From positions 1-64,000 of the forward strand of contig NZ_MPCX01000002.1 in assembly GCF_001874145.1 (NCBI RefSeq): a stretch of 64,000 nt of DNA. Reading direction: 5' to 3'. This document shows positions 1 through 64,000 of the stretch, piece by piece. The stretch's first letter is position 1. Each line of letters starts with the position of its first letter. Origin of the DNA: Lacinutrix sp. MedPE-SW (lineage in GTDB: Bacteria; Bacteroidota; Bacteroidia; Flavobacteriales; Flavobacteriaceae). The notes under the pieces were generated by a model. The model searched no databases and was not told where the DNA came from. It saw only the letters and a list, made by a program, of their open reading frames with translations. The position numbers were made by a program, and so were the translations under genes.

Positions 1-1
1 C

Positions 2-241
2 GCGACATCTCACACAGATATAAGAGCATCAAACAAATATAATGATGCATTATCAGACCGAAGAGCTAAAACAACAGTACAATACATTATATCAAAAGGT
101 ATAGACGCTACAAGAATCTCTGGAGCAGGAAAAGGAGAAAGAGAATTAGCAGTAGACTGTGGTACTAATTGTACAGAAGAGCAACACCAATTAAACCGTA
201 GAAGTGAGTTTAAAATTTTAAGTGGTGGACCTAAAAAATAA
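2..241 (+). CDS. OmpA-family protein, C-terminal end (5' truncated by window edge)
   Basis: Only the last 79 residues are in the window; the frame is open to the left edge. The segment is the end of an OmpA-like peptidoglycan-binding domain: SHTDIRAS near the start, YNDALSDRRAKTTVQYI in the middle, then GIDATRISGAGKGE and a closing NRRSEFKI. In this family the Asp and the first Arg of the SHTD...LSxRRA module hold the diaminopimelate of peptidoglycan. A small Cys-containing insertion (DCGTNCTEEQH) precedes the NRR motif, common in the flavobacterial OmpA group. The gene ends just before a strong hairpin terminator. What the missing N-terminal part is (barrel, TPR/PD40 repeats, or other) cannot be told. 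The OmpA assignment is firm, the full-length architecture unknown. Confidence 0.85.
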   Translation, partial: ATSHTDIRASNKYNDALSDRRAKTTVQYIISKGIDATRISGAGKGERELAVDCGTNCTEEQHQLNRRSEFKILSGGPKK

Positions 242-313
242 CAATATAAACCACTAGAAAAAACATGCAATAACTAACTAAACTTGCAATAATTACCTAG
301 TAAAAACAAAAAT

Positions 314-339
314 GCCGCAACTTACGTTGCGGCTTTTTT
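314..339 (+). terminator. Intrinsic terminator after OmpA-family gene
   Basis: An 8-bp perfect stem GCCGCAAC / GTTGCGGC (314-321 with 326-333) with a TTAC loop is followed by six T. It lies 72 bp after the stop at 241 and closes that gene ahead of the oxidoreductase at 378. Confidence 0.9.
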
Positions 340-377
340 AATATATAAACTAACACATAATATAGTAACTTAGCAAT

Positions 378-1490
378 ATGAATTTATCGTACTGGGAAAT
401 AAAAACATGGTTAACTAACATAGATTACACAATAGTTGGAAGTGGAATTGTAGGTATAAACTGTGCTTTACAATTAAGAAACCGTTTTCCAAAAGCTAAA
501 ATTTTAATTTTAGAAAAAGGAATTTTACCACAAGGAGCAAGTACAAAAAATGCTGGATTTGCTTGTTTTGGAAGTTTAAGCGAAATTATAGACGACCTTA
601 ACTCTCATACTAAAATTGAAGTAATAAATTTAATAAAGAAAAGAATTAAAGGTCTTAATTTATTAAGGGAGACACTTAGTGACAAAGCTATTGACTATCA
701 AAACAATGGTGGCTTTGAATTGTTTAGTAAGCAAGACAATAAATTATTACAAGATTGCTTGGATAGAAGAAATGAAATAAACACACTATTAAACCCAATA
801 TTTAATCAAGACATATTTAAAATTCAAAAAAATAGTTTTGGTTTTAAAAATATTGAAGAGCATTATATTTTCAATGCTTTTGAAGGTCAAATAGATACTG
901 GTAAAATGATGAATGCTTTGTTAAAAAAAGCACAGATAAACGATATTAAAATTTTAAATAATATTCAAATTGAAGAATATGTGACAACCAATTCTTTAGT
1001 TAAAATAAAAACAAACCAAGTAGACTTTAATACTTCAAAACTATTGATAGCCACAAACGGTTTTGCTTCAAGACTAATTAATGAGAAAGTTGAGCCAGCA
1101 AGAGCACAAGTTTTAATTACAAAACCAATAAAGAATTTAAAAATAAAAGGTACTTTTCATTTAGATAAAGGATATTATTATTTTAGAAATATAGAAAACA
1201 GAATACTATTTGGAGGCGGAAGAAATTTAGATTTTAAAACTGAAAACACAAGTGTATTTGGACAAACAGAAGTTATTCAAAACAAACTAGAAACACTTTT
1301 AAAAACTACTATTCTACCAAATACATCTTTTGAAATAGCACATCGCTGGAGTGGCATTATGGGTATTGGCAAACAAAAAAAACCCATTGTAAAACAAATA
1401 GAGAATAATGTTTACTGTGGCATAAGATTAGGAGGCATGGGAGTTGCAATAGGTAGCTTGGTTGGTAAAGAATTAGCAGATTTAGTTTAA
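378..1490 (+). CDS. FAD-dependent oxidoreductase of the D-amino acid oxidase (DAO) family
   Basis: Predicted 370-residue soluble flavoenzyme. A Rossmann FAD motif lies near residues 17-30 (TIVGSGIVGINCAL), followed by the acidic end of the second strand (ILEKG), the DAO-type segment GASTKNAGFAC and a C-terminal FAD-binding end (GGMGVAIGSLVGKELA). Members of this fold oxidise amines or amino acids to imines; which substrate is used here cannot be read from the sequence. ATG at 378 is the only good start and gives the usual family length. The stop is directly followed by the ATG of the GreA-like gene at 1491, so the two are almost certainly co-transcribed. That pairing is recalled from other Flavobacteriaceae but does not explain the function. 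Confidence 0.8.
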   Translation: MNLSYWEIKTWLTNIDYTIVGSGIVGINCALQLRNRFPKAKILILEKGILPQGASTKNAGFACFGSLSEIIDDLNSHTKIEVINLIKKRIKGLNLLRETLSDKAIDYQNNGGFELFSKQDNKLLQDCLDRRNEINTLLNPIFNQDIFKIQKNSFGFKNIEEHYIFNAFEGQIDTGKMMNALLKKAQINDIKILNNIQIEEYVTTNSLVKIKTNQVDFNTSKLLIATNGFASRLINEKVEPARAQVLITKPIKNLKIKGTFHLDKGYYYFRNIENRILFGGGRNLDFKTENTSVFGQTEVIQNKLETLLKTTILPNTSFEIAHRWSGIMGIGKQKKPIVKQIENNVYCGIRLGGMGVAIGSLVGKELADLV

Positions 1491-1940
1491 ATGAAAATAA
1501 AAGAACAGCTCTATAAACAATGTAAAAGTTTTATTGAAAACCGCTTAAAAACAGTACAAGAAACTATAGCCGGTATTCAAGAATCACTACTATCTGAAAC
1601 TAAAAGTAGTGCAGGAGACAAACATGAAACTGGTAGAGCAATGCTACAATTAGAGCGTGAAAAAGCGGGTAAGCAATTAGCCGAAATTCAAAAAACAAAT
1701 TTAATTTTAAGTAAAATAGATTACCAAAAAAGCGCTAATAAAGTTAGCCTAGGTAGCATAATTTACACAAATAAAGTAAACTATTTTATAGCAATTAGTG
1801 CCGGTGTTATTGAGTATAATAATGAGAGCTTTTATGCCATATCTGCAAATACACCAATTGCACAACTTTTAATGTCTAAAGTTGAAGGTGACACTGTTGC
1901 TTTTAGAGATAATAATTTTACAATCACCAAAGTACTATAG
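1491..1940 (+). CDS. GreA/GreB-like protein (flavobacterial, often mislabelled 3-oxoacyl-ACP synthase)
   Basis: A 149-residue protein with an N-terminal helical half (about 1-75, charged, coiled-coil-like, with SSAGDKHETGRAMLQLE) and a small beta-rich C-terminal half. This is the layout of the transcript cleavage factors GreA/GreB and their relatives: a coiled-coil finger plus an FKBP-like domain. Similar short flavobacterial proteins carry the label 3-oxoacyl-ACP synthase in databases, but nothing here resembles a thiolase fold; the name should not be propagated. It begins at the base after the oxidoreductase stop, so translation is probably coupled. An RNA polymerase secondary-channel role is inference from fold only; the canonical acidic tip of GreA is not clearly present. 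Confidence 0.6.
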   Translation: MKIKEQLYKQCKSFIENRLKTVQETIAGIQESLLSETKSSAGDKHETGRAMLQLEREKAGKQLAEIQKTNLILSKIDYQKSANKVSLGSIIYTNKVNYFIAISAGVIEYNNESFYAISANTPIAQLLMSKVEGDTVAFRDNNFTITKVL

Positions 1941-1945
1941 TTTAT

Positions 1946-2854
1946 TTACTCTGTTTTTAAGCAAACCTCCTTTTGAATTTCAAGTGCTGTATCATGTTCA
2001 AAAAAAATAGTTTCATCATTTAAAACAGCTTCAATTAAATAGTGATTTCCTTTAAAATAATTTTTTAAAACCAAAGCTCTAATGTTTGAAACCTCAACAA
2101 CTTTTATTTGGTGCGCATAAATAATTTTTTTATTTATAACATTAAACTCTCCAAAAAATGAAGCTATTAAAGGTGTTTTAGGGTTTTCAAATAAAGCTTT
2201 TGGTGTACTATTTTCTTCAATGCTTTTATTGTTTAACACCAGCAACCTATCTGCAAAACCAAGCACATCTTCTTTATCGTGAGTTGCCATAACACAAGCT
2301 ATATTATTTTCTTTTAAATATTTAAAAACATTACGCCTAAGGCTTTGCTTTTTAAAGTTATCTATATGACTAAAAGGCTCATCTAACAAAAGTATTTCTG
2401 GCTTTTTAGCTAATGCTCTAGCTAAAGCCACACGTTGTTTTTGCCCGCCACTTAATAGTTTTACTTTAGTATTTGCAAACGCATTTAACTCTACAACATT
2501 TATTAACTGGTCAACCCTTTCTTTTTTTTCCTTTTTATAAAAATTAGAAAGGTGTTTACCTATATTTTCTGCAACAGAAATAAATGGCATTAACTCAAAC
2601 TCTTGAGCAACATATTTTATAAAATCGTAACCAATTACAAGATTAAATTTTGGACCTAAAATTTGAGTGTTGTTCCAAAATATTTCACCATTATTTAAAT
2701 CGTATTCTCCACGAAGTGTTTTAAGTAAAGTACTTTTACCAGAACCACTTTCTCCAATAATAGCAATACACTCTCCAGCATTAACTGTGAATGAGAGATT
2801 ATTTAAAACAGTGTTTTTATTATATGAAAAAGAAAGGTTTTTTACGTCTAGCAT
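1946..2854 (-). CDS. ABC transporter ATP-binding protein
   Basis: A complete ABC ATPase: Walker A GESGSGKST, Q-loop region YVAQEFEL, signature LSGGQKQRVALARAL, Walker B EILLLDEPF followed by SHID, and H-loop ATHDKED. A C-terminal extension of about 70 residues follows the nucleotide-binding core, in the manner of importer ATPases of the PotA/FbpC/ThiQ type. The start is set at ATG 2854 (MLDVKNLSF); the longer reading from a GTG at 2878 adds eight residues with no homology. No permease or binding-protein gene lies next to it, so the cargo cannot be assigned. It converges on the GreA-like gene, 5 bp between stops. Confidence 0.85.
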   Translation of the reverse strand: MLDVKNLSFSYNKNTVLNNLSFTVNAGECIAIIGESGSGKSTLLKTLRGEYDLNNGEIFWNNTQILGPKFNLVIGYDFIKYVAQEFELMPFISVAENIGKHLSNFYKKEKKERVDQLINVVELNAFANTKVKLLSGGQKQRVALARALAKKPEILLLDEPFSHIDNFKKQSLRRNVFKYLKENNIACVMATHDKEDVLGFADRLLVLNNKSIEENSTPKALFENPKTPLIASFFGEFNVINKKIIYAHQIKVVEVSNIRALVLKNYFKGNHYLIEAVLNDETIFFEHDTALEIQKEVCLKTE

Positions 2855-2872
2855 ATTGTAAATATAACAAGA

Positions 2873-2898
2873 CCTCACAGGTAATAAAACTTGTGAGG
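2873..2898 (-). terminator. Hairpin between prolyl oligopeptidase and ABC ATPase genes (weak terminator candidate)
   Basis: Inverted repeat CCTCACA / TGTGAGG (2873-2879 with 2892-2898) just downstream of the oligopeptidase stop at 2922. Reading leftward the following tract is only moderately T-rich, so it may attenuate rather than fully terminate. It could also act as leader structure for the ABC gene that starts at 2854. Confidence 0.35.
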
Positions 2899-2921
2899 CC
2901 TAAATATAATATTAAGTGTTT

Positions 2922-5087
2922 TTAATCTTTAAATTCTTCTTTCATTTTACTTGGTAGTACATCGAATCCCATATTATATAATGTAAAGCCATAAATATCT
3001 GCATATTGTTCTATGGTTTTACTAACAGGAGTTCCTGCACCATGTCCTGCATCTGTTTCTATGCGAATAAGTGTTGGATTATTTCCTGCTTGTTTGCTTT
3101 GTAATTCTGCCGCAAATTTAAAACTGTGTGCTGGCACTACTCTATCATCATGATCACCTGTAGTTACAAGTGTTGCTGGGTATTGAACACCTTCTTTTAT
3201 ATTGTGCAACGGCGAATATCCTTTTAAATAATCAAACATTTCTTTGTTGTCTTCTGCAGTACCATAATCGTACGCCCAACCTGCTCCAGCTGTAAATGTG
3301 TGGTAACGTAACATGTCTAACACACCAACTGCTGGCAATGCTACTTTCATTAAATCTGGACGTTGTGTCATTGTCGCTCCAACTAATAAACCACCGTTAG
3401 AACCACCACGAATTGCTAAATAATTAGATGATGTATAATTGTTATCGATTAGGTATTCCGCAGCAGCGATAAAATCATCAAATACATTTTGCTTTTTTAA
3501 TTGTGTACCTGCATCATGCCATTCTTTTCCATATTCTCCACCACCACGAAGATTAGGAACAGCATAAACACCACCTTGCTCCATCCAAACAGCATTTGTA
3601 ATACTAAAGCTTGGTGTTAAGCTTATGTTGAAACCTCCATAACCATATAAAATTGTTGGGTTCTTTCCGTTTAATTCTAATCCTTTTTTATGTGTTATAA
3701 TCATAGGTATTTTTGTACCGTCTTTAGATGTATAAAATACTTGATTACTTTCATAATCTTCTGGATTAAAGTCTATTGTTGGTTTTCTAAATAACTTTGA
3801 TGTTCCTGCTTCTATATTATATTTATATATACTTCCAGGTGTAACATAGTTTGTAAAAGAGTAGTATAATTCTTTTTCTTCTTTTTTAGCACCAAAGCCT
3901 CCTGCACTACCAACGCCTGGTAATTTTACTTCTCTTACTAATTTACCATTATAATCGTATTGCAAAACTTTTGAAACAGCATCTACCATGTATTCTGCAA
4001 AAAAGTAACCACCAGCAGTAGATGGACTTAAAACATTTTCTGTTTCTGGAATAAAATCTTTCCAGTTTTCTGGTGTTGGGTTTGCAGCGTCTACAGTAAC
4101 TATTTTTTTATTTGGTGCATTTAAATTAGTTACTAGAAACAACTTACTGCCTTCGTTTTCTATTAAATAGGTATCGCTATCTGTATTTCCTAAAATTTCT
4201 ACTAATGGCTTATTTGGGTTTTCTAAATCTTTTATATAAAGTTTATTTCCAGATGTTGATGTTTTTGGACTTATTAATAAATAACGGTCGTCTTCTGTTA
4301 CGCCACCGTAAACGTATCTATGTTTTTCTTCTGGTGTATTACCAAAAACTAATTTATCTTCTTTTTGAGGTGTCCCTAACTTATGGTAATACATTTTATG
4401 TTGGTCTGTTTTTGCAGATAACTCACTCCCTTTTGGCTTATCGTAACTTGAGTAATAAAACCCTTCGTTTTTATACCAAGACATACCGCTAAACTTAACA
4501 TCTACTATAGTGTCTTCTATTATTTCTTTTGTTTCGGTATTCATTATCAAAATTTTTCTCCAGTCGCTTCCTCCTTCAGAAATAGCGTAAGCCATAATTT
4601 TCCCGTTCTTAGAGAAACTTGTACCTCCTAAAGAAATAGTACCATCGTCTTTAAATGTATTTGGATCTAAAAATACAGTTGCCGTTTTTGGGTCTTCACC
4701 AGTTTTATAACGGTAAATTACATATTGGTTTTGTAGGCCGTTATTTTTATAAAAATAGGTGTAATCACCTTCTTTAAATGGTGCTCCAACTTTTTCGTAG
4801 TTCCATAGTTTTTCTAGTCGTGATTTTAATTCTTCACGAAAAGGTATATTATCTAAGTAACCAAATGTAGCTTTGTTTTGACTTTGTACCCATGATTTTG
4901 TTTCTTCACTCCTATCATCTTCTAGCCAACGATATGGATCTTTTACCTCTGTACCAAAGTAATTATTTACAGTATCTACTGTTTTTGTTTCTGGATAGTT
5001 TACAGTAATTTCTTTTCTAGATTTTTCTTCTTCTTTACAAGACATTATTACTAATAGTATTATTAAGCTAAATGCTACTTTTTTCAT
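2922..5087 (-). CDS. Prolyl oligopeptidase family serine peptidase (S9A), lipoprotein
   Basis: Cleaves short proline-containing peptides. The 721-residue precursor has a lipoprotein signal (hydrophobic stretch ending VIMSC, lipid-modified Cys about residue 17) followed by an acidic/charged tether, so it is exported and anchored rather than cytosolic. Residues roughly 35-440 form the seven-bladed propeller typical of S9A; the alpha/beta-hydrolase domain follows. The nucleophile is Ser563 in RGGSNGG, the acid lies in GDHDDRVVP, and the His in AGHGAGTP near residue 680. All three triad elements are intact. Flavobacteria commonly carry such periplasmic prolyl peptidases for protein scavenging. 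The ATG at 5087 directly precedes the signal peptide. Confidence 0.95.
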
Positions 5088-5120
5088 AGGTATTTGTTTT
5101 TATATTCTATAAAAATAAAC

Positions 5121-5150
5121 AAAAAAGCGTTTACTTATGTAGTAAACGCT
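5121..5150 (-). terminator. Intrinsic terminator of asd
   Basis: A 10-bp perfect stem AGCGTTTACT / AGTAAACGCT (5126-5135 with 5141-5150), 5-nt loop. Leftward the stem is followed by a T run (A run 5121-5125 on the plus strand), right after the asd stop at 5181; T's on the other side make it usable in both directions. Confidence 0.9.
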
Positions 5151-5180
5151 TTTTGTATGCATAAGCTTTAAGATTAAAAG

Positions 5181-6170
5181 CTATATAAGATTATTTTTTA
5201 CCAAGTATTCTGCAATTTGTACTGTATTTGTTGCAGCTCCTTTTCTTAAATTATCACTAACAACCCACATATTTAATGTGTTTGGTAATGATCCATCACG
5301 ACGCAAACGCCCAACAAAAACATCATCTTTCCCATTTGCATATAATGGCATTGGGTAGGTATTAACATCTACATTATCTTGTAGTGTTACACCATCTGTA
5401 GCATTTAATATTTCTCTTACTTCGGTTAAATTAAAATCGTTTTCAAACTCTACATTTATAGCTTCACTATGTCCACCAGAAGTAGGAATTCTTACTGCTG
5501 TAGCTGTTACAGCTATTGATTTATCGTCAAGAATTTTTTGTGTTTCACGCACTAGTTTCATTTCTTCTTTTGTGTATCCGTTTTCTTCGAAAACATCGCA
5601 ATGTGGAATTGCATTTTTATGAATTGGATAAGGATAGGCCATTTCACCTTTAACTCCTGCCATTTCGTTTTCTAATTGTTTAACAGCTTTAACTCCTGTT
5701 CCTGAAATAGATTGGTATGTAGAAACAACAATACGTTTTATTTTATATTTTTTATGAAGCGGCGCTAGTGCCATTACCATTTGTATAGTAGAGCAATTAG
5801 GGTTTGCTATAATTTTATCGGTTTTTGAAAGGTTTGTAGCATTTATTTCTGGTACTACTAATTTTTTGTCTTGATCCATTCTCCATGCTGAAGAATTATC
5901 TATAACTGTTGTACCTACAGCTGCAAACTTTGGCGCCCATTCTAAAGATGTGTTTCCGCCTGCTGAAAATAAAGCTACATCAGGTTTTTTTGCTACAGCG
6001 TCTTCCATACTAACAATAGTATGTTCTTGGCTTTTAAAAGTGATTTTTTTACCTACAGATCTTTCTGATGCTACAGGTATAAACTCTGTGATTTCAAAAT
6101 TACGTTCCTCAAGAACTTTACGCATTACTTCACCTACCATTCCAGTGACTCCTACTACGGCTAATTTCAT
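5181..6170 (-). CDS. asd: Aspartate-semialdehyde dehydrogenase
   Basis: Reduces aspartyl-4-phosphate to aspartate semialdehyde with NADPH, the branch step to lysine/diaminopimelate, threonine and methionine. The 329-residue protein shows the N-terminal nucleotide motif VVGVTGMVGEVM, the catalytic cysteine in ANPNCSTIQM (about residue 125), and the substrate-binding RIPTSGGHSEA with the catalytic His. Length is normal for the bacterial enzyme. It is a single-gene unit: a terminator lies on each side, and a -7-type box TAGCTTTG (6226-6233, minus strand) sits 56 bp upstream, without a recognisable -33 partner. Confidence 0.97.
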   Translation of the reverse strand: MKLAVVGVTGMVGEVMRKVLEERNFEITEFIPVASERSVGKKITFKSQEHTIVSMEDAVAKKPDVALFSAGGNTSLEWAPKFAAVGTTVIDNSSAWRMDQDKKLVVPEINATNLSKTDKIIANPNCSTIQMVMALAPLHKKYKIKRIVVSTYQSISGTGVKAVKQLENEMAGVKGEMAYPYPIHKNAIPHCDVFEENGYTKEEMKLVRETQKILDDKSIAVTATAVRIPTSGGHSEAINVEFENDFNLTEVREILNATDGVTLQDNVDVNTYPMPLYANGKDDVFVGRLRRDGSLPNTLNMWVVSDNLRKGAATNTVQIAEYLVKNNLI

Positions 6171-6292
6171 AAAAATTTAATTTTTCAATTTCTAGTATTA
6201 CAGAAATTTTTTTGATATTAATTTACAAAGCTATTGTATTTCTTGTTTTTAAGTTTAAAAAATACATTAATTTTTTCACAAAAAAAGGCATT

Positions 6293-6329
6293 AAAAAAAC
6301 CGGTTTTATAATTTAAAACCGGTTTTTTT
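6293..6329 (-). terminator. Intrinsic terminator of mscL
   Basis: Stem CCGGTTTTA / TAAAACCGG (6300-6308 with 6314-6322), loop 5 nt, flanked by an A run on the left and a T run on the right. It follows the mscL stop (6349) on the minus strand and is symmetrical, so it can also stop rightward transcription. Confidence 0.9.
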
Positions 6330-6348
6330 ATTTTTATTATAATTTAGA

Positions 6349-6750
6349 TTACTTTTTTAATAAGTCTCTAATTTCTGCTAATAAATCATTATCTGATGGT
6401 CCAGAAGGTGCTGGAGCCGGCGCTGGCTTTTTCATTTTATTATATGCTTTAACAATCATGAACATTACAAATCCAATAATTACTAAACTAATAATAGCGT
6501 TTACCCATATTCCCCAAGTAATTGCGTTTTCTGGTGTTACCACTTTTCCTGCCGCATCTACAACAGCTTCATCTAATACATATTTTTTGTCGGCAAAATC
6601 AACTCCTCCAGAGAAGTGACCAACTATAGGCATAATAATATTGTTTACAAATCCAGTAACAACTGCTCCTATTGCACCTGCCATTATTACTGCGACTGCA
6701 AATTCTACAACATTGCCAGTCATGATAAAATCCTTAAATTCTTTAAGCAT
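6349..6750 (-). CDS. mscL: Large-conductance mechanosensitive channel MscL
   Basis: Membrane tension-gated pore that releases solutes on osmotic downshock. The 133-residue protein has the canonical layout: amphipathic N-terminal helix MLKEFKDFIMTGNVVE, TM1 with the glycine/alanine-rich pore face (AVAVIMAGAIGAVVTGFV), a periplasmic loop (about 45-80), TM2 (IWVNAIISLVIIGFVMFMIV) and a charged C-terminal helix ending LLAEIRDLLKK. A Pro/Ala-rich linker KKPAPAPAPSGPS joins TM2 to that helix. It lies 97 bp downstream of alr on the same strand and has its own terminator. Confidence 0.97.
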   Translation of the reverse strand: MLKEFKDFIMTGNVVEFAVAVIMAGAIGAVVTGFVNNIIMPIVGHFSGGVDFADKKYVLDEAVVDAAGKVVTPENAITWGIWVNAIISLVIIGFVMFMIVKAYNKMKKPAPAPAPSGPSDNDLLAEIRDLLKK

Positions 6751-6847
6751 AATCTTTTAAATTTTTAAAGTTAGTTGAAATTAATTTCTTTCAAGATAGC
6801 TAAAATTTTAACACGATTTAACATCTGGAAGTATTACAATATTACTT

Positions 6848-7954
6848 TTATCGACAAAAAGACCTTTTTATTCGTTGAGATACCGCTGTGAGTAATTCGT
6901 AAGGTATGGTGTCAACTGTTTTGGTAAGGTTATTAATTTTATGTTTTGGACCAAAAATTATCACTTCGTCTCCTTCTTTACAGTCAATATCTGTAACGTC
7001 TACCATAATCATGTCCATACAAACATTACCTACTATGTATGCTTTTTGTTCGTTTACATAAACAAATCCTTTTCCGTTTCCATATTGTCTTCCAATGCCA
7101 TCGGCATGACCTATAGGTAGAGTTGCTGTTTTTGTAATTTTACTTGCTTTAAACGCACGGTTGTAACCTAAACTTTCTCCTGCATTTAATGTATGTATTT
7201 GAGAAATTATTGTTTTTAAAGTCGCTATAGGTATTAAGTTTTTATTGTATGCATTGTCATTACCAAATCCATAAAGGCCAATACCACATCTAACCATACT
7301 AAAATGTGCTTCGGGATAATTTAAAATTCCAGAGGTATTACTTTGGTGTAATAGTGGTTTATAATTAATGGCTTCTATTAAAGTATGTGCAAAAACTTTA
7401 AATTTATGTATTTGATTTAAAGTAAACTCTCTTTCATCAAGATCTTCGCTTGCTGCTAAATGTGAAAAAAGTGATTTTACTTTTATAGCAGCTGTTTGTT
7501 TTAATGTTGTGTTTATTGCTTCAATATCGTTAACATTAAAACCAAGTCTGTTTAACCCACTATTGTATTTTATATGTATTGGATAGTTGTTTTGTTTTAA
7601 ATTTTCCGCTACAGCGATAAAATTTTTTAATACTCTTTGAGAATAAATATTAGGTTCTAAACAATGCTCTATAATAGTTTTAAAGTTTTCTGGTTGTGGA
7701 TGTAAAACTAAAATTGGCGTCTCTATTCCTGCATCTCTTAAAGCAACACCTTCATTTGTGTAAGCAACTGCAAAATAATCTACTTTTAAAGTTTCTAAAT
7801 ATTTTGCAATCTCTACAGCATCACTACCATACGCAAAAGCTTTTACTACAGCTAGAAATTTAGTGTCTTTAGAAAGTTTAGATTTTATATAGTCTACATT
7901 ATGTTTTAATGCTTTTAAATCTATTTCTAGTGTAGTTTCGTGCGCTTTAGGCAT
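6848..7954 (-). CDS. alr: Alanine racemase
   Basis: PLP enzyme that interconverts L- and D-alanine for peptidoglycan. Counting from the chosen start, the PLP-binding lysine is Lys38 in AVVKAFAYG (the usual motif is KANAYG, so Asn is replaced by Phe), and the second catalytic Tyr is in SLGYNRAF. The [10 protein letters not shown] strand in the C-terminal beta domain is typical. Start chosen at ATG 7954 ([12 protein letters not shown]): it matches the family N-terminus and overlaps the tdk stop by 8 bp. A start at 7993 would overlap tdk by 47 bp and add 13 unconserved residues. Overlap with tdk implies translational coupling. Confidence 0.95.
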
Positions 7955-8594
7955 TAGGTTTATTTTGTTTTTCTTTAAGTTCTTCTGGGTCATTCACCTT
8001 CATTGTTTTTATTTTTTCTCGTATTGTAGCTTTATAATAAGCTGCACGACTTAAAGGTTCGTATTCTTCTGTTTCACCAAGCAAAACAAGGTCTTCGCTT
8101 TTATTTTTTCTATAGCTAAATTGTGCAAGGTTTCCTGTACGCGTACACACGGCATGTACTTTTGTTACATATTCTGCTGTTGCCATAAGGTTAGGCATTG
8201 GTCCAAATGGGTTGCCTTTAAAATCCATATCTAAACCTGCAACAATTACTCGTATACCTTTATTTGCAAGATCGTTACAAACACGTACAATCTCATCATC
8301 AAAAAATTGTGCTTCGTCTATACCAACTACATCACAACCATCTGCTAGAATTGGAATATTTGCAGCTGCAGGAACTGGAGTTGAGCGTATTTCGTTAGAG
8401 TCATGAGAAACTACCATTTCATCATCATATCTTACATCTATTGCTGGTTTAAAAATTTCAACTTTTTGTTTTGCAAATTGGGCGCGTTTAAGTCTGCGAA
8501 TTAATTCTTCGGTTTTACCAGAGAACATTGAGCCACATATAACTTCAATCCAACCAAATTGTTCTTTTTGATTTACTGTATTTTCGAGAAACAT
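7947..8594 (-). CDS. tdk: Thymidine kinase (type II, TK1-like)
   Basis: Phosphorylates thymidine in the salvage pathway. The 215-residue protein has Walker A GSMFSGKT at 21-28, the catalytic Glu94 in GIDEAQFF, and the lasso-region SYRK. The structural zinc site of the TK1 family is degraded. Where relatives have C-x2-C, this protein has Cys150-T-R-Thr153. The second pair, normally in YEALC, is YEPLS with Ser182. ATP and thymidine motifs are intact, so activity is expected. It is the first gene of tdk-alr, with the alr ATG inside its last codons. A 7-bp inverted repeat (8613-8633) sits in the upstream intergenic region shared with the divergent gene at 8715. Confidence 0.95.
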
Positions 8595-8612
8595 TTTGTA
8601 ATTTTAACACAC

Positions 8613-8633
8613 TAACGAAAATTATATTCGTTA
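8613..8633. promoter_or_regulatory. Inverted repeat between divergent tdk and the gene at 8715 (possible operator)
   Basis: TAACGAA-N7-TTCGTTA (8613-8619 with 8627-8633), perfect 7-bp arms, centred 29 bp upstream of the tdk start. No T run follows, so it does not look like a terminator. A regulator-binding role is inference. Confidence 0.3.
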
Positions 8634-8714
8634 ACTATAAAGGTGGCGTAAATTTAATTAAAAACAAAAGCCTAAATTGCATTAAATTCAAAAAAAAATA
8701 AAAAACATTGAGTC

Positions 8715-9449
8715 ATGAAGAAGAAGTTAGAATCAGAATTAATGAGCATTGCCCACAAGATTCTTAAACTTAAAGGTAAAGATGATATAAATAAAATGCA
8801 TGCAGAAGTTGCTGCATTATATGAAAAACTAACAGTTTTAAAATTTGCTCAAGAAAATTTTGAAGACAGTTTACCAACTATTGGAAATGACTCTTCTTTT
8901 TTTGATATGTTAGATGTTGCATTTAATAATAGAGTAAGTGATAATATTGAGGTTGACGATAGAACTTATGTAAATGTAGATGACCGTGAAGATGATGGTA
9001 TTATGGAACCTGTAATGGAAAAGATAAAAGACATGGTTGCGCAAATGCCAGAAGAGACTCAAGAAGTAGATGCTATATTTGATAAAGTAAACTCAACCAA
9101 TAAATACGAAAAAAACGATTTTAAAGATATCACTGCAGATTATAATAACATTCCTGTTTTTGATAAAGTTAGCGACATCAAGGCCAATGAAAAAAAATCT
9201 TTAAATGATAAACTAAAATCTGGTGGTTTTAACATTGGGTTAAACGATAAAATTGCTTTTATAAAACATTTATTTAACGGTGAAGCAGATGATTATAACC
9301 GTGTAATTTCTCAATTAAATACAATAGAAAGTTATAAAGAAGCCACACTTTTAATTGAAAACCAAATAAAACCAGATTATAATTCATGGGTTAATAAAGA
9401 AGAATATGCCGAACGATTTATGGAAATTATAGAGGCTAGATACAGTTAG
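8715..9449 (+). CDS. Conserved flavobacterial protein of unknown function
   Basis: Not assignable to a function. The 244-residue protein is soluble and strongly acidic in its middle (IEVDDRTYVNVDDREDDG), with no signal peptide or membrane segment. An N-terminal helical part (1-50) is followed by the acidic region, a low-complexity linker (about 125-160) and a helical C-terminal domain starting near GFNIGLNDKIAFIKHLF and ending EYAERFMEIIEARYS. The C-terminal part resembles a conserved module recalled from Bacteroidetes hypothetical proteins, where it follows a variable acidic stretch. It is divergently arranged to tdk, and transcribed alone: 326 bp without a gene follow. Real coding status is supported by codon usage like its neighbours and by length. 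Confidence 0.75.
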   Translation: MKKKLESELMSIAHKILKLKGKDDINKMHAEVAALYEKLTVLKFAQENFEDSLPTIGNDSSFFDMLDVAFNNRVSDNIEVDDRTYVNVDDREDDGIMEPVMEKIKDMVAQMPEETQEVDAIFDKVNSTNKYEKNDFKDITADYNNIPVFDKVSDIKANEKKSLNDKLKSGGFNIGLNDKIAFIKHLFNGEADDYNRVISQLNTIESYKEATLLIENQIKPDYNSWVNKEEYAERFMEIIEARYS

Positions 9450-9775
9450 ACACCTTATAAAAAATTAAAAAAAATAACACATTAAGTAACTACGTTTTTT
9501 TTTGAGTACTTTAATCACCTAACATATTTAATATAATCTTTAGCAATTTTAAAATTCTTGGTGTAATTATGGTATAAAACTACATGGCTTACACAGGTTT
9601 TTTTTCAATGTTGTTTTAACCTTTTTTCACTCATTATTTTACATAAGATTCTATAATTTTAATAATATAAAATCTCATTCTTCTACCTTATATCTTTGGT
9701 GAGATTGTAAGAAACGCCTAATAGCTTAATATAAAAACTTTAAAACATTGTAAATTTGTAATAAATTTTACTTTA
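9450..9775. other. Intergenic stretch before rsmI
   Basis: No ORF of note. It holds a 7-bp inverted repeat AATCTCA / TGAGATT (9671-9677 with 9700-9706) that brackets a -7-type box TATCTTTG (9691-9698), and a second box TAAATTTG at 9751-9758. No clear terminator for the upstream gene is seen. Confidence 0.5.
9751..9758 (+). promoter_or_regulatory. Candidate -7 box for rsmI
   Basis: TAAATTTG matches the Bacteroidetes TAnnTTTG consensus, 17 bp before the rsmI ATG. No TTG is present 17-23 bp upstream, so it is only half a promoter. Confidence 0.3.
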
Positions 9776-10450
9776 ATGGGAAAACTCTATATCGTTCCAA
9801 CTCCTATTGGAAATCTCGAAGACATGACGTTTAGAGCTGTTTCTGTGTTAGAATCTGCAGATTATATTTTAGCTGAAGACACTAGAACTTCAGGAAAACT
9901 ACTTAAACATTTTAAAATTACTACACCAATGCAAAGTCACCATATGCATAATGAGCATAAAATGGTTGACCGTTTAGTAGAGCGTATTAAAAATGGAGAA
10001 ACCATAGCGCTTATTAGCGATGCTGGAACTCCCGCAATTAGCGACCCTGGTTTTTTACTAACCAGAGCCTGTGTAGAAAACAATATTAATGTAGACTGTT
10101 TACCAGGAGCAACAGCTTTTGTTCCTGCTTTAGTAAATTCTGGTTTACCCAATGACAAATTTATTTTTGAAGGCTTTTTACCTGTGAAGAAAGGAAGACA
10201 AACACGTCTAAAACTTTTAGCCGAAGACACCAGAACACTTATTTTTTACGAAAGTCCTCACAAGCTAATTAAAACACTTGGTCATTTTTGCGAATACTTT
10301 GGCGAAGATAGACCTGTATCTGTTTCTAGAGAACTTACTAAGCTTTACGAAGAAACTATTCGCGGTACCGCAAAACAGGTTTTAGAACACTATACTAATA
10401 AACCTCCAAAAGGAGAAATAGTTATAGTTGTTGGCGGTAAAGCAAAATAG
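9776..10450 (+). CDS. rsmI: 16S rRNA (cytidine(1402)-2'-O)-methyltransferase
   Basis: Methylates the ribose of C1402 in the decoding centre of 16S rRNA, using S-adenosylmethionine. The 224-residue protein is a tetrapyrrole-methylase fold: N-terminal YIVPTPIGNLEDMTFRA, AEDTRTS, then ISDAGTPAISDPG and LPGATAFVPALVNSGLP, all hallmark RsmI motifs. The short flavobacterial form lacks the C-terminal extension found in E. coli. Start ATG 9776 gives the conserved MGKLYIVPTPIGN. It is followed by the flavoprotein at 10528 after 77 bp. Confidence 0.96.
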   Translation: MGKLYIVPTPIGNLEDMTFRAVSVLESADYILAEDTRTSGKLLKHFKITTPMQSHHMHNEHKMVDRLVERIKNGETIALISDAGTPAISDPGFLLTRACVENNINVDCLPGATAFVPALVNSGLPNDKFIFEGFLPVKKGRQTRLKLLAEDTRTLIFYESPHKLIKTLGHFCEYFGEDRPVSVSRELTKLYEETIRGTAKQVLEHYTNKPPKGEIVIVVGGKAK

Positions 10451-10527
10451 TTTCACTATAAAACTTTAAGCTTTAATTAATAAAAAACAAGGTTTACTTT
10501 TTTAACTTCAGTTTTAAAACTAAAGCT

Positions 10528-11889
10528 ATGAAAGTTAAACATTATAATGTTTTTGTTATAGGTTCTGGAATCGCTGGACAAACCGTTGCAGAAATTTGTG
10601 CAAAAAACAAATTAAAAGTAGCAATTGCAGATAATAGAGAATATGGAGGTACTTGTGCCAATAGAGGTTGCGACCCTAAAAAAATTCTTGTTCAGTTTTC
10701 TTCTTTACTTCAACGTTGTAAACAGCTAGAACATTCTGGTATTATTAAACCGCCAAAAATTAGCTGGAGCGATGTGCAAAAATTTAAAAATAAATTTGTT
10801 CAAAGTATTCCAATCGAAACTGAAAAAAATCTTCAGAATTTACATGTAGATTTATATCACCAATCTCCAGAGTTTATTAGTGAAAATGAAGTTTTAGTTG
10901 AAGGCAAAACCATCTCTGCAGACTATTTTGTAATTGCCACAGGTAAAGTACCTAGAAAATTAAAGATAAAAGGAAACAAGCATGTTGAGACTAGTGACTC
11001 AATTTTAAACTTAAATAAAATTCCTAAAACTGCAAGTTTTATTGGTTCTGGGTATGTAGGAATGGAGTTTGCTACCATGCTTGCCATTTTAGGCTCTAAA
11101 GTAACTGTTTTTGAACACGGCTCGACTGCTTTAAAAAACTTCGACCCGTTTTTAGTTGAAGCTTTAATAAATAAAATGAAATCCTTAGGTGTTACATTTA
11201 TTTTTAATGCTAAAATTGAAAAAATAGAAGCCTTAAATAAAAACAAACGTGTACACTATACTTTAAAAGGAAAAAAGCAAAAACTTAAAAGTAGAAAAGT
11301 ATTTAATACCGCTGGCCGTATACCATCTATAAAAAAATTAAAACTTGAAAATGCTAATATAGAAGCAAACGATGGTGGTATATTAGTAAACGACTATCTT
11401 CAAAGTAAAACCAACTCTAAAGTTTATGCTTGCGGTGATGTTTCTAGTTTATCACTACCCTTAACACCTCTTTCTGGTTTACAAGGTCATATTACGGGAG
11501 AAAATATAATAAACAATAACTCAAAAAAATTTCAATTCCCTTTAGTACCATCTACAGTTTTTACACAGCCCAACTTATCTATGGTAGGCTTACAAGAAGA
11601 AGAAGCAAAAAAAAGATATAAACATATTAATGTATATAAAGGAAAAGTTCCTGGTTGGTTTAATGCTAAAAAAGCAAATGAAGATACTTATGCCTTTAAA
11701 ATTATTTCAAATAAAAGAACAGATGTAATAGTTGGTGCACATATTTTAAGCGAAAAGGCAAATGAAAATATTAATATCTTTACAATGGCTATAAGTAAAG
11801 GCATAACTGTTTCAGAGTTTAAAAAACTAATTTTCACTTATCCATCTTATACTAATGATTTAAAATCTATGATGGCAAATAACGACTAA
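10528..11889 (+). CDS. Pyridine nucleotide-disulfide oxidoreductase family flavoprotein (MerA/Lpd/Gor-like)
   Basis: A 453-residue FAD/NAD(P)-binding enzyme of the glutathione reductase fold. FAD motif IGSGIAGQTVAEIC (11-24), redox-active disulfide Cys43-x4-Cys48 in GGTCANRGCDPKK, NAD(P) motif FIGSGYVGMEFA, second FAD motif VYACGDV. The C-terminal dimerisation domain lacks the His-Pro...Glu dyad that acts as acid/base in glutathione reductase and dihydrolipoamide dehydrogenase: the position reads TYPSYTND (437-444). It is therefore not a standard Lpd or Gor. Relatives with a YP.Y end are annotated as mercuric-reductase-like without evidence. Substrate unknown. The pair of cysteines argues for a redox role. 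Confidence 0.8.
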   Translation: MKVKHYNVFVIGSGIAGQTVAEICAKNKLKVAIADNREYGGTCANRGCDPKKILVQFSSLLQRCKQLEHSGIIKPPKISWSDVQKFKNKFVQSIPIETEKNLQNLHVDLYHQSPEFISENEVLVEGKTISADYFVIATGKVPRKLKIKGNKHVETSDSILNLNKIPKTASFIGSGYVGMEFATMLAILGSKVTVFEHGSTALKNFDPFLVEALINKMKSLGVTFIFNAKIEKIEALNKNKRVHYTLKGKKQKLKSRKVFNTAGRIPSIKKLKLENANIEANDGGILVNDYLQSKTNSKVYACGDVSSLSLPLTPLSGLQGHITGENIINNNSKKFQFPLVPSTVFTQPNLSMVGLQEEEAKKRYKHINVYKGKVPGWFNAKKANEDTYAFKIISNKRTDVIVGAHILSEKANENINIFTMAISKGITVSEFKKLIFTYPSYTNDLKSMMANND

Positions 11890-11908
11890 ACATTTCAATT
11901 TAAATAAA

Positions 11909-11933
11909 AAGCCAGCGCTGGCTGCGCTGGCTT
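11909..11933 (+). terminator. GC-rich hairpin after the flavoprotein gene
   Basis: Arms AAGCCAGCG / CGCTGGCTT (11909-11917 with 11925-11933), loop 7 nt, 19 bp after the stop at 11889. Only two T end the stem and the tract that follows is A-rich, so as an intrinsic terminator it is atypical in the plus direction; leftward it is followed by TTTTTAT. Its G+C is far above its surroundings. Confidence 0.5.
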
Positions 11934-12207
11934 AAAAGTAAAAAACCTACTAAAATTAATTACTCAGAAATATATTTTAAACTTTAATTGAAACAATTAT
12001 TCACAAAGCTGTTTACAGTAAATACTTTTCTGTAAAAAAGGGTTGCAAAAGTAATAACAAAAACAATATGTATTACTCTTCAATAAATAAATTTATTTGA
12101 ACTGCACAAAAATAAAATAGGATTCAATTGTAGAGAAAGTTATTAGATTATATTCTGTAATAATTCGTTAAAGTGTAATTAAAAAGATGAGTAGTAATTT
12201 TAACCCG

Positions 12208-12241
12208 ATAAAACACATAAACATCTCTTAATGTGTTTTAT
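12208..12241. repeat. Perfect 11-bp inverted repeat
   Basis: ATAAAACACAT (12208-12218) and ATGTGTTTTAT (12231-12241) with a 12-nt loop. No T tract follows either arm at once. Role unknown; it could be a second, A+T-rich stop for the leftward gene or an RNA leader element. Confidence 0.5.
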
Positions 12242-12252
12242 ACAAATAGTAA

Positions 12253-12289
12253 TAAAAAAAACCTCAACTATTATAACTGAGGTTTTTTT
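12253..12289 (-). terminator. Terminator of the AhpD-like gene
   Basis: Stem ACCTCA / TGAGGT (12261-12266 with 12278-12283) flanked by eight A on the left and seven T on the right, immediately after the stop of the leftward gene at 12300. Usable in both directions. Confidence 0.85.
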
Positions 12290-12299
12290 ATTGTTATTA

Positions 12300-12890
12300 T
12301 TAAATATGTTTTCCTACTTCAAAACCATGTTTCCCTAAATATTGGTTTCCGCTTTCAATAGCATCACCTTCAAGTGTTGTTCCCATAGAGTCATTCCAGC
12401 GGTTTAGGTAACCAAATAGAGAAATAACACCAAGCATTTCTACAATTTCTCCTTCATCCCAGTGCTCATGTAAACGTTTTTGTATATCTGCATTTACAGC
12501 ATTAGGAACTTGAGAAGCTGCTAGTGAAAAATCTAATGCAGCACGTTCTGCTTCACTAAAAGCTTCATGCGTTCTATATTCCCAAATATTATCTAACTGT
12601 TCTTGTTCTGCACCATATCTTTCGGCAGCACGAATAGCGTGAGCTTGACAATAGCGGCAACCAGTAGCATTACTACTCACCCAGGCAATCATTCGTTTTA
12701 AAGCAGAAGTTACTCGACCTTCGTTAGCCATTACTGCTTTATTTAAATTAATAAACGCTTTACTAATTGCTGGTCGTCTTTGCATGGTTAATACCGAGTT
12801 TGGGCAAAAACCTAAGGTCTCGTTAAAAAATTCGGCAAGTTTTTTTGTTTCTAAATCATGTTCTGCTTCTAAAGGCGTAACTAATGGCAT
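12300..12890 (-). CDS. Carboxymuconolactone decarboxylase family / AhpD-like peroxidase-related protein
   Basis: A 196-residue all-helical protein of the CMD superfamily. The signature is the thiol motif CRYCQAHAIRAAERYG (C-x2-C-x3-H) used by AhpD-type enzymes, in which the second cysteine attacks hydroperoxides. It matches the long peroxidase-related subgroup rather than the 120-residue CMD proper. ATG 12890 (MPLVTPLEAEHD) is the chosen start. The longer frame to 12926 adds a basic 12-residue leader with no support and would leave only 21 bp to the divergent gene. Divergent from an OsmC-type peroxidase gene at 12948, so the two may form a peroxide-detoxification pair; that link is inference. 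Confidence 0.8.
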   Translation of the reverse strand: MPLVTPLEAEHDLETKKLAEFFNETLGFCPNSVLTMQRRPAISKAFINLNKAVMANEGRVTSALKRMIAWVSSNATGCRYCQAHAIRAAERYGAEQEQLDNIWEYRTHEAFSEAERAALDFSLAASQVPNAVNADIQKRLHEHWDEGEIVEMLGVISLFGYLNRWNDSMGTTLEGDAIESGNQYLGKHGFEVGKHI

Positions 12891-12947
12891 ATATTTGTTT
12901 TTTAATAGTATTTTTGATAGTATCAATAAACGAAAAAAACTTTAATT

Positions 12948-13370
12948 ATGTCGCATAAAGTAACAACTGTTTGGAAAGAAAAAATGATTTTTGAAAGTGA
13001 TAATCCAAGTGGTTATAGTTTTAACTTAGGTGTTTCAGAAGAAGAAAACGACCCGTATAAATCGTTAAGGCCAAAAGCAGCAATGTTATCCTCTTTAGCA
13101 GCCTGTTCTGGACTAGATGTAGTTTCTGTGACCGAAAAAATGAAAACAGAATTTTCAGATTTTAAAATTGAAGTATCTGGAGAATTAACAGATGAACATC
13201 CAAAAACATACCATACCGTAACTGTAGACTACCATTTTTATGGCAAGGATTTAAACGAAAAAAAAATAAAAAAGGCTGTAGATCTATCTATTGAAAAATA
13301 TTGTGGTGTTATGGAAATGTTTAGACAATTTGCAACAGTAAACACTAAAATTCATTACCATTCAATTTAA
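12948..13370 (+). CDS. OsmC family peroxiredoxin-like protein
   Basis: Reduces organic hydroperoxides through a cysteine pair. In this 140-residue protein the peroxidatic Cys53 lies in LAACSGLDVVSV and the resolving Cys119 in KYCGVMEMF, both at family positions. Residues 20-40 carry the NPSGYSF strand. No signal peptide, cytosolic. Divergent to the AhpD-like gene (57 bp between starts) and 33 bp ahead of recJ, so it may share a transcript with recJ. A -7-type box TATTTTTG occurs at 12909-12916, without a -33 TTG at proper distance. Confidence 0.9.
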   Translation: MSHKVTTVWKEKMIFESDNPSGYSFNLGVSEEENDPYKSLRPKAAMLSSLAACSGLDVVSVTEKMKTEFSDFKIEVSGELTDEHPKTYHTVTVDYHFYGKDLNEKKIKKAVDLSIEKYCGVMEMFRQFATVNTKIHYHSI

Positions 13371-13403
13371 TAAATAGTTTATTACTAAAACACTACACTT
13401 TTA

Positions 13404-15095
13404 ATGCGTTGGACTTTAAAACCTAAACCAAATCTAGAAACCGTACAATTTTTACAACATGCTTTACAAGTAGAAGAACCTGTTGCAACACTTTTAGCGC
13501 AACGTGGCATTGAAACATACGAGCAAGCAAAAGACTTTTTTAGACCAAGTTTAAAACATTTGCACGACCCTTTTTTAATGAAGGATATGCAAAAAGCAGT
13601 AAAACGCATAGAGGTAGCTATAGCAAACAACGAAAATATTTTAGTGTATGGCGATTACGATGTAGATGGTACAACAGCGGTATCGCTTATGTCATCGTAT
13701 TTAAAAAGTGAATATCCAAACGTTGCCACTTACATTCCAGACCGTTATAACGAAGGTTACGGCATCTCTTTTCAAGGTATTGATTTTGCCGAAGACAATA
13801 ATTTCACACTAATTATTGCATTAGATTGTGGTATAAAAGCTATTGATAAAATCGCTTACGCGGAAGAAAAAAACATCGATTTTATAATTTGCGATCACCA
13901 TAGACCTGGAGACAAAGTCCCAAATGCAGTAGCCGTTTTAGACCCAAAACAAAGTGATTGTAATTACCCTTATAAAGAATTATGTGGTTGCGGCGTAGGT
14001 TTTAAATTAATACAAGCTTTAGCTTCAAAAAAAGGAAAAACCGTTGAAGATTTACAAGAATATCTAGACTTGGTTGCTACAGCAATTGGAGCAGATATTG
14101 TTCCAATAACTGGAGAAAATAGAATACTAGCTTATTTTGGTTTACAAGTAATAAATAGTGCGCCAAGAGCAGGATTTAAGGCGATAATAAATCAAATTAA
14201 AAAAGAAACACTTACCATTACAGATGTTGTGTTTGTAATTGCACCAAGAATAAATGCTGCAGGCAGAATGAAACATGGCCAATATGCCGTAGATTTATTA
14301 ACCGAAACTAATGTGCAAACTGCTCAAGTTTACGCTCAAGAAATTGAAGATTTTAATACAGATAGGCGTGAAGCCGATAAACATATTACCATAGAAGCTT
14401 TACAACAAATTGAAGATAATAACGAAAAAGACCGCTTAACCTCAGTCGTTTATCAACCAAATTGGCATAAAGGTGTTATTGGCATTGTAGCTAGTAGATT
14501 AATAGAAACCTATTATAGACCAACATTAGTATTTACAAAAAGTGGAGATAAGTTAGCAGCTTCGGCACGATCTGTAAAAGGTTTCGATGTTTATAATGCT
14601 TTAGAAGCTTGTGCTGAACATATAGAGCAATTTGGTGGTCATAAATATGCTGCTGGATTAACTTTAAAAGAGGAAAACTACGAGGCTTTTAAACAAAAGT
14701 TTGAAGAAGTAGTACAAGCTACAATAGATAAAAAACTACTAACACCAGAAATTACAATAGATAGGCAAATAGAACTTAATGATATTTCAGATAAATTCTA
14801 CAGAATATTAAGCCAATTTGCACCATTTGGTCCAGGAAATATGTCTCCTGTTTTTATGACTGACAATTTACAAGATACTGGTTATGGTAAATGTGTAGGT
14901 GAAGACGATAAACATTTACGAATAACAGTAAAACAACCTGGTAGTAATGCAATTGTTTGCATTGGTTTTGGACTTAGTGATAAGCTTAACTTAATTAAAA
15001 ATAACAAGCGTTTTAAAGCCGTTTATTCTATAGATGAAAATGAATGGCAAGGCAATGTGTCTTTACAACTAAAGTTAAGAGATTTAAAAGAATAA
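13404..15095 (+). CDS. recJ: Single-stranded-DNA-specific exonuclease RecJ
   Basis: 5'-3' ssDNA exonuclease of the DHH phosphoesterase superfamily, acting in recombination and mismatch repair. The 563 residues show motif I DYDVDGT (84-90), ALDCG (139-143), the DHH triad at 164-166 (CDHHRPG), and the DHHA1 domain with GIVASRL and GGHKYAAG. The C-terminal OB-fold region holds FGPGNMSPVF. Length and order match RecJ; all metal-binding aspartates are present. It starts 33 bp after the OsmC gene. Confidence 0.97.
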   Translation: MRWTLKPKPNLETVQFLQHALQVEEPVATLLAQRGIETYEQAKDFFRPSLKHLHDPFLMKDMQKAVKRIEVAIANNENILVYGDYDVDGTTAVSLMSSYLKSEYPNVATYIPDRYNEGYGISFQGIDFAEDNNFTLIIALDCGIKAIDKIAYAEEKNIDFIICDHHRPGDKVPNAVAVLDPKQSDCNYPYKELCGCGVGFKLIQALASKKGKTVEDLQEYLDLVATAIGADIVPITGENRILAYFGLQVINSAPRAGFKAIINQIKKETLTITDVVFVIAPRINAAGRMKHGQYAVDLLTETNVQTAQVYAQEIEDFNTDRREADKHITIEALQQIEDNNEKDRLTSVVYQPNWHKGVIGIVASRLIETYYRPTLVFTKSGDKLAASARSVKGFDVYNALEACAEHIEQFGGHKYAAGLTLKEENYEAFKQKFEEVVQATIDKKLLTPEITIDRQIELNDISDKFYRILSQFAPFGPGNMSPVFMTDNLQDTGYGKCVGEDDKHLRITVKQPGSNAIVCIGFGLSDKLNLIKNNKRFKAVYSIDENEWQGNVSLQLKLRDLKE

Positions 15096-15122
15096 TTAAT
15101 GTGTTATTTCGTTTTAACACAT

Positions 15123-16211
15123 ATGAAATTAAAAATTACAACGCTTTTATTTTTTGCCTTTGGACACAGTATTGCTCAAAACCTAGTATTAAATTCTAGT
15201 TTTGAAGCATTTAAAAACTGTCCTAAAAACAAGGGAGCTTTTCATGAAAATGTTATTAATTGGTCTTGCTCAAATTATGGTTCTACAGACTATTTTAATA
15301 ATTGCAGTAAAGATTTAGGCTTTGAAAATTATGTTGGGTTTCAAGAACCAAAAACAGGTAATGCTTACTCTGGTATTTACACCTTTGCTCCTGCAAGTTA
15401 CAGAGAATACATACAAACCAAATTAGTTTCACAACTTGCAAAAGGAACAAAATATTTAATTACATTTCAAATCAGTCTTTCAGACTGTTCTTCTCATAGC
15501 AATAACAATTTTGGAGTGCTATTTACTTCAGAAGAATTAGATAGTAAAAGCAAAAATTTTATTCATTTTAAATACTTAAAAAAAGATAATATAAAATACA
15601 AATATTCGAAAATTGAGAATAAAAGCTTTTATTCTAACACTCAAGAATGGACTAAAGTTACATTAGAATATACTGCAAATGGTTTTGAAAAATTTATGAC
15701 TATTGGAAATTTTGAAACAAATAGAGTAATTAAAATACAGGAGGTTTGGAGTACAGCAGAAAGACAATTTACTTATTATTATATAGATGATGTAAGTGTA
15801 ACAACTCTTAAACTATCAAAAAAAACGTTAAGTAAAGTTGATAAAGCAAAACCCTTAGAAACAAAAACCATTTATACTTTTAATAATGTTTTATTTGATT
15901 TCAATAAAGCCATATTAGTAAACACTTCTATAGAAGAATTAGATAAATTAAACCTTCATTTAAAAGAAAATAAAAACCTTAATATTGAAATATATGGCCA
16001 CACAGATAATGTTGGTTTAACTAAAAGAAACCAAGAATTGTCTTTACAACGTGCAAAATCTGTTTCAGAATATTTAATCTCAAAAGGTTTAAAAAAAGAA
16101 AGAATACAGTGGTTTGGTTTTGGTAGTTCTAAACCATTAGTAAAAAATTCTTCTGAAGAAAACAGAGCAAAAAACAGACGCGTTGAGTTTAAACTAATGG
16201 ATAAAAATTAA
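15123..16211 (+). CDS. OmpA family outer-membrane protein with N-terminal jelly-roll-like domain
   Basis: Signal peptide MKLKITTLLFFAFGHSIAQ, then a 200-residue N-terminal domain beginning NLVLNSSFE with cysteines and aromatic residues (WSCSNYGSTDYF) that resembles carbohydrate-binding-type jelly rolls. A C-terminal OmpA peptidoglycan-binding domain follows (about 260-362: LFDFNKAILVNTSIEEL, GHTDNVGLTKRNQELSLQRA, ENRAKNRRVEFKL). This combination is frequent in flavobacteria, where the N-terminal part presumably faces the periplasm or surface. Start placed at ATG 15123, which gives an ideal signal sequence; the frame to 15099 would spoil it. Starts 27 bp after recJ. The glycan-binding function of the N-terminal part is a guess from sequence style. 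Confidence 0.85.
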   Translation: MKLKITTLLFFAFGHSIAQNLVLNSSFEAFKNCPKNKGAFHENVINWSCSNYGSTDYFNNCSKDLGFENYVGFQEPKTGNAYSGIYTFAPASYREYIQTKLVSQLAKGTKYLITFQISLSDCSSHSNNNFGVLFTSEELDSKSKNFIHFKYLKKDNIKYKYSKIENKSFYSNTQEWTKVTLEYTANGFEKFMTIGNFETNRVIKIQEVWSTAERQFTYYYIDDVSVTTLKLSKKTLSKVDKAKPLETKTIYTFNNVLFDFNKAILVNTSIEELDKLNLHLKENKNLNIEIYGHTDNVGLTKRNQELSLQRAKSVSEYLISKGLKKERIQWFGFGSSKPLVKNSSEENRAKNRRVEFKLMDKN

Positions 16212-16264
16212 AATATAAACCTGCGTTACTTTACTTTTGTGTTTCTATAAAATTATAACGTTTA

Positions 16265-17530
16265 ATGTCTAAAAACGACCCATACGCAGCACTACGGTTT
16301 AAAGAATTTAATCTTTTTTTAATCATGCGATTTTTACTAGTTTTTGCCTGGTCTATGCAATTTATTGTTATAGAATGGCAAGTTTATGCTTTAACAAAAG
16401 ATCCTCTATCGCTTGGTATTATAGGCTTAATGGAAATTATACCTGCTTTTACTATGGCTTTATTTGCGGGACATATAGTAGACCAACGCGAAAAACGAAA
16501 CTTACTTGCTATATGTTTAGCAGCATTCTCTATTATTAGTTTTGCTTTATTCTGGTTAACATCAGATAGTGTTTCTCAAACTTGGTCTAAAAACAGCTTA
16601 TTGTATTCTATTTATGCTTTAGTGTTTTTTGGTGGTTTTTTACGTTCCTTTTTCGGGCCAACTATTTTTTCTTTAGTAGCTTTAATAGTACCAAAAAAAA
16701 TCTATCCTAATGCCGCGACATGGAATAGTTCTACTTGGCAAATGTCTCGTGTTTTAGGTGTTGCTTTTGCTGGTTTTTCTATAGGTTGGATTGGTGTTCA
16801 TTTTTCATTATGTATTGTTTTTGCTTTAGTAATGGCAGCACTATTTATGGTGTTTCAAATTTCTAAAAAACCAATACTTAATCCTAAAATTGGAGAACCT
16901 GTAATGCAAAGTTTAAAAGAAGGCGTAAGTTTTGTGTTTAAAACAAAGGCCATTTTAGGCGCTATAACATTAGATATGGTTTCGGTTTTATTTGGTGGTG
17001 CTGTAGCACTTTTAGCTGTTTTTGCTGAAGATATTTTAAAAGTTGGCCCGCAAGGTTTTGGTATTTTAGTTGCTGCTCCATCAGTTGGTGCTTTTTTAAC
17101 TATGTTAGTTACTGCGTATATTCCTATAAGTAAAAATGCAGGAATGAAATTACTTATTGCCATTTTTGGTTTTGGAGTTTGTATTGTTGTTTTTGGCTTG
17201 TCTTCAACATTTTGGATATCTGTAGTCGCACTCTTTTTTAGTGGTGTTACAGATGGTGTTTCTATGGTTATAAGGCAAACTATTCTTCAGCTTAAAACAC
17301 CAGATAATATGCGTGGTCGTGTATCGTCTGTAAATTCAATGTTTGTTGGTAGCTCTAACGAGTTAGGTGCTTTTGAAAGCGGATTAACCGCAAAACTTAT
17401 GGGCACAGCAACAGCGGTTGTTTTTGGAGGAAGCATGACGTTAATTACTGTTATTACAACAGCTATTGTATCTCCAAGTTTTAGAAAATTAGATTTAACT
17501 AAAGATTTTGAAGCAAATAATAATAGTTAA
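16265..17530 (+). CDS. MFS transporter (EntS-like exporter family)
   Basis: A 421-residue integral membrane protein with about 12 hydrophobic segments. The loop-2 signature reads GHIVDQREKRNLL, and the N-terminal motif AALRFKEFNLFLIMRFLLVFAWSMQ resembles the MFS_3 group, which includes the enterobactin exporter EntS and macrolide pumps. The conserved RGRVSSVNSMFVGSSNELGAFESG in the second half is also typical of that group. Substrate unknown. Preceded by a -7-type box TACTTTTG (16232-16239), 26 bp before the ATG. Not linked to any siderophore genes here. Confidence 0.88.
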   Translation: MSKNDPYAALRFKEFNLFLIMRFLLVFAWSMQFIVIEWQVYALTKDPLSLGIIGLMEIIPAFTMALFAGHIVDQREKRNLLAICLAAFSIISFALFWLTSDSVSQTWSKNSLLYSIYALVFFGGFLRSFFGPTIFSLVALIVPKKIYPNAATWNSSTWQMSRVLGVAFAGFSIGWIGVHFSLCIVFALVMAALFMVFQISKKPILNPKIGEPVMQSLKEGVSFVFKTKAILGAITLDMVSVLFGGAVALLAVFAEDILKVGPQGFGILVAAPSVGAFLTMLVTAYIPISKNAGMKLLIAIFGFGVCIVVFGLSSTFWISVVALFFSGVTDGVSMVIRQTILQLKTPDNMRGRVSSVNSMFVGSSNELGAFESGLTAKLMGTATAVVFGGSMTLITVITTAIVSPSFRKLDLTKDFEANNNS

Positions 17531-17587
17531 GCTCTAATTTTTTTAGCAAGGAAATACCCTTAGAATAGATTAAAAATAAAATTCTGT

Positions 17588-17595
17588 TATATTTG
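17588..17595 (+). promoter_or_regulatory. Candidate -7 box for the peptidoglycan-binding protein gene
   Basis: TATATTTG, exact match to TAnnTTTG, 27 bp before the ATG at 17623. No TTG in the -33 position. Confidence 0.35.
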
Positions 17596-17622
17596 TGTAA
17601 ATAGCTATTTATTCTTTCTCAA

Positions 17623-18282
17623 ATGAAAAAAATTCTCATTTTTATTTTAATTGTTATCGTATTAATCTTTGCTTACGGTCAATATAAGGACTACCAACGG
17701 TTTCATCCTAAAAACGCAAATATTACAGCTTCAAAAAACATAGATTTAAACTACCATAACCCTTCTACAGTATCTAATTATTTTGAAGCGATAGAAGCAG
17801 CCAATAATTACATGCAAATGCAGTGGAGTGTAAATAATATTGATGTTAGAAGCCCTGAGAATGATGATGAAACAACAACTTTAGCAGTAAACCAATATGG
17901 GAAGAAAATAGCTAAAGTTAATTTTTATAAAGCAATTTTAGAACAATCACAAAGTTTAAAAAAAGAAGGTTTAAACAATAATGATATTAAGCTTTTAGAA
18001 TCAAAAAATCTTTCGTTTTCAGATTTACGTGAAACTGAAACAGCTTCAAAATATAAAGCTATGATAAAAGAAATGTTGCCTGAAAGAACGTTATACTCTG
18101 GAGAAAAAAGTGCTTTTATATATGAAATGCAAAAACTTTTAGTTGCTAAAGGTTTTGATATTCCAATAGATGGCGTTTACCAAAAAAAAACGTCTGATGC
18201 TTTAAAAACATTTGAGGAAAAAAACAATCTATTTCCCGATGGCAAAATAGATGCTATGAGTTTAGATTTATTACTTAATTAG
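17623..18282 (+). CDS. Membrane-anchored protein with C-terminal peptidoglycan-binding domain
   Basis: 219 residues. A single N-terminal membrane anchor (MKKILIFILIVIVLIFAYG) is followed by a charged extracytoplasmic region (25-150) without recognised domains. Residues about 155-219 form a PG_binding_1-type three-helix module: SAFIYEMQKLLVAKGFDIPIDGVYQKKT with the D-G-x-Y/F turn, then TFEEKNNLFPDGKID. No catalytic domain is visible, so it is probably a wall-attached structural or regulatory factor. The next gene (18318, polytopic membrane protein) follows after 35 bp and has only a TTG start, which suggests a two-gene unit. Confidence 0.75.
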   Translation: MKKILIFILIVIVLIFAYGQYKDYQRFHPKNANITASKNIDLNYHNPSTVSNYFEAIEAANNYMQMQWSVNNIDVRSPENDDETTTLAVNQYGKKIAKVNFYKAILEQSQSLKKEGLNNNDIKLLESKNLSFSDLRETETASKYKAMIKEMLPERTLYSGEKSAFIYEMQKLLVAKGFDIPIDGVYQKKTSDALKTFEEKNNLFPDGKIDAMSLDLLLN

Positions 18283-18317
18283 ATCCTTTTTTAGTTTTTA
18301 AAACCAAATCTCCTAAC

Positions 18318-19034
18318 TTGTTAACAAAAAAACTCACATACAGACTAGCTCTAATTTTAGGTCTTTTTAGTGTTATAATATCTATAACAGATTTTAGTTA
18401 TTTAGAAGGTTATTTTAAAACATTTTTTCATGCTATAGTTTTAATTGCTTACAGCTGCTTTGCAAAAAAAATTAAGCCTTTATTTTATGTGTTTTATATT
18501 GGTGCAATGGCTGTTGAGTTTATGGATAGCTCAAAGACTTACTTCTTTAACTTCTTTTGGATTTTATTAGGTTATACTGTATGCTTTGTCTCTGGCATAA
18601 TCTTGTTATTACCTTTATTAAAAAAAGGAAAACTAAAACTTAAAGGAATAAATTTACTTATATTTCTAGTTGTTGCTACAGCTTTAACATACATTATATT
18701 CTCATTATATATGCTGTTTATTAATGAGTTAAGCCTTAATAGTTATATGTTTTTTACTATAACTGTACTTTTATTTACTTTTTTTATTTTTTGTTGCTTT
18801 TATATTACTTCAATTAACAATCACCCTAAAGTAATATTATTGTTTTTAACTGGAATAGGTTATTTACTTACTTGTACATCTGGGTTAATTGTGTACTTAT
18901 TTCAAGAAAAAAATGTTGTTTTAGCTCTTACAGTTAATTTTAGCGAATCTCTAGTGCAGTATTGTTTTGGGTTCTTTATGCTAAACTTTCAAACTATAAT
19001 AGATAATGACGATATTATAGAACTGGAAAATTAG
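18318..19034 (+). CDS. Polytopic membrane protein of unknown function (TTG start)
   Basis: 238 residues with seven or eight predicted membrane helices and a short acidic tail (DNDDIIELEN). No motif that I recognise. The size and helix count recall the YhhN/lysoplasmalogenase group, but the conserved acidic residues of that family cannot be placed with confidence. The start is TTG at 18318: the frame has a stop at 18276 and no ATG or GTG between that stop and the first hydrophobic segment, and the first internal Met is near residue 64. It converges on the LpxH-like gene with a 4-bp overlap of stop regions. Confidence 0.65.
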   Translation: MLTKKLTYRLALILGLFSVIISITDFSYLEGYFKTFFHAIVLIAYSCFAKKIKPLFYVFYIGAMAVEFMDSSKTYFFNFFWILLGYTVCFVSGIILLLPLLKKGKLKLKGINLLIFLVVATALTYIIFSLYMLFINELSLNSYMFFTITVLLFTFFIFCCFYITSINNHPKVILLFLTGIGYLLTCTSGLIVYLFQEKNVVLALTVNFSESLVQYCFGFFMLNFQTIIDNDDIIELEN

Positions 19035-19783
19035 TATTCTTTAAGCTCTAGTGTTTCTCCATTGAAAACTCCATAAGTATAATATGTAATCCAATCGCCT
19101 AGATTAATGTATTTTGACGTTTCGTTTAGATTTATATTTAATGGTAAGTGCCTGTGACCAAACACAAAATAATCTGTATGTTTCTCTGTAAGCTTACGTT
19201 TACAATATTGTACTAACCATTCTTTATCTTCTCCTAAAAACTTAGCATCATCATCACCAGAAATAAGTTTATTTTTAACAGATAGGTATTGTGCCAATCG
19301 CACACCTAAATCTGGATGTAACCATCTAAAAAACCATTTTGCAACTGGATTAGTAAATACTTTTTTCATGCGTTTATAGCCTTTATCTCCTGGGCCTAAA
19401 CCATCGCCATGACCAATTAAAAATGTTGAGTTATTAAAAGTAAATTCTTGAGGTTTATGGTAAACTGGTATATTAAGTTCTTCTTCAAAATAACCATTCA
19501 TCCATAGATCATGATTGCCTACAAAATAATAAATAGGAATACCAGAATCGCTAATTTCGGCAAGCTTTCCTAATGTTCTAGTAAAGCCTTTTGGTACTAC
19601 CGTTTTATATTCTGCCCAGAAGTCGAATAAATCACCTAGTAAAAATATTGCCGCTGCATCTTCTTTAATTTCATCTAACCAGGCTACAAACTTTTTTTCC
19701 CTTGGAAAAGATTGTTTTTGTGTTGGTGCTCCTAAATGATTATCTGAAGCAAAGTATATTTTTTTTCCTTTGGGAATTTGCAT
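19031..19783 (-). CDS. UDP-2,3-diacylglucosamine diphosphatase, LpxH-like metallophosphoesterase
   Basis: Lipid A pathway enzyme that hydrolyses UDP-2,3-diacylglucosamine to lipid X and UMP. The 250-residue protein has the full calcineurin-type metal motif set: FASDNHLG, LLGDLFDFW, VGNHDLW, IGHGDGLG, FGHRH. The segment GDLFDFWAEYKT and the C-terminal NLGDW are characteristic of LpxH in Bacteroidetes. The first motif reads DNH rather than the DLH or DxH with Leu of E. coli. It is 2 bp downstream of queD and last in the leftward MATE-peptide-queD-lpxH unit. The symbol lpxH is probable, not certain. Confidence 0.85.
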   Translation of the reverse strand: MQIPKGKKIYFASDNHLGAPTQKQSFPREKKFVAWLDEIKEDAAAIFLLGDLFDFWAEYKTVVPKGFTRTLGKLAEISDSGIPIYYFVGNHDLWMNGYFEEELNIPVYHKPQEFTFNNSTFLIGHGDGLGPGDKGYKRMKKVFTNPVAKWFFRWLHPDLGVRLAQYLSVKNKLISGDDDAKFLGEDKEWLVQYCKRKLTEKHTDYFVFGHRHLPLNINLNETSKYINLGDWITYYTYGVFNGETLELKEY

Positions 19784-19785
19784 AC

Positions 19786-20238
19786 TTATTTATTTTCTGT
19801 CGCGTACCACTCTGCATACGAACTTTCTGTTTCTTGAAGTTTTAAAGAGTGTAATTGTATATTATCTGGTAAACGTTTTTTTATTTTTTCGGCAAAATCT
19901 ACAACCATCATTTCACTTGTGGGCTGGTAATCTACCAATAGTACGTTGTGACCTCTATCGCTTAATTCTTTAGCTAACTCAACATGTGGTGTGTTTTTAT
20001 TAAACACTGTAGCATGATCAAACACATCTACAACTTCTTCTTTTACTATTTTTTTTAAATCTGAAAAATCTATAACCATTCCAAATTTAACATTATTAGT
20101 GTCTGTAATAGGTTGCCCAAAAACTGTTACCGAAAGTTTGTAACTATGTCCGTGTACGTTTTTACACTTACCATCATAACCGTAAAGCGCATGGCCAGTT
20201 TCAAACGAAAAGAGTTTGGTAATTCTAATATTTGCCAT
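19786..20238 (-). CDS. queD: 6-carboxytetrahydropterin synthase / 6-pyruvoyl-tetrahydropterin synthase family (QueD)
   Basis: Converts 7,8-dihydroneopterin triphosphate to 6-carboxytetrahydropterin, the second step to queuosine. The 150 residues include the zinc ligands and catalytic cysteine in FSFETGHALYGYDGKCKNVHGHSY: one His from GHA, two from HGH, and the Cys before NVHGH. A C-terminal ETESSYAEW contains the pterin-anchoring glutamate. Other queuosine genes (queC, queE) are not near. The A of its ATG is the last base of the upstream 33-codon ORF (TAATG), so it is translationally coupled to that peptide. Confidence 0.92.
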   Translation of the reverse strand: MANIRITKLFSFETGHALYGYDGKCKNVHGHSYKLSVTVFGQPITDTNNVKFGMVIDFSDLKKIVKEEVVDVFDHATVFNKNTPHVELAKELSDRGHNVLLVDYQPTSEMMVVDFAEKIKKRLPDNIQLHSLKLQETESSYAEWYATENK

Positions 20239-20339
20239 TATCTGCGATTTCTATATCTATTAAAAACATAGATAATGATTATTACTAAGGCTAAGATGGC
20301 AAAAAAACCACTACCGCCTAAAAAATTTAATATTTCCAT
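20238..20339 (-). CDS. Small single-span membrane peptide, 33 residues, coupled to queD
   Basis: An uninterrupted ATG-to-TAA frame between the MATE gene and queD. Its product starts MEILNFLGGSGFFAIL, continues with a hydrophobic run (ALVIIIIYVF) and ends in a basic tail NRYRNRR, a plain type of single-pass membrane peptide with the basic end inside. The stop TAA overlaps the queD start (TAATG at 20240-20236), and the ATG is 34 bp after the MATE stop. The spacing and overlap argue for real translation. Function unknown. It is below the usual length cut-off and easily missed. Confidence 0.65.
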   Translation of the reverse strand: MEILNFLGGSGFFAILALVIIIIYVFNRYRNRR

Positions 20340-20373
20340 AAAGTTATATTTTAATGCGCTTTAAGTGGCAAAG

Positions 20374-21708
20374 TTAACCCTTTTGAGATAGTGGTAAAAA
20401 TTCTTTCCTGAATTTTATAATTAATGGTATACCTCGAGCAACTATCCAGAGTGTAAAAGCAATAAAAACACCTAAAATTTTAAAGTTGTTTTTATCTAAA
20501 ATATATAATGCAGGAATAAATACTAAAAAGGTTGCTATTAATAATAGGTTTCTAAGATCTTTCATTTTTCCTAATCCTTTAAACATTCCATCAAAAATAA
20601 AGGCCAATGCGCACAGTGGTTGCATAGCAAGTACTAACCAAAACACGCTATAAAATTGTTTTAAAACTTCTGGTTGTTTAGTAAAAATTTTTCCTATTGA
20701 TAAGTAAAAAAGACTACCTATACAAGCCATAATTATACCTACAATAATACCATACTTTATTAATTTATTACTTAAGCTTATTAATTTACTATATTCTTTA
20801 CCGCCTAATAATTTTCCAGACAAAATATTACCTGCACTTGCATAACCATCTATTAAAAAAGCTCCTAAAAACCATAAATTTATAGCTATTGTATAAGCTG
20901 CAATATATTCTTTACCATAATTTGTAGCAAAACTAGTCGCTAAATATAGTGTTACATTTAATGCTATTGTTCTAATTATTAAATTACCAATCATAGCTAA
21001 GAAACGCGTAATTTCTTTATTAAATGGAAATGAAACCAATAGCGGAATATTTGTTTTTTTTAATAAATAATAAGCTGATAATATTGCCATAAAAAATTGT
21101 GAAGCCACACTTGCAAAAGCTGCTCCTTTAATATGCATGGCTGGTATTAAATTTGAAACACCATACACTAAAACATAATCTAAAATAATGTTTGTACTCG
21201 CTCCAATAATTGCAATAATCATTGGATAAAAAGTATTTTGCAAACCTCTAAATGCGCCAAAAACAGCAATTGTAAATAATGTAAACGGAAAACCAAATAC
21301 TCTAATTTTATAATATTCTATGGCATAATCTAAAATAAGATTTTCGGCGTTATAAAATTTAAAAATATAACCAGCAAATGGGTAGGTAATAAATATTATA
21401 ACAATACTTAACGCAGTAATTATAAATATGGCTTGCGACGGTAAGTTTTTAATTTCTTCTAATTTATTAGCACCTAAATATTGAGAAACAATAGATGATA
21501 ACGCACTTCTTGTTTGGCCAAATACCCAAATAAGCATAGATAAAAACGTAGATACAATACCAACTGCCGCTAAAGCTTCTGTAGCATTTAGGTTTACATT
21601 TCCAATAATCGCTGCATCTGTTAATGATAAAATTGGCTCAGACACTCCTGCTATAAGTGCTGGTATGGCAAGTTTATTTATATGTTTTAAACTAATATTA
21701 GTACTCAA
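20374..21708 (-). CDS. MATE family efflux transporter
   Basis: A multidrug/toxin extrusion transporter of the DinF-like branch. About 12 hydrophobic helices; N-terminal signature LAIPALIAGVSEPILSLTD followed by AAIIGN, and the mirrored ANILSGKLLGG in the second half. The frame has no ATG near its beginning: a TAG stop lies immediately upstream of 21732. Initiation must therefore use TTG at 21708 (MSTNISLKHINK, preferred, A-rich upstream) or TTG at 21732 (adds eight residues). First gene of a leftward unit with the small peptide, queD and the LpxH-like gene. The cargo is unknown. Confidence 0.88.
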   Translation of the reverse strand: MSTNISLKHINKLAIPALIAGVSEPILSLTDAAIIGNVNLNATEALAAVGIVSTFLSMLIWVFGQTRSALSSIVSQYLGANKLEEIKNLPSQAIFIITALSIVIIFITYPFAGYIFKFYNAENLILDYAIEYYKIRVFGFPFTLFTIAVFGAFRGLQNTFYPMIIAIIGASTNIILDYVLVYGVSNLIPAMHIKGAAFASVASQFFMAILSAYYLLKKTNIPLLVSFPFNKEITRFLAMIGNLIIRTIALNVTLYLATSFATNYGKEYIAAYTIAINLWFLGAFLIDGYASAGNILSGKLLGGKEYSKLISLSNKLIKYGIIVGIIMACIGSLFYLSIGKIFTKQPEVLKQFYSVFWLVLAMQPLCALAFIFDGMFKGLGKMKDLRNLLLIATFLVFIPALYILDKNNFKILGVFIAFTLWIVARGIPLIIKFRKEFLPLSQKG

Positions 21709-21966
21709 AATTATTTTGTATTTAAAAAACAACTAAGGTCGTTAGTTTTAATGTAACATGAAATATTACACACTTATAAATTCAATATTTTTTGTAATTA
21801 AAACATATTATATTTACAATTATTTTTTTTAACACACTGAAAAACAGACATAACCTTTTTTAAAAACTAAATTTTATTATATTGCGTATATAGAATGTTC
21901 AGCTATTAATTTTCTATTTTTAGTTGTACTTGACTTTTTTTTGATAACCACCCAAATTAACAAAAA

Positions 21967-24324
21967 ATGCGGCAAGTATTAATTTTCGTGCTCTGTACTA
22001 TTCATTGTATTTGTTTAGCACAAAACCCACCTTATAATCCTTTACATAGTAAAGGTAAGCTTTACGAGTACACAAGTTTTGCAAATACTTCAAATTCTAA
22101 TGTATCTATAAATGATATTATTTTGGGCGAAGCTAACCTTGAGTTTAAACCATTAACATTAGACAATGAAAGTGTTGGCTTTACAACAGATAATTATTGG
22201 CTAAATTTTAAATTAGAAAATCCTTCAAACGAAACTAAAATTTATTATTTACAAACTGCTAGACCAGTAACAGATGTTGCTAATTTATACCAAATACACA
22301 ACAATAAAATTTCACATTTTAAAAGTGGAGATACAACACCGTTTAACGAAAGACAGGTACAGCATAGAAAAACAATTTTTAAAATTGAGCTTCCTAAAAA
22401 TAGTATTCAACAATTTTACATTCATTTAAAAAGTGATGGAGAAACATTAAATCTACCATTAATTTTACATACAGAAAATCAATTTTGGAAATCTAATTAT
22501 AATCAACAATTATTTTTAGGCTTTTTTTATGGCTTATTATTTTTGGCAGCAATAGTTTATTTGTTTTTTTACACAAGCCTATCTAATAAAACCTTTTTAT
22601 ATTACAGCATTTATGTGCTCTCTATAGCTTTATTACAATCTGCTTTAGACGGTTTAATTTTTCAATATATACTGCCATCTGGTGGTTTTTTAAATAATCG
22701 AGCAGTACTAACTGCAGGCTTATTTTCTAACTTTTTTCTGTTAAAATATTGCGAGCATTTTTTAAAAATTAGAAAGAGAACAAAATATATAAAAGTTGTT
22801 TTTAAAATACTTTATACTATAATAATCGCATTATGTATTTTATTATTTATTAATGACCAAACAAAGGTATGGGTTTATCCAATGAGTAATATAAATGGTA
22901 TGCTAAGTTTAATTGTAATTCTTACTACCTTATTCTATTTACGCTTTAAAAATTATAAAGTAGATGTTTATTTTACTATTGGTATCTTTTTTTTAATTAT
23001 TGGCCTACTTGGCTTTTTAATGAATAATTTAAGTCTTCTACCTAATAATTTTTTAACACTAAATAGTGCTAAGTTTGGCATTGCTTTAGAAGTAATCTTT
23101 TTATCTCTATCTATGACAAATTTAATTAGAGATTTACGCTTAGAAAAAGAAGAGTCTCAAGTTTTAGCTTTAAATAAATCTGAAGAAATTAGTGAGCTTA
23201 AAAGTTATTTTATGTCTAATATTAGTCATGAATTTAGAACACCTATAAATGCAATTATGGGTATTGCAGATGATGAGTTAAGTAAAAATCAAAATAACGA
23301 AATGCTTAAAAATTTTCAAGTTATTAAGCATGCATCACTAAGTCTACTAAGTAATATTAACGATATTTTAGATTTTGAAAAAATTGAAAAAGGAGAACTA
23401 AAACTTAGAAACGAAGCATTTAACCCAAAGAAATCTATTATTCAAATTAGTGACAATTGGAAGCGAATGGCAGAAAAAAAGGGTTTGAAATACAATGTTA
23501 ATATTGAAGATACTCTTCCAGAAATTTTAGAAGGTGACCCAGAGCGTTTTTCTCAAATTATAAATAATGTACTTAGTAATGCCGTTAAGTTCACAAACTT
23601 TGGAAAAATAGACTTTAGCGTTTCAAGCACTTTAAAAACTAAAAAAACAGCTAGAATCTCTATAAAAATTTTAGATACTGGAGTTGGTATTAAAAGTGAC
23701 CAAAAACAAAATCTATTTAATAGTTTTGGGCAAATGCGACTAAACAACAAAAGGAGTTTTGGTGGTGTTGGATTAGGGCTAAGTATTGTTAAACATTTAG
23801 TCGATTTATATGGAGGAACCATAACTATAGATAGTGAATTTGGAAAAGGAACCATTGTCGCTATAACCTTAGATTTAAAAGTAAAACAGCAAAAAAGTAT
23901 TAAAGAGGAAACCTTAAAAAAGCTTAGTACAGAAGTTAAAATTTTGGTTGTTGAAGACAATACAATGAACCAAATTATAATGAAAAAAATGCTTACAACA
24001 CTAGCCATTACAAACTTTAAAGTAGCATCAAACGGTAAGGAAGCAATAGAGCTTTTAGAAAATTATAATTTTGATATTATTTTAATGGATTTACAAATGC
24101 CAATAATGGACGGTTATGAAACTACTTCTTTAATTAGAAACGACGTTGCTATGCACAACATTAAAAATATACCAATTATAGCTGTAACGGCAGATACTAC
24201 AGATGGCGCTAGAGAAAAAGTTAAAAATGTTGGTATGAATGATTATATAACAAAACCTGTAAATAGAGAGGTATTATACAGTAAAATACTAGAGCAGAAA
24301 AGAAGCATATTAAAAATAGCTTAG
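21967..24324 (+). CDS. Hybrid sensor histidine kinase/response regulator with 7TMR-DISM sensor
   Basis: 785 residues, inner membrane. Signal peptide (to about 19), extracellular 7TMR-DISMED2 beta-sandwich (about 30-160, with NYWLNFKLENPS), a seven-helix 7TMR-DISM block (about 170-385), a short coiled coil, then the kinase. Phosphoacceptor His421 lies in SNISHEFRTP; ATPase boxes are N (NNVLSNAVKFT), G1 (DTGVGI) and G2 (GVGLGLSIVK). A C-terminal receiver domain (about 655-775) carries phosphoacceptor Asp708 in ILMDLQMP and the conserved Lys in TKP. DISMED2 domains are thought to bind carbohydrates or similar ligands. No DNA-binding output domain and no adjacent partner regulator, so the phosphorelay target is elsewhere. 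Stops overlap with the convergent hydrolase by 4 bp. Confidence 0.93.
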   Translation: MRQVLIFVLCTIHCICLAQNPPYNPLHSKGKLYEYTSFANTSNSNVSINDIILGEANLEFKPLTLDNESVGFTTDNYWLNFKLENPSNETKIYYLQTARPVTDVANLYQIHNNKISHFKSGDTTPFNERQVQHRKTIFKIELPKNSIQQFYIHLKSDGETLNLPLILHTENQFWKSNYNQQLFLGFFYGLLFLAAIVYLFFYTSLSNKTFLYYSIYVLSIALLQSALDGLIFQYILPSGGFLNNRAVLTAGLFSNFFLLKYCEHFLKIRKRTKYIKVVFKILYTIIIALCILLFINDQTKVWVYPMSNINGMLSLIVILTTLFYLRFKNYKVDVYFTIGIFFLIIGLLGFLMNNLSLLPNNFLTLNSAKFGIALEVIFLSLSMTNLIRDLRLEKEESQVLALNKSEEISELKSYFMSNISHEFRTPINAIMGIADDELSKNQNNEMLKNFQVIKHASLSLLSNINDILDFEKIEKGELKLRNEAFNPKKSIIQISDNWKRMAEKKGLKYNVNIEDTLPEILEGDPERFSQIINNVLSNAVKFTNFGKIDFSVSSTLKTKKTARISIKILDTGVGIKSDQKQNLFNSFGQMRLNNKRSFGGVGLGLSIVKHLVDLYGGTITIDSEFGKGTIVAITLDLKVKQQKSIKEETLKKLSTEVKILVVEDNTMNQIIMKKMLTTLAITNFKVASNGKEAIELLENYNFDIILMDLQMPIMDGYETTSLIRNDVAMHNIKNIPIIAVTADTTDGAREKVKNVGMNDYITKPVNREVLYSKILEQKRSILKIA

Positions 24325-25163
24325 TTAAAAATAAAACTAATACTTTTTTCCACAACTTGTTTTAATTTTTCTGGCATAGTATTATTTTGCCAAGGATGCT
24401 TGGCTCCAAAAACATGATCACTATTATTTACAATAAATAACTCACTTTTAGCATTCCAACTATTAAGGCATTCTGCCTCATGAAACTTAATTGAAGGATC
24501 ATTTTTTGCATGTATAATTAAAAAAGGAATTTTAAGTTTTTTTGCAGCATTCTCAATATTTAACCGGTTTTCATTGGCCTTAAAATCTTCATAAAACTGA
24601 AAGTTATGAGGCATTTTTTGGTTTGTTCTTCCATTTAAAACATATTTAACACCTGTTTTTCTCCAATTTTCTAAATCTCCTATAGTTGAAGATCTTTTAG
24701 AGAAATTGCAAACACTAGCCCAAGTTATTAATTTAGATAATCTAGAGTCTTCACTGGCTTTAATTATAGAAATTCCACCTCCACGAGAGTGACCAATTAC
24801 AGTTATATTATTAACATCTATTTCTTTTCTATATTTAAATTTAGAGGATAGCAAATGGTTAATAATTGCATCTAAATCGTCAAGCTCTTTAGTGTAATTA
24901 TTTTCTGCAAAAGCATCTAAGTCTGGAAAATCTATTGGATTGTTTATGGTGCCGCCATTGTGTGAAAAGTTGAATTTTACAAAAAACAAATTGGCTTCCA
25001 TAAATGTTTTTGCTACCAAATCCCAGCTTCCCCAATCTTTAAAACCCTTATACCCATGACAAAAAATTATTATTGGTTTTTGCTGCGTGTTTTCTTTAAA
25101 GAAAAGATCAAAAACAATTGGTTTTTTTATTTTACGTTTTAGCACTAGGTTTTTAGAAATCAT
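24321..25163 (-). CDS. Alpha/beta hydrolase
   Basis: A 280-residue cytosolic serine hydrolase. The nucleophile is the Ser in GHSRGGG, the acid the Asp in HAKNDPSIKF, and the base the His in NNSDHVFG; the oxyanion segment FCHGYKGFKDWG is near residue 35. Bacterial relatives act on acyl esters or peptides; no substrate can be proposed. Its ATG overlaps the stop of the AddB-like gene by one base (TAATG at 25165-25161), so it is translated from the same message. A role in DNA repair is not implied. Confidence 0.85.
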   Translation of the reverse strand: MISKNLVLKRKIKKPIVFDLFFKENTQQKPIIIFCHGYKGFKDWGSWDLVAKTFMEANLFFVKFNFSHNGGTINNPIDFPDLDAFAENNYTKELDDLDAIINHLLSSKFKYRKEIDVNNITVIGHSRGGGISIIKASEDSRLSKLITWASVCNFSKRSSTIGDLENWRKTGVKYVLNGRTNQKMPHNFQFYEDFKANENRLNIENAAKKLKIPFLIIHAKNDPSIKFHEAECLNSWNAKSELFIVNNSDHVFGAKHPWQNNTMPEKLKQVVEKSISFIFN

Positions 25164-27916
25164 TACACTTCTTTTTCAATAAAATTAATATCTGGATTAC
25201 AAATTTCTATAATAAGTTTCTTTAACTCTTCAAAAAAACTAGTTAATGTTTCCTTTGTTATTAAAGTGTCTTTAATATTTCCTTTTGGTGTTTCTTTTTT
25301 TGTGAATTTTAAAAACCCTGCATTTAAATTTTTAAATGAAATAATACCTGCTTCTATTGGAAAGTTTAATGGTTTTTCTTTATTCATCATATAAGCGTAT
25401 GCTAATATTTGAAAGCTTTTACTATACTTTTTATAATCGGTAGTTAAATCTTCCCAATCTATAACAGCAACTTGATTGCCCTCTACTTTTCCTGTTTTAT
25501 AATCTATAATTCTAGTTATTCCATTATACTCGTCTACTCGATCTACAGTTCCTTTTAACCGTACATTAAAATTTAATTCTGGAATTTTTAAATTAATTTC
25601 GCTACGGTTTTCTAGTGCAATAATTTTTATGGTATTTCCTTGTTTTAAATCTTTTAACTCTAAGTCTAAAAAGTTTTCTACGTAGCGTTTTGCAATTTCA
25701 AAAATGATTAAATTTTTACCTTTACTCATATCTCCATCTGCGTAAACTTTTAAGAAATTACTGCTAATTGTTGTACTTACTAAAGGCTTCATATTTGTTA
25801 TATCTTGTGCCTTTAAATACTTACCAATAAATGGCTTGTAAAGTGCCTCTAAACTATCATGAACAACTGTTCCCATAGTATTTGCTGCAATAGTTTCTTC
25901 TACTTCTTCTAAATCTTTTATTCCTAATACGTTTTGATAATAAAAATCTAAGGGATTACGGATATAATTGGTGAGTGATGACGGCGAAAAGCCTCTAGCT
26001 GCAATGTGCTTTAATTGCTTAACTACAGCATCTGTTTTATTTATTTCTTTTAGATTTAGGTTGATTTTAGGTACAGTTGGAGCTATAATATTATGTTTTA
26101 TATCATGAATATTTTCTAACTCTAGTTGGTTTATAAATCTACTCTTTTCTCCTCCAGTTAACACATCTACTTCTGTGTTATATAAAATATATACATTTTT
26201 AGCACGTTGTAGTAATCTATAAAAATGATATGTATAAACGGCGTCTTTTTCTTTATAAGTGGGTAAGTTGTTTTCTAATTTAACATCAAAAGGAATAAAA
26301 GAATTATTTGTTTTTCCAGATGGTAAAACACCTTCATTTACACTTGAAATTATTACATTATCAAAATCTAAAACTCTAGATTCTAACATACCCATTATTT
26401 GCAAACCTTGTAAAGGCTCGCCTTGAAAATCTAAAGTTTCAGAGCTCAGCAACTCATTATAAACACTAAACAAAGCCGAAACATCATTTATATGACCATA
26501 AGTATTATTTAACCTATAAAGTTCATTAAACAACGTGTTAAACCTAAACAGATACTCTAAAGAAATTAGGTTGTTTTCTTTTTCTATTGTTAGATATTCC
26601 TTTATTGTTTTAATTAAACTAAATGTTTGCTCTATTGCGGTACTTGCATTATTGTTCCAATTAGAAAATACAAGCTTTAAAATATTATTATCTCCTTCGT
26701 TATATTTTATTAAATCTTCTAAAGAGATATATACTAAATTATTTTTTTGAATTTTTTCTATTAGTTGCGAAGCATGATTTGTTGTTTCATTATTAAATAA
26801 TGGTCTAATAAATTGATGAGATAATACAGCTATAACGTCTTTATAATAAAAATTATTTGTGTGCTTTTTATGTATTGAAAAAAGTTGTTCAAATAATGAT
26901 GCTAAAGGAATTGAATTTAATGGAAAACCCATGGTAACATTAAGCTTTTTAATGTCTAATGGTATAGAGTTTAGCACCGGAATTAATAAATTCTCATCGC
27001 CAAGTACAACGGCGGTACTTTTAAAATCTGGATTTTTAGAGCCTATTTTTTCTAAAATGTTTCCTATAGCTTTTGCTTGCCCTATATTTTTAGGTACACC
27101 TAATATTTCTATATTTTTATTGGTAGTATAATTATTAGACTCCCAATTAAATGAATGCTTTTTAAAATATTTCCAATTATGTTTATGTCCTCTTGTAAAT
27201 AATCCTGCATCGTGTATTTTATTGTCTATAAATACTTTATCTATATCCCAATATATATAGGCTAGATTGTTTTCAAGTAGATTTTGAATAATTGTTTCTT
27301 CTGCAGTATTTAAGGCATTAAACCCTAAAAAAACATGTGTTTTTGATGTTGTAGATATATAGCTTTCTATATTATTTACAGCTTCTCTATATACAAGTCC
27401 CTGATAACCTATTTTTTTACTAATAAGTGCTTTGTTATAATGCTTGTAATATACTTTTAGTTTATCCCAAAACTTTAAATAGTTTTTTACAACATCTGTT
27501 TTATTATCATCAAGAGACCAGTGATCTAAAGTTTTAATAGCACTTAAGTAATCGAATATTTTATCTTGAGGAATAAGATATCTATCAATTTCATTGAAGT
27601 CTTGTAGTAATATTTGAGCCCATTTTGAAAAACTTTCAAAGGATTCCTGCTCTGCTTTAGGAGTTAAAGATATATAAGAATTATAAAACTCAAATAAAAG
27701 CTCTGTATTTAATGTAGATTTAAGTTGTGCTAATTCTTCTACAAATTCTTCTATGCTTAAAATATAAGGAGAAAAAATAGTTTCTTTTACTACTGCTGAT
27801 AATTCCTGCCTTAAAAAAACACCTGCACGTTTACTTGGTAAAATAAAGTGAATGTTAGAAAGGTTTTCACCTTTATTTTTTAAATCTGTTAATACATCAA
27901 AAATAAAACTCTTCAT
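25163..27916 (-). CDS. AddB-like PD-(D/E)XK nuclease/helicase-scaffold protein
   Basis: 917 residues. N-terminal part (1-300) resembles the inactivated helicase domain of AddB: it opens FIFDVLTDLKNKG, then IHFILPSKRAGVFLRQEL where a Walker A lysine motif would be, but GKT/S is not kept. The C-terminal third is a RecB-type nuclease: SPSSLTNYIRNPLDFYY, a D in DRVDEY, and the D-YKTGK core (IIDYKTGK). Unlike Firmicutes AddB, no four-cysteine iron-sulfur cluster is visible. The AddA-like partner lies 2.8 kb upstream on the same strand (30768-33926), with kbl and an ompA gene in between. The Bacteroidetes double-strand-break resection enzyme is probably this pair. Confidence 0.8.
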   Translation of the reverse strand: MKSFIFDVLTDLKNKGENLSNIHFILPSKRAGVFLRQELSAVVKETIFSPYILSIEEFVEELAQLKSTLNTELLFEFYNSYISLTPKAEQESFESFSKWAQILLQDFNEIDRYLIPQDKIFDYLSAIKTLDHWSLDDNKTDVVKNYLKFWDKLKVYYKHYNKALISKKIGYQGLVYREAVNNIESYISTTSKTHVFLGFNALNTAEETIIQNLLENNLAYIYWDIDKVFIDNKIHDAGLFTRGHKHNWKYFKKHSFNWESNNYTTNKNIEILGVPKNIGQAKAIGNILEKIGSKNPDFKSTAVVLGDENLLIPVLNSIPLDIKKLNVTMGFPLNSIPLASLFEQLFSIHKKHTNNFYYKDVIAVLSHQFIRPLFNNETTNHASQLIEKIQKNNLVYISLEDLIKYNEGDNNILKLVFSNWNNNASTAIEQTFSLIKTIKEYLTIEKENNLISLEYLFRFNTLFNELYRLNNTYGHINDVSALFSVYNELLSSETLDFQGEPLQGLQIMGMLESRVLDFDNVIISSVNEGVLPSGKTNNSFIPFDVKLENNLPTYKEKDAVYTYHFYRLLQRAKNVYILYNTEVDVLTGGEKSRFINQLELENIHDIKHNIIAPTVPKINLNLKEINKTDAVVKQLKHIAARGFSPSSLTNYIRNPLDFYYQNVLGIKDLEEVEETIAANTMGTVVHDSLEALYKPFIGKYLKAQDITNMKPLVSTTISSNFLKVYADGDMSKGKNLIIFEIAKRYVENFLDLELKDLKQGNTIKIIALENRSEINLKIPELNFNVRLKGTVDRVDEYNGITRIIDYKTGKVEGNQVAVIDWEDLTTDYKKYSKSFQILAYAYMMNKEKPLNFPIEAGIISFKNLNAGFLKFTKKETPKGNIKDTLITKETLTSFFEELKKLIIEICNPDINFIEKEV

Positions 27917-27930
27917 TGTATAAAAATAAA

Positions 27931-27958
27931 AAACGCTTCGGTAAACCGAAGCGTTTTT
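27931..27958 (-). terminator. Intrinsic terminator of the major OmpA gene
   Basis: Stem CGCTTCGG / CCGAAGCG (27934-27941 with 27946-27953), loop TAAA, flanked by A run and T run. It lies 29 bp past the ompA stop (27987), separating that gene from the AddB-like gene. Confidence 0.92.
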
Positions 27959-27986
27959 AATAACTTATTTAAAAGTATAGAGAAAC

Positions 27987-29417
27987 TTATTTTTTAAGTT
28001 TAATCTCTGTACGTCTGTTGTTTTTTCTACCGTTTCTTGTAGCATTAGAATCTACTGGGTAATCTTCACCAAAACCGTAAGCAGTTAATCTTGCTGCACT
28101 GATTCCGTTAGCAATTAAGTAATCTCTTACTGCATTTGCTCTTCTTTCAGATAATTTTTGGTTAGAAGATTTAGAACCTACACTATCAGTATGACCTTCA
28201 ATTGTAAAGTTAGAATCTGGGTATTCTTTTAAGATAGCAGTAATGTTACGTAAAACTTCTTTAGTTTGCTCTTTGAAAGATGATTTACCTGTATCAAATA
28301 AGATTGTTCTAGCATAGCTGTTTAATTGATCGATAACTTCTTGAGTAGGTTGAGCAACAACTTCTGGACATCCATTGTTTGCAACTGTACCAACTTCTTT
28401 TGGACATTTATCAACGTTATCTGTTACACCATCACCATCTGTATCTGGCCAAGGGCATCCATTGTTTGCAGCAGGACCAGCTTCGTTAGGACAGTTGTCT
28501 TTAGAATCTGTTACACCATCACCATCTGCATCTGGGCATCCGTTTAATGCTTTAAGACCTTTAACTTGTGGACAATCGTCTTTGCTGTCAATTACACCAT
28601 CACCGTCTGTATCAGGACAACCGTTGAATTCTGCTAAACCAGCAACGTTTGGACAATCATCTTTAGCATCTTCAATACCGTCACCATCTGTATCTGGACA
28701 ACCATTGAAAGCTTCTAAACCAGGAGTATCTGGACAAGCATCGTTTTTATCGTAGATACCATCACCATCTGTGTCTTTTCCACCAAATTTAACAGCAATA
28801 CCTGCAGAGTGTTGGAAATGTTTAGTTAAGTAATCTTCGAAAGAGTGCTTATATTTAGACTCTACAAATAAACCTACGTTTTCTGAGAACCAGTATGTTA
28901 AACCTAAAGAACCATTTAAAGTAGCAGAACCAATGTTGTTGTTTCCTCCTCTACCATTATTATTGTATAATCCTTCTTCAATCCAAGTGTAACCACCACC
29001 AACTCCAATAGCTGGCTCAAACTTTTTAGTACCTAAAAGGTTAGCTAAACTATATATTACATTAGCATCAAGTGCGTAGTAGCTTAAATCACCTACTTTT
29101 ACGCTAGGAGTTCCAGAACCAAATTCTCCCCACTTAGAAATTCTGTTTATAGAACCTCCTACTTGAACGTTAAAATTATCTCCAACGTTTTTAGTAACAG
29201 AAACTGTTGATAAAGATGGAAGAATATTCCAGTGATCTTTTACATTAAAGTATTCATCAAAGTAATCTCCTTGTGGTGCGTCTTCTCCTACTGGGTAAAC
29301 GTCAACCGCGTTTATACCAAATTTAACAGCCCATGGGTTGTCTTGGTCTTGTGCATTCGCAGTATTGAAACTTACAATAAGTACTAATGCGAATAATAAT
29401 CTGCTAAGATTTTTCAT
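27987..29417 (-). CDS. OmpA family porin with five thrombospondin type 3 repeats
   Basis: Major outer-membrane protein type. Signal peptide [18 protein letters not shown] to about residue 22, a beta-barrel domain (about 25-212), five 27-residue calcium-binding repeats of the form DTDGDG...D.CP...NGCP, then a C-terminal OmpA domain ([42 protein letters not shown]). The real start is ATG 29417, not the TTG two codons upstream. The upstream region has the best promoter in the window (29454-29483), in keeping with a highly expressed porin, and a strong terminator follows. It is a self-contained unit inserted between the AddA/kbl and AddB/hydrolase genes. Confidence 0.95.
28365..28775 (-). repeat. 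Five tandem thrombospondin type 3 repeats (coding)
   Basis: Five in-frame units of 27 codons with one two-residue insertion (Trp-Pro) after the fourth. Each carries an Asp-rich loop DxDGDGxxD and two cysteines. The units diverge at DNA level, so this is an old protein repeat, not a recent duplication. Confidence 0.9.
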
Positions 29418-29453
29418 ATTCAAAAATTTTAATTTTTAAGTGTTAATTAGAAG

Positions 29454-29483
29454 CAAAAATAAGTTGTTAAATAATATTAACAA
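29454..29483 (-). promoter_or_regulatory. Promoter of the OmpA porin gene
   Basis: On the minus strand: TTG at 29483-29481 (within CTTTG), a 19-nt spacer, then TATTTTTG at 29461-29454. This is the full Bacteroidetes primary-sigma consensus TTG-N19-TAnnTTTG. The inferred transcript would have a leader of about 30 nt to the ATG at 29417. Confidence 0.75.
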
Positions 29484-29538
29484 AGACAAATATATAAAAA
29501 TATTGGTTATTGCTACTAAATGATAAAATTTAAAGTGC

Positions 29539-30735
29539 TTATTTAATGATTTCTAACGTTTTTCCAACTTTTATAAAACCTTTAATAGCTTTGTCTAAGT
29601 GTTCCTTTTTATGAGCTGCTGAAAGCTGGACTCTAATTCTTGCTTTTTCTTTTGGTACCACAGGAAAAAAGAATCCTATTACATAAATTCCTTCTTCTAA
29701 TAACATGTTTGCCATGGTTTGAGACAATTTTGCATCGTATAACATTACAGGAACTATTGCAGAGTCTCCGTCTATAATATCGAATCCTGCTGCTTTCATT
29801 TCTTTTTTAAAGTAATTGGTATTGCTTTCTAACTTATCTCTTAATGATGTATCGTTTTTAAGCATATCAAAAACTTTTATTGATGCTCCTACAATTGCAG
29901 GTGCAAGTGAATTTGAAAATAAATAGGGTCTAGAGCGTTGACGTAAAAGATCAATTACTTCTTTTTTTGCTGTTGTATAACCTCCCATAGCGCCACCCAT
30001 GGCTTTACCCAATGTTCCTGTTATAATATCTATTCTTCCTAAAACACCTTTTTCTTCTAAGGTACCAATTCCTGTTTCACCAATAAAACCTGTGGCATGA
30101 CACTCATCTATCATTACCAACGCATCATATTTATCTGCTAAGTCACAAATTTCGTCTAAAGGAGCAACTAAGCCATCCATAGAGAACACACCATCTGTTA
30201 CTATAATTTTATGTCTTGCTCCGTTTTCGTTTGCTGCTATAAGTTGTTTTTCTAAGTCTGCCATATCGTTATTTTGATAACGATAGCGAGCAGCCTTACA
30301 TAGTCTTACTCCATCTATTATTGAGGCGTGGTTTAAAGAATCTGAAATTATAGCGTCTTCTTTCCCTAATAAAGGCTCAAAAACACCTCCATTAGCATCA
30401 AATGCTGCAGCATATAGTATTGTGTCTTCTGTACCATAAAAATCTGCTATTTTTTGTTCAAGTTCTTTATGTATATCTTGTGTACCACATATAAAACGCA
30501 CAGAACTCATACCAAACCCATGAGTATCCATGGCATCTTTTGCTGCTTGAATTACCTCTGGGTGAGATGATAAACCTAAATAATTATTTGCACAAAAATT
30601 TAATACTTTTTCACCAGTACTTAAAGTAATTTCTGCGCCTTGAGGTGATGTAATTATGCGTTCTTCTTTATAAAGACCATTAGCTTTTATTTCGTTTATT
30701 TCGTTTTGTAAGTGTTGTTGAATTTTACCGTACAT
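29539..30735 (-). CDS. kbl: Glycine C-acetyltransferase (2-amino-3-ketobutyrate CoA ligase)
   Basis: PLP enzyme of the alpha-oxoamine synthase family, splitting 2-amino-3-ketobutyrate with CoA to glycine and acetyl-CoA in threonine breakdown. The 398 residues contain [14 protein letters not shown], the PLP contact [18 protein letters not shown] and the Schiff-base lysine in GTLGKAMGG. The start [13 protein letters not shown] is typical of Kbl rather than of the serine palmitoyl- or 8-amino-7-oxononanoate synthases. No threonine dehydrogenase gene is adjacent. It lies 32 bp downstream of the AddA-like gene and probably shares its transcript. Confidence 0.93.
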
Positions 30736-30767
30736 GCTTTATATTTTTTATGCAAATTTAGAAACAA

Positions 30768-33700
30768 TTAATTATAACTTTTAATTGTAATATCTTTATT
30801 AATATATAATAATATTTTTTTTGTGACTTTGTAATTCATCTCTTCTAAAACATCTTGATAATCCTGAAGTTGATGTTGGTATTTGGGATTGTGCAATCCT
30901 GTTTTATAGTCTATAATTACAACTTCATTGTTTTTGCTAATTACTAAGCGATCTGGCCTATATAGTTTTCCTGTTTTAGAAATTATGTCTCGCTCATTAT
31001 AAATTATATTATTTTCTGAATAATATTTAGCAAGTTCCTGATGTGTTACTATTTGAAGTATAATAGACTCTAAACCTTTAGCTTGTTCTTCATTTATATT
31101 ACCATTTAAAACAAAATTTTTAACTGCTGGCGAAACATCATTTTTTGTTTTAATGTCTTGCATTATGTCGTGAACCAAATTTCCTTTTTCTATAGCATCT
31201 TCTTGTTTAGTATCCCATAAATAACCAGAATTAGTTATTACCTTAATATTATGATCTTTTTTTTCTGTTGATATAAATTTCTTTTGGTCTATGATTTTTA
31301 AATCTTTAGCTTTTATTTTGCTTAATGGTTTTATTTGGTTTCCAAAACTATAGAGTGTTTGCAAATTGTCCCATTTTCCAATAGTCATTAAATAATCTAT
31401 TAATAATCCAGAATAAGATTTTAAATTTACACTTCCTTTTTTATTAATATCTCTTTTTCCTATTACATATAATTGTTCTACAGGTCTTGTTAAAGCAACA
31501 TATAATAGGTTTAAACTATCAAGTTCTAATTCTGCTTGGTGTTTTAAATGTATTTGATTTCCTTGTTCTCCATATGTTTCGAAAGCTTTGCTATAATTTA
31601 GCAATGCGTAATTAAACCCGTTATATAGGTCTGGATTTAAATTAAACCATTCTTTAGGTTCTAAGTCTTCGTATATATTTATTTCTGCATAAGGAAAAAT
31701 TACCACTGGAAATTCTAATCCTTTTGATGTATGGATAGTCATTATTTGAATAGCATCTTGATCCTGCGGTGAAACAATACTAAGCTTTTCTTTTTTTGAA
31801 TTAAAATATTCTAAAAATGCAGATAAGTCTGAAATGTTTTTTTGTGAATATTCTAAAACAACATCAAGATAGTATTGAATATATGCGTTTGATATATTTA
31901 CCAAGTTAAATTGCCTCACTATTGTTTCGGCCAAGTCAAACAAGCCTAACTGTATTAAATTATTTGGATTTACATAAATATTAAATTGCTCAAAACTTTT
32001 AAAATAAGCTTCTAGCGGCAAATTCATATGTGATATAAAATATGTATGCTTATCTGTTATGGTATATTTTTCTGCTATAAAGTTTAAAATATTTACTTTA
32101 CATTCTATATTATTTGGGTTAATTAAAAGTGTGAGTATGTTATTTATAAAACGTACTTCGGGAGCACTATTAATTAACATTGTTTGACTAGATGTAATTT
32201 TTATGCCTTTGCCATTTAAATACTCTGCGATAGCAACACCATGCTTCTTTTTTCTTACTAATATTGAAATATCTTTTAAGCTATAACCTTGCTCTTGACA
32301 TTTAATTATAGTGTTTAAAACATGCTCTGTATAAATTTCATCTTTATTTCTATCTTCCGTCTCAAAATCTATAAAGTTTAAACTTACATAACCAGTTGTA
32401 TTGTTTGAAGGCTTTTGGTGAGATTGTTGGTATAGGCTACTATAATCTTCATTTGTAAACGCCATAGAGGCAACATGTTTAAAAAATGAATTATTAAAGT
32501 TTACAATAGTTTCTAAACTTCTAAAATTAGACTCTAGGTTTTTTACGTCTTGTTCTACAAAAAATGGTGAAGTTTGTTTATTAAAAAGCGACATAAATTG
32601 TTCTGCTTTTCCGCCTCGCCAACGGTATATTGCTTGTTTGGCATCACCAACAATCATTGCAGAACCTTTTTCAGATCTCATATTTTCTCCAGATAATGTA
32701 TTATCTATTAATGGTATTAAATTTTCCCATTGCATTTGCGATGTATCCTGAAACTCATCTATAAAATAATACTTAAATTTTTCTCCCATTCGCTCATAGA
32801 TAAAAGGTGTTGGCTGTCCTTTTATTTCTTTACTAATTATAGCGTTAAATTCACTTATTAGCATTTTGCTTTCTTCTGCCTTAATTGCTAAAAGTTCTTT
32901 GTTTATTGCAGATAAAACAGATAATGGCGTGAGATTTTTATAAAAAGCTTTTAAAAATTTAAGATGTAAAATATCCCTTTTAGTTTTTTCAAAAGCTATT
33001 GCTATTTTTGGTTTTAAATTCTCTATTGTTGTTTTTTTTAAATCATCAACTCTTTTTGGGTATAATGTTTTTTCAGCTATATCAATTTGCCATTTAGATT
33101 CAAAACTTACATTAAAAATACCTTTAGCAATTTTATTAAAATGATTTGGTAAAAATTTACCCGTAAAATCATCAAAATCTAGGTTATTAGATTCTAATAA
33201 CTCAAGTAATTTTGAAGCTTCGTCAATGATGTTTTCTTCTGTTTTTTTTATTTGAGAATTCAGACTAACCTTTAAATTTTTAAAATCGTCTAAACTCTTA
33301 TTTTCTAAACTCTTTACAAATTCTAAATCACTTTCTTTAATAAGAAGTTTCGCAATTTTGTTAAAATCTAATGCAACATCCCAGCTTTTATCATCATCTG
33401 CCTTTTCAATCGCAAAATCAACCAGTACTTTAGTAAGCTCTTTATTAGCTCCTGCTTTAGCAATTAAACGGTCTACAGCTTCACTTAAAATAGAATCTGT
33501 ATCTAATTCTACTTCAAAATTTAGAGGTAATTTTAAATCATGAGCAAAGGTTCTAATTAACCTGTGATTAAAACCATCTATAGTAGAAATATCGAACGCA
33601 GCATAATTATGCATTATGGTATGTAAAATTATCTCTGCCCTTTTTTGTAGCGCCTTGTGCTCCATTTCTAATTCTTGTGCAATATCTAAAAACATTGCGT

Positions 33701-33926
33701 GCGGCTCATTTAAATTATGTGCAGAAGAAAAAACATTTAGCATCTCTAAAATTCTTGCTTTCATTTCGCCAACAGCCTTATTGGTAAAAGTAATTGCTAA
33801 AATATTTTTAAACTGATAATTGCTTGAGGTTGAAAACAATATTTTTAAATACTCTTTAACTAATGTATAGGTTTTACCACTACCTGCAGATGCATTATAA
33901 ACTTGAAAAGAAGAGTTATTAGACAT
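30768..33926 (-). CDS. AddA-like UvrD/RecB-type helicase-nuclease
   Basis: 1052-residue superfamily 1 helicase. Walker A ASAGSGKTYTLVKEYL (about 12-27), motif Ia FTNKAVGEMKARIL, motif II FIDEFQDTSQMQW, motif III GDAKQAIYRWRGG, motif IV NFRSLETIVNFNN, motif V TIHTSKGLEFPVVI, and motif VI LLYVALTRP. The C-terminal nuclease module has the conserved D-YKTG core (VIIDYKTGLHNPKY). It is the active motor expected to pair with the AddB-like protein at 25163. Together they would process double-strand breaks for RecA. ATG 33926 precedes the conserved NASAGSGKT within 20 residues. Followed by kbl. Confidence 0.9.
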   Translation of the reverse strand: MSNNSSFQVYNASAGSGKTYTLVKEYLKILFSTSSNYQFKNILAITFTNKAVGEMKARILEMLNVFSSAHNLNEPHAMFLDIAQELEMEHKALQKRAEIILHTIMHNYAAFDISTIDGFNHRLIRTFAHDLKLPLNFEVELDTDSILSEAVDRLIAKAGANKELTKVLVDFAIEKADDDKSWDVALDFNKIAKLLIKESDLEFVKSLENKSLDDFKNLKVSLNSQIKKTEENIIDEASKLLELLESNNLDFDDFTGKFLPNHFNKIAKGIFNVSFESKWQIDIAEKTLYPKRVDDLKKTTIENLKPKIAIAFEKTKRDILHLKFLKAFYKNLTPLSVLSAINKELLAIKAEESKMLISEFNAIISKEIKGQPTPFIYERMGEKFKYYFIDEFQDTSQMQWENLIPLIDNTLSGENMRSEKGSAMIVGDAKQAIYRWRGGKAEQFMSLFNKQTSPFFVEQDVKNLESNFRSLETIVNFNNSFFKHVASMAFTNEDYSSLYQQSHQKPSNNTTGYVSLNFIDFETEDRNKDEIYTEHVLNTIIKCQEQGYSLKDISILVRKKKHGVAIAEYLNGKGIKITSSQTMLINSAPEVRFINNILTLLINPNNIECKVNILNFIAEKYTITDKHTYFISHMNLPLEAYFKSFEQFNIYVNPNNLIQLGLFDLAETIVRQFNLVNISNAYIQYYLDVVLEYSQKNISDLSAFLEYFNSKKEKLSIVSPQDQDAIQIMTIHTSKGLEFPVVIFPYAEINIYEDLEPKEWFNLNPDLYNGFNYALLNYSKAFETYGEQGNQIHLKHQAELELDSLNLLYVALTRPVEQLYVIGKRDINKKGSVNLKSYSGLLIDYLMTIGKWDNLQTLYSFGNQIKPLSKIKAKDLKIIDQKKFISTEKKDHNIKVITNSGYLWDTKQEDAIEKGNLVHDIMQDIKTKNDVSPAVKNFVLNGNINEEQAKGLESIILQIVTHQELAKYYSENNIIYNERDIISKTGKLYRPDRLVISKNNEVVIIDYKTGLHNPKYQHQLQDYQDVLEEMNYKVTKKILLYINKDITIKSYN

Positions 33927-34020
33927 TAATTAAATTTTAGTACAAGATAAAAACAAATATTTTGAAGAAGAGCCTATTTTTAAATTTTTAAAACGAAAAT
34001 AAAAGCATTTCAATATCACG

Positions 34021-34089
34021 ATGTTAAAGTATTATTAAAAGCAAAAACTTAGCATGTTTTTAATTTTTAATTGAAATGTTAAAGTATTA
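34021..34089 (+). promoter_or_regulatory. Repeated 14-bp motif upstream of sodA (possible operator)
   Basis: ATGTTAAAGTATTA occurs twice in direct orientation, at 34021-34034 and 34076-34089, 55 bp apart, in the divergent region between the AddA-like gene and sodA. The second copy ends 42 bp before the sodA ATG. No other use of this sequence was noticed. A regulator-binding role is inferred. Confidence 0.35.
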
Positions 34090-34131
34090 AATTTACGTTC
34101 ACAGAATTATTAACCAAAAAACATAAAAATT

Positions 34132-34740
34132 ATGGCTTTTGAATTACCGAAATTAAAATATGCATACGACGCATTAGAACCAAATATCGATGCGCGTACA
34201 ATGGAAATACATCACTCAAAACACCACAATGGCTATACAACCAAATTAAACAATGCTATTGAAGGTACAGATTTAGAAGGAAAAACTATAGAAAATATTC
34301 TTTTAAATCTTGATATGGAAAACAAAGCTGTTAGAAATAACGGTGGTGGTTTTTATAATCACTCTTTATTTTGGGATGTAATGAATCCTGAAGATAAAGG
34401 ACGTTTATCTGGAGAATTAAAGGATGCTATAGAAGCAGAATTTGGCTCTTTTGAAGCTTTTAAAGATGCTTTTAGCAAAGCAGCTGCAACACAGTTTGGT
34501 TCTGGTTGGGCATGGCTATGCGTACACAAAGGAGGAAAAGTAGAAGTTTGCTCGACACCAAACCAAGACAACCCATTAATGCCAGGTGTAACTTGTGGAG
34601 GAACACCAATTTTAGGATTAGATGTATGGGAACACGCTTATTACTTAAACTACCAAAACAGAAGACCAGATTACATTGAAGCTTTCTTTAAAGTAATTAA
34701 CTGGAACGAAGTTGAAAGACGTTATGCAGAAGCAAAGTAA
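34132..34740 (+). CDS. sodA: Superoxide dismutase, Mn/Fe family (Mn-type by sequence)
   Basis: Dismutates superoxide in the cytosol. The 202-residue protein has the four metal ligands: His27 in EIHHSKHH, His in FYNHSLFW, and Asp/His in LDVWEHAYY. Metal preference follows the glutamine position. Here the Gly-Gly-Gly of [10 protein letters not shown] and the Gln in TPNQDNPLM indicate a Mn-type active site; Fe enzymes carry the Gln in the earlier helix. Many Bacteroidetes enzymes of this group are cambialistic, so iron use is not excluded. No signal peptide. Has its own terminator (34756-34793). Confidence 0.95.
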
Positions 34741-34755
34741 TATACTTTAACTTAT

Positions 34756-34793
34756 AAAAAAAGCAGTTTCTAAATTTAGAAACTGCTTTTTTT
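34756..34793 (+). terminator. Intrinsic terminator of sodA
   Basis: Stem AGCAGTTTCT / AGAAACTGCT (34762-34771 with 34778-34787), loop AAATTT, A run before and T run after. It lies 21 bp after the sodA stop. Confidence 0.92.
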
Positions 34794-34820
34794 ATACTTG
34801 TTATTTAAAATTTTGACAAT

Positions 34821-34892
34821 AAAAAAGCCGGACGAGAGTCCAGCTTTTTTGCCCCAAATCTACCATGAACTTAACCTACTTATGTTATGGTA
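34821..34892 (-). ncRNA. Candidate small RNA, copy 1 (hairpin - linker - terminator)
   Basis: Read on the minus strand: a hairpin TACCATAAC...GTTcATGGTA (34892-34884 with 34870-34861, one bulged C), loop with GTAGGTTAA, then the linker GATTTGGGGC. An intrinsic terminator AGCTGGAC-TCTC-GTCCGGCT with a six-T tail ends at 34821. A -7-type box TATATTTG lies at 34904-34897, about five bases before the first hairpin; no -33 TTG is found. It is nearly identical to copy 2 at 35048. The terminator stem has one G-U pair on the minus-strand RNA, which would be a C-A mismatch on the plus strand. Neither gene direction nearby needs a terminator here, since sodA already has one. Confidence 0.55.
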
Positions 34893-35047
34893 AGCTCAAA
34901 TATAACGAGAACAAATTTGATTTATTGTTTTTTTTAGATAAAGAGTAAAAAAATCTGATTAAGTGAATTTTATCGATACAACCGAATGCGTTAACACTCA
35001 ATAGGTTGAAATGCGTATTTTAAATGAGTATGTTATGCGTTTTAAAT
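34893..35047. other. Spacer between the two small-RNA candidates
   Basis: No ORF. A+T rich, with ATGCGT three times (34986-34991, 35011-35016, 35035-35040) and the box for copy 1. It shows no extended similarity to the flank of copy 2 apart from ACAAATTT, present near both copies on the upstream (right) side. Confidence 0.4.
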
Positions 35048-35118
35048 AAAAAAGCTGGACGAGAGTCCAGCTTTTTTGCCCCAAATCTACCATGAACTTA
35101 ACCTACTATGTTATGGTA
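35048..35118 (-). ncRNA. Candidate small RNA, copy 2 (hairpin - linker - terminator)
   Basis: Differs from copy 1 by one substitution in the terminator stem and one T fewer in the first-hairpin loop. The terminator stem is perfect here: AGCTGGAC / GTCCAGCT with a TCTC loop on the minus strand and six T at the end (35048). The first hairpin is TACCATAAC / GTTcATGGTA (35118-35110 with 35097-35088). A -7-type box TAAATTTG is at 35141-35134. It lies 84 bp beyond the purF stop, so it could also serve as the purF terminator and be released from the purF 3' UTR. Confidence 0.55.
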
Positions 35119-35201
35119 TATTTAAATTTATAACAAATTTAGATTCCTTGGAAATGTTTTAGATTAAAGTCGTTATTTATGGTTTAACTGATAAACATTG
35201 G

Positions 35202-37100
35202 TTAATAAGCACGCTCTTTATTTCCTTCAAAAAAGTTAATAAATGCTCGGTTTACAACTCTATTTCCTCCAACGGTTGGATAATTTCCTGTAAAGTACCA
35301 ATCGCCTAAATTTTTAGGACAAGCTTTATGTAAATTTTCCACTGGTTGGAATATTATTTCTACTTCTGCATTTACAGTTTCATCACTTAACAATTGTGAG
35401 ATTTTAGCCGAAATTTCTTCGGTTGTAAATTGATCGTAAATTTCATTTACAAAGTTCTTTACATCTTTATCTTCTAAATGTTCTTGAGCTTTACATTTAT
35501 GGTATACAGTTTCTACTAAATCATATTTTCCAGCTTCTTTTAACAATTCTAAAGCAGCATTAAAAGCTACTAATGTTTCTAAATTTGCCATATCAATACC
35601 ATAGCAATCAGGAAAACGAATTTGTGGAGCAGATGATACAACCACTATTTTTTTAGGATGTAGCCTATCCATCATTTTAATAATACTCTTTTTTAGTGTT
35701 GTACCACGAACAATACTATCGTCAATAATTACTAAATTATCTGTAGGTTTAATTACACCGTATGTAACATCATATACGTGAGCAACCAAATCATCTCGGC
35801 TACTATCTTCAGTAATAAACGTTCTTAATTTTACGTCTTTAATTGCTATTTTTTCTATTCGAGGTCTTTCTTCTAAAATATCTATAACCTGTTGTTTGCT
35901 TAATTTACCGTCACCATCTAATATAGCTTGAGTTTTACGCTCATTTAAATGCTCTTCTACAGTTTCTATCATACCATAAAAAGAGGTTTCTGCTGTATTT
36001 GGAATGTAAGAAAAAACAGAGTTTGCCGTATCGTTATTAATAGCTTTTAAAACTTTTGGCATTAAAAGTCTACCTAACATTTTACGTTCTTGATAAATTT
36101 CAGCATCACTACCTCTAGAAAAATAAATACGTTCAAACGAGCATGCTTTGCGTTCTAAAGGTTCTAGAATTTCTTCAATAGATACTTCTCCAGATTTTTT
36201 AGTAATAATAGCGTGACCTGGATCTAACTCTTTAACATCGTTAAAATCTACATTAAAAACAGTTTGTATTACTGGTCTTTCTGATGCTACAACAACGACT
36301 TCATCATCTTTATAATAATATGCTGGACGAATTCCTGCCGGATCTCTTAATACAAAAGAATCTCCGTGACCAAGCAATCCTGCCATTGCATAACCACCAT
36401 CCCAGTTTTTAGCAGCTCTACGTAATATTTTTGCTACGTTTAAACGCTCTGCTATTAATGGTGAGCATTCATTTTTTTTGTATCCTTCTTTTTTTAATTT
36501 TTTATAAATTTTACTAACAGCATCATCAAGAAAATGTCCAATTTTCTCCATTATAGTAATAGTATCTGTGTACTCTTTTGGGTGCTGACCAAGCTCTACT
36601 AGATTAGCAAATAATTCTTTAACATTGGTCATGTTAAAATTACCTGCTAAAATTAGGTTTCTATGTTGCCAATTATTTTGGCGTAAAAAAGGATGTACAC
36701 TTTCTACACTGTTTTTACCAAACGTGCCATAACGCACATGACCTAAAAGTACTTCTCCTATATATGGTATTTTACTTTTTTGCAGTGCTACACTTTCATT
36801 ATACTCTGGATGTGCAACAAGTTCATTATTTATACGCTCATTAATTTGGGCAAATATATCTTGAATAGGTTGCTGCTGTATAGATCTAACGCGACTTATA
36901 TAACGTTCTCCTGGTTTAGTATCTAGTTTTATACTAGCAAAGCCTGCACCATCCTGACCTCGATTATGCTGCTTTTCCATCATTAAATACATTTTATTTA
37001 CTCCGTAAAATGCACTTCCATATTTTTCTTTATAGAATTCTAATGGTTTTAAAAGTCTAATATGTGCAATACCGCACTCGTGTTTTAAAGCATCACTCAT
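35202..37100 (-). CDS. purF: Amidophosphoribosyltransferase-type enzyme (long Bacteroidetes form)
   Basis: First committed step of purine synthesis: PRPP plus glutamine to phosphoribosylamine. At 632 residues it is well longer than the roughly 500-residue E. coli PurF. The Ntn nucleophile is Cys9 in KHECGIAHI, implying removal of an eight-residue propeptide. The glutaminase core contains QHNRGQDGAGFAS and GHVRYGTFG; the PRPP loop is VIIDDSIVRGTTLKKSI. Extra length is in a 100-residue C-terminal extension after the transferase domain (HKCKAQEHLEDKD to NKERAY). That extension has no known role. It lacks an obvious promoter box, and copy 2 of the small-RNA element follows its stop. Confidence 0.9.
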   Translation of the reverse strand: MSDALKHECGIAHIRLLKPLEFYKEKYGSAFYGVNKMYLMMEKQHNRGQDGAGFASIKLDTKPGERYISRVRSIQQQPIQDIFAQINERINNELVAHPEYNESVALQKSKIPYIGEVLLGHVRYGTFGKNSVESVHPFLRQNNWQHRNLILAGNFNMTNVKELFANLVELGQHPKEYTDTITIMEKIGHFLDDAVSKIYKKLKKEGYKKNECSPLIAERLNVAKILRRAAKNWDGGYAMAGLLGHGDSFVLRDPAGIRPAYYYKDDEVVVVASERPVIQTVFNVDFNDVKELDPGHAIITKKSGEVSIEEILEPLERKACSFERIYFSRGSDAEIYQERKMLGRLLMPKVLKAINNDTANSVFSYIPNTAETSFYGMIETVEEHLNERKTQAILDGDGKLSKQQVIDILEERPRIEKIAIKDVKLRTFITEDSSRDDLVAHVYDVTYGVIKPTDNLVIIDDSIVRGTTLKKSIIKMMDRLHPKKIVVVSSAPQIRFPDCYGIDMANLETLVAFNAALELLKEAGKYDLVETVYHKCKAQEHLEDKDVKNFVNEIYDQFTTEEISAKISQLLSDETVNAEVEIIFQPVENLHKACPKNLGDWYFTGNYPTVGGNRVVNRAFINFFEGNKERAY

Positions 37101-37192
37101 TGTTGTTGTGTTGTGAGTTGTTGTTAATTATAGCTATAAAATTTAGTCGCTAAATTTATTTATTAATTACTAAATTATAATTCTGGTGAAAT

Positions 37193-37219
37193 AAAAAACG
37201 CGCTCAATATCGAGCGCGT
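37193..37219 (-). terminator. Intrinsic terminator of the PfkB kinase gene
   Basis: Stem ACGCGCTC / GAGCGCGT (37198-37205 with 37212-37219), 6-nt loop, and a six-T tail leftward, 5 bp after the stop at 37224. It separates the kinase from purF. Confidence 0.92.
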
Positions 37220-37223
37220 AAAT

Positions 37224-38153
37224 TTATTTTAATTCTATTTCGAATTGTGTTAAATCCTTGAATTGTTGTAGACGCTCAAATATTTCTTCGTCTGTTAGCG
37301 TTAGCATTCGCTCGGTTCCAAATTTCTCGACACAAAACGATGCTAATGCAGAACCATAAATAACTGCATTTTTCATGTTTTCAAAAGAGATATTTCCTGT
37401 TTTTGCTATATATCCGGCAAAACCACCGGCAAATGTATCTCCTGCTCCAGTTGGATCAAAAACTTCTGCTAATGGTAAAGCTGGTGCATAAAACATATTA
37501 CCATCGTTAAAAAGTAGTGCGCCATGTTCTCCTTTTTTAATTACAACGTATTGTGGCCCCATTTCATGAATTTTCTTAGCCGCATTGACTAAAGAATATT
37601 CTCCAGATAACTGGCGAGCTTCTTCATCGTTAATTGTAATAACATCTACATTTTTTAATACAGCTTTTAAATCATCCATAGCAATATCCATCCAGAAATT
37701 CATGGTGTCTAAAATTGCTAATTTTGGTTTTTTAGACATTTGGTCTAAAACACTTTGCTGTGTAAGTGGATGTAGATTTCCAAGCATCACAATTTCTGCA
37801 TCCTTATAACTTTCTGGAACTACAGGTGTAAAATGCTCTAATACGTTTAACTCTGTGGCCAAAGTATCCCTAGAGTTCATGTCGTTGTGATATTTTCCAC
37901 TCCAAAAGAAAGTTTTTCCATCTTTTACAATTTCTACTCCTTCTATATCAATATTTCTATTTGTTAATAGATCTAAATATTCCTGCGGAAAATCGCCACC
38001 AACAACAGATACTGCTGCTGCGTCTACATTATTAAAATTTGAAGCAGATAAACCTATATAAGTTGCTGCTCCTCCTAGAATTTTATCGGTTTTACCAAAA
38101 GGTGTTTCTATAGCATCAAAAGCTACCGTACCTACTATTACTAATTTGCTCAT
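37224..38153 (-). CDS. PfkB family carbohydrate/nucleoside kinase
   Basis: ATP-dependent kinase of the ribokinase fold, 309 residues. N-terminal GGAATYIGLSASNF binds the sugar; the C-terminal signature DPTGAGDTFAGGFAGY supplies the anion hole and catalytic Asp. The substrate is not decidable: relatives phosphorylate fructose, ribose or adenosine. Placement next to purF, rnhA and purN suggests a nucleoside or ribose link but is only circumstantial. A terminator follows, and a box TATATTTG lies 22 bp upstream. Confidence 0.9.
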   Translation of the reverse strand: MSKLVIVGTVAFDAIETPFGKTDKILGGAATYIGLSASNFNNVDAAAVSVVGGDFPQEYLDLLTNRNIDIEGVEIVKDGKTFFWSGKYHNDMNSRDTLATELNVLEHFTPVVPESYKDAEIVMLGNLHPLTQQSVLDQMSKKPKLAILDTMNFWMDIAMDDLKAVLKNVDVITINDEEARQLSGEYSLVNAAKKIHEMGPQYVVIKKGEHGALLFNDGNMFYAPALPLAEVFDPTGAGDTFAGGFAGYIAKTGNISFENMKNAVIYGSALASFCVEKFGTERMLTLTDEEIFERLQQFKDLTQFEIELK

Positions 38154-38175
38154 AAAAGCGTTTTAATTTAAGCGG

Positions 38176-38183
38176 CAAATATA
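38176..38183 (-). promoter_or_regulatory. Candidate -7 box for the PfkB kinase gene
   Basis: TATATTTG on the minus strand, exact TAnnTTTG match, 22 bp before the ATG at 38153; no proper -33 TTG. Confidence 0.35.
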
Positions 38184-38220
38184 CGATTTTTATACAGTTT
38201 TAAATTATTTAATATAATTC

Positions 38221-38862
38221 TTATTTTCTGCCAAAATCTGCAGGTATTTCTCCCCAAGCTTTGGTCTCCCATTTTACTATGGTTGTTTTATAATCGTTTT
38301 CTTTTAACCATTTAACAGCACGATCTACCAAATCGTAAACTGGTTTGTTTTTTGCATTACGTTCTAACTTGCTATTACATGTTTTTTTACGCACCCAACT
38401 CATAGCTGTTCTAGAGTCTGTATATATAATACGATCACTATTATGTTTTTTTAAAAAACTTAAACCATGAACTAATGCTAAAAATTCTCCTAAATTATTT
38501 GTGCCTTGGGCAAAAGGTCCTTGTATAAAAAGCTGTTGTTTTGTTTTAGTGTCTACTCCACGATATTCCATAATTCCAGGATTTCCACTTGAAGCGGCAT
38601 CAACCGAAATTGAATTATAGTTTGGTTGTCCTATTTTTTTTAGTTGCTCTAGAGATAGTTCACTTTTAAAACTTTTATTTTTACCTATATAATCGAAATA
38701 ATTTCCTTTTAAAGCTTCTTTTGCAGCATCAAAAGTTGCAAACGATTTGTATTGCGCTCCTTCATAATCTTTAATTAAAGACTTGCAAGTATTCCAAGAG
38801 TCAAAAACTCCCGTTTTCTTTCCTTTCCAAACTGTGTAATATTTTTTTTTCTTTTTACTCAT
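38221..38862 (-). CDS. rnhA: Ribonuclease H1 with N-terminal hybrid-binding domain
   Basis: Cleaves RNA in RNA-DNA hybrids. 213 residues: an N-terminal RNase H1 hybrid-binding (caulimovirus-type) domain, KKYYTVWKGKKTGVFDSW to about residue 50, then the catalytic domain. Metal-binding residues: Asp in SVDAASSGNPG, Glu in NNLGEFLALVHG, Asp in IYTDSRTAM, and the final Asp in EIPADFGRK. All four are present. It overlaps the purN stop by 8 bp (38855-38862), so the pair is co-translated. Confidence 0.93.
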   Translation of the reverse strand: MSKKKKKYYTVWKGKKTGVFDSWNTCKSLIKDYEGAQYKSFATFDAAKEALKGNYFDYIGKNKSFKSELSLEQLKKIGQPNYNSISVDAASSGNPGIMEYRGVDTKTKQQLFIQGPFAQGTNNLGEFLALVHGLSFLKKHNSDRIIYTDSRTAMSWVRKKTCNSKLERNAKNKPVYDLVDRAVKWLKENDYKTTIVKWETKAWGEIPADFGRK

Positions 38863-39421
38863 TTAAAATTTCCTCTACTACTTTAGGAAAATGTTTCATT
38901 TCTAATTCATGAATTTTTGCTGCAACATCTTGAGCAGAATCTGACGTTTTCACCTCGCATTTTGCTTGAAAAATGATGGCTCCTTCGTCATAATTTTCAT
39001 TTACATAGTGAATTGTTATACCTGTTTCGGTTTCTTTTTTGTTAATAACCGCTTCATGCACATGCATACCATACATGCCTTTTCCTCCAAATTTTGGCAA
39101 TAAAGCAGGATGTACATTTATTACTTTATTAGGGAAGTGTTTTAATATGTTTTCTGGAAATTTCCATAAAAAGCCAGCTAATACTATTAGATCTGGATTA
39201 TTACTTTTTAAAATATTAAGTACATGATCTGTCTCTGTAAAAGCAATTTTATTAAAAGACAAAGCGCTAACCTTCAGTTTTTTACAACGATCCAGCACTT
39301 TGGCATGCGGATTGTTAGTTAATACTTGAATTACAGACGCATTGTCCCTATTTTGAAAAAACCTTATTAAATTTTCAGCATTACTTCCGCTACCGGACGC
39401 AAAAATTACTACACGTTTCAT
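38855..39421 (-). CDS. purN: Phosphoribosylglycinamide formyltransferase
   Basis: Third step of purine synthesis, transferring formyl from 10-formyltetrahydrofolate to GAR. 188 residues with N-terminal phosphate loop ASGSGSNAENLI, folate/GAR site VINVHPALLPKFGGKGMYG (Asn and His of the catalytic trio), and the Asp in YDEGAIIFQ. Standard length. Divergent from acpP with 182 bp between starts. Followed by rnhA with an 8-bp overlap, a common flavobacterial order. Confidence 0.96.
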   Translation of the reverse strand: MKRVVIFASGSGSNAENLIRFFQNRDNASVIQVLTNNPHAKVLDRCKKLKVSALSFNKIAFTETDHVLNILKSNNPDLIVLAGFLWKFPENILKHFPNKVINVHPALLPKFGGKGMYGMHVHEAVINKKETETGITIHYVNENYDEGAIIFQAKCEVKTSDSAQDVAAKIHELEMKHFPKVVEEILNE

Positions 39422-39564
39422 TTTATAGTTTTCAGTGTTAAATCTTCAAACAAAAAAAAGAATAATTATTAACAATTACGGGCTAAAACAGAATTTCTTC
39501 AATTTAAATTATTAACTTTCGAAGTCTTTTTTAATAGAAAGATGTGTTTTAAAATAAAGTTTTT

Positions 39565-39572
39565 TATTTTTG
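39565..39572 (+). promoter_or_regulatory. Candidate -7 box for the acpP operon
   Basis: TATTTTTG, exact TAnnTTTG match, 31 bp before the acpP ATG. The expected -33 position reads TGTG instead of TTG. Confidence 0.4.
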
Positions 39573-39603
39573 CCTCTTAATTAAAACTAAAAAAATTAAA
39601 ATT

Positions 39604-39837
39604 ATGTCAGACATTGCATCAAGAGTAAAAGCGATAATCGTAGACAAATTAGGTGTTGATGAAAACGAAGTTGTAACTGAAGCTAGCTTCACAAACGACC
39701 TAGGAGCAGATTCATTAGACACTGTAGAATTAATCATGGAATTCGAAAAAGAATTCGATATCCAAATTCCAGATGACCAAGCAGAAAACATTGCAACAGT
39801 AGGTCAAGCTGTATCATACATTGAAGCTGCAAAATAA
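39604..39837 (+). CDS. acpP: Acyl carrier protein
   Basis: Carries growing fatty acyl chains on phosphopantetheine. 77 residues; the attachment serine lies in [17 protein letters not shown] (DSL motif), and helices II and III follow with the normal acidic face. Opens the rightward unit acpP-fabF-rnc-(IPExxxVDY)-pyk; fabF starts 12 bp after its stop. Both gene pairs are conserved across flavobacteria. Confidence 0.98.
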
Positions 39838-39849
39838 GCACTAATATTT

Positions 39850-41100
39850 ATGGAACTTAAGCGAGTTGTAGTTACGGGTCTAGGAGCACTTACGCCAATT
39901 GGAAATACCAAAGATGAATATTGGGATGCCCTAATTAACGGTAAAAGTGGTGCTGCGCCTATTACGTATTTTGATACTGAAAAGTTTAAAACAAAATTCG
40001 CGTGTGAGTTAAAAAACTTTGTCGCAACCGATTTTCTAGATAGAAAAGAGGCGCGAAAAATGGACAGGTTTACGCAGTACGCAATGGTCGCATCTGATGA
40101 GGCTATTGCGGACGCGAACCTAAATTTAGATACCGTTAACAAACTTAGAGTTGGCGTTATCTGGGGAGCAGGAATTGGAGGTCTAGAAACTTTTCAAAAC
40201 GAGGTTTTAAACTTTGCGCAAGGTGATGGTTCACCTAGATTTAATCCTTTCTTTATCCCTAAAATGATTGCAGATATTGCACCAGGAAACATATCCATTA
40301 AAAATGGTTTTATGGGTCCTAATTACACAACTGTATCTGCGTGTGCTTCTTCTGCAAATGCTATGATAGATGCATTAAACTATATTCGTTTAGGACATTG
40401 CGATGTTATTGTTACTGGTGGTAGTGAAGCCGCTGTAACTATTGCAGGAATGGGCGGATTTAATGCAATGCATGCTTTGTCAACCAGAAACGAAAGTCCA
40501 GAGACAGCTTCAAGACCGTTTGATGCTTCTAGAGATGGTTTTGTTTTAGGCGAAGGTGCTGGAGCAATTATTCTTGAAGAATATGAGCACGCTAAAGCTA
40601 GAGGTGCAAAAATTTATGCTGAAGTTGTTGGTGGTGGTATGTCTAGTGACGCACACCATATGACAGCTCCACATCCAGATGGAATAGGTGTTATTGCAGT
40701 TATGAGAAATTGTCTAGAAAACGCAGGCTTAAAACCTGAAGATGTAGACCATATAAATACTCATGGTACCTCAACGCCATTAGGTGATGTTGCAGAACTT
40801 AAAGCAATATCTAAAGTTTTTGGAGACCATGCTAAAAATATTAATATAAATTCTACTAAGTCAATGACTGGTCATTTACTTGGTGCCGCAGGTGCTGTAG
40901 AATCTATTGCCTCTATATTAGCAATGGAGCATGGCGTTGTACCACCAACTATTAACCATGAAAATGTAGACGAAAACATAGATCCTAATTTAAACTTAAC
41001 GCTAAACAAACCTCAAAAACGCGATATTAAAGTTGCAATGAGTAATACCTTTGGTTTTGGCGGACATAATGCTTGTGTATTATTTAAAAAGTTAGATTAG
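39850..41100 (+). CDS. fabF: 3-oxoacyl-[acyl-carrier-protein] synthase II
   Basis: Elongating condensing enzyme of fatty acid synthesis. 416 residues with the Cys-His-His triad: VSACASSANA, NTHGTSTPLGD and KSMTGHLLGAAGAVE. The N-terminal MELKRVVVTGLGALTPIG and C-terminal SNTFGFGGHNACVLF are textbook FabF. Immediately follows acpP, its substrate carrier, and precedes rnc by 8 bp. Confidence 0.98.
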   Translation: MELKRVVVTGLGALTPIGNTKDEYWDALINGKSGAAPITYFDTEKFKTKFACELKNFVATDFLDRKEARKMDRFTQYAMVASDEAIADANLNLDTVNKLRVGVIWGAGIGGLETFQNEVLNFAQGDGSPRFNPFFIPKMIADIAPGNISIKNGFMGPNYTTVSACASSANAMIDALNYIRLGHCDVIVTGGSEAAVTIAGMGGFNAMHALSTRNESPETASRPFDASRDGFVLGEGAGAIILEEYEHAKARGAKIYAEVVGGGMSSDAHHMTAPHPDGIGVIAVMRNCLENAGLKPEDVDHINTHGTSTPLGDVAELKAISKVFGDHAKNININSTKSMTGHLLGAAGAVESIASILAMEHGVVPPTINHENVDENIDPNLNLTLNKPQKRDIKVAMSNTFGFGGHNACVLFKKLD

Positions 41101-41108
41101 ATTTTTTG

Positions 41109-41852
41109 ATGAAAAAACTTCGAAACATATTCTCAAAATCTAAAGAAGAAAAAGGAGAATTTTTCATCACAGTTTCAAAAATTATTGGTTATAAACCTAA
41201 AACCATTAAACACTTTCAAACAGCGTTTACTCACCGTTCTATGAATATTAGAAACAGCAAGGGAAACATTGTTAATTATGAACGTTTAGAGTTTTTAGGT
41301 GATGCTATGTTAAGCGCAGTAATTGCACACCATTTATATGAGGAAGTTCCTAGTGGAGACGAAGGCTACTTAACAAAAATGCGCTCTAAAGTAGTAAGTA
41401 GAGAACATTTAAATGAACTTGGTAAAGACTTAAAGTTAATTAACCTTGTTCAAAGCAAAATACCAAAAGGACAATTTGGCGATAATATACACGGTAATTT
41501 ATTCGAATCTTTAGTAGGCGCTATTTATTTAGATGGCGGTTTTAAAGCCTGCGAAAAATTTATTTACAAGCGTGTTATCACGCCTTTTGTAGATATAGAA
41601 CAATTAGAAGGTAAGGTTATTAGCTATAAAAGTTTACTTATAGAATGGTGCCAAAAAGAAAAGAAAACCTTCGATTATAATGTCTATGAAGATACTGGAA
41701 ATGATAATATTCGTCATTTCTCTGTAAAATTATCTATTGACAATAAAATTGTTTCAAAAGGACGAGCAACTTCTAAGAAAAAAGCCGAAGAAAAAGCATC
41801 TAAACGGGCCTTTTTTGTGTTTCAAAATCAAATTTCAAAAACTTTATCATAG
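41109..41852 (+). CDS. rnc: Ribonuclease III
   Basis: Double-strand RNA endonuclease for rRNA and small-RNA processing. 247 residues from ATG 41109 (a TTG three bases earlier can be ignored). Catalytic signature YERLEFLGDAMLSAVI, second acidic site NLFESLVGAIYLDGG, and a C-terminal dsRNA-binding domain (about 170-240) with FSVKLSIDNKIVSKGRATSKKKAEEKAS split over its last helix. Slightly longer N-terminus than E. coli. Overlapping order fabF-rnc is conserved. Confidence 0.96.
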   Translation: MKKLRNIFSKSKEEKGEFFITVSKIIGYKPKTIKHFQTAFTHRSMNIRNSKGNIVNYERLEFLGDAMLSAVIAHHLYEEVPSGDEGYLTKMRSKVVSREHLNELGKDLKLINLVQSKIPKGQFGDNIHGNLFESLVGAIYLDGGFKACEKFIYKRVITPFVDIEQLEGKVISYKSLLIEWCQKEKKTFDYNVYEDTGNDNIRHFSVKLSIDNKIVSKGRATSKKKAEEKASKRAFFVFQNQISKTLS

Positions 41853-41989
41853 TATTTTACATCATAAAATAGTGATAAAAAGGTTATTACACTATAACGT
41901 TTTCGTTGCTAATTCTTGTTAAGATTCAGTAAAAGGCAACGATATAAACTTTTTTTAATGCTATATTTACAATTAATTTTTATGTGAAT

Positions 41990-42478
41990 ATGGCTATTAA
42001 AAAACTCGTTTTAAATGATTTTTTTGAAGAAGAAAGCTTCTCCTTAATTGGTATTCATTGCACAATAGAAGATTACCGTCTTGCCTTCTTACTTAATCAA
42101 GCGCTAAACTTAAAATTAACTAGACAAGACAAAGACATTGATAATAACAACCAAGAAACAAACTTTTCGTTTTTTGAGTGGGAAGACAATACACAATATA
42201 CAACCTGGAATTTAGTCTCTAATACGTGTAAAGTTATTTCTAGTGAAACTAACAATAAATCTGGATCTCTATTTACTAACAGTGAATCGTTTACAAAAAC
42301 GCACCACTTAGTATCAGAGTATAGCAAAGCAAATTATTTATTAAAAATAAATAATGAATATCAAGCTAAAAAGGAGAAAATTATCTTAGAAAAAATACTA
42401 AAAATTACTCAAGTTATCACTGCTTATAGAATTGATACTAACACATTAAAATCTAAAGACCAACTAATATTTAACTAA
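41990..42478 (+). CDS. IPExxxVDY-family protein with a degenerate motif
   Basis: A 162-residue Bacteroidetes-specific small protein of unknown function. Members sit between rnc and pyk and are named after the motif IPExxxVDY. Here the motif position reads VSEYSKANY (about 108-116), followed by LLKI as in the family, so only Glu and the final Tyr are kept. The N-terminal half (VLNDFFEEESFSLIGIHCTIEDYRLAF over two stretches) also fits. ATG 41990 is preferred to GTG 41984. The stop overlaps the pyk ATG by one base (TAATG), indicating coupling to pyruvate kinase. Function is inferred only from context; a link to pyruvate kinase control is speculation. Confidence 0.65.
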   Translation: MAIKKLVLNDFFEEESFSLIGIHCTIEDYRLAFLLNQALNLKLTRQDKDIDNNNQETNFSFFEWEDNTQYTTWNLVSNTCKVISSETNNKSGSLFTNSESFTKTHHLVSEYSKANYLLKINNEYQAKKEKIILEKILKITQVITAYRIDTNTLKSKDQLIFN

Positions 42479-43905
42479 TGCTGAAAAGAAAAAAAACCAA
42501 AATCGTTGCAACTCTAGGACCTGCAACTGCAAATAAAGAAACCTTAAAAGCAATGCTTGATGAAGGCGCAAACGTGTTTAGAATTAACTTTTCTCACGCT
42601 GCTTATGATGATGTTAAAGAACGTGTAAAGATGATTAGAGAGCTAAACGATGAGTTTGGCTATAACGCATCAATTCTAGCAGACTTACAAGGCCCTAAAC
42701 TTCGTGTTGGAGTTATGCAGGGAGAAGTATTTGTGCATCCAGGAGACGAAATTATTTTTGCTACCGGAAAACGTTTTACAGGAACAAAAGAACGCGTTTA
42801 CATGACGTATGATAATTTTCCTCAAGATGCTAAAAAAGGAGAACGCATATTATTAGACGACGGTAAATTAATATTTGAAGTTGTTTCTACAGATAAAAAA
42901 TCAGAAGTTAAAGCCAAAGTAATTCAAGGTGGTCCATTACGCTCTAAAAAAGGAGTAAACTTACCAAACACAAACATATCGCAACCAGCGCTAACAGAAA
43001 AAGATATTGAAGATGCAAAATTTGCCTGCGAGTTAAAAGTAGACTGGATGGCATTATCATTTGTACGTCATGCAGAAGATTTAATGGTATTACAAGAATT
43101 AATTAAAGAACATAGCGACCACAAAATACCAATTATAGCAAAAATTGAAAAACCAGAAGGTGTAGCAAACATAGATAAAATTGTAGCCTATTGCGATGGT
43201 TTAATGGTTGCACGTGGAGATTTAGGAGTAGAAATCCCAGCCGAAGAAGTTCCATTAGTACAAAAACAATTAGTATTAAGAGCTAAAAAAGCTAGAATAC
43301 CAGTAATAATTGCCACGCAAATGATGGAAACTATGATAGATAGTTTAACACCAACGCGTGCAGAAGTTAACGATGTTGCTAACTCTGTTATGGATGGTGC
43401 AGATGCCGTAATGCTATCTGGAGAAACAAGTGTTGGTAAATATCCAGTGCAAGTAATCAAGCAAATGGCAAGTATAATAAAAAGCGTAGAAGACAGTGAT
43501 TTAATTTCTGTACCTCACGAACCACCAACAATACGCACAAAAAGATACATAACAAAATCAATTTGTTACCATGCTGCGCATATGGCTAATGAGATTGATG
43601 CAAAAGGTATTTCTACACTAACAAATAGTGGTTACACCGCATTTCAAATATCTGCGTGGCGACCAAAAGCACACATATTAGTTTTCACCTCAAACCATCG
43701 TATTCTAACACAGCTAAACCTTCTTTGGGGAGTAAAAGCATTTTTCTACGATAAATTTGTAAGTACAGACGAAACTATAGAAGATGTAAATAAAATGGCT
43801 CAAGATATGGGTTACTTAGAAAAAGGAGATATGTTAGTAAGCCTTGCAGCCATGCCAATTCAAGAAAAAGGAATGGTAAATACACTTAGAGTTACAGAAA
43901 TATAG
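42478..43905 (+). CDS. pyk: Pyruvate kinase
   Basis: Last glycolytic step: PEP plus ADP to pyruvate and ATP. 475 residues with N-terminal TKIVATLGPAT, the active-site strand FRINFSH, ADLQGPKLRVG, the catalytic lysine region PIIAKIEKPEG, metal-binding ARGDLGVEIP and the TRAEVNDVANSVMDGADAVM segment split across the signature. The C-terminal regulatory domain is complete. It is coupled to the upstream IPExxxVDY-type gene. A palindromic repeat follows 9 bp after the stop, then a two-way terminator. Confidence 0.98.
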   Translation: MLKRKKTKIVATLGPATANKETLKAMLDEGANVFRINFSHAAYDDVKERVKMIRELNDEFGYNASILADLQGPKLRVGVMQGEVFVHPGDEIIFATGKRFTGTKERVYMTYDNFPQDAKKGERILLDDGKLIFEVVSTDKKSEVKAKVIQGGPLRSKKGVNLPNTNISQPALTEKDIEDAKFACELKVDWMALSFVRHAEDLMVLQELIKEHSDHKIPIIAKIEKPEGVANIDKIVAYCDGLMVARGDLGVEIPAEEVPLVQKQLVLRAKKARIPVIIATQMMETMIDSLTPTRAEVNDVANSVMDGADAVMLSGETSVGKYPVQVIKQMASIIKSVEDSDLISVPHEPPTIRTKRYITKSICYHAAHMANEIDAKGISTLTNSGYTAFQISAWRPKAHILVFTSNHRILTQLNLLWGVKAFFYDKFVSTDETIEDVNKMAQDMGYLEKGDMLVSLAAMPIQEKGMVNTLRVTEI

Positions 43906-43914
43906 TTGTTTTTT

Positions 43915-43988
43915 GGGCGTTACCTAAAGGTCGCGCTATCCACTATATCTTTTGTAAAACAAAAGGATGCCGTTACTATCGCTAACGC
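43915..43988. repeat. Palindromic intergenic repeat element
   Basis: About 74 bp, more G+C rich than its surroundings. Outer arms GCGTTA (43917-43922) and TAACGC (43983-43988), an inner hairpin CTTTTGT / ACAAAAG (43949-43955 with 43959-43965), and the sequences GGTCGCGCTATCC and GATGCCGTTACTATCGC between. I recall near-matches to this design, GGGCGTTACC...GGTCG.GCT.TCC...GGATGCCG...TAACGC, as a multi-copy intergenic element in flavobacterial genomes. This is the only copy in the window. Confidence 0.6.
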
Positions 43989-44010
43989 AAACTAAGGCAA
44001 GTAATAAACT

Positions 44011-44046
44011 AAAAAAACCAGCTACAAACCGTAGTTGGTTTTTTTA
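44011..44046. terminator. Two-way terminator between pyk and dinB
   Basis: Stem AACCAGCTAC / GTAGTTGGTT (44016-44025 with 44031-44040), one G-U pair, loop AAACC, A run before and T run after. It serves both convergent genes. Confidence 0.9.
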
Positions 44047-44047
44047 T

Positions 44048-45148
44048 TTAAAAGCCAAATTTTAATTGTACAGTAACACTTTTAGGCTCAACCTTTTTTA
44101 CTTTCTTTTCTGTATTTAAATTAGATAAAGAGATACCAAGTAAACGTACAGAGTTATTCATTTTTTCTTGATAAAGTAACTCTTTAGCCGTTTCTAAAAC
44201 CACACTTTTATCACTTATAAAATAAGGCAAAGTTTTACTTCTTGTTTGCAATGTAAAATCGCTATACTTTATTTTTAGAGTAACCGTTTTACCAGCAACT
44301 TTACTTCTTATTAAACGTTTAGAAACCTCTTCGGCAATATGGTCAAGCTTTTCAAGCATAAATATTTCAGACGATAAATTTTCGCTAAACGTACGTTCTG
44401 CCGCAAGGCTTTTTCTAATTCTATTTGGCTTTACTTCACTATTATGTATACCTCTAACAATGTAATAATAGTAGCTACCAGATTTACCAAAATTTTGCTC
44501 TAAAAATTCTAAAGATTTAGACTTTAAATCTGTACCAGTAAAAATACCTTTTTGGTACATTTTTTCTGCAGTAACTTTACCAATGCCATAAAATTTTCTA
44601 ATATCTAAAGCCTCTAAAAAGCCTAAAACCTCTTCAGGATTAACTGTTTTTTGTCCGTTAGGCTTATTATAATCACTAGCAACTTTAGCAATAAATTTAT
44701 TAATTGAAATACCCGCAGAAGCCGTTAAACCAACCTCATTAAAAATTCGAGTTCTAATCTCTTCAGCAATTAACGAAGCACTAGGATTTCCTTTTTTATT
44801 TTCAGTAACATCTAAATATGCTTCATCAAGAGATAAAGGTTCAACCAAATCTGTATAATCATAAAAAATAGCTCGAATTTTAGAAGAAATTTCTTTATAC
44901 CTATCAAATCTAGGCTTAACAAATATTAAATCTGGACACAAACGTCTAGCTTTAACACCACTAATAGCACTTCGTACACCAAATTTTCTAGCCTCATAAC
45001 TTGCTGCACTTACAACACCACGGTTACCGCCACCGCCAACGGCAATGGCTTTACCTTTTAATTCCGGATTATCCATTGCCTCGACAGATGCATAAAAGGC
45101 ATCCATATCAACATGAATAATTTTTCTTAACACAAAATCTAAAGACAT
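44048..45148 (-). CDS. dinB: DNA polymerase IV
   Basis: Y-family translesion polymerase, 366 residues. Catalytic acids in HVDMDAFYASVE and SLDEAYLDVT; the steric region GGGGNRGVVSAASYEARKFG follows, then the thumb with helix-hairpin-helix GIGKVTAEKMYQKGI and the little finger (C-terminal 120 residues). The C-terminus lacks a clear beta-clamp peptide of the classical QLxLF type; the last residues are VTVQLKFGF, where QLKF may serve. No LexA box noticed upstream. Convergent with pyk. Confidence 0.94.
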   Translation of the reverse strand: MSLDFVLRKIIHVDMDAFYASVEAMDNPELKGKAIAVGGGGNRGVVSAASYEARKFGVRSAISGVKARRLCPDLIFVKPRFDRYKEISSKIRAIFYDYTDLVEPLSLDEAYLDVTENKKGNPSASLIAEEIRTRIFNEVGLTASAGISINKFIAKVASDYNKPNGQKTVNPEEVLGFLEALDIRKFYGIGKVTAEKMYQKGIFTGTDLKSKSLEFLEQNFGKSGSYYYYIVRGIHNSEVKPNRIRKSLAAERTFSENLSSEIFMLEKLDHIAEEVSKRLIRSKVAGKTVTLKIKYSDFTLQTRSKTLPYFISDKSVVLETAKELLYQEKMNNSVRLLGISLSNLNTEKKVKKVEPKSVTVQLKFGF

Positions 45149-45242
45149 AGTGCAAATTTATTAATTCCTCTCCAAGCAGAAATCTCTATTTTTGTAATTT
45201 AGAACAAAATTAATAACAATATCTTGGTAAATAACCTTAAAC

Positions 45243-45710
45243 ATGATTGAAATAGAACGCAAATTTCTAGTAAATTCTAATAATTTTAAAACACAATCTT
45301 ACAATAGTTTTAAAATTAAACAAGGCTTTTTAAATACCCATAAAGAAAGAACTGTACGTGTAAGGTTAAAAGGAGATATAGGGTATATTACTGTTAAAGG
45401 TGCATCATCAAAAAACGGATTATCTAGATTTGAATGGGAAAAAGAAATAACAACAAATGAAGCCAATTCACTATTAAAACTGTGTGAAAATGGAGTTATA
45501 GATAAAACCAGATACGAAGTAAAAAGCGGAAATCATATTTTTGAAATTGATGAATTCTACGGCGAAAATGCTGGTTTAATAATCGCAGAAATAGAGCTAA
45601 CATCAGAAAATGAAAGTTTTGAAAAACCTAATTGGCTAGGAAAAGAAGTTACAGGAGAAATAAAATATTATAATTCGCAATTAAGTATAATGCCTTTTAA
45701 CAAATGGTAA
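45243..45710 (+). CDS. CYTH domain protein (triphosphate tunnel enzyme family)
   Basis: 155 residues with the ExExK signature EIERK at 3-7 and the alternating charged strands of the CYTH barrel (VRVRLKGD, ITVKG, RFEWEKEI, KTRYEV, FEIDEFYG, IAEIEL). Bacterial single-domain members hydrolyse inorganic triphosphate; adenylate cyclase activity is known in only a few. A tripolyphosphatase role is the more likely. Box TATTTTTG at 45187-45194 lies 48 bp upstream. Followed after 11 bp by a lipoprotein gene. Confidence 0.85.
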   Translation: MIEIERKFLVNSNNFKTQSYNSFKIKQGFLNTHKERTVRVRLKGDIGYITVKGASSKNGLSRFEWEKEITTNEANSLLKLCENGVIDKTRYEVKSGNHIFEIDEFYGENAGLIIAEIELTSENESFEKPNWLGKEVTGEIKYYNSQLSIMPFNKW

Positions 45711-45721
45711 ACAATTTACAT

Positions 45722-46234
45722 ATGAAAAAAATACTATTATTAGCATTACTTGTATTAACGGCATGTAATCAAACAGAAAAATCTGACAATAAAAATATAG
45801 AAGTTTCTAGCAGTCTTAAAAAAAGTTTAGAACAAAAACCTTTACTAACTTCAAAACAACAATTAGAAGCCTTAAAAAATGATGGTTTTAAGGTTATGGA
45901 CTATGTTGACGAAAAAACTAAAGACACTGTAATTATGCAGCAGTATTTTATGGCGTTTTTAAAATCTGGTCCAATTAGAAATCAAAATGAAGAAGAAGCA
46001 ACACGATTACAAAAAGAACATTTAGCGCATTTAAGTAAAATGTACGATTTAGGTTATGCAGATATTTCTGGTCCATTTGGAGATAATGGCGAATTAAGAG
46101 GTGTTACAATTTATAATGTACCTAACCTAAAAATGGCAGATAGTTTAGCAAATGCAGACCCAATGGTTAAAGCAGGAAGATTAGAAATAGAAATACATCC
46201 TTGGTGGGCAGCCAAAGGTTACAGTTTACGTTAA
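45722..46234 (+). CDS. Lipoprotein with C-terminal YciI-like domain
   Basis: 170 residues; lipoprotein signal MKKILLLALLVLTAC. A spacer of about 60 residues precedes a YciI-like ferredoxin-fold domain: FMAFLKSGPIRNQ, EEATRLQKEHLAHLSKMYDLG, ADISGPFGDNGELRG, then ADPMVKAGRLEIEIHPWWA. Cytosolic YciI proteins have an Asp-His pair resembling muconolactone isomerase; here HLAHL and ADPM fit that pattern. The lipidated form is found in Bacteroidetes. Start 45722 is the ATG that begins the signal; the frame from 45704 overlaps the CYTH gene. Catalytic function unproven. Confidence 0.75.
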   Translation: MKKILLLALLVLTACNQTEKSDNKNIEVSSSLKKSLEQKPLLTSKQQLEALKNDGFKVMDYVDEKTKDTVIMQQYFMAFLKSGPIRNQNEEEATRLQKEHLAHLSKMYDLGYADISGPFGDNGELRGVTIYNVPNLKMADSLANADPMVKAGRLEIEIHPWWAAKGYSLR

Positions 46235-46235
46235 T

Positions 46236-46268
46236 AAAAAAGCCACAACAAATTGTTGTGGCTTTTTT
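46236..46268. terminator. Two-way terminator between the YciI lipoprotein and the metzincin gene
   Basis: Stem AGCCACAACA / TGTTGTGGCT (46241-46250 with 46254-46263), loop AAT, flanked by five A and five further T. It serves both convergent genes. Confidence 0.92.
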
Positions 46269-46287
46269 ATTTAAACTTGATTTAAAA

Positions 46288-49005
46288 TCATTCTACAATA
46301 ATCTTTTTAGTAACTACTTTAGAACCATCACTTATATTAAGTAAATACATTCCTGCTTCTGCATTACCAAGACTTATTGCCTTGTTAAACTCTGCAGAAC
46401 TATTATTATAAGTTTTACTAATTATTGAGCGTCCACGAACATCAAATACAGCAATATCTATATTTTTTGATGTTGTATTAAACTTTACATTAAACTCTCC
46501 ATTATTAGGATTTGGATATATACTTAAATTGCTTAATGAAAATTCGTCAACATTTAATGCGGTTACAGTTGTACTACACAGTTCTATAGACCATTCGTTA
46601 ACAACACCTGTATCACCATTATAAAAATCTACAAAAACTAAGTTCCATGTTCCAGATGGATCATTACCATTAAAATCATTTAATGGGTTTGCAGGTGCAT
46701 AAGTTCCAACTGTAGGACTTGCACAATTAAATTGCGGTTGACCATCTTGAAAAGTAACATCAATATCCATAAACTGTGCAGAATTACAAGATCTAGCCCA
46801 AATATTTGAAAAACCACCACCATTTGGTGCTTGTAATTGCATAATTAAATCTCCAATATAACTATGAGTTACATCTGCACTAACTTTAATATCTGTAATT
46901 AATGTAGATTCTGTAACATTAACAGGAATAAAAACTGGATTACCTTGAACATTAGCTCCTGCTCCATCAGGAATAGGAGTAGAAATTGGTCCTGTTGTAT
47001 ATGTATTACAAGTAGTTGTTACTGCTGCGTTTACAGCAAAATCTGTTGTATTAATGTTAAAGAATATATTTCCTGCACCTTCTACCATAACTCTACAAAA
47101 TGGAGATGATGGTAATGCAGGTACAACTATATTAGCCGAACCATTATTTGGAACATTTGTAGCTAAAACCGTATCGTATGTCAATCCTCCATCTGTTGAC
47201 AATAAAATATTTACATTTGCTGTATTAATTCCATTTGCTGTAGTTCCAGCTACATTCCAAGTAACAGTTTGTGTTTCTCCAGTAAGCCATGTTATACCTT
47301 CTGTATTTTGAGATGTTACAATAAAAGGTCCTGCTGAAGCATTTACAGTAGCTATCATTTCATCAACTGCAGTTTGTCCTCCAACAATATCATTATCTCT
47401 AACCGTTAACCTAAAAGCCATTGTTCTGTCTACAGAAGCTAATTTTTCCCAAGCTGTAGATCCTCCACTAACAACTAAGTCTTCAAGTCTTGGTATGTAG
47501 CGTGATGGATTTGTTGTTCCCTTATACGACCTTACAATTGGTCCATTTACTGTAGTTTCTGTTGGTGCTCCTGTTGGTCCTAAATCATATTCTTCCCAAG
47601 TATAGGTATGAGTACTAATTCCATCTGCATCCGTAGAAGATCCAGTTAATTTATATGGTGTTGATGCTGGTATAGTATAATCTGTTCCTGCGTTTGAAGT
47701 TGGAGCCGCATTACCTGTAGCTGTTAATGTAGCACATTGGCTATTTCCATTAGTTATATTGTCGAAAATTTCATCTAAAGATTTTTGATGAAAATAATCA
47801 TCACTATTATTTTGAACATTTTGTGGAGCGCAAATACCTGCATATGCCATAATTGTAGAACCACTTCCTGGTTCGTATGCATTAGAAGCTGTTCTTTGTG
47901 TTAAACAACTTGAACCAGGAGCATTACCATTAAATGTATGTGGACCTCCATATTGATGTCCCATTTCATGACAAACATAATCTACATCAAAAGCATCTCC
48001 TGTTGGTGCCGGTAAGCCTGTAACTCCACCTGCTTTAAAACCTGTACAAGGTGAATTTAGAAAAGCAACTCCACCACCACCGGTACTAAATACATGGCCA
48101 ATATCGTAGTTTGCTGAACCAACATTTGCATTATTATCTAATGTTGTTTGATTTTCGGTTAGCATTGTTCCTCCATCATCATTAGTATAAGGGTCTGAAT
48201 TAACATCTGGACCTAAAAAAATAATATTTGTATTATCTACCATCGTCATGGTTACAGATAATTCTCTTTCGTATACACCATTAACTCTTGTCATGGTAGT
48301 TGTCATAGCCGCCATTACATCAGCTAACGTGCCTCCATGAAATTGTGCGTATTCAACAGTACATGCTAATGCCAACCTAAATGTTCTTAACATACCGTCA
48401 TCTGCATTTCTTGAAGTTGTTATTTCTAAATTTTTAGTGTTATCATTAATTTCATCTGTATAATTACATTTCCAATCTTGGTTTGGCTTAATTAAATCTT
48501 TTTTATTGTAAACAATATAATTTTTACCATCTGTAGTTAAAGCGTCTATAAATTCTGTACCTTGATCTGATAAGGTCATTGTATTTAAACCTTTATGAGT
48601 AATACTAAATCTAATGGTTTTAGATGGGTTTTCTAAACTTTGACCAACATAACTTCTCATTTCCGGGAATTTTTGTTGTAAATCATCTTCCATAATAGAT
48701 GCTTCTTTAACTCTAAAAGATTCGAGTTGATTATTTGTTGTAGGAAATTTTACTACTACATTAGAAGATACTTGCGTATTATTTCTACTTGGAGCTAATT
48801 GTAACTGTTGTTTTAGTTTTTCAATATTTAATTGATAATATTGTGCTGTTGTAGGAAAGCTTTTTCTAAATACCTGTTGTTTTTTTGAGGCTTTATCTTT
48901 AGTAATTGGTAACCAAATTGAACTATTAATTTGTGAAAATACTGGTGTAGATATAATTGCAAATAGCAAAAATGTCCACAAAAATCTAGTGTAATTTTTT
49001 TTCAT
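46288..49005 (-). CDS. Secreted reprolysin-type metalloprotease with P-domain and T9SS sorting tail
   Basis: 905 residues. Signal peptide to about 25, a propeptide to about 195, then a metzincin catalytic domain with zinc motif HEMGHQYGGPH (His346, Glu347, His350, Gly353, His356) and a downstream Met-turn in STIMAYAG. Fibronectin-like or PKD-like strands occupy 430-660. Residues about 670-815 form a proprotein-convertase P domain (VSADVTHSYIGDLIMQLQAP). The last 75 are a type A T9SS sorting domain: IYPNPNNGEF, then DVRGRSI, GMYLL and a KKIIVE end. It would be secreted or surface-bound through the type IX system, used for protein degradation outside the cell. The key residues are all present. 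Confidence 0.93.
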   Translation of the reverse strand: MKKNYTRFLWTFLLFAIISTPVFSQINSSIWLPITKDKASKKQQVFRKSFPTTAQYYQLNIEKLKQQLQLAPSRNNTQVSSNVVVKFPTTNNQLESFRVKEASIMEDDLQQKFPEMRSYVGQSLENPSKTIRFSITHKGLNTMTLSDQGTEFIDALTTDGKNYIVYNKKDLIKPNQDWKCNYTDEINDNTKNLEITTSRNADDGMLRTFRLALACTVEYAQFHGGTLADVMAAMTTTMTRVNGVYERELSVTMTMVDNTNIIFLGPDVNSDPYTNDDGGTMLTENQTTLDNNANVGSANYDIGHVFSTGGGGVAFLNSPCTGFKAGGVTGLPAPTGDAFDVDYVCHEMGHQYGGPHTFNGNAPGSSCLTQRTASNAYEPGSGSTIMAYAGICAPQNVQNNSDDYFHQKSLDEIFDNITNGNSQCATLTATGNAAPTSNAGTDYTIPASTPYKLTGSSTDADGISTHTYTWEEYDLGPTGAPTETTVNGPIVRSYKGTTNPSRYIPRLEDLVVSGGSTAWEKLASVDRTMAFRLTVRDNDIVGGQTAVDEMIATVNASAGPFIVTSQNTEGITWLTGETQTVTWNVAGTTANGINTANVNILLSTDGGLTYDTVLATNVPNNGSANIVVPALPSSPFCRVMVEGAGNIFFNINTTDFAVNAAVTTTCNTYTTGPISTPIPDGAGANVQGNPVFIPVNVTESTLITDIKVSADVTHSYIGDLIMQLQAPNGGGFSNIWARSCNSAQFMDIDVTFQDGQPQFNCASPTVGTYAPANPLNDFNGNDPSGTWNLVFVDFYNGDTGVVNEWSIELCSTTVTALNVDEFSLSNLSIYPNPNNGEFNVKFNTTSKNIDIAVFDVRGRSIISKTYNNSSAEFNKAISLGNAEAGMYLLNISDGSKVVTKKIIVE

Positions 49006-49110
49006 AACTATATATTTTTGTAATACTCTTTAAATATATAGTGTTCTTGTTCAAACTACAACTTTTAAAAGTTAAATTAAAAGTTGTAGTTGTTGAATTT
49101 CAGTATTTTA

Positions 49111-49166
49111 AATTGAAGAATAAAAAAAAGCGACTTAGATAAGTCGCTTTTTTTTATTCTTCAATT
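49111..49166 (-). terminator. Terminator of accC with a 26-bp perfect stem reaching into the coding end
   Basis: Core stem AGCGACTT / AAGTCGCT around an AGAT loop, T runs on both sides. The complement continues without a mismatch outwards, 49111-49136 against 49141-49166. The right arm covers the accC stop codon and its last codons. Confidence 0.9.
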
Positions 49167-50506
49167 TCCTCTTGCATTACAAAATCTTCCATAAATTTTG
49201 TAGTATAATTTCCTGACAGATAATCTGGATGATCCATTAATTGTCTATGAAACGGAATTGTTGTTTTAATACCTTCTATAACAAACTCATCTAAGGCACG
49301 TTTCATTTTATTTATTGCTTCTTCTCTTGTTTGCGCAGTTGTAATTAACTTAGCAATCATAGAATCGTAATTTGGAGGTATTGAATAACCTGCATATACG
49401 TGAGTGTCTAAACGTACTCCATGTCCTCCAGGCGCATGTAACGTTGTAATTCTACCTGGTGAAGGTCTAAAATCGTTAAATGGATCTTCCGCATTAATTC
49501 TACATTCTATAGAGTGTAATTGCGGTAAATAGTTTTTACCAGAAATAGGTACTCCTGCTGCTACAAGGATTTGTTCCCGTATTAAATCGAAATCAATTAC
49601 TTGCTCTGTAATTGGGTGCTCTACTTGAATACGTGTATTCATTTCCATGAAGTAGAAGTTTCTATGTTTATCTACTAAAAACTCTACTGTTCCAGCTCCT
49701 TCATACTTAATATATTCTGCTGCTTTTACAGCTGCTTCACCCATTTTTTTACGTAAAGCTGGAGTCATAAAAGGAGAAGGTACTTCTTCGGTTAATTTTT
49801 GGTGACGACGTTGTACTGAGCAATCCCTTTCTGATAAATGACATGCTTTACCGTTAGAATCTCCTACAATTTGAATTTCAATATGGCGAGGCTCTTCAAT
49901 AAGCTTTTCCATATACATGTCATCATTTCCAAAAGCTGCTTTAGATTCTTGTCTTGCAGATTCCCATGCTTCTTGTAAGTCTTCTGGTTTCCATACAGCA
50001 CGCATTCCTTTTCCTCCACCACCGGCAGAAGCTTTTAGCATAACTGGGTAACCTGTTTCTTTTGCTATTTTTTTACAGTCTTCAAATGTTTCTATAACAC
50101 CTTCACTACCTGGTACACATGGCACGCCTGCAGCAATCATTGTAGATTTTGCATTGGCCTTATCTCCCATTTTATCAATCATGTCTGGAGAAGCTCCAAT
50201 AAACTTGATATCGTGTTCTGCACAAATTTTTGAGAATTTAGCATTCTCTGATAGAAATCCGTATCCTGGGTGTATTGCATCTGCATTTGTAATTTCTGCA
50301 GCTGCAATTATATTAGACATTTTTAAGTATGACTCACTACTTGGTGCTGGCCCAATGCAAACTGCTTCATCTGCAAATTTTACATGTAGACTTTCGGCAT
50401 CTGCTGTAGAATATACTGCTACAGTTTTTATGCCCATTTCTTTACAGGTTCTAATAACACGTAGTGCTATTTCTCCTCTATTGGCAATTAATACTTTTTT
50501 AAACAT
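49154..50506 (-). CDS. accC: Acetyl-CoA carboxylase, biotin carboxylase subunit
   Basis: Carboxylates biotin on AccB with ATP and bicarbonate. 450 residues: N-terminal [23 protein letters not shown], glycine-rich ATP loop [30 protein letters not shown] and the catalytic [13 protein letters not shown]. Length and motifs are standard. It follows accB by 77 bp on the same strand, and the spacer between them holds a nested inverted repeat (50531-50573). Terminated by the long stem at 49111. Confidence 0.98.
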
Positions 50507-50530
50507 AACGTTCTAAAAAATTTAAAATTC

Positions 50531-50573
50531 AAATTCCAAATTCCAACAAATTGGGATTTGTGTTTTGGAATTT
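50531..50573. repeat. Nested inverted repeat between accB and accC
   Basis: Outer arms AAATTCCAAA (50531-50540) and TTTGGAATTT (50564-50573), with an inner CCAA-CAAA-TTGG (50543-50554). A direct repetition ATTCCAAATTCCAA forms the left arm. The pattern recalls A+T-rich palindromes common between flavobacterial genes. No T tail, so it is not a simple terminator. Confidence 0.5.
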
Positions 50574-50583
50574 TAAAATTGGG

Positions 50584-51066
50584 TTATGATGGGTCTACTA
50601 AAAATAATGGTTGATCAAATTCTACCGGAGAGGCATCATCAACTAATATTTTAACAATTTTACCTGAAACTTCAGATTCTATTTCATTAAATAGTTTCAT
50701 TGCTTCAATAATACAAAGTACATCTCCTTCTGCGATTGATTGTCCTACTTCAACAAATAATGGTTTATCTGGTGATGGTTTTCTATAAAATGTTCCAATA
50801 ATTGGAGATTTTACAGTTATATATTTTGAATCTTCTTTTTCTGGTGCTGCTGGAGTTGCAGGTGCTGCCGCTGCTGCTGGAGCAGGTGCCGCTTGTTGCA
50901 TTTGCATTTGTGGCATTTGAGCCATTGGCATTTGCTGAACAATTGTAGTTTCAGAATCTGATCCTGTTCTTATTGTTATCTTAACGTCGTCTGTTTCTAA
51001 TTTAACCTCACTCGCTCCAGATTTGGCTACAAATTTGATTAAGTTTTGAATGTCTTTTAAATCCAT
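50584..51066 (-). CDS. accB: Acetyl-CoA carboxylase, biotin carboxyl carrier protein
   Basis: 160 residues; an N-terminal [17 protein letters not shown] helix, a Gln/Met- and Pro/Ala-rich linker (about 40-80: [17 protein letters not shown]), and the C-terminal biotinyl domain. The biotinylated lysine is in [13 protein letters not shown], the E-A-M-K motif. The hinge is long and flexible as in other BCCPs. Lies 32 bp after fabH and 77 bp before accC. Confidence 0.97.
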
Positions 51067-51098
51067 AATTACAGTTATTAAGTTTTTTTATAGTTAGT

Positions 51099-52097
51099 TT
51101 ATTTTCCGTTGTAGGCCCATTTAAAATAAATAGATCCCCAAGTAAAGCCACCTCCAAAAGCGGCAAAAATTAAATTATCTCCTTTTTTTAATTGTGATTC
51201 GTAATCATTTAATAGCAATGGCAAAGTAGCAGATGTTGTATTACCGTACTTTTCTATATTCATCATTACTTTATCTGATTCTAAATCAATTCTATTAGCT
51301 GTTGCATCAATAATTCTTTTATTTGCTTGATGTGCAACAAGCCAAGCGATATCATCTTTTGTAAGGTTATTTCGTTCTAATATTTTTACTGCTACATCTG
51401 CCATATTAAAAACTGCGTTTTTAAAGACTGTTTTACCGTCTTGAAACACAAAGTTTTCTCTTTTAGCAATACGCTCTGCTGTTACAGGATATGATGAGCC
51501 ACTAGATTTTACTTGTAAAAATTCTCTTCCCGCTCCGTTACTTCTAAGATACTCGTCTTGCAGTCCTAACCCTTCTTCATTTGGTTCAAATAAAACTGCA
51601 CCTGCTCCATCTCCAAATATTATACATGTTGCTCTGTCTTGATAATCTATCATAGAAGAGTTTTTATCTGCACCTATTAGTAGTACCTTTTTGTATCTAC
51701 CAGATTCTATATATCTAGATGCTGTAGACATACCAAAAAGGAAACTAGAACATGCGGCTTCTAAATCGAAAGAAAAGGCATTTACTGCTCCAATTTGCGT
51801 TGCAGTGTATGCAGATGTTGATGCTGCCTGCATGTCTGGCGTTGCAGTAGATACAATTACAAGATCAATTTCTTCTGGATTTATACCTGTTTTATTAATA
51901 AGGTCTTGGGCGGCTTTGATGGCCATGTAGGAAGTACCTTTGCCTTCACCTTTAAGAATGCGACGTTCTTTAATACCAGTTCTGGTAGTTATCCATTCGT
52001 CGTTTGTATCAACCATCGTTTCGAGAATCTCGTTGGTTAATATATAGTCTGGCACATATGCGCCCACAGCCGTGATTGCTGCTGAGATTTTACTCAT
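51099..52097 (-). CDS. fabH: 3-oxoacyl-[acyl-carrier-protein] synthase III
   Basis: Starts fatty acid synthesis by condensing acyl-CoA with malonyl-ACP. 332 residues with Cys in LEAACSSFLFG, His in VAHQANKRI and Asn in YGNTTSATLPL. The start is ATG 52097 (MSKISAAITAVGAYVP); the longer frame to 52130 is upstream noise. A terminator lies upstream after rpmF, so fabH-accB-accC may have its own promoter in the 180 bp between 52097 and 52277. No good consensus was found there. Confidence 0.96.
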   Translation of the reverse strand: MSKISAAITAVGAYVPDYILTNEILETMVDTNDEWITTRTGIKERRILKGEGKGTSYMAIKAAQDLINKTGINPEEIDLVIVSTATPDMQAASTSAYTATQIGAVNAFSFDLEAACSSFLFGMSTASRYIESGRYKKVLLIGADKNSSMIDYQDRATCIIFGDGAGAVLFEPNEEGLGLQDEYLRSNGAGREFLQVKSSGSSYPVTAERIAKRENFVFQDGKTVFKNAVFNMADVAVKILERNNLTKDDIAWLVAHQANKRIIDATANRIDLESDKVMMNIEKYGNTTSATLPLLLNDYESQLKKGDNLIFAAFGGGFTWGSIYFKWAYNGK

Positions 52098-52230
52098 ACT
52101 TTTTAAGTTAATTTGACCAAAACGGTTCAAAAATCGTCCAAAAATGGCAAAATTTTAATGAATTTAATCATTTATTGCCAATAATTATGCAAATTAAGTT
52201 CTTTTTAACGTATAGAAAAATATATCATAA

Positions 52231-52258
52231 AAAAAACGCCCACAAGTGAGCGTTTTCT
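52231..52258 (-). terminator. Terminator of rpmF
   Basis: Stem AAAACGC / GCGTTTT (52235-52241 with 52252-52258), inner CAC-AA-GTG, and a T run leftward. It follows the rpmF stop (52277) by 18 bp. Confidence 0.85.
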
Positions 52259-52276
52259 GTATGCATGCATAGTAAA

Positions 52277-52480
52277 TTATGCTATATTTTCTTCTGCTAC
52301 AGCGTTGTCAATTAATACTTGACCTCTGTAATAAAGTTTACCTTCAAACCAGTGTGCTCTGTGATATAAGTGAGGCTCACCTGTTGTTGGGCAAGTTGCA
52401 ACTTGTGGCGCAGTTGCTTTATAATGTGTTCTTCTCTTATCTCTTCTTGTTTTAGAGATTTTTCTTTTAGGATGTGCCAT
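52277..52480 (-). CDS. rpmF: 50S ribosomal protein L32
   Basis: 67 residues, starts [19 protein letters not shown], highly basic N-terminus typical of L32. The zinc-ribbon cysteines are mostly lost: only one Cys in [14 protein letters not shown], where zinc-binding forms have C-x2-C pairs. It starts 9 bp after the DUF177 gene, the conserved yceD-rpmF pair. Confidence 0.97.
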
Positions 52481-52489
52481 TTTATTTTT

Positions 52490-53029
52490 TTATTTATCCG
52501 TTAATAGTTTCTTTAATGTATTCCAACGAGGGTCTATTTCCTCTTGGTCTTCTTTTATGTCCTTCTGCTTAGGGCTTAATTCTTCTAATTTTTCAAGTAT
52601 GTCTGAATCTAATGTTCCATCTTCAACTCCTGGATGAACTCTTTTTCTTGGCATTGCAAGCACAATTAATTCATATACATATTGTTGTATATTAATTTCA
52701 TACTCTCCATGAGGAATGATTAAAATATCTATATTCTCATCATTATACTCTTCGCCAAACTTAACCACTAAATCAAACTCGTTATTTAAAGGTTGATTAT
52801 AAGGTTCATTTGTAACGTCACAGTTAATATTAACTGTTCCTGATACTTCAAAATGCAGTTCTAAAAGTGTTGTTTTCTTTTCTAATTCAACATCTACTTT
52901 TAAATTACTACTATTAAAGTCGTCATACTCAAAATATTCAAAGAACTTACTGTCAATTTCGTAATCAAAATGATGTTTTCCTACTTTTAGTCCTACAAAT
53001 GGTATTGTAAACTGTTTCAATGGCTTCAT
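52490..53029 (-). CDS. DUF177 domain protein (YceD-like)
   Basis: 179 residues from ATG 53029 (MKPLKQFTIPFVGLKVGKH). YceD-like proteins form the gene just before rpmF in many bacteria and influence 23S rRNA levels; a chloroplast homologue has such a role. Here a mid segment VNINCDVTNEPYNQPLN and the acidic FGEEYNDENIDI match the family. The bacterial C-terminal segment DPRWNTLKKLL is typical and ends the protein. The longer frame to 53062 has an unlikely Cys-containing leader. Part of yceD-rpmF. Confidence 0.88.
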   Translation of the reverse strand: MKPLKQFTIPFVGLKVGKHHFDYEIDSKFFEYFEYDDFNSSNLKVDVELEKKTTLLELHFEVSGTVNINCDVTNEPYNQPLNNEFDLVVKFGEEYNDENIDILIIPHGEYEINIQQYVYELIVLAMPRKRVHPGVEDGTLDSDILEKLEELSPKQKDIKEDQEEIDPRWNTLKKLLTDK

Positions 53030-53116
53030 TATCACATCTCTTTTGAGCCCGCAAATATACAAATCTTTTTTAAACTAAAAGACTTATCAACAATTTTTTG
53101 TTGACTTCTTTTTTTT

Positions 53117-54178
53117 CTACTTTCTGTTATCGAAACGTTTACGTTTGCTTACTGCGAGCGGGTTTTTGTTTAATTCACTATATTCATTGCGGTTGTTAAA
53201 AATTTTAATTGCAGTAAATAATGCTTGTTTAAAAGAGTTAGTATCCGCTATTCCCTTTCCTGCAATTTCATATGCTGTACCATGATCTGGCGACGTTCTT
53301 ACTCTATTTAATCCGGCTGTGTAATTAACACCTTGACCAAAAGAAAGTGTTTTAAATGGTATTAATCCTTGATCGTGATAAGATGCAATAATGGCATCAA
53401 AACTTTTATAATTATCGCTACCAAAAAAGCTATCGGCAGCATAAGGACCAAATACTAATTTTCCAGAATCTTTAATTTTTTTTATGGTTGGGCGCATTAC
53501 CGCATCATCTTCACTGCCAATTACACCATTATCTCCAGTATGAGGGTTTATACCTAAAACGGCTATTTTAGGTTTATTAATTCTAAAATCTTGTTTTAAT
53601 GAATTGTAAACCGTTTCAATTTTTTTGGTAATTAGCTCTGGTGTTATGTGGCTGGCAATATCTTTTACCGGCACGTGATCTGTAAGTAAACCAACCCTTA
53701 ATGAATCTGTTACCATAAACATGAGACTTTCACCTTCTAGTTCTTGAGCTAAATAATCTGTATGTCCAGGAAAATTAAATGTTTTTGATTGTATATTACT
53801 TTTATTAATTGGAGCTGTTACAAGAACATCAATCTCATTGTTTTTTAAAGCTTTTGTTGCTTCTGCTAATGATTTTACAGCATATTCTCCAATTTTAGCG
53901 TTTTCTTTTCCAAAATCTATATGTACATCTTCTTTCCAACAATTAAAAATATTTATTTTTTTATTAGAGGCTTGATTTAAATGTTGAATACCATTTAAGT
54001 GTGTATTTAATTTAAAATGGTTTTTAACAAAATTCATTGTTTTTATAGAAGCAAATATTATAGGTGTACAAAACTCCAACATTCTTTGGTCTTCAAAAGC
54101 CTTTAGTATAATTTCTGGTCCTATTCCATTTAAATCTCCTATTGAGATACCAACTTTTATATTTTCTTCTCTACTCAT
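53117..54178 (-). CDS. pdxA: 4-hydroxythreonine-4-phosphate dehydrogenase
   Basis: Oxidises 4-phosphohydroxy-L-threonine in pyridoxal 5'-phosphate synthesis. 353 residues: GISIGDLNGIGPEIIL, the substrate loop NFPGHTDYLA with the first zinc ligand, the second His in ASYHDQGLIPFKTL, and the third in SPDHGTAYEIAGK. All three metal histidines are present. Divergent from ribE (66 bp between starts). A -7 box TAAATTTG (54215-54222) lies 36 bp upstream. Confidence 0.96.
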   Translation of the reverse strand: MSREENIKVGISIGDLNGIGPEIILKAFEDQRMLEFCTPIIFASIKTMNFVKNHFKLNTHLNGIQHLNQASNKKINIFNCWKEDVHIDFGKENAKIGEYAVKSLAEATKALKNNEIDVLVTAPINKSNIQSKTFNFPGHTDYLAQELEGESLMFMVTDSLRVGLLTDHVPVKDIASHITPELITKKIETVYNSLKQDFRINKPKIAVLGINPHTGDNGVIGSEDDAVMRPTIKKIKDSGKLVFGPYAADSFFGSDNYKSFDAIIASYHDQGLIPFKTLSFGQGVNYTAGLNRVRTSPDHGTAYEIAGKGIADTNSFKQALFTAIKIFNNRNEYSELNKNPLAVSKRKRFDNRK

Positions 54179-54214
54179 TAATTTTGATAACTATTGTTTG
54201 TAAATTTACAGTCA

Positions 54215-54222
54215 CAAATTTA
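54215..54222 (-). promoter_or_regulatory. Candidate -7 box for pdxA
   Basis: TAAATTTG on the minus strand, exact TAnnTTTG match, in the 66-bp pdxA/ribE divergent region; -33 TTG missing. Confidence 0.35.
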
Positions 54223-54244
54223 ATTAAATAATACTCGATAAAGT

Positions 54245-54835
54245 ATGTTTACCGGAATTATTGAAACCTTAGGTACCGTAAAAGCCTTAAATAGAGAGCA
54301 GGATAATTTACATATTACAATAAATAGTAGCCTTGCTAATGAACTTAAAATAGACCAAAGTGTCTCTCACAATGGTATTTGTTTAACTGTTGTTAATATT
54401 GGAGATGAAGAATATACTGTGACCGCAATTAAAGAAACTATAGAAAAAACTAATATTGGTGATTTAAAAGAAAATGACATTGTTAATATTGAACGCGCAA
54501 TGAAACTTGGCGATAGGCTTGATGGGCATATTGTACAGGGTCATGTTGATGAAATAGCAGAATGTATTGAAGCAAAAGAAACTAATGGAAGTTGGTTATA
54601 TACTTTTAAATATAATAAAGACTCTATAAACCTTACTATAGAAAAAGGCTCTATAACTGTTAATGGTGTAAGTTTAACAGTAGTAAACTCTAAGAAAAAC
54701 GAATTTAGTGTAGCCATAATTCCTTACACTTTTGAACACACAAACTTTAAAACCTTTTCTAAAGGCTCTATAGTAAATTTAGAATTTGATGTTATTGGTA
54801 AATACGTGAGTAAGCTAAATGCTGTAAGAAATTAA
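54245..54835 (+). CDS. ribE: Riboflavin synthase, alpha chain
   Basis: Dismutates two 6,7-dimethyl-8-ribityllumazine into riboflavin. 196 residues in two internally similar lumazine-binding halves: 1-97 starting MFTGIIETLGTV, and 98-196 starting GHIVQGHVDEIAEC. Each half has a NGICLTV or NGVSLTV strand. Monomer length is standard. No FMN riboswitch is visible in the short upstream region. Stop overlaps that of the convergent PID-CTERM-like gene by 4 bp. Confidence 0.96.
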   Translation: MFTGIIETLGTVKALNREQDNLHITINSSLANELKIDQSVSHNGICLTVVNIGDEEYTVTAIKETIEKTNIGDLKENDIVNIERAMKLGDRLDGHIVQGHVDEIAECIEAKETNGSWLYTFKYNKDSINLTIEKGSITVNGVSLTVVNSKKNEFSVAIIPYTFEHTNFKTFSKGSIVNLEFDVIGKYVSKLNAVRN

Positions 54836-55041
54836 ACTAATTTTTTACTTTTTTTATAGGCAATAAAAGCACCGTATAATATTCCTAAAACTAAAAGAAA
54901 CAATAAGCCTCCATCAATTGGAGTTCCTGGTGGTGTAGGTGGCTGAGACGGCGGCGGCGGATCAAACGGTGTCTGCGCTGCACATACAAAACTTATTAAT
55001 ATAAATAAGATTGAGGCAAATGTCTTTTTATATTGTATCAT
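54832..55041 (-). CDS. Small PID-CTERM-like membrane protein
   Basis: 69 residues from ATG 55041. Signal peptide (KTFASILFILISFVCAAQ), a proline-rich middle (PFDPPPPSQPPTPPGT), then PIDGG directly before a hydrophobic helix (LLFLLVLGILYGAFIAY) and a basic end KKSKKLV. This is the layout of the PID-CTERM sorting signal recalled from flavobacteria: Pro-Ile-Asp-Gly-Gly, membrane helix, basic tail. The mature peptide would have only about 25 residues before the signal. The frame from 55080 lacks a clean signal sequence. Function unknown; a partner sorting enzyme is not in the window. Confidence 0.65.
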   Translation of the reverse strand: MIQYKKTFASILFILISFVCAAQTPFDPPPPSQPPTPPGTPIDGGLLFLLVLGILYGAFIAYKKSKKLV

Positions 55042-55062
55042 AACTCGATGGTAAATGTATAA

Positions 55063-55099
55063 AAAAAACTGTCTTATCAAAACTTTTCAACAGTTTTTT
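55063..55099. terminator. Hairpin upstream of the PID-CTERM-like gene
   Basis: Stem AAAAAACTGT / ACAGTTTTTT (55063-55072 with 55090-55099), 17-nt loop. Weak and A+T-only on its outer part; it may end transcripts coming from the tRNA side. Confidence 0.4.
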
Positions 55100-55270
55100 C
55101 ATTAAAAAAACACCATGAACGGTCTTTTTTTTCGATAAAATACATAAATTGTGCCAAAAATAGTACTTTTAATATTTTTATATATAAGTATTCGGCTATT
55201 AAATTGTTAATAAATAGTAAAATTAGATAATTAAGCTTGATTTTTTTTAAGCACCTCATTTATAAAAAAC

Positions 55271-55298
55271 AAAAAGCCTTACATTTCTGCAAGGCTTT
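55271..55298 (-). terminator. Terminator of the tRNA gene
   Basis: Stem AAAGCCTT / AAGGCTTT (55273-55280 with 55291-55298), 10-nt loop, T run leftward, 13 bp beyond the tRNA 3' end. Confidence 0.85.
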
Positions 55299-55310
55299 AC
55301 AATTTTAAAG

Positions 55311-55384
55311 TGGTCCCACTTGGGCTCGAACCAAGGACCACCTGATTATGAGTCAGGTGCTCTAACCAACTGAGCTATGGGACC
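55311..55384 (-). tRNA. tRNA with CAU anticodon (probably tRNA-Ile2, possibly elongator tRNA-Met)
   Basis: Cloverleaf of 74 nt on the minus strand. Acceptor GGTCCCA pairs with TGGGACC plus discriminator A; D arm AGCTCAGTTGGTTAGAGC; anticodon stem CCTGA / TCAGG around the loop CTCATAA; T arm CTTGG-TTCGAGC-CCAAG. CCA is not encoded. The bases around the anticodon (GACTCATAATC) agree better with E. coli tRNA-Ile(k2CAU) than with its elongator Met (CACTCATAATG). That makes TilS-modified Ile2 the better guess. Identity needs the genome's other CAU tRNAs for comparison. Confidence 0.92.
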
Positions 55385-55396
55385 AAAATTGGTCTG

Positions 55397-55427
55397 CAAA
55401 TCTACTATTATTTTTAAAACGCTACAA
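55397..55427 (-). promoter_or_regulatory. Promoter of the tRNA gene
   Basis: On the minus strand TTG (55427-55425), 20-nt spacer, TAGATTTG (55404-55397), the full Bacteroidetes consensus. The box ends 12 bp before the mature tRNA 5' end. Confidence 0.75.
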
Positions 55428-55431
55428 GAAA

Positions 55432-55848
55432 TTATTTCTTTATTTCACTTTTTATTTCTTGACACAGTTCAATAAGGACTCCGTTTGATGTTTTTGGATG
55501 TAAAAAAGCTACCAATTTATTATCGGCACCTTTCTTGGGTGTTTCGTTTATAACTTTAAAGCCCTCAGACTTTAAGCGTGTAATTTCAGCTTCAATATCT
55601 GTTACATCAAATGCAATATGGTGGATACCTTCGCCTTTTTTTTCTAAAAATTTTGCTATTGGGCTATCTGGCTTTGTTGCTTCTAATAATTCTATTTTAT
55701 TTTCTCCAACTTTAAAAAAAGAAGTATTTACTCCTTCTGATGCTACTTCTTCAATTTTATAATGTGGTTCTCCAAATAATTTACCAAATAGCGTGTTTGA
55801 CTCTTTAAGGTTTTTTACAGCTATGCCAATGTGTTCAATTTTATTCAT
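55432..55848 (-). CDS. mce: Methylmalonyl-CoA epimerase
   Basis: Interconverts R- and S-methylmalonyl-CoA in propionyl-CoA/succinyl-CoA metabolism. 138 residues of the vicinal oxygen chelate fold: EHIGIAVKNLKES with the first His ligand, GEGIHHIAFDV with the second, and the C-terminal GVLIELCQE with the glutamate ligand. The catalytic-pair glutamate in KIELLEATKP is present. Length is normal. It ends 47 bp upstream of the tRNA. Confidence 0.93.
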   Translation of the reverse strand: MNKIEHIGIAVKNLKESNTLFGKLFGEPHYKIEEVASEGVNTSFFKVGENKIELLEATKPDSPIAKFLEKKGEGIHHIAFDVTDIEAEITRLKSEGFKVINETPKKGADNKLVAFLHPKTSNGVLIELCQEIKSEIKK

Positions 55849-55943
55849 ATATAATATAGTATTATGGAATAATATAAATTTTATAAATTAGTTATTTAAG
55901 GTATAAATTTTGTTATCAAAAATAGTATAATATTTAAAAAGCG

Positions 55944-55951
55944 TATTTTTG
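55944..55951 (+). promoter_or_regulatory. Candidate -7 box for rbfA
   Basis: TATTTTTG, exact TAnnTTTG, 44 bp before the rbfA ATG; no TTG at the right distance. Confidence 0.35.
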
Positions 55952-55995
55952 CAGTACATTCTTTACTGTTAAAGTATAGAAAGCAATAAAATTAA

Positions 55996-56397
55996 ATGAA
56001 AACAGAAGAAAGTCAAAGACAAAAAAAAATAGGATCGGTTTTACAACGTGATCTAGTAGACATATTGCAAACTGCTGCAACACAAGGTGGTATGCGCGGT
56101 GTTATTATCTCGGTATCTAAAGTTTCGGTTACTGTAGATTTATCTGTTGCTAAAGTATATTTAAGTATTTTTCCTAATGATAAAGCAAAAGAATTGGTTG
56201 AAGGTATAAAATCTAACCAACCGTTTATACGTCATGAATTAGCACAACGTACTAAAAATCAATTACGAAGAATGCCACAACTTTACTTTTTTGTGGACGA
56301 CTCTTTAGAGCATATAGATAAAATAGAACAATCTTTAAAAAGAGAAGATAACCCAATTAAAAATGAAGATTTATTGGGGAAACGCAAAAAATCTTAA
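55996..56397 (+). CDS. rbfA: Ribosome-binding factor A
   Basis: Small-subunit maturation factor, 133 residues with a KH-type fold. It begins with TEESQRQKKIGSVLQRDLVDIL, has VSVTVDLSVAKVYLSIFP in the core strand, and RHELAQRTKNQLRRMPQL ahead of the FFVDDSLE strand. Length normal. The LolC/E-like permease follows with 3 bp between, so the two are one transcript. Confidence 0.95.
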   Translation: MKTEESQRQKKIGSVLQRDLVDILQTAATQGGMRGVIISVSKVSVTVDLSVAKVYLSIFPNDKAKELVEGIKSNQPFIRHELAQRTKNQLRRMPQLYFFVDDSLEHIDKIEQSLKREDNPIKNEDLLGKRKKS

Positions 56398-56400
56398 CTA

Positions 56401-57615
56401 TTGAGTTTTTCGTATTACATTGCTAAACGTTATTTACGCTCAAAAAGCAGTAATAATGCTATAAACTTTATCACTTACATAGCTATTGGCGGTATTATTT
56501 TAGGTGCCGCTTCTTTATTTATTGTACTTTCTGGATTTTCGGGTTTACGAGACTTTACACTTGAATTTACTACAATTATTGATCCCGATTTAAAAGCTGA
56601 AACTACTATTGGTAAATCGTTTTTATTATCTGCTTCAGACGAAGAAAAATTAAAAGCAATTGATGGTATTGCATCATATTCTAAAATAGTTGAAGAGCGC
56701 GTAATTGGTTCTTTTGATGGTGCAAAACAAGCATTTTATATTAAAGGTGTTGATGAAAAATATCAAATTGTAAATGCTGTAGATTCTATTATTGAGTATG
56801 GCAGTTGGTTAACTAAAAAAACAAATCAAGTTGTTGTTGGTTATGGTGTATCTAGCAATTTAAATCTTGGTGTTTTAAATTATGGAAAACGCTTGTATTT
56901 GGGTGTGCCAAAACCTGGAAAAGGACAAATAAACTCTATAAACGAGGCTTTTAATCAAGTAGAAACCGTTTGTGTGGGTATTTTTGCTGTTAATGAGAAA
57001 TTAGATGCAAGTCATATCTTTTCCTCTATAGAATTAGCACAAGAACTCTTAGGCTATAAACCAAACCAATTATCTAGCTTGGAATTTAGACTTAAGGACA
57101 ATGCAGATGAAAAAATTATAAGCTCTCAAATTCAAGATATACTTGGAAACGCTATTACTGTAAAAAACAAAACCCAACTAAACGATTCGTTAAATAAAAT
57201 GCTAAACACAGAAAATTTGGCTGTTTATTTAATTTTTACTTTAATATTAATTATTGCTTTTTTTAATGTTGTTGGCTCTTTAATTATGATGATGCTTGAC
57301 AAGAAAAAAAGTTTAACAACCTTATTTAATATTGGTGCTACCGTAAAAGATATTAGAAAAATATTTTTTTTACAAGGTACTCTTATGAGTATTGTTGGTG
57401 GTTTAATAGGTTTAGTTGTAAGTATAGTATTAGTGATGTTTCAACTATACGGACCAGAAAACATGAAAGTAATGATAACGCAAAGTTTAGCTTATCCTGT
57501 TGCTTTTAGAGTAGAGAATGTTTTTATTGTTTTTGTAACAATAACTGTTTTAGGTATAATAGCTTCAAAAATTGCTTCGGTTAGAATTACAAAAGCAATG
57601 GTAAAAACTGTTTAG
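56401..57615 (+). CDS. ABC transporter permease, LolC/LolE-like (TTG start)
   Basis: 404 residues; inner-membrane FtsX/MacB-type permease. N-terminal cytosolic YIAKRYLRSKSSNNAINFI, TM1 at about 22-45, a periplasmic domain to about 265, then three TM helices with LNKMLNTENLAVYL preceding TM2. This is the four-helix layout of lipoprotein release permeases LolC/E. The start can only be TTG at 56401: the rbfA stop is in the same frame two codons upstream and the family N-terminus begins at once. LolD ATPase is not adjacent. Directly follows rbfA. Confidence 0.88.
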   Translation: MSFSYYIAKRYLRSKSSNNAINFITYIAIGGIILGAASLFIVLSGFSGLRDFTLEFTTIIDPDLKAETTIGKSFLLSASDEEKLKAIDGIASYSKIVEERVIGSFDGAKQAFYIKGVDEKYQIVNAVDSIIEYGSWLTKKTNQVVVGYGVSSNLNLGVLNYGKRLYLGVPKPGKGQINSINEAFNQVETVCVGIFAVNEKLDASHIFSSIELAQELLGYKPNQLSSLEFRLKDNADEKIISSQIQDILGNAITVKNKTQLNDSLNKMLNTENLAVYLIFTLILIIAFFNVVGSLIMMMLDKKKSLTTLFNIGATVKDIRKIFFLQGTLMSIVGGLIGLVVSIVLVMFQLYGPENMKVMITQSLAYPVAFRVENVFIVFVTITVLGIIASKIASVRITKAMVKTV

Positions 57616-57622
57616 TAATTAC

Positions 57623-58618
57623 TTACTCTGTAAATTGAAAATCGCCAAATTTTTCTAAAACCTCATCAAAGGCAGCAAATACGTCTTTAGAGTCGTCACT
57701 TGTTACCATTTTCATGCGATATTCTTTAAAATGCGGAATACCTTTAAAATAGTTAGTATAATGTCTTCTCGTTTCAAAAACGCCCAGCACTTCGCCTTTC
57801 CAATCTATAGACATTTGTAAATGTCTTCTAGCTGCTTCTACGCGTTCCTGCATAGTAATTGGTCTATAATGTTCTCCTGTTTCAAAAAAGTGTTTTACTT
57901 GCTTAAAAAACCAAGGGTTTCCAATTGTAGCTCTACCTATCATGCAACCATCTAAACCATAATCGTCACGCATTTCCATAGCACGTTCTGGAGAAGTAAC
58001 ATCTCCATTGCCAAATACAGGAATATGCATTCTCGGGTTATTTTTTACTTGAGCAATAGGTTTCCAATCGGCTTCACCTTTATACATTTGTGCTCTGGTT
58101 CTACCGTGAATAGCAATAGCTTTACAGCCAACATCTTGCAACCTTTCGGCAACCTCAACAATTTTTATAGAATCATGATCCCAACCTAATCGTGTTTTTA
58201 CTGTAATTGGAATATTTGTTCGTTTAACCATTTCGGCAGTAAGTTGCTCCATTAAACAGATATCTTTTAAAATACCAGCACCGGCGCCTTTACTTACAAC
58301 TTTTTTTACTGGACAACCAAAATTAATATCTATAATATCTGGTTTAGATGCAGAAACAATATCTATAGTTTCTAGCATACTGTCCATATTGGCTCCAAAA
58401 ATTTGGATACCAACTGGTCTTTCTTTTTCGTAAATATCAAGTTTCATAACGCTTTTAGCAGCATTACGTATTAAACCTTCACTACTTACAAACTCGGTAT
58501 AAACAACGTCTGCACCTTGTTCTTTGCATAATGCTCGAAATGGTGGATCGCTTACATCTTCCATAGGTGCTAAAAGCAATGGAAAATCAGGTAGTTCTAT
58601 GTTGTCTATTTTTACCAA
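57623..58618 (-). CDS. dusB: tRNA-dihydrouridine synthase (DusB type)
   Basis: FMN enzyme reducing uridine in the D loop of tRNAs. 331 residues: N-terminal LLLAPMEDVSDPPFR binds FMN, the catalytic Cys lies in NFGCPVKKVVSKGAGAG, then TVKTRLGWD and AIHGRTRAQMYKG, followed by the helical C-terminal domain. Start TTG 58618 is required: the frame has no ATG between the upstream stop (58642) and Met in LLLAPMED. A -7 box TAATTTTG overlaps that stop position (58635-58642). Convergent with the LolC/E-like gene. Confidence 0.94.
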   Translation of the reverse strand: MVKIDNIELPDFPLLLAPMEDVSDPPFRALCKEQGADVVYTEFVSSEGLIRNAAKSVMKLDIYEKERPVGIQIFGANMDSMLETIDIVSASKPDIIDINFGCPVKKVVSKGAGAGILKDICLMEQLTAEMVKRTNIPITVKTRLGWDHDSIKIVEVAERLQDVGCKAIAIHGRTRAQMYKGEADWKPIAQVKNNPRMHIPVFGNGDVTSPERAMEMRDDYGLDGCMIGRATIGNPWFFKQVKHFFETGEHYRPITMQERVEAARRHLQMSIDWKGEVLGVFETRRHYTNYFKGIPHFKEYRMKMVTSDDSKDVFAAFDEVLEKFGDFQFTE

Positions 58619-58686
58619 AATGATTTCTTTTTTGCAAAATTAATGTTTTTTGGGTAATTATAAATGAATGCTATAAATTAGTGACT

Positions 58687-59187
58687 ATGAAAAAAATTAT
58701 AGTACTCTCGTTTATTATTTTTTGTAGTTGTGCTTCAAAAAAAAACACATCCAACTTAAAAACCATTAGTAACAACCATTTTGAAATTACTTACCCTAAA
58801 AGTTGGGTGAAATTTGGAGCTATGGGATATGTATATTTAACTCCAAAAACATTAAGAAAAGCAAATCCAGAAGATGAATTAAATAACATATCTGTAAGTA
58901 GAAATGTATTAAATGTCGAAAAATTTATAGGTCTAGAAAACACTTTAAAAGAACACGCAAATACGCTAAGAAGAAACGAAAGCAATAAAGAATCTAAAAT
59001 TATAAAAATGGAAGAAAATTCAAAGTTTGTTTATAAAATTGAATCTTTAGTGGAATATAAATCTGAAAAAAACAAATATAAGAGGTTAGAGTTTTTCTAT
59101 ATTAAAAATAACAGACTCGATTTTATTCGTTTTCAAATGAAGTACATTATTTTGGTATGTATTATAATGATGCGCTTAAAATTATAA
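58687..59187 (+). CDS. Lipoprotein of unknown function with frameshifted C-terminus
   Basis: Lipoprotein signal MKKIIVLSFIIFCSC, then a PsbP-like or DUF-type domain starting NHFEITYPKSWVKFG. The frame as read ends in an unlikely hydrophobic tail (MKYIILVCIIMMRLKL). The -1 frame from about 59141 instead reads VHYFGMYYNDALKIINSFVPK and stops at 59207, 8 bp before the next gene. That tail (acidic-aromatic, then IINSF) looks like the natural end of such domains. A one-base deletion in the run after ATG (AAA reduced to AA near 59139-59142) would explain both. The gene may be damaged or the read may be wrong. ATG 58687 preferred over GTG 58681. Confidence 0.6.
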   Translation: MKKIIVLSFIIFCSCASKKNTSNLKTISNNHFEITYPKSWVKFGAMGYVYLTPKTLRKANPEDELNNISVSRNVLNVEKFIGLENTLKEHANTLRRNESNKESKIIKMEENSKFVYKIESLVEYKSEKNKYKRLEFFYIKNNRLDFIRFQMKYIILVCIIMMRLKL

Positions 59188-59215
59188 ACTCTTTTGTGCC
59201 AAAATAATAATAACT

Positions 59216-61606
59216 TTAATCTCTATTCTGTATTCTATTTCGCTCTTTATTATAACTATTTTTTTCGTTAGAACTTAATGTGCTATTTCCAAATTTATAA
59301 CTAAAGCCAAGTTTTATATAACGGTTATCTAAGTTTGTAAATTGAGAATTTCGTTGATTAAAATAGTTTGTAACAGTATTATAATCTGCCTTATTAAATA
59401 AATCTGAAGCTATTAAAGACACCGTTCCTTTTTTATTCCAAATGGTTTTTGAAATTGCAATATCTGAAAAAAGTTGCCCTTTAGAAATTAAAAGTCCTTG
59501 TAGGTTTTTACTAGAATATGTTAGAGAAAATGATGTTGATAAGCTGTTGTCTTTTAAAAAGCTAATATCTCCTATTAAATAGGTGTAATTAGACCATTGG
59601 TCTAATTCTATCGCTTGATCTAATATTTGTGTTTTTTCTAAGGTATTATACACTTCTGTTCCAAAATAAAGCGATAATTTATCGAAAACAGTAAAATAGC
59701 TTTCATAACTAAAACCTAAGGCTGTTGTTTTTCCAATATTTGTTGGTGTATAAGTAATTATATTAGTCTCGTTATTTTGAATTGGTAACTCGTTAATATT
59801 ATCTTCTGTACTTGTTAAAGTGATATAAATTTGGTGTCTGTCATTTATTATTGTACCAACATCCCATTTATTAATGAAAGAAGGTTGTAAGTTTGGATTA
59901 CCAGAAACAATAACATTATCATTTAAGAAAAACTGAAAAGGATTTAAAGATTGATAACTTGGTCTAGAAATTGACCTTTTATATTTTGCATACAATACTG
60001 TAGACTCTGTTGTTTGGTGATTTACTATAATAGTTGGAAACAATTTTAAATAATCTTGCGTGTGTATGTTACCTAAAGATTTTCCTTCAAGGTTGGTTTG
60101 CTCTAAACGTAAACTTGTTGTTAAACTAAAATCACCAATAACTTTATCTAAACTAGCATAGGTAGCAAAAACATTTTCAGAATAATCAAAAATATTAGCA
60201 CTATTTAATTCTGTTTGGTTATTTAAAGCATCTATTCGGGTTATATTACTTCCTGTGTTAACAAATGACCCTTTAATACCTAAAGATAAAGAAGTGTCAT
60301 CATTAAAAGGAATGTAATAATCTGCTTTAGCCGAAACAATATCAATATCTTGATTTGAATCTGTATTAAAACCTGTTGCATAATCAAAATCACCATTACT
60401 TGTATAATATTGACTATTTACATTTTGCTCTCTAGAATATTCGTAATTTGTATAGTGAGCATTAATAGAGAGCTTACTATTATTATTAAAAGTACTAACA
60501 TAATCTGCATCAAAACCTAAGTTGTGCTTATCGTCTCTAGATAACGTATTAGCGTTAAAACTTGATAATAGATTAGAGCTATCATCTGTAATTCTAGTTA
60601 GGTTTTGAGTTCTATATTTAAAATATGGTGTTAAAGAAATATTTGAAGATAAACTAAAGGTATTATTTTCATTTATAAAATAATCCAAATTAATATTAGC
60701 TGTATGTTTTTCAGACCAAGTGTTTCTATTTAATTTAGAATCCCATAACTCATCAAGGTTATTTTCTTCGTCTAGATAATTTATCTCACCATCATTAAAC
60801 CTATTTATTTTATTTTTTGAATAACTATAATTAGCAGATAAGCTTATTGATTTGTTTTTAAAAAAATTAGAAATACCTCCATTATAACTAGGAAAAACAC
60901 CTTGTTTATAACCACCAAATACACGACCTCTATATCCAGTAATTAAATTTTTATCCATTATAATATTTAACACAGTTCCGCTAGATGCATCATATTTTGC
61001 TCCTGGAGTCGTAATAGCCTCTATAGATTTCACACTATTTGCTGGAGAACTTTCTAAAAGTTGAATAATTTCTGTACCAGATAAATTTACTTTTTTATCG
61101 TTAATATAAATTGTAGGTGAAGAGCGTTTAATACTAATACTTTCACCAGAAACTAAAACAGAAGGTGTATTACGTAAGACATCTAACAAATTACCTTCGG
61201 TTAGTGCTGTGTTTTGAACATCAAATATTAAACGATCTGGCTGAACTTTAACTGATGGCTTTTTGTAGTTAACTGTAATCTCATCAAGCGACTCTGAAGA
61301 GGTTTTTAAAACTATTGTTCCAACATTTAAATCTTTATCTACATTAATTTTTTTGCTATAACTATCGTAACCAATAAATGAAAATTTCAATATATAATTA
61401 TCCGGTTTTACTGCTTCAATAACAAAATTACCAGACTCATTAGTGGTCGATCCAGTTATAATTTTAACCTCATCTATTGTAGAAATAATACTGTTAACAT
61501 AAGGTATTGGTTCATTGTTTTCATCAACAACATTTCCGGTTATATTAAATTCTTGAGCAGTAGCAATAGTAGTAAAAAAGAAAAATATGTAAAAAAACCC
61601 TTTCAT
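59216..61606 (-). CDS. Outer-membrane beta-barrel receptor with carboxypeptidase-regulatory domain
   Basis: 796 residues. Signal peptide (to about 17), CarboxypepD_reg-like domain (FNITGNVVDENNEPIPYVN to about 100), a plug-like domain (LLDVLRNTPSVLVSGESISIKR, then the AITTPGAKYDASSGTVLNIIM signature), and a C-terminal barrel of the OMP_b-brl_3 type. It is TonB-receptor-like but lacks a clear TonB box. This group is common in Bacteroidetes, with unknown cargo. Ends in KEN-like charged tail after the last strand (YIKLGFSYKFGNS). Convergent with the frameshifted lipoprotein. Confidence 0.85.
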   Translation of the reverse strand: MKGFFYIFFFFTTIATAQEFNITGNVVDENNEPIPYVNSIISTIDEVKIITGSTTNESGNFVIEAVKPDNYILKFSFIGYDSYSKKINVDKDLNVGTIVLKTSSESLDEITVNYKKPSVKVQPDRLIFDVQNTALTEGNLLDVLRNTPSVLVSGESISIKRSSPTIYINDKKVNLSGTEIIQLLESSPANSVKSIEAITTPGAKYDASSGTVLNIIMDKNLITGYRGRVFGGYKQGVFPSYNGGISNFFKNKSISLSANYSYSKNKINRFNDGEINYLDEENNLDELWDSKLNRNTWSEKHTANINLDYFINENNTFSLSSNISLTPYFKYRTQNLTRITDDSSNLLSSFNANTLSRDDKHNLGFDADYVSTFNNNSKLSINAHYTNYEYSREQNVNSQYYTSNGDFDYATGFNTDSNQDIDIVSAKADYYIPFNDDTSLSLGIKGSFVNTGSNITRIDALNNQTELNSANIFDYSENVFATYASLDKVIGDFSLTTSLRLEQTNLEGKSLGNIHTQDYLKLFPTIIVNHQTTESTVLYAKYKRSISRPSYQSLNPFQFFLNDNVIVSGNPNLQPSFINKWDVGTIINDRHQIYITLTSTEDNINELPIQNNETNIITYTPTNIGKTTALGFSYESYFTVFDKLSLYFGTEVYNTLEKTQILDQAIELDQWSNYTYLIGDISFLKDNSLSTSFSLTYSSKNLQGLLISKGQLFSDIAISKTIWNKKGTVSLIASDLFNKADYNTVTNYFNQRNSQFTNLDNRYIKLGFSYKFGNSTLSSNEKNSYNKERNRIQNRD

Positions 61607-61654
61607 TTGTTAATTATAAGAGTGCCAAGATAATAATAGTTTTTTACTTTTTAG

Positions 61655-61670
61655 TACGGTAAAAACCGTA
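61655..61670. promoter_or_regulatory. Palindrome between outer-membrane receptor and lepA (possible operator)
   Basis: TACGGT-AAAA-ACCGTA, perfect, 49 bp from the receptor ATG and 96 bp from the lepA ATG. Too short a stem and no T tail on either side to be a good terminator. Confidence 0.3.
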
Positions 61671-61724
61671 AATCTCAACACTTTGTATTCCTAATAAAAA
61701 CTTAAAAATCGCTAATATTTGCAC

Positions 61725-61732
61725 TATATTTG
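61725..61732 (+). promoter_or_regulatory. Candidate -7 box for lepA
   Basis: TATATTTG, exact TAnnTTTG, 33 bp before the lepA ATG. A near-duplicate AATATTTGCAC stands 11 bp earlier. The -33 position reads TTA rather than TTG. Confidence 0.4.
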
Positions 61733-61765
61733 CACTCTCTTTCATTTTTAAGAGTATTTTAGACT

Positions 61766-63562
61766 ATGAAGAATATTAGAAATTTTTGCATTATTGCACA
61801 TATTGACCACGGTAAAAGTACACTTGCAGATCGTTTGCTTGATGTTACTGGATCTGTAACAGCGCGTGAACAACAAGCACAACTTTTAGATAGTATGGAT
61901 TTAGAACGCGAACGTGGTATTACCATTAAGTCGCATGCCATACAAATGGATTATATTTTTGAGGGTGAACAATATGTTTTAAACCTTATTGATACACCTG
62001 GGCACGTAGATTTCTCATACGAAGTTTCTAGATCTATTGCTGCTTGTGAAGGTGCTTTATTAATTGTAGATGCAGCTCAAAGTATTCAAGCACAAACTAT
62101 ATCTAATCTCTATTTAGCGCTAGAAAATGATTTAGAAATTATTCCAGTACTTAATAAAGTCGATTTACCAAGTGCTAATCCTGAAGAAGTAACAGATGAT
62201 ATTGTAGACCTTTTAGGTTGTGATCCAGAAGAAGTTATTCATGCCAGTGGAAAAACTGGTTTTGGTGTAGAAAATATTTTAAAAGCAATTATTGAGCGTA
62301 TTCCAGCTCCAAAAGGTGATCCAGAAGCGCCTTTACAAGCCTTAATTTTTGATTCGGTTTACAATACTTTTAGAGGTATAGAAACGTACTTTAGAGTGTT
62401 TAATGGTGAAATTAAAAAAGGACAAAAAATTAAATTCGTAGCAACAGATAAAGAATATTTTGCAGACGAAGTTGGTACTCTAAAACTTAATCAAGTTGCA
62501 AAACAAAGTGTAAAAACTGGAGATGTTGGATACTTAATAACAGGTATTAAAGCGGCTAAAGAAGTAAAAGTAGGAGATACTATTACAGACTTTGCAAACC
62601 CAACTACAAATGTAATTGAAGGTTTTGAAGATGTAAAACCAATGGTTTTTGCTGGTATTTATCCAGTAGACACAGAAGATTATGAAGAGTTAAGAAACTC
62701 TATGGAAAAGCTACAATTAAATGATGCTTCATTGGTTTTCCAGCCAGAAAGCTCTGCGGCTTTAGGTTTTGGTTTCCGTTGTGGGTTTTTAGGTATGTTA
62801 CACATGGAAATTATACAAGAACGTTTAGAGCGTGAGTTTGACATGACAGTTATTACTACGGTACCTAACGTATCATACTACGCATACACAAATAAAGAAC
62901 CAGATGTGCCTTTAATTGTAAACAATCCTAGTGATTTACCAGAAACTACTATGATTAATAGGGTTGAAGAGCCTTATATTAAAGCAACAATAATCACAAA
63001 GTCAGATTTTGTAGGTAATGTAATGAGCCTGTGTATAGAAAAACGTGGTATGATTACTAATCAAACCTATTTAACACCAGAACGTGTTGAACTAACTTTC
63101 GATATGCCTTTAGCAGAAATTGTTTTCGATTTTTACGATAGATTAAAAACTGTTTCTAAAGGTTATGCTTCTTTCGATTATTCTCCAATAGGTATGAAAA
63201 CATCAAAATTAGTACGTTTAGATGTGTTACTAAATGCACAACCAGTAGATGCGCTTTCTGCATTAATTCACGCAGATAATGCACACACTATTGGTAAAAA
63301 AATGACAGAAAAATTGAAGGAATTAATTCCACGTCAGCAATTCGATATTCCAATTCAAGCTGCTATTGGTGCAAAAATTATTGCTCGTGAAACTGTAAAA
63401 GCACTACGTAAAGATGTAACAGCAAAATGTTATGGTGGTGATATTTCACGTAAACGTAAACTGTTAGAAAAGCAGAAAAAAGGTAAAAAGCGTATGCGCC
63501 AAGTTGGTAATGTAGAAATACCTCAACAAGCGTTTATGGCTGTTTTAAAACTTAACGACTAG
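61766..63562 (+). CDS. lepA: Elongation factor 4 (LepA)
   Basis: Ribosomal translocase-like GTPase that remodels ribosomes during initiation and stress. 598 residues: G1 [14 protein letters not shown], switch I with RGITIKSH, G3 DTPGHVDF, G4 NKVDLPSA, then EF-G-like domains II, III and V and the LepA-specific C-terminal domain ([20 protein letters not shown]...[16 protein letters not shown]). Full length, no internal breaks. Strong terminator follows. Confidence 0.98.
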
Positions 63563-63577
63563 TAGTTTAATACATAT

Positions 63578-63618
63578 TAAAAAAGCACTTTCTAAAAGTT
63601 AGAAAGTGCTTTTTTTAT
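63578..63618 (+). terminator. Intrinsic terminator of lepA (two-way)
   Basis: Stem AGCACTTTCTA / TAGAAAGTGCT (63584-63594 with 63600-63610), loop AAAGT, A run before and seven T after. It also stops the leftward gene ending at 63658. Confidence 0.92.
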
Positions 63619-63657
63619 TGACTAAAAATTTTAGCCAAAAACTAAAAGTTTATTGTT

Positions 63658-64000
63658 TTAATTTGCTTCTACAACTTCAACATCAAAAGGTTTTCCTAAG
63701 TATACCAATTGAGAACCTTCATCAAATTTTTCTATATCTTTATTATACGATGAGATAATACTTAATTCGCCATCTCCATTTTTAATAAATAATGGGATTA
63801 TTTCTTTATCGTTATTAGAAATCTCAATTAAACTATCGTAATGTTCTTTATCCTTCAATTCAATTTCTTGAATACTTGGGTATTTTCTGGTTACATTACT
63901 AAGTGTATTATAATCATCTGTATGACTAAAAAGCCCTTCTTTTGGGTTGTTTGACACATCTTTCATTTCATCTGTAGTCACTAACCTAAAAGACCCATTT
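63658..64000 (-). CDS. C-terminal end of a probable cation:proton antiporter (truncated by window edge)
   Basis: The frame is open to the right edge; what looks like a start at GTG 63981 is inside a longer frame that continues NGSFRLVTTDEM upstream. Visible are 114 residues, soluble, with YPSIQEIELKDKEHYDSLIE and GDGELSIISSY. The end is DEGSQLVYLGKPFDVEV. The last part resembles a TrkA-C-like regulatory module attached to NhaP/KefB-type antiporters, which recall places next to lepA in flavobacteria. No transporter domain is in view, so this is a guess from tail and context. Confidence 0.5.
   Translation of the reverse strand, partial: NGSFRLVTTDEMKDVSNNPKEGLFSHTDDYNTLSNVTRKYPSIQEIELKDKEHYDSLIEISNNDKEIIPLFIKNGDGELSIISSYNKDIEKFDEGSQLVYLGKPFDVEVVEAN

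Follow-up and report, generated by a model that had tools for sequence, protein, structure and literature searches.

Tandem sibling small-RNA genes between purF and sodA in Lacinutrix: a probable LytTR-activated array with predicted feedback and surface-locus targets

Two nearly identical repeats located between purF and sodA in Lacinutrix sp. MedPE-SW are, with strong support, sibling small-RNA genes encoded on the minus strand, as judged from promoter, terminator and conservation signals. The reading that we favour, and consider probable, is that they form an array activated by a LytTR-type response regulator, that the RNA feeds back on this activator, and that it restrains a surface locus linked to type IX secretion. 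A first-pass annotation of the same DNA had recognized the pair; the multi-copy nature of the array, its LytTR-type sites and its likely targets go beyond that annotation.

Two sibling units between purF and sodA

The window is the whole stretch of DNA that was analysed, 64,000 nucleotides in length, and all positions below refer to it unless a locus is named. The transcribed units and their flanking genes are as follows, with the basis of each assignment where it applies.

34821 to 34891, minus strand: small RNA copy 1, predicted start A34891, 3' end in the T-tract at 34821
35048 to 35117, minus strand: small RNA copy 2, predicted start A35117, 3' end in the T-tract at 35048
34862 to 34891, minus strand: 5' hairpin of copy 1, its loop AUAAGUAGGUUAA a predicted seed (folding, homologue alignment, seed tests)
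35089 to 35117, minus strand: 5' hairpin of copy 2, its loop one A shorter (folding)
34851 to 34861, minus strand: linker AGATTTGGGGC of copy 1, the second predicted seed (alignment, decoy tests)
35078 to 35088, minus strand: linker AGATTTGGGGC of copy 2 (alignment, decoy tests)
34821 to 34850, minus strand: intrinsic terminator of copy 1 (covariation in homologues)
35048 to 35077, minus strand: intrinsic terminator of copy 2 (covariation in homologues)
35202 to 37100, minus strand: purF, sharing the strand of the array and lying upstream of it (best NCBIfam model purF)
34132 to 34740, plus strand: sodA, superoxide dismutase, convergent with the array (best NCBIfam model Mn superoxide dismutase)

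Both gene names rest on scores below the NCBIfam cut-offs (purF, 123 bits against 350; Mn superoxide dismutase, 242 bits against 363). Directly 3' of sodA, a perfect 22-bp inverted repeat (34753-34796) constitutes the terminator that had already been attributed to this gene, and it is probably bidirectional.

The two units, each of about 71 nt, are direct copies with 98% identity over 63 ungapped nucleotides and a start-to-start distance of 227 bp. They differ by one substitution in the terminator stem and by one A in the loop, which confirms the near-identical tandem pair with one substitution and one indel reported earlier; the loop of copy 2 is the sole case lacking this A among 74 distinct sequences. 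Read 5' to 3' on the minus strand, both copies consist of a hairpin, an unpaired linker and an intrinsic terminator. In the structure imposed on the alignment, the 5' stem has one bulge and eight pairs that are conserved; the minimum-energy fold adds pairs to these. Folding of the minus strand yielded -25.4 and -24.3 kcal/mol (z -4.8 and -4.6), and 0 of 200 shuffled sequences were equally stable. Since the plus strand of both units folds comparably (z -5.80 and -6.75), the strand is not decided by folding alone, and the minus strand, as proposed in the first-pass annotation, is assigned on account of the promoter, the 3' U-tract and the homologues.

Conservation and covariation in the Flavobacteriaceae

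Within its own genome the unit matches at this place only. It was found in 13 of 13 genomes of the genus and in 240 of 299 Flavobacteriaceae genomes (E ≤ 0.01, a few matches being weak), the figure for good-quality genomes of the family being 212 of 249. A covariance model built from 51 copies gave matches of at least 70 bits inside the Flavobacteriaceae only; outside the family, no match among 196 sampled genomes of the order reached 70 bits, the best scoring 41.7 bits. These weak outside matches, some of which fall on both strands of one place, are taken as chance resemblance of terminators. A 22-base core of the unit occurs in at least 118 stretches of named genomes, and the genera bearing it include, among the matches listed, Maribacter, Zobellia, Winogradskyella, Allomuricauda, Aquimarina and Salinimicrobium, together with two Flavobacterium species. 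The suggestion that the two copies may simply be recent is unsupported, given a family that spans the Flavobacteriaceae.

In the 51 aligned copies the 5' domain CCATAACATAAGTAGGTTAAGTTCATGGTAGATTTGGGGCAAAAA, about 45 nt in length, is nearly invariant. The 13-bp terminator stem varies yet stays paired, with 9 of its 13 pairs changed on both sides. Overall, 96.3% of cells were paired; pairing and both-side changes were each matched by 0 of 500 shuffles, and the number of pair types by 1 of 500. The first-pass annotation had named a lack of compensatory changes as counting against its proposal, and such changes are present in the terminator stem. The 5' stem hardly varies: 6 of its 8 pairs never change, and covariation therefore neither proves nor disproves that helix. 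The earlier proposal of a sibling pair of small RNAs is strongly supported at the sequence level by a predicted promoter 5' of each copy, by nine compensated terminator-stem pairs and by a loop and linker that are invariant across many genera.

A coding function of the unit is unlikely, the ATG frame in the 5' domain being broken by an AAGATTT insertion and by an A-run of varying length. Phage, plasmid or viral origin was likewise rejected, with 0 matches in viral contigs (searched with an exact 34-base pattern), phages and plasmids. In one genome with no BLAST match to the small RNA (G010, locus L049), the sodA-purF intergenic region holds a terminator with GATTTGGGG in its stem, possibly a relic of the array or a product of chance.

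Promoters and LytTR-like sites

Four upstream elements were assigned in the window, the boxes from an alignment of upstream regions and the tandem sites from their 20-bp period.

34897 to 34904, minus strand: -7 box TATATTTG of copy 1
35123 to 35130, minus strand: -7 box TAAATTTA of copy 2
34934 to 34965, minus strand: tandem LytTR-like sites of copy 1 (34954-34965 and 34934-34945)
35159 to 35190, minus strand: tandem LytTR-like sites of copy 2 (35179-35190 and 35159-35170)

Promoter statistics were computed on 213 non-redundant upstream regions out of 300 distinct copies. These share a -7 box of the form TAnnTTnG (T 84%, A 87%, T 99%, T 92% and G 68% at the specified positions) and a predicted start at a purine (A 73%, G 26%) directly before CCATAAC. 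Promoters of this phylum typically show a -33/-7 layout. Across the 213 regions TTTG at -33 was not conserved, little was conserved beyond about -75, and a weakly T-rich stretch at -37 to -34 (T 53-64%) could represent a degenerate -33 box. A promoter box had been noted before each copy; at copy 2 that claim needs correcting, the conserved position reading TAAATTTA and TAAATTTG lying farther upstream, outside that position. The alignment supports a promoter belonging to each copy directly 5' of the predicted RNA and, with both copies so equipped, lends no support to the idea that one of them derives from the purF 3' UTR.

Between -75 and -36 the same 213 regions contain a direct repeat with a 20-bp period. 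An iterated matrix scored above 5 at the proximal site in 165 of 213 regions, at the distal site in 155 and at both in 140. Its top log-odds letters read CCGTTCGTC, and a refit on both sites reads CAGTTCATC. The AlgR consensus is CCGTTCGTC, and CCGTTCATC is one natural AlgR site, as given in the available part of PMC4064291. The array repeats are direct, of about 9 bp, 11 bp apart and AlgR-like in their core, and they fall within the published range of 11-13 bp, the repeats of LytTR systems being mostly 12 bp apart with a minority at 11 or 13 according to the available part of PMC6193735. The bare tandem pattern is unspecific, because it gave 7 matches in the own genome against 11 for a reversed control; own-genome matches to tandem sites were used only when orthologues support them, and the threshold for a tandem site was the 99% null value of 10.7. 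Together, the site statistics argue for LytTR control of the predicted array promoter.

Predicted targets

The genome holds six LytTR genes. One of them encodes an orphan response regulator and sits between priA and rpsF, both of whose names pass the NCBIfam cut-offs; its leader is the first predicted target. The 7-mers CTTAACC and CCCAAAT, which are complementary to the small-RNA loop and linker, occur in 26 and 4 of 30 leaders of close orthologues, respectively, and thus together in 30 of 30, as compared with 7 of 738 other leaders read. Furthermore, in 24 of the 30 close regulators the start codon lies inside ATGTTATG, which is complementary to the 5' end of the small RNA, CAUAACAU.

Pairing energies of loop and linker were compared with those of 200 shuffled decoys, relative to 200 background leaders, using 40 of 134 sodA, 40 of 75 purF and 200 of 767 other leaders; orthologues below 50% identity or with discordant starts were omitted, so that 25 distinct regulators remained among the close orthologues and 15 of 20 among the distant ones. 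For the loop, decoys pairing at least as strongly with the regulator leaders numbered 2 of 200 (3 of 200 for the close and 0 of 200 for the distant orthologues alone), against 97 of 200 on sodA and 158 of 200 on purF leaders, the targets and 7-mers having been picked out by eye before being tested on those very leaders, of which the orthologous ones are not independent. Pairing of the linker with the regulator leaders was not significant (32 of 200 decoys at least as strong, and 43 of 200 for the close and for the distant orthologues alone), the control values being 103 of 200 for purF and 200 of 200 for sodA. The own-genome regulator leader carries CCCAAAT only, with a duplex p of 0.11. The statistics over the orthologues suggest that the small RNA may pair with the leader of this regulator.

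Exact 9-mer matches in the own genome fell outside leaders. For TTAACCTAC there were 18 non-self sites, two of them in first codons (L231, L232); for CCCCAAATC there were four, three antisense to predicted genes and one intergenic. The intergenic site belongs to an element comprising a hairpin and a terminator (L221, about 1448-1573, minus strand; G000:C17:77616), in which 12 nt are complementary to the small-RNA linker and which is flanked by what we take to be an ECF-sigma-like gene and an ABC-transporter-like gene. Among the loci read, this element is common to only two close relatives, in one of which it is altered, and the others share the terminator alone; it is a possible sponge RNA.

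The second group of predicted targets lies in a surface locus (L362, 2319-8298). Its genes encode two secreted-looking proteins of 150 and 433 aa, a CHU_C protein and a PorP/SprF protein, the last containing a long stretch of repeats in which alanine, glutamine and lysine abound. The 433-aa product, whose gene is here called the surface gene, has no Pfam family; in this genome the 150-aa gene lies 5' of the surface gene, and the CHU_C gene, encoding a type IX secretion signal protein, and the PorP/SprF gene lie 3' of it. Tandem sites scoring above 10.7 were present in 20 of 30 surface-gene loci and 12 of 30 upstream-gene loci. For the surface gene, 0 of 200 decoys paired at least as strongly as the loop and 0 of 200 as the linker; for the upstream secreted gene, the linker again gave 0 of 200, and the loop was not significant at 34 of 200. 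Exact 7-mers were found in 3 of 30 surface-gene leaders and 1 of 30 upstream-gene leaders, the latter sample omitting L362 and L363 as second readings of genomes already present. Predicted pairing thus beat the decoys with at least one seed in three gene families, and the small RNA may pair with mRNAs of the surface locus as well as with the regulator leader.

A LytTR-activated, conserved small RNA might instead act mainly on other mRNAs, or titrate an RNA-binding protein, with the complementarity to the regulator leader being secondary. The nearly invariant stretch of some 45 nt, stem included, is more than short seeds seem to need, and the surface gene has a close orthologue (E<1e-75) in 37 of the 120 genomes sampled and a match at E ≤ 1e-15 in 102 of them, whereas the small RNA is nearly family-wide. 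The decoy tests, and a leader match in every one of the 30 close regulator orthologues, make this explanation somewhat unlikely in our judgement, and we retain the regulator and the surface locus as the predicted targets.

A candidate activator linked to rpsF

The regulator between priA and rpsF is also the most likely activator of the array, as the motif, its co-occurrence with the small RNA and a like site at its own gene suggest. A tandem site precedes the regulator gene, at about 80 bp from the start codon, in 30 of 30 close orthologues (the own one included), and rpsF was present in the fetched locus of all 30 close orthologues and of 18 of the 20 distant ones. Among the latter, just 1 of 20 has a tandem site above 10.7 before the gene, and autoregulation via this site may therefore be a feature of one clade.

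A regulator orthologue was detected in 222 of 240 genomes with the small RNA and in 7 of 59 without it (Fisher 8e-35, uncorrected for phylogeny or for incomplete genomes), at a cut-off of E<1e-50 that was set after seeing the list and by which G166 (E 1.3e-50) counted as lacking the gene. Accordingly, a close orthologue is missing in 18 of the 240 positive genomes, and the negative genomes that keep it are G010, G112, G136, G151, G199, G242 and G293. In the last of these, a genome that is 76% complete, the stretch read of the regulator leader holds neither 7-mer.

It is conceivable that the small RNA is real and that its activator is another LytTR protein, or a regulator of another kind, with the rpsF-linked one co-occurring by shared ancestry. 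The six LytTR genes of the genome, the lack of phylogenetic correction in the co-occurrence and the distant orthologues, mostly without a tandem site before the gene, all fit such a scenario. We nevertheless judge it unlikely, given the like tandem site before the rpsF-linked regulator in all 30 close orthologues and given that, for the other five LytTR genes of the genome, no upstream site above 10.7 is listed on the coding strand (L215 reaching 9.9). The rpsF-linked regulator thus remains our candidate activator.

Arrangement of the array across loci

Among the matches listed, which cover at least 118 named loci, all copies lie on the purF strand in 102 of 102 loci with purF and opposite to sodA in 93 of 93 loci with sodA. 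Both genes were found in 81 of the loci listed, of which 79 are bracketed by the two. Within these 79 bracketed loci, again among the matches listed, one copy is present in 29, two in 16, three in 18, four in 10, five in 5 and six in 1, with a median copy spacing of 206 bp. At least 2.5 kb were read without encountering purF in 5 of the listed loci and without encountering sodA in 11, and this neighbourhood is therefore usual, not fixed. L087 lacks both: this record of an uncultured Flaviramulus carries a copy (4543, plus strand) with neither purF nor sodA in the 8 kb read and hence at a different genomic place. In five loci of the Lacinutrix group (L009, L063 and L066-L068), purF is adjacent and no sodA lies within the locus; sodA is located on the same contig, at a distance of 31-38 kb in four of these loci and of about 212 kb in the remaining one. 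The sodA of L051 (G306) shows two TGA and three TAA codons on read-through, and may be a pseudogene or an assembly error.

That the units act mainly as a tandem set of transcription terminators separating purF from sodA, two convergent genes, and yield no stable RNA, is highly improbable. Each unit does end in an intrinsic terminator, and convergent genes usually flank the locus. Against this reading, the units have their own predicted promoter, a start purine, activator-like tandem sites, up to six copies and a loop and linker that do not vary; sodA is followed by a terminator of its own; and among the matches listed the units persist in 11 loci without sodA despite at least 2.5 kb on that side. 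A mere duplicated terminator, which the first-pass annotation had raised against its own proposal, is likewise unlikely in view of those promoters and of the invariant loop and linker.

A proposed circuit

In the favoured reading of a LytTR-activated array, each unit would be an independently transcribed, non-coding, trans-acting small RNA of about 71 nt, as promoter, terminator and family-wide conservation with covariation indicate. A LytTR response regulator, once active, would switch the array on at the two direct repeats 20 bp apart, giving rise to a single short RNA in many copies. Through its loop CAUAAGUAGGUUAAG and its linker GUAGAUUUGGGG, this RNA would base-pair with mRNAs in the leader and around the start codon and so block translation initiation. 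The regulator's own mRNA would be repressed, providing negative feedback on the activator, as would two genes of the secreted-protein / CHU_C / PorP-SprF (type IX secretion) locus; the predicted targets themselves carry LytTR-like sites. Tandem copies would presumably raise the dosage of the small RNA. The sequence itself shows the units, their promoter and terminator features, their conservation and their usual synteny; statistics back LytTR control and pairing with the regulator leader and the surface locus as probable; and transcription, the sign of regulation as repression, a dosage role of copy number and a physiological signal are presumed in this scheme.

A broader version, which we offer tentatively, would have the regulator activate this family-wide, chromosomal array, itself and the surface locus, with the small RNA silencing the regulator and the surface locus where translation starts and a copy number of 1-6 setting the dosage of surface remodelling across genera. 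The candidate activator, the conserved DNA sites and the predicted target leaders render the whole surface/secretion circuit testable, and the array may be a case of small-RNA dosage tuned via tandem copy number.

Comparison with known systems

In the region of the units, every Rfam match at E up to 10 scored below the gathering score of its family, and none suggested a credible family. Across the whole window that score was reached only by a tRNA and by Flavo-1 RNA (RF01705), the latter at 43925-43997 on the minus strand with 54.4 bits, where 42 is the gathering score. Flavo-1 is a flavobacterial RNA of similar length located elsewhere in the window, but it differs in fold and sequence and is not listed for 34740-35200 even at E up to 10, in agreement with the first-pass annotation, which could not match the pair to this family.

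OmrA and OmrB of Escherichia coli are adjacent, near-identical small RNAs that are activated by OmpR, use Hfq, and target surface-protein mRNAs together with the mRNA of their own regulator. The array resembles them in its adjacent near-identical copies and in its predicted response-regulator activator and predicted surface-protein and own-activator targets; it differs in having a LytTR-type instead of an OmpR-family regulator, 1-6 copies and a seed in a 5' hairpin loop, and no sequence relation is claimed. By analogy, the array may work like OmrA/OmrB and other multicopy small RNAs governed by response regulators. Tandem near-identical copies are also known for PrrF1/PrrF2 (Pseudomonas; Fur) and LhrC (Listeria; LisRK), which share this layout with the array and differ from it in their regulators; the PrrF model scored 17.8 bits in the array region, on the plus strand, against the 90 needed.

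Within the Bacteroidota, FopS and GibS of Bacteroides (RF04319) are multicopy small RNAs with a terminator that act near the start codons of surface-protein mRNAs, in the available part of PMC11697453. FopS differs from the array in its single-stranded 5' stretch and canonical promoters, the word 'tandem' being absent from the main text of PMC11697453 as far as that text is available, and copy 2 scored 16.0 bits with RF04319, short of the gathering score of 56. Rfp18 and other Rfp small RNAs of Flavobacterium psychrophilum are, like the array units, conserved and structured flavobacterial small RNAs (PMC9723704, available part). Rfp18 was the sole flavobacterial small RNA with a target test in the literature searched, which consisted of open-licence papers seen in part; its pairing region is the third stem-loop (PMC9723704), whereas the array unit has two, a comparison made by description only. 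No description of a small RNA at the purF-sodA locus was found in the open-licence papers, and the available parts of two studies leave room for a homologue, which Rfp1-89 (PMC9723704) or the F. columnare candidates (PMC5395568) may include. Set apart from Rfp18 by description only, the array most likely represents a new small-RNA family of a known kind.
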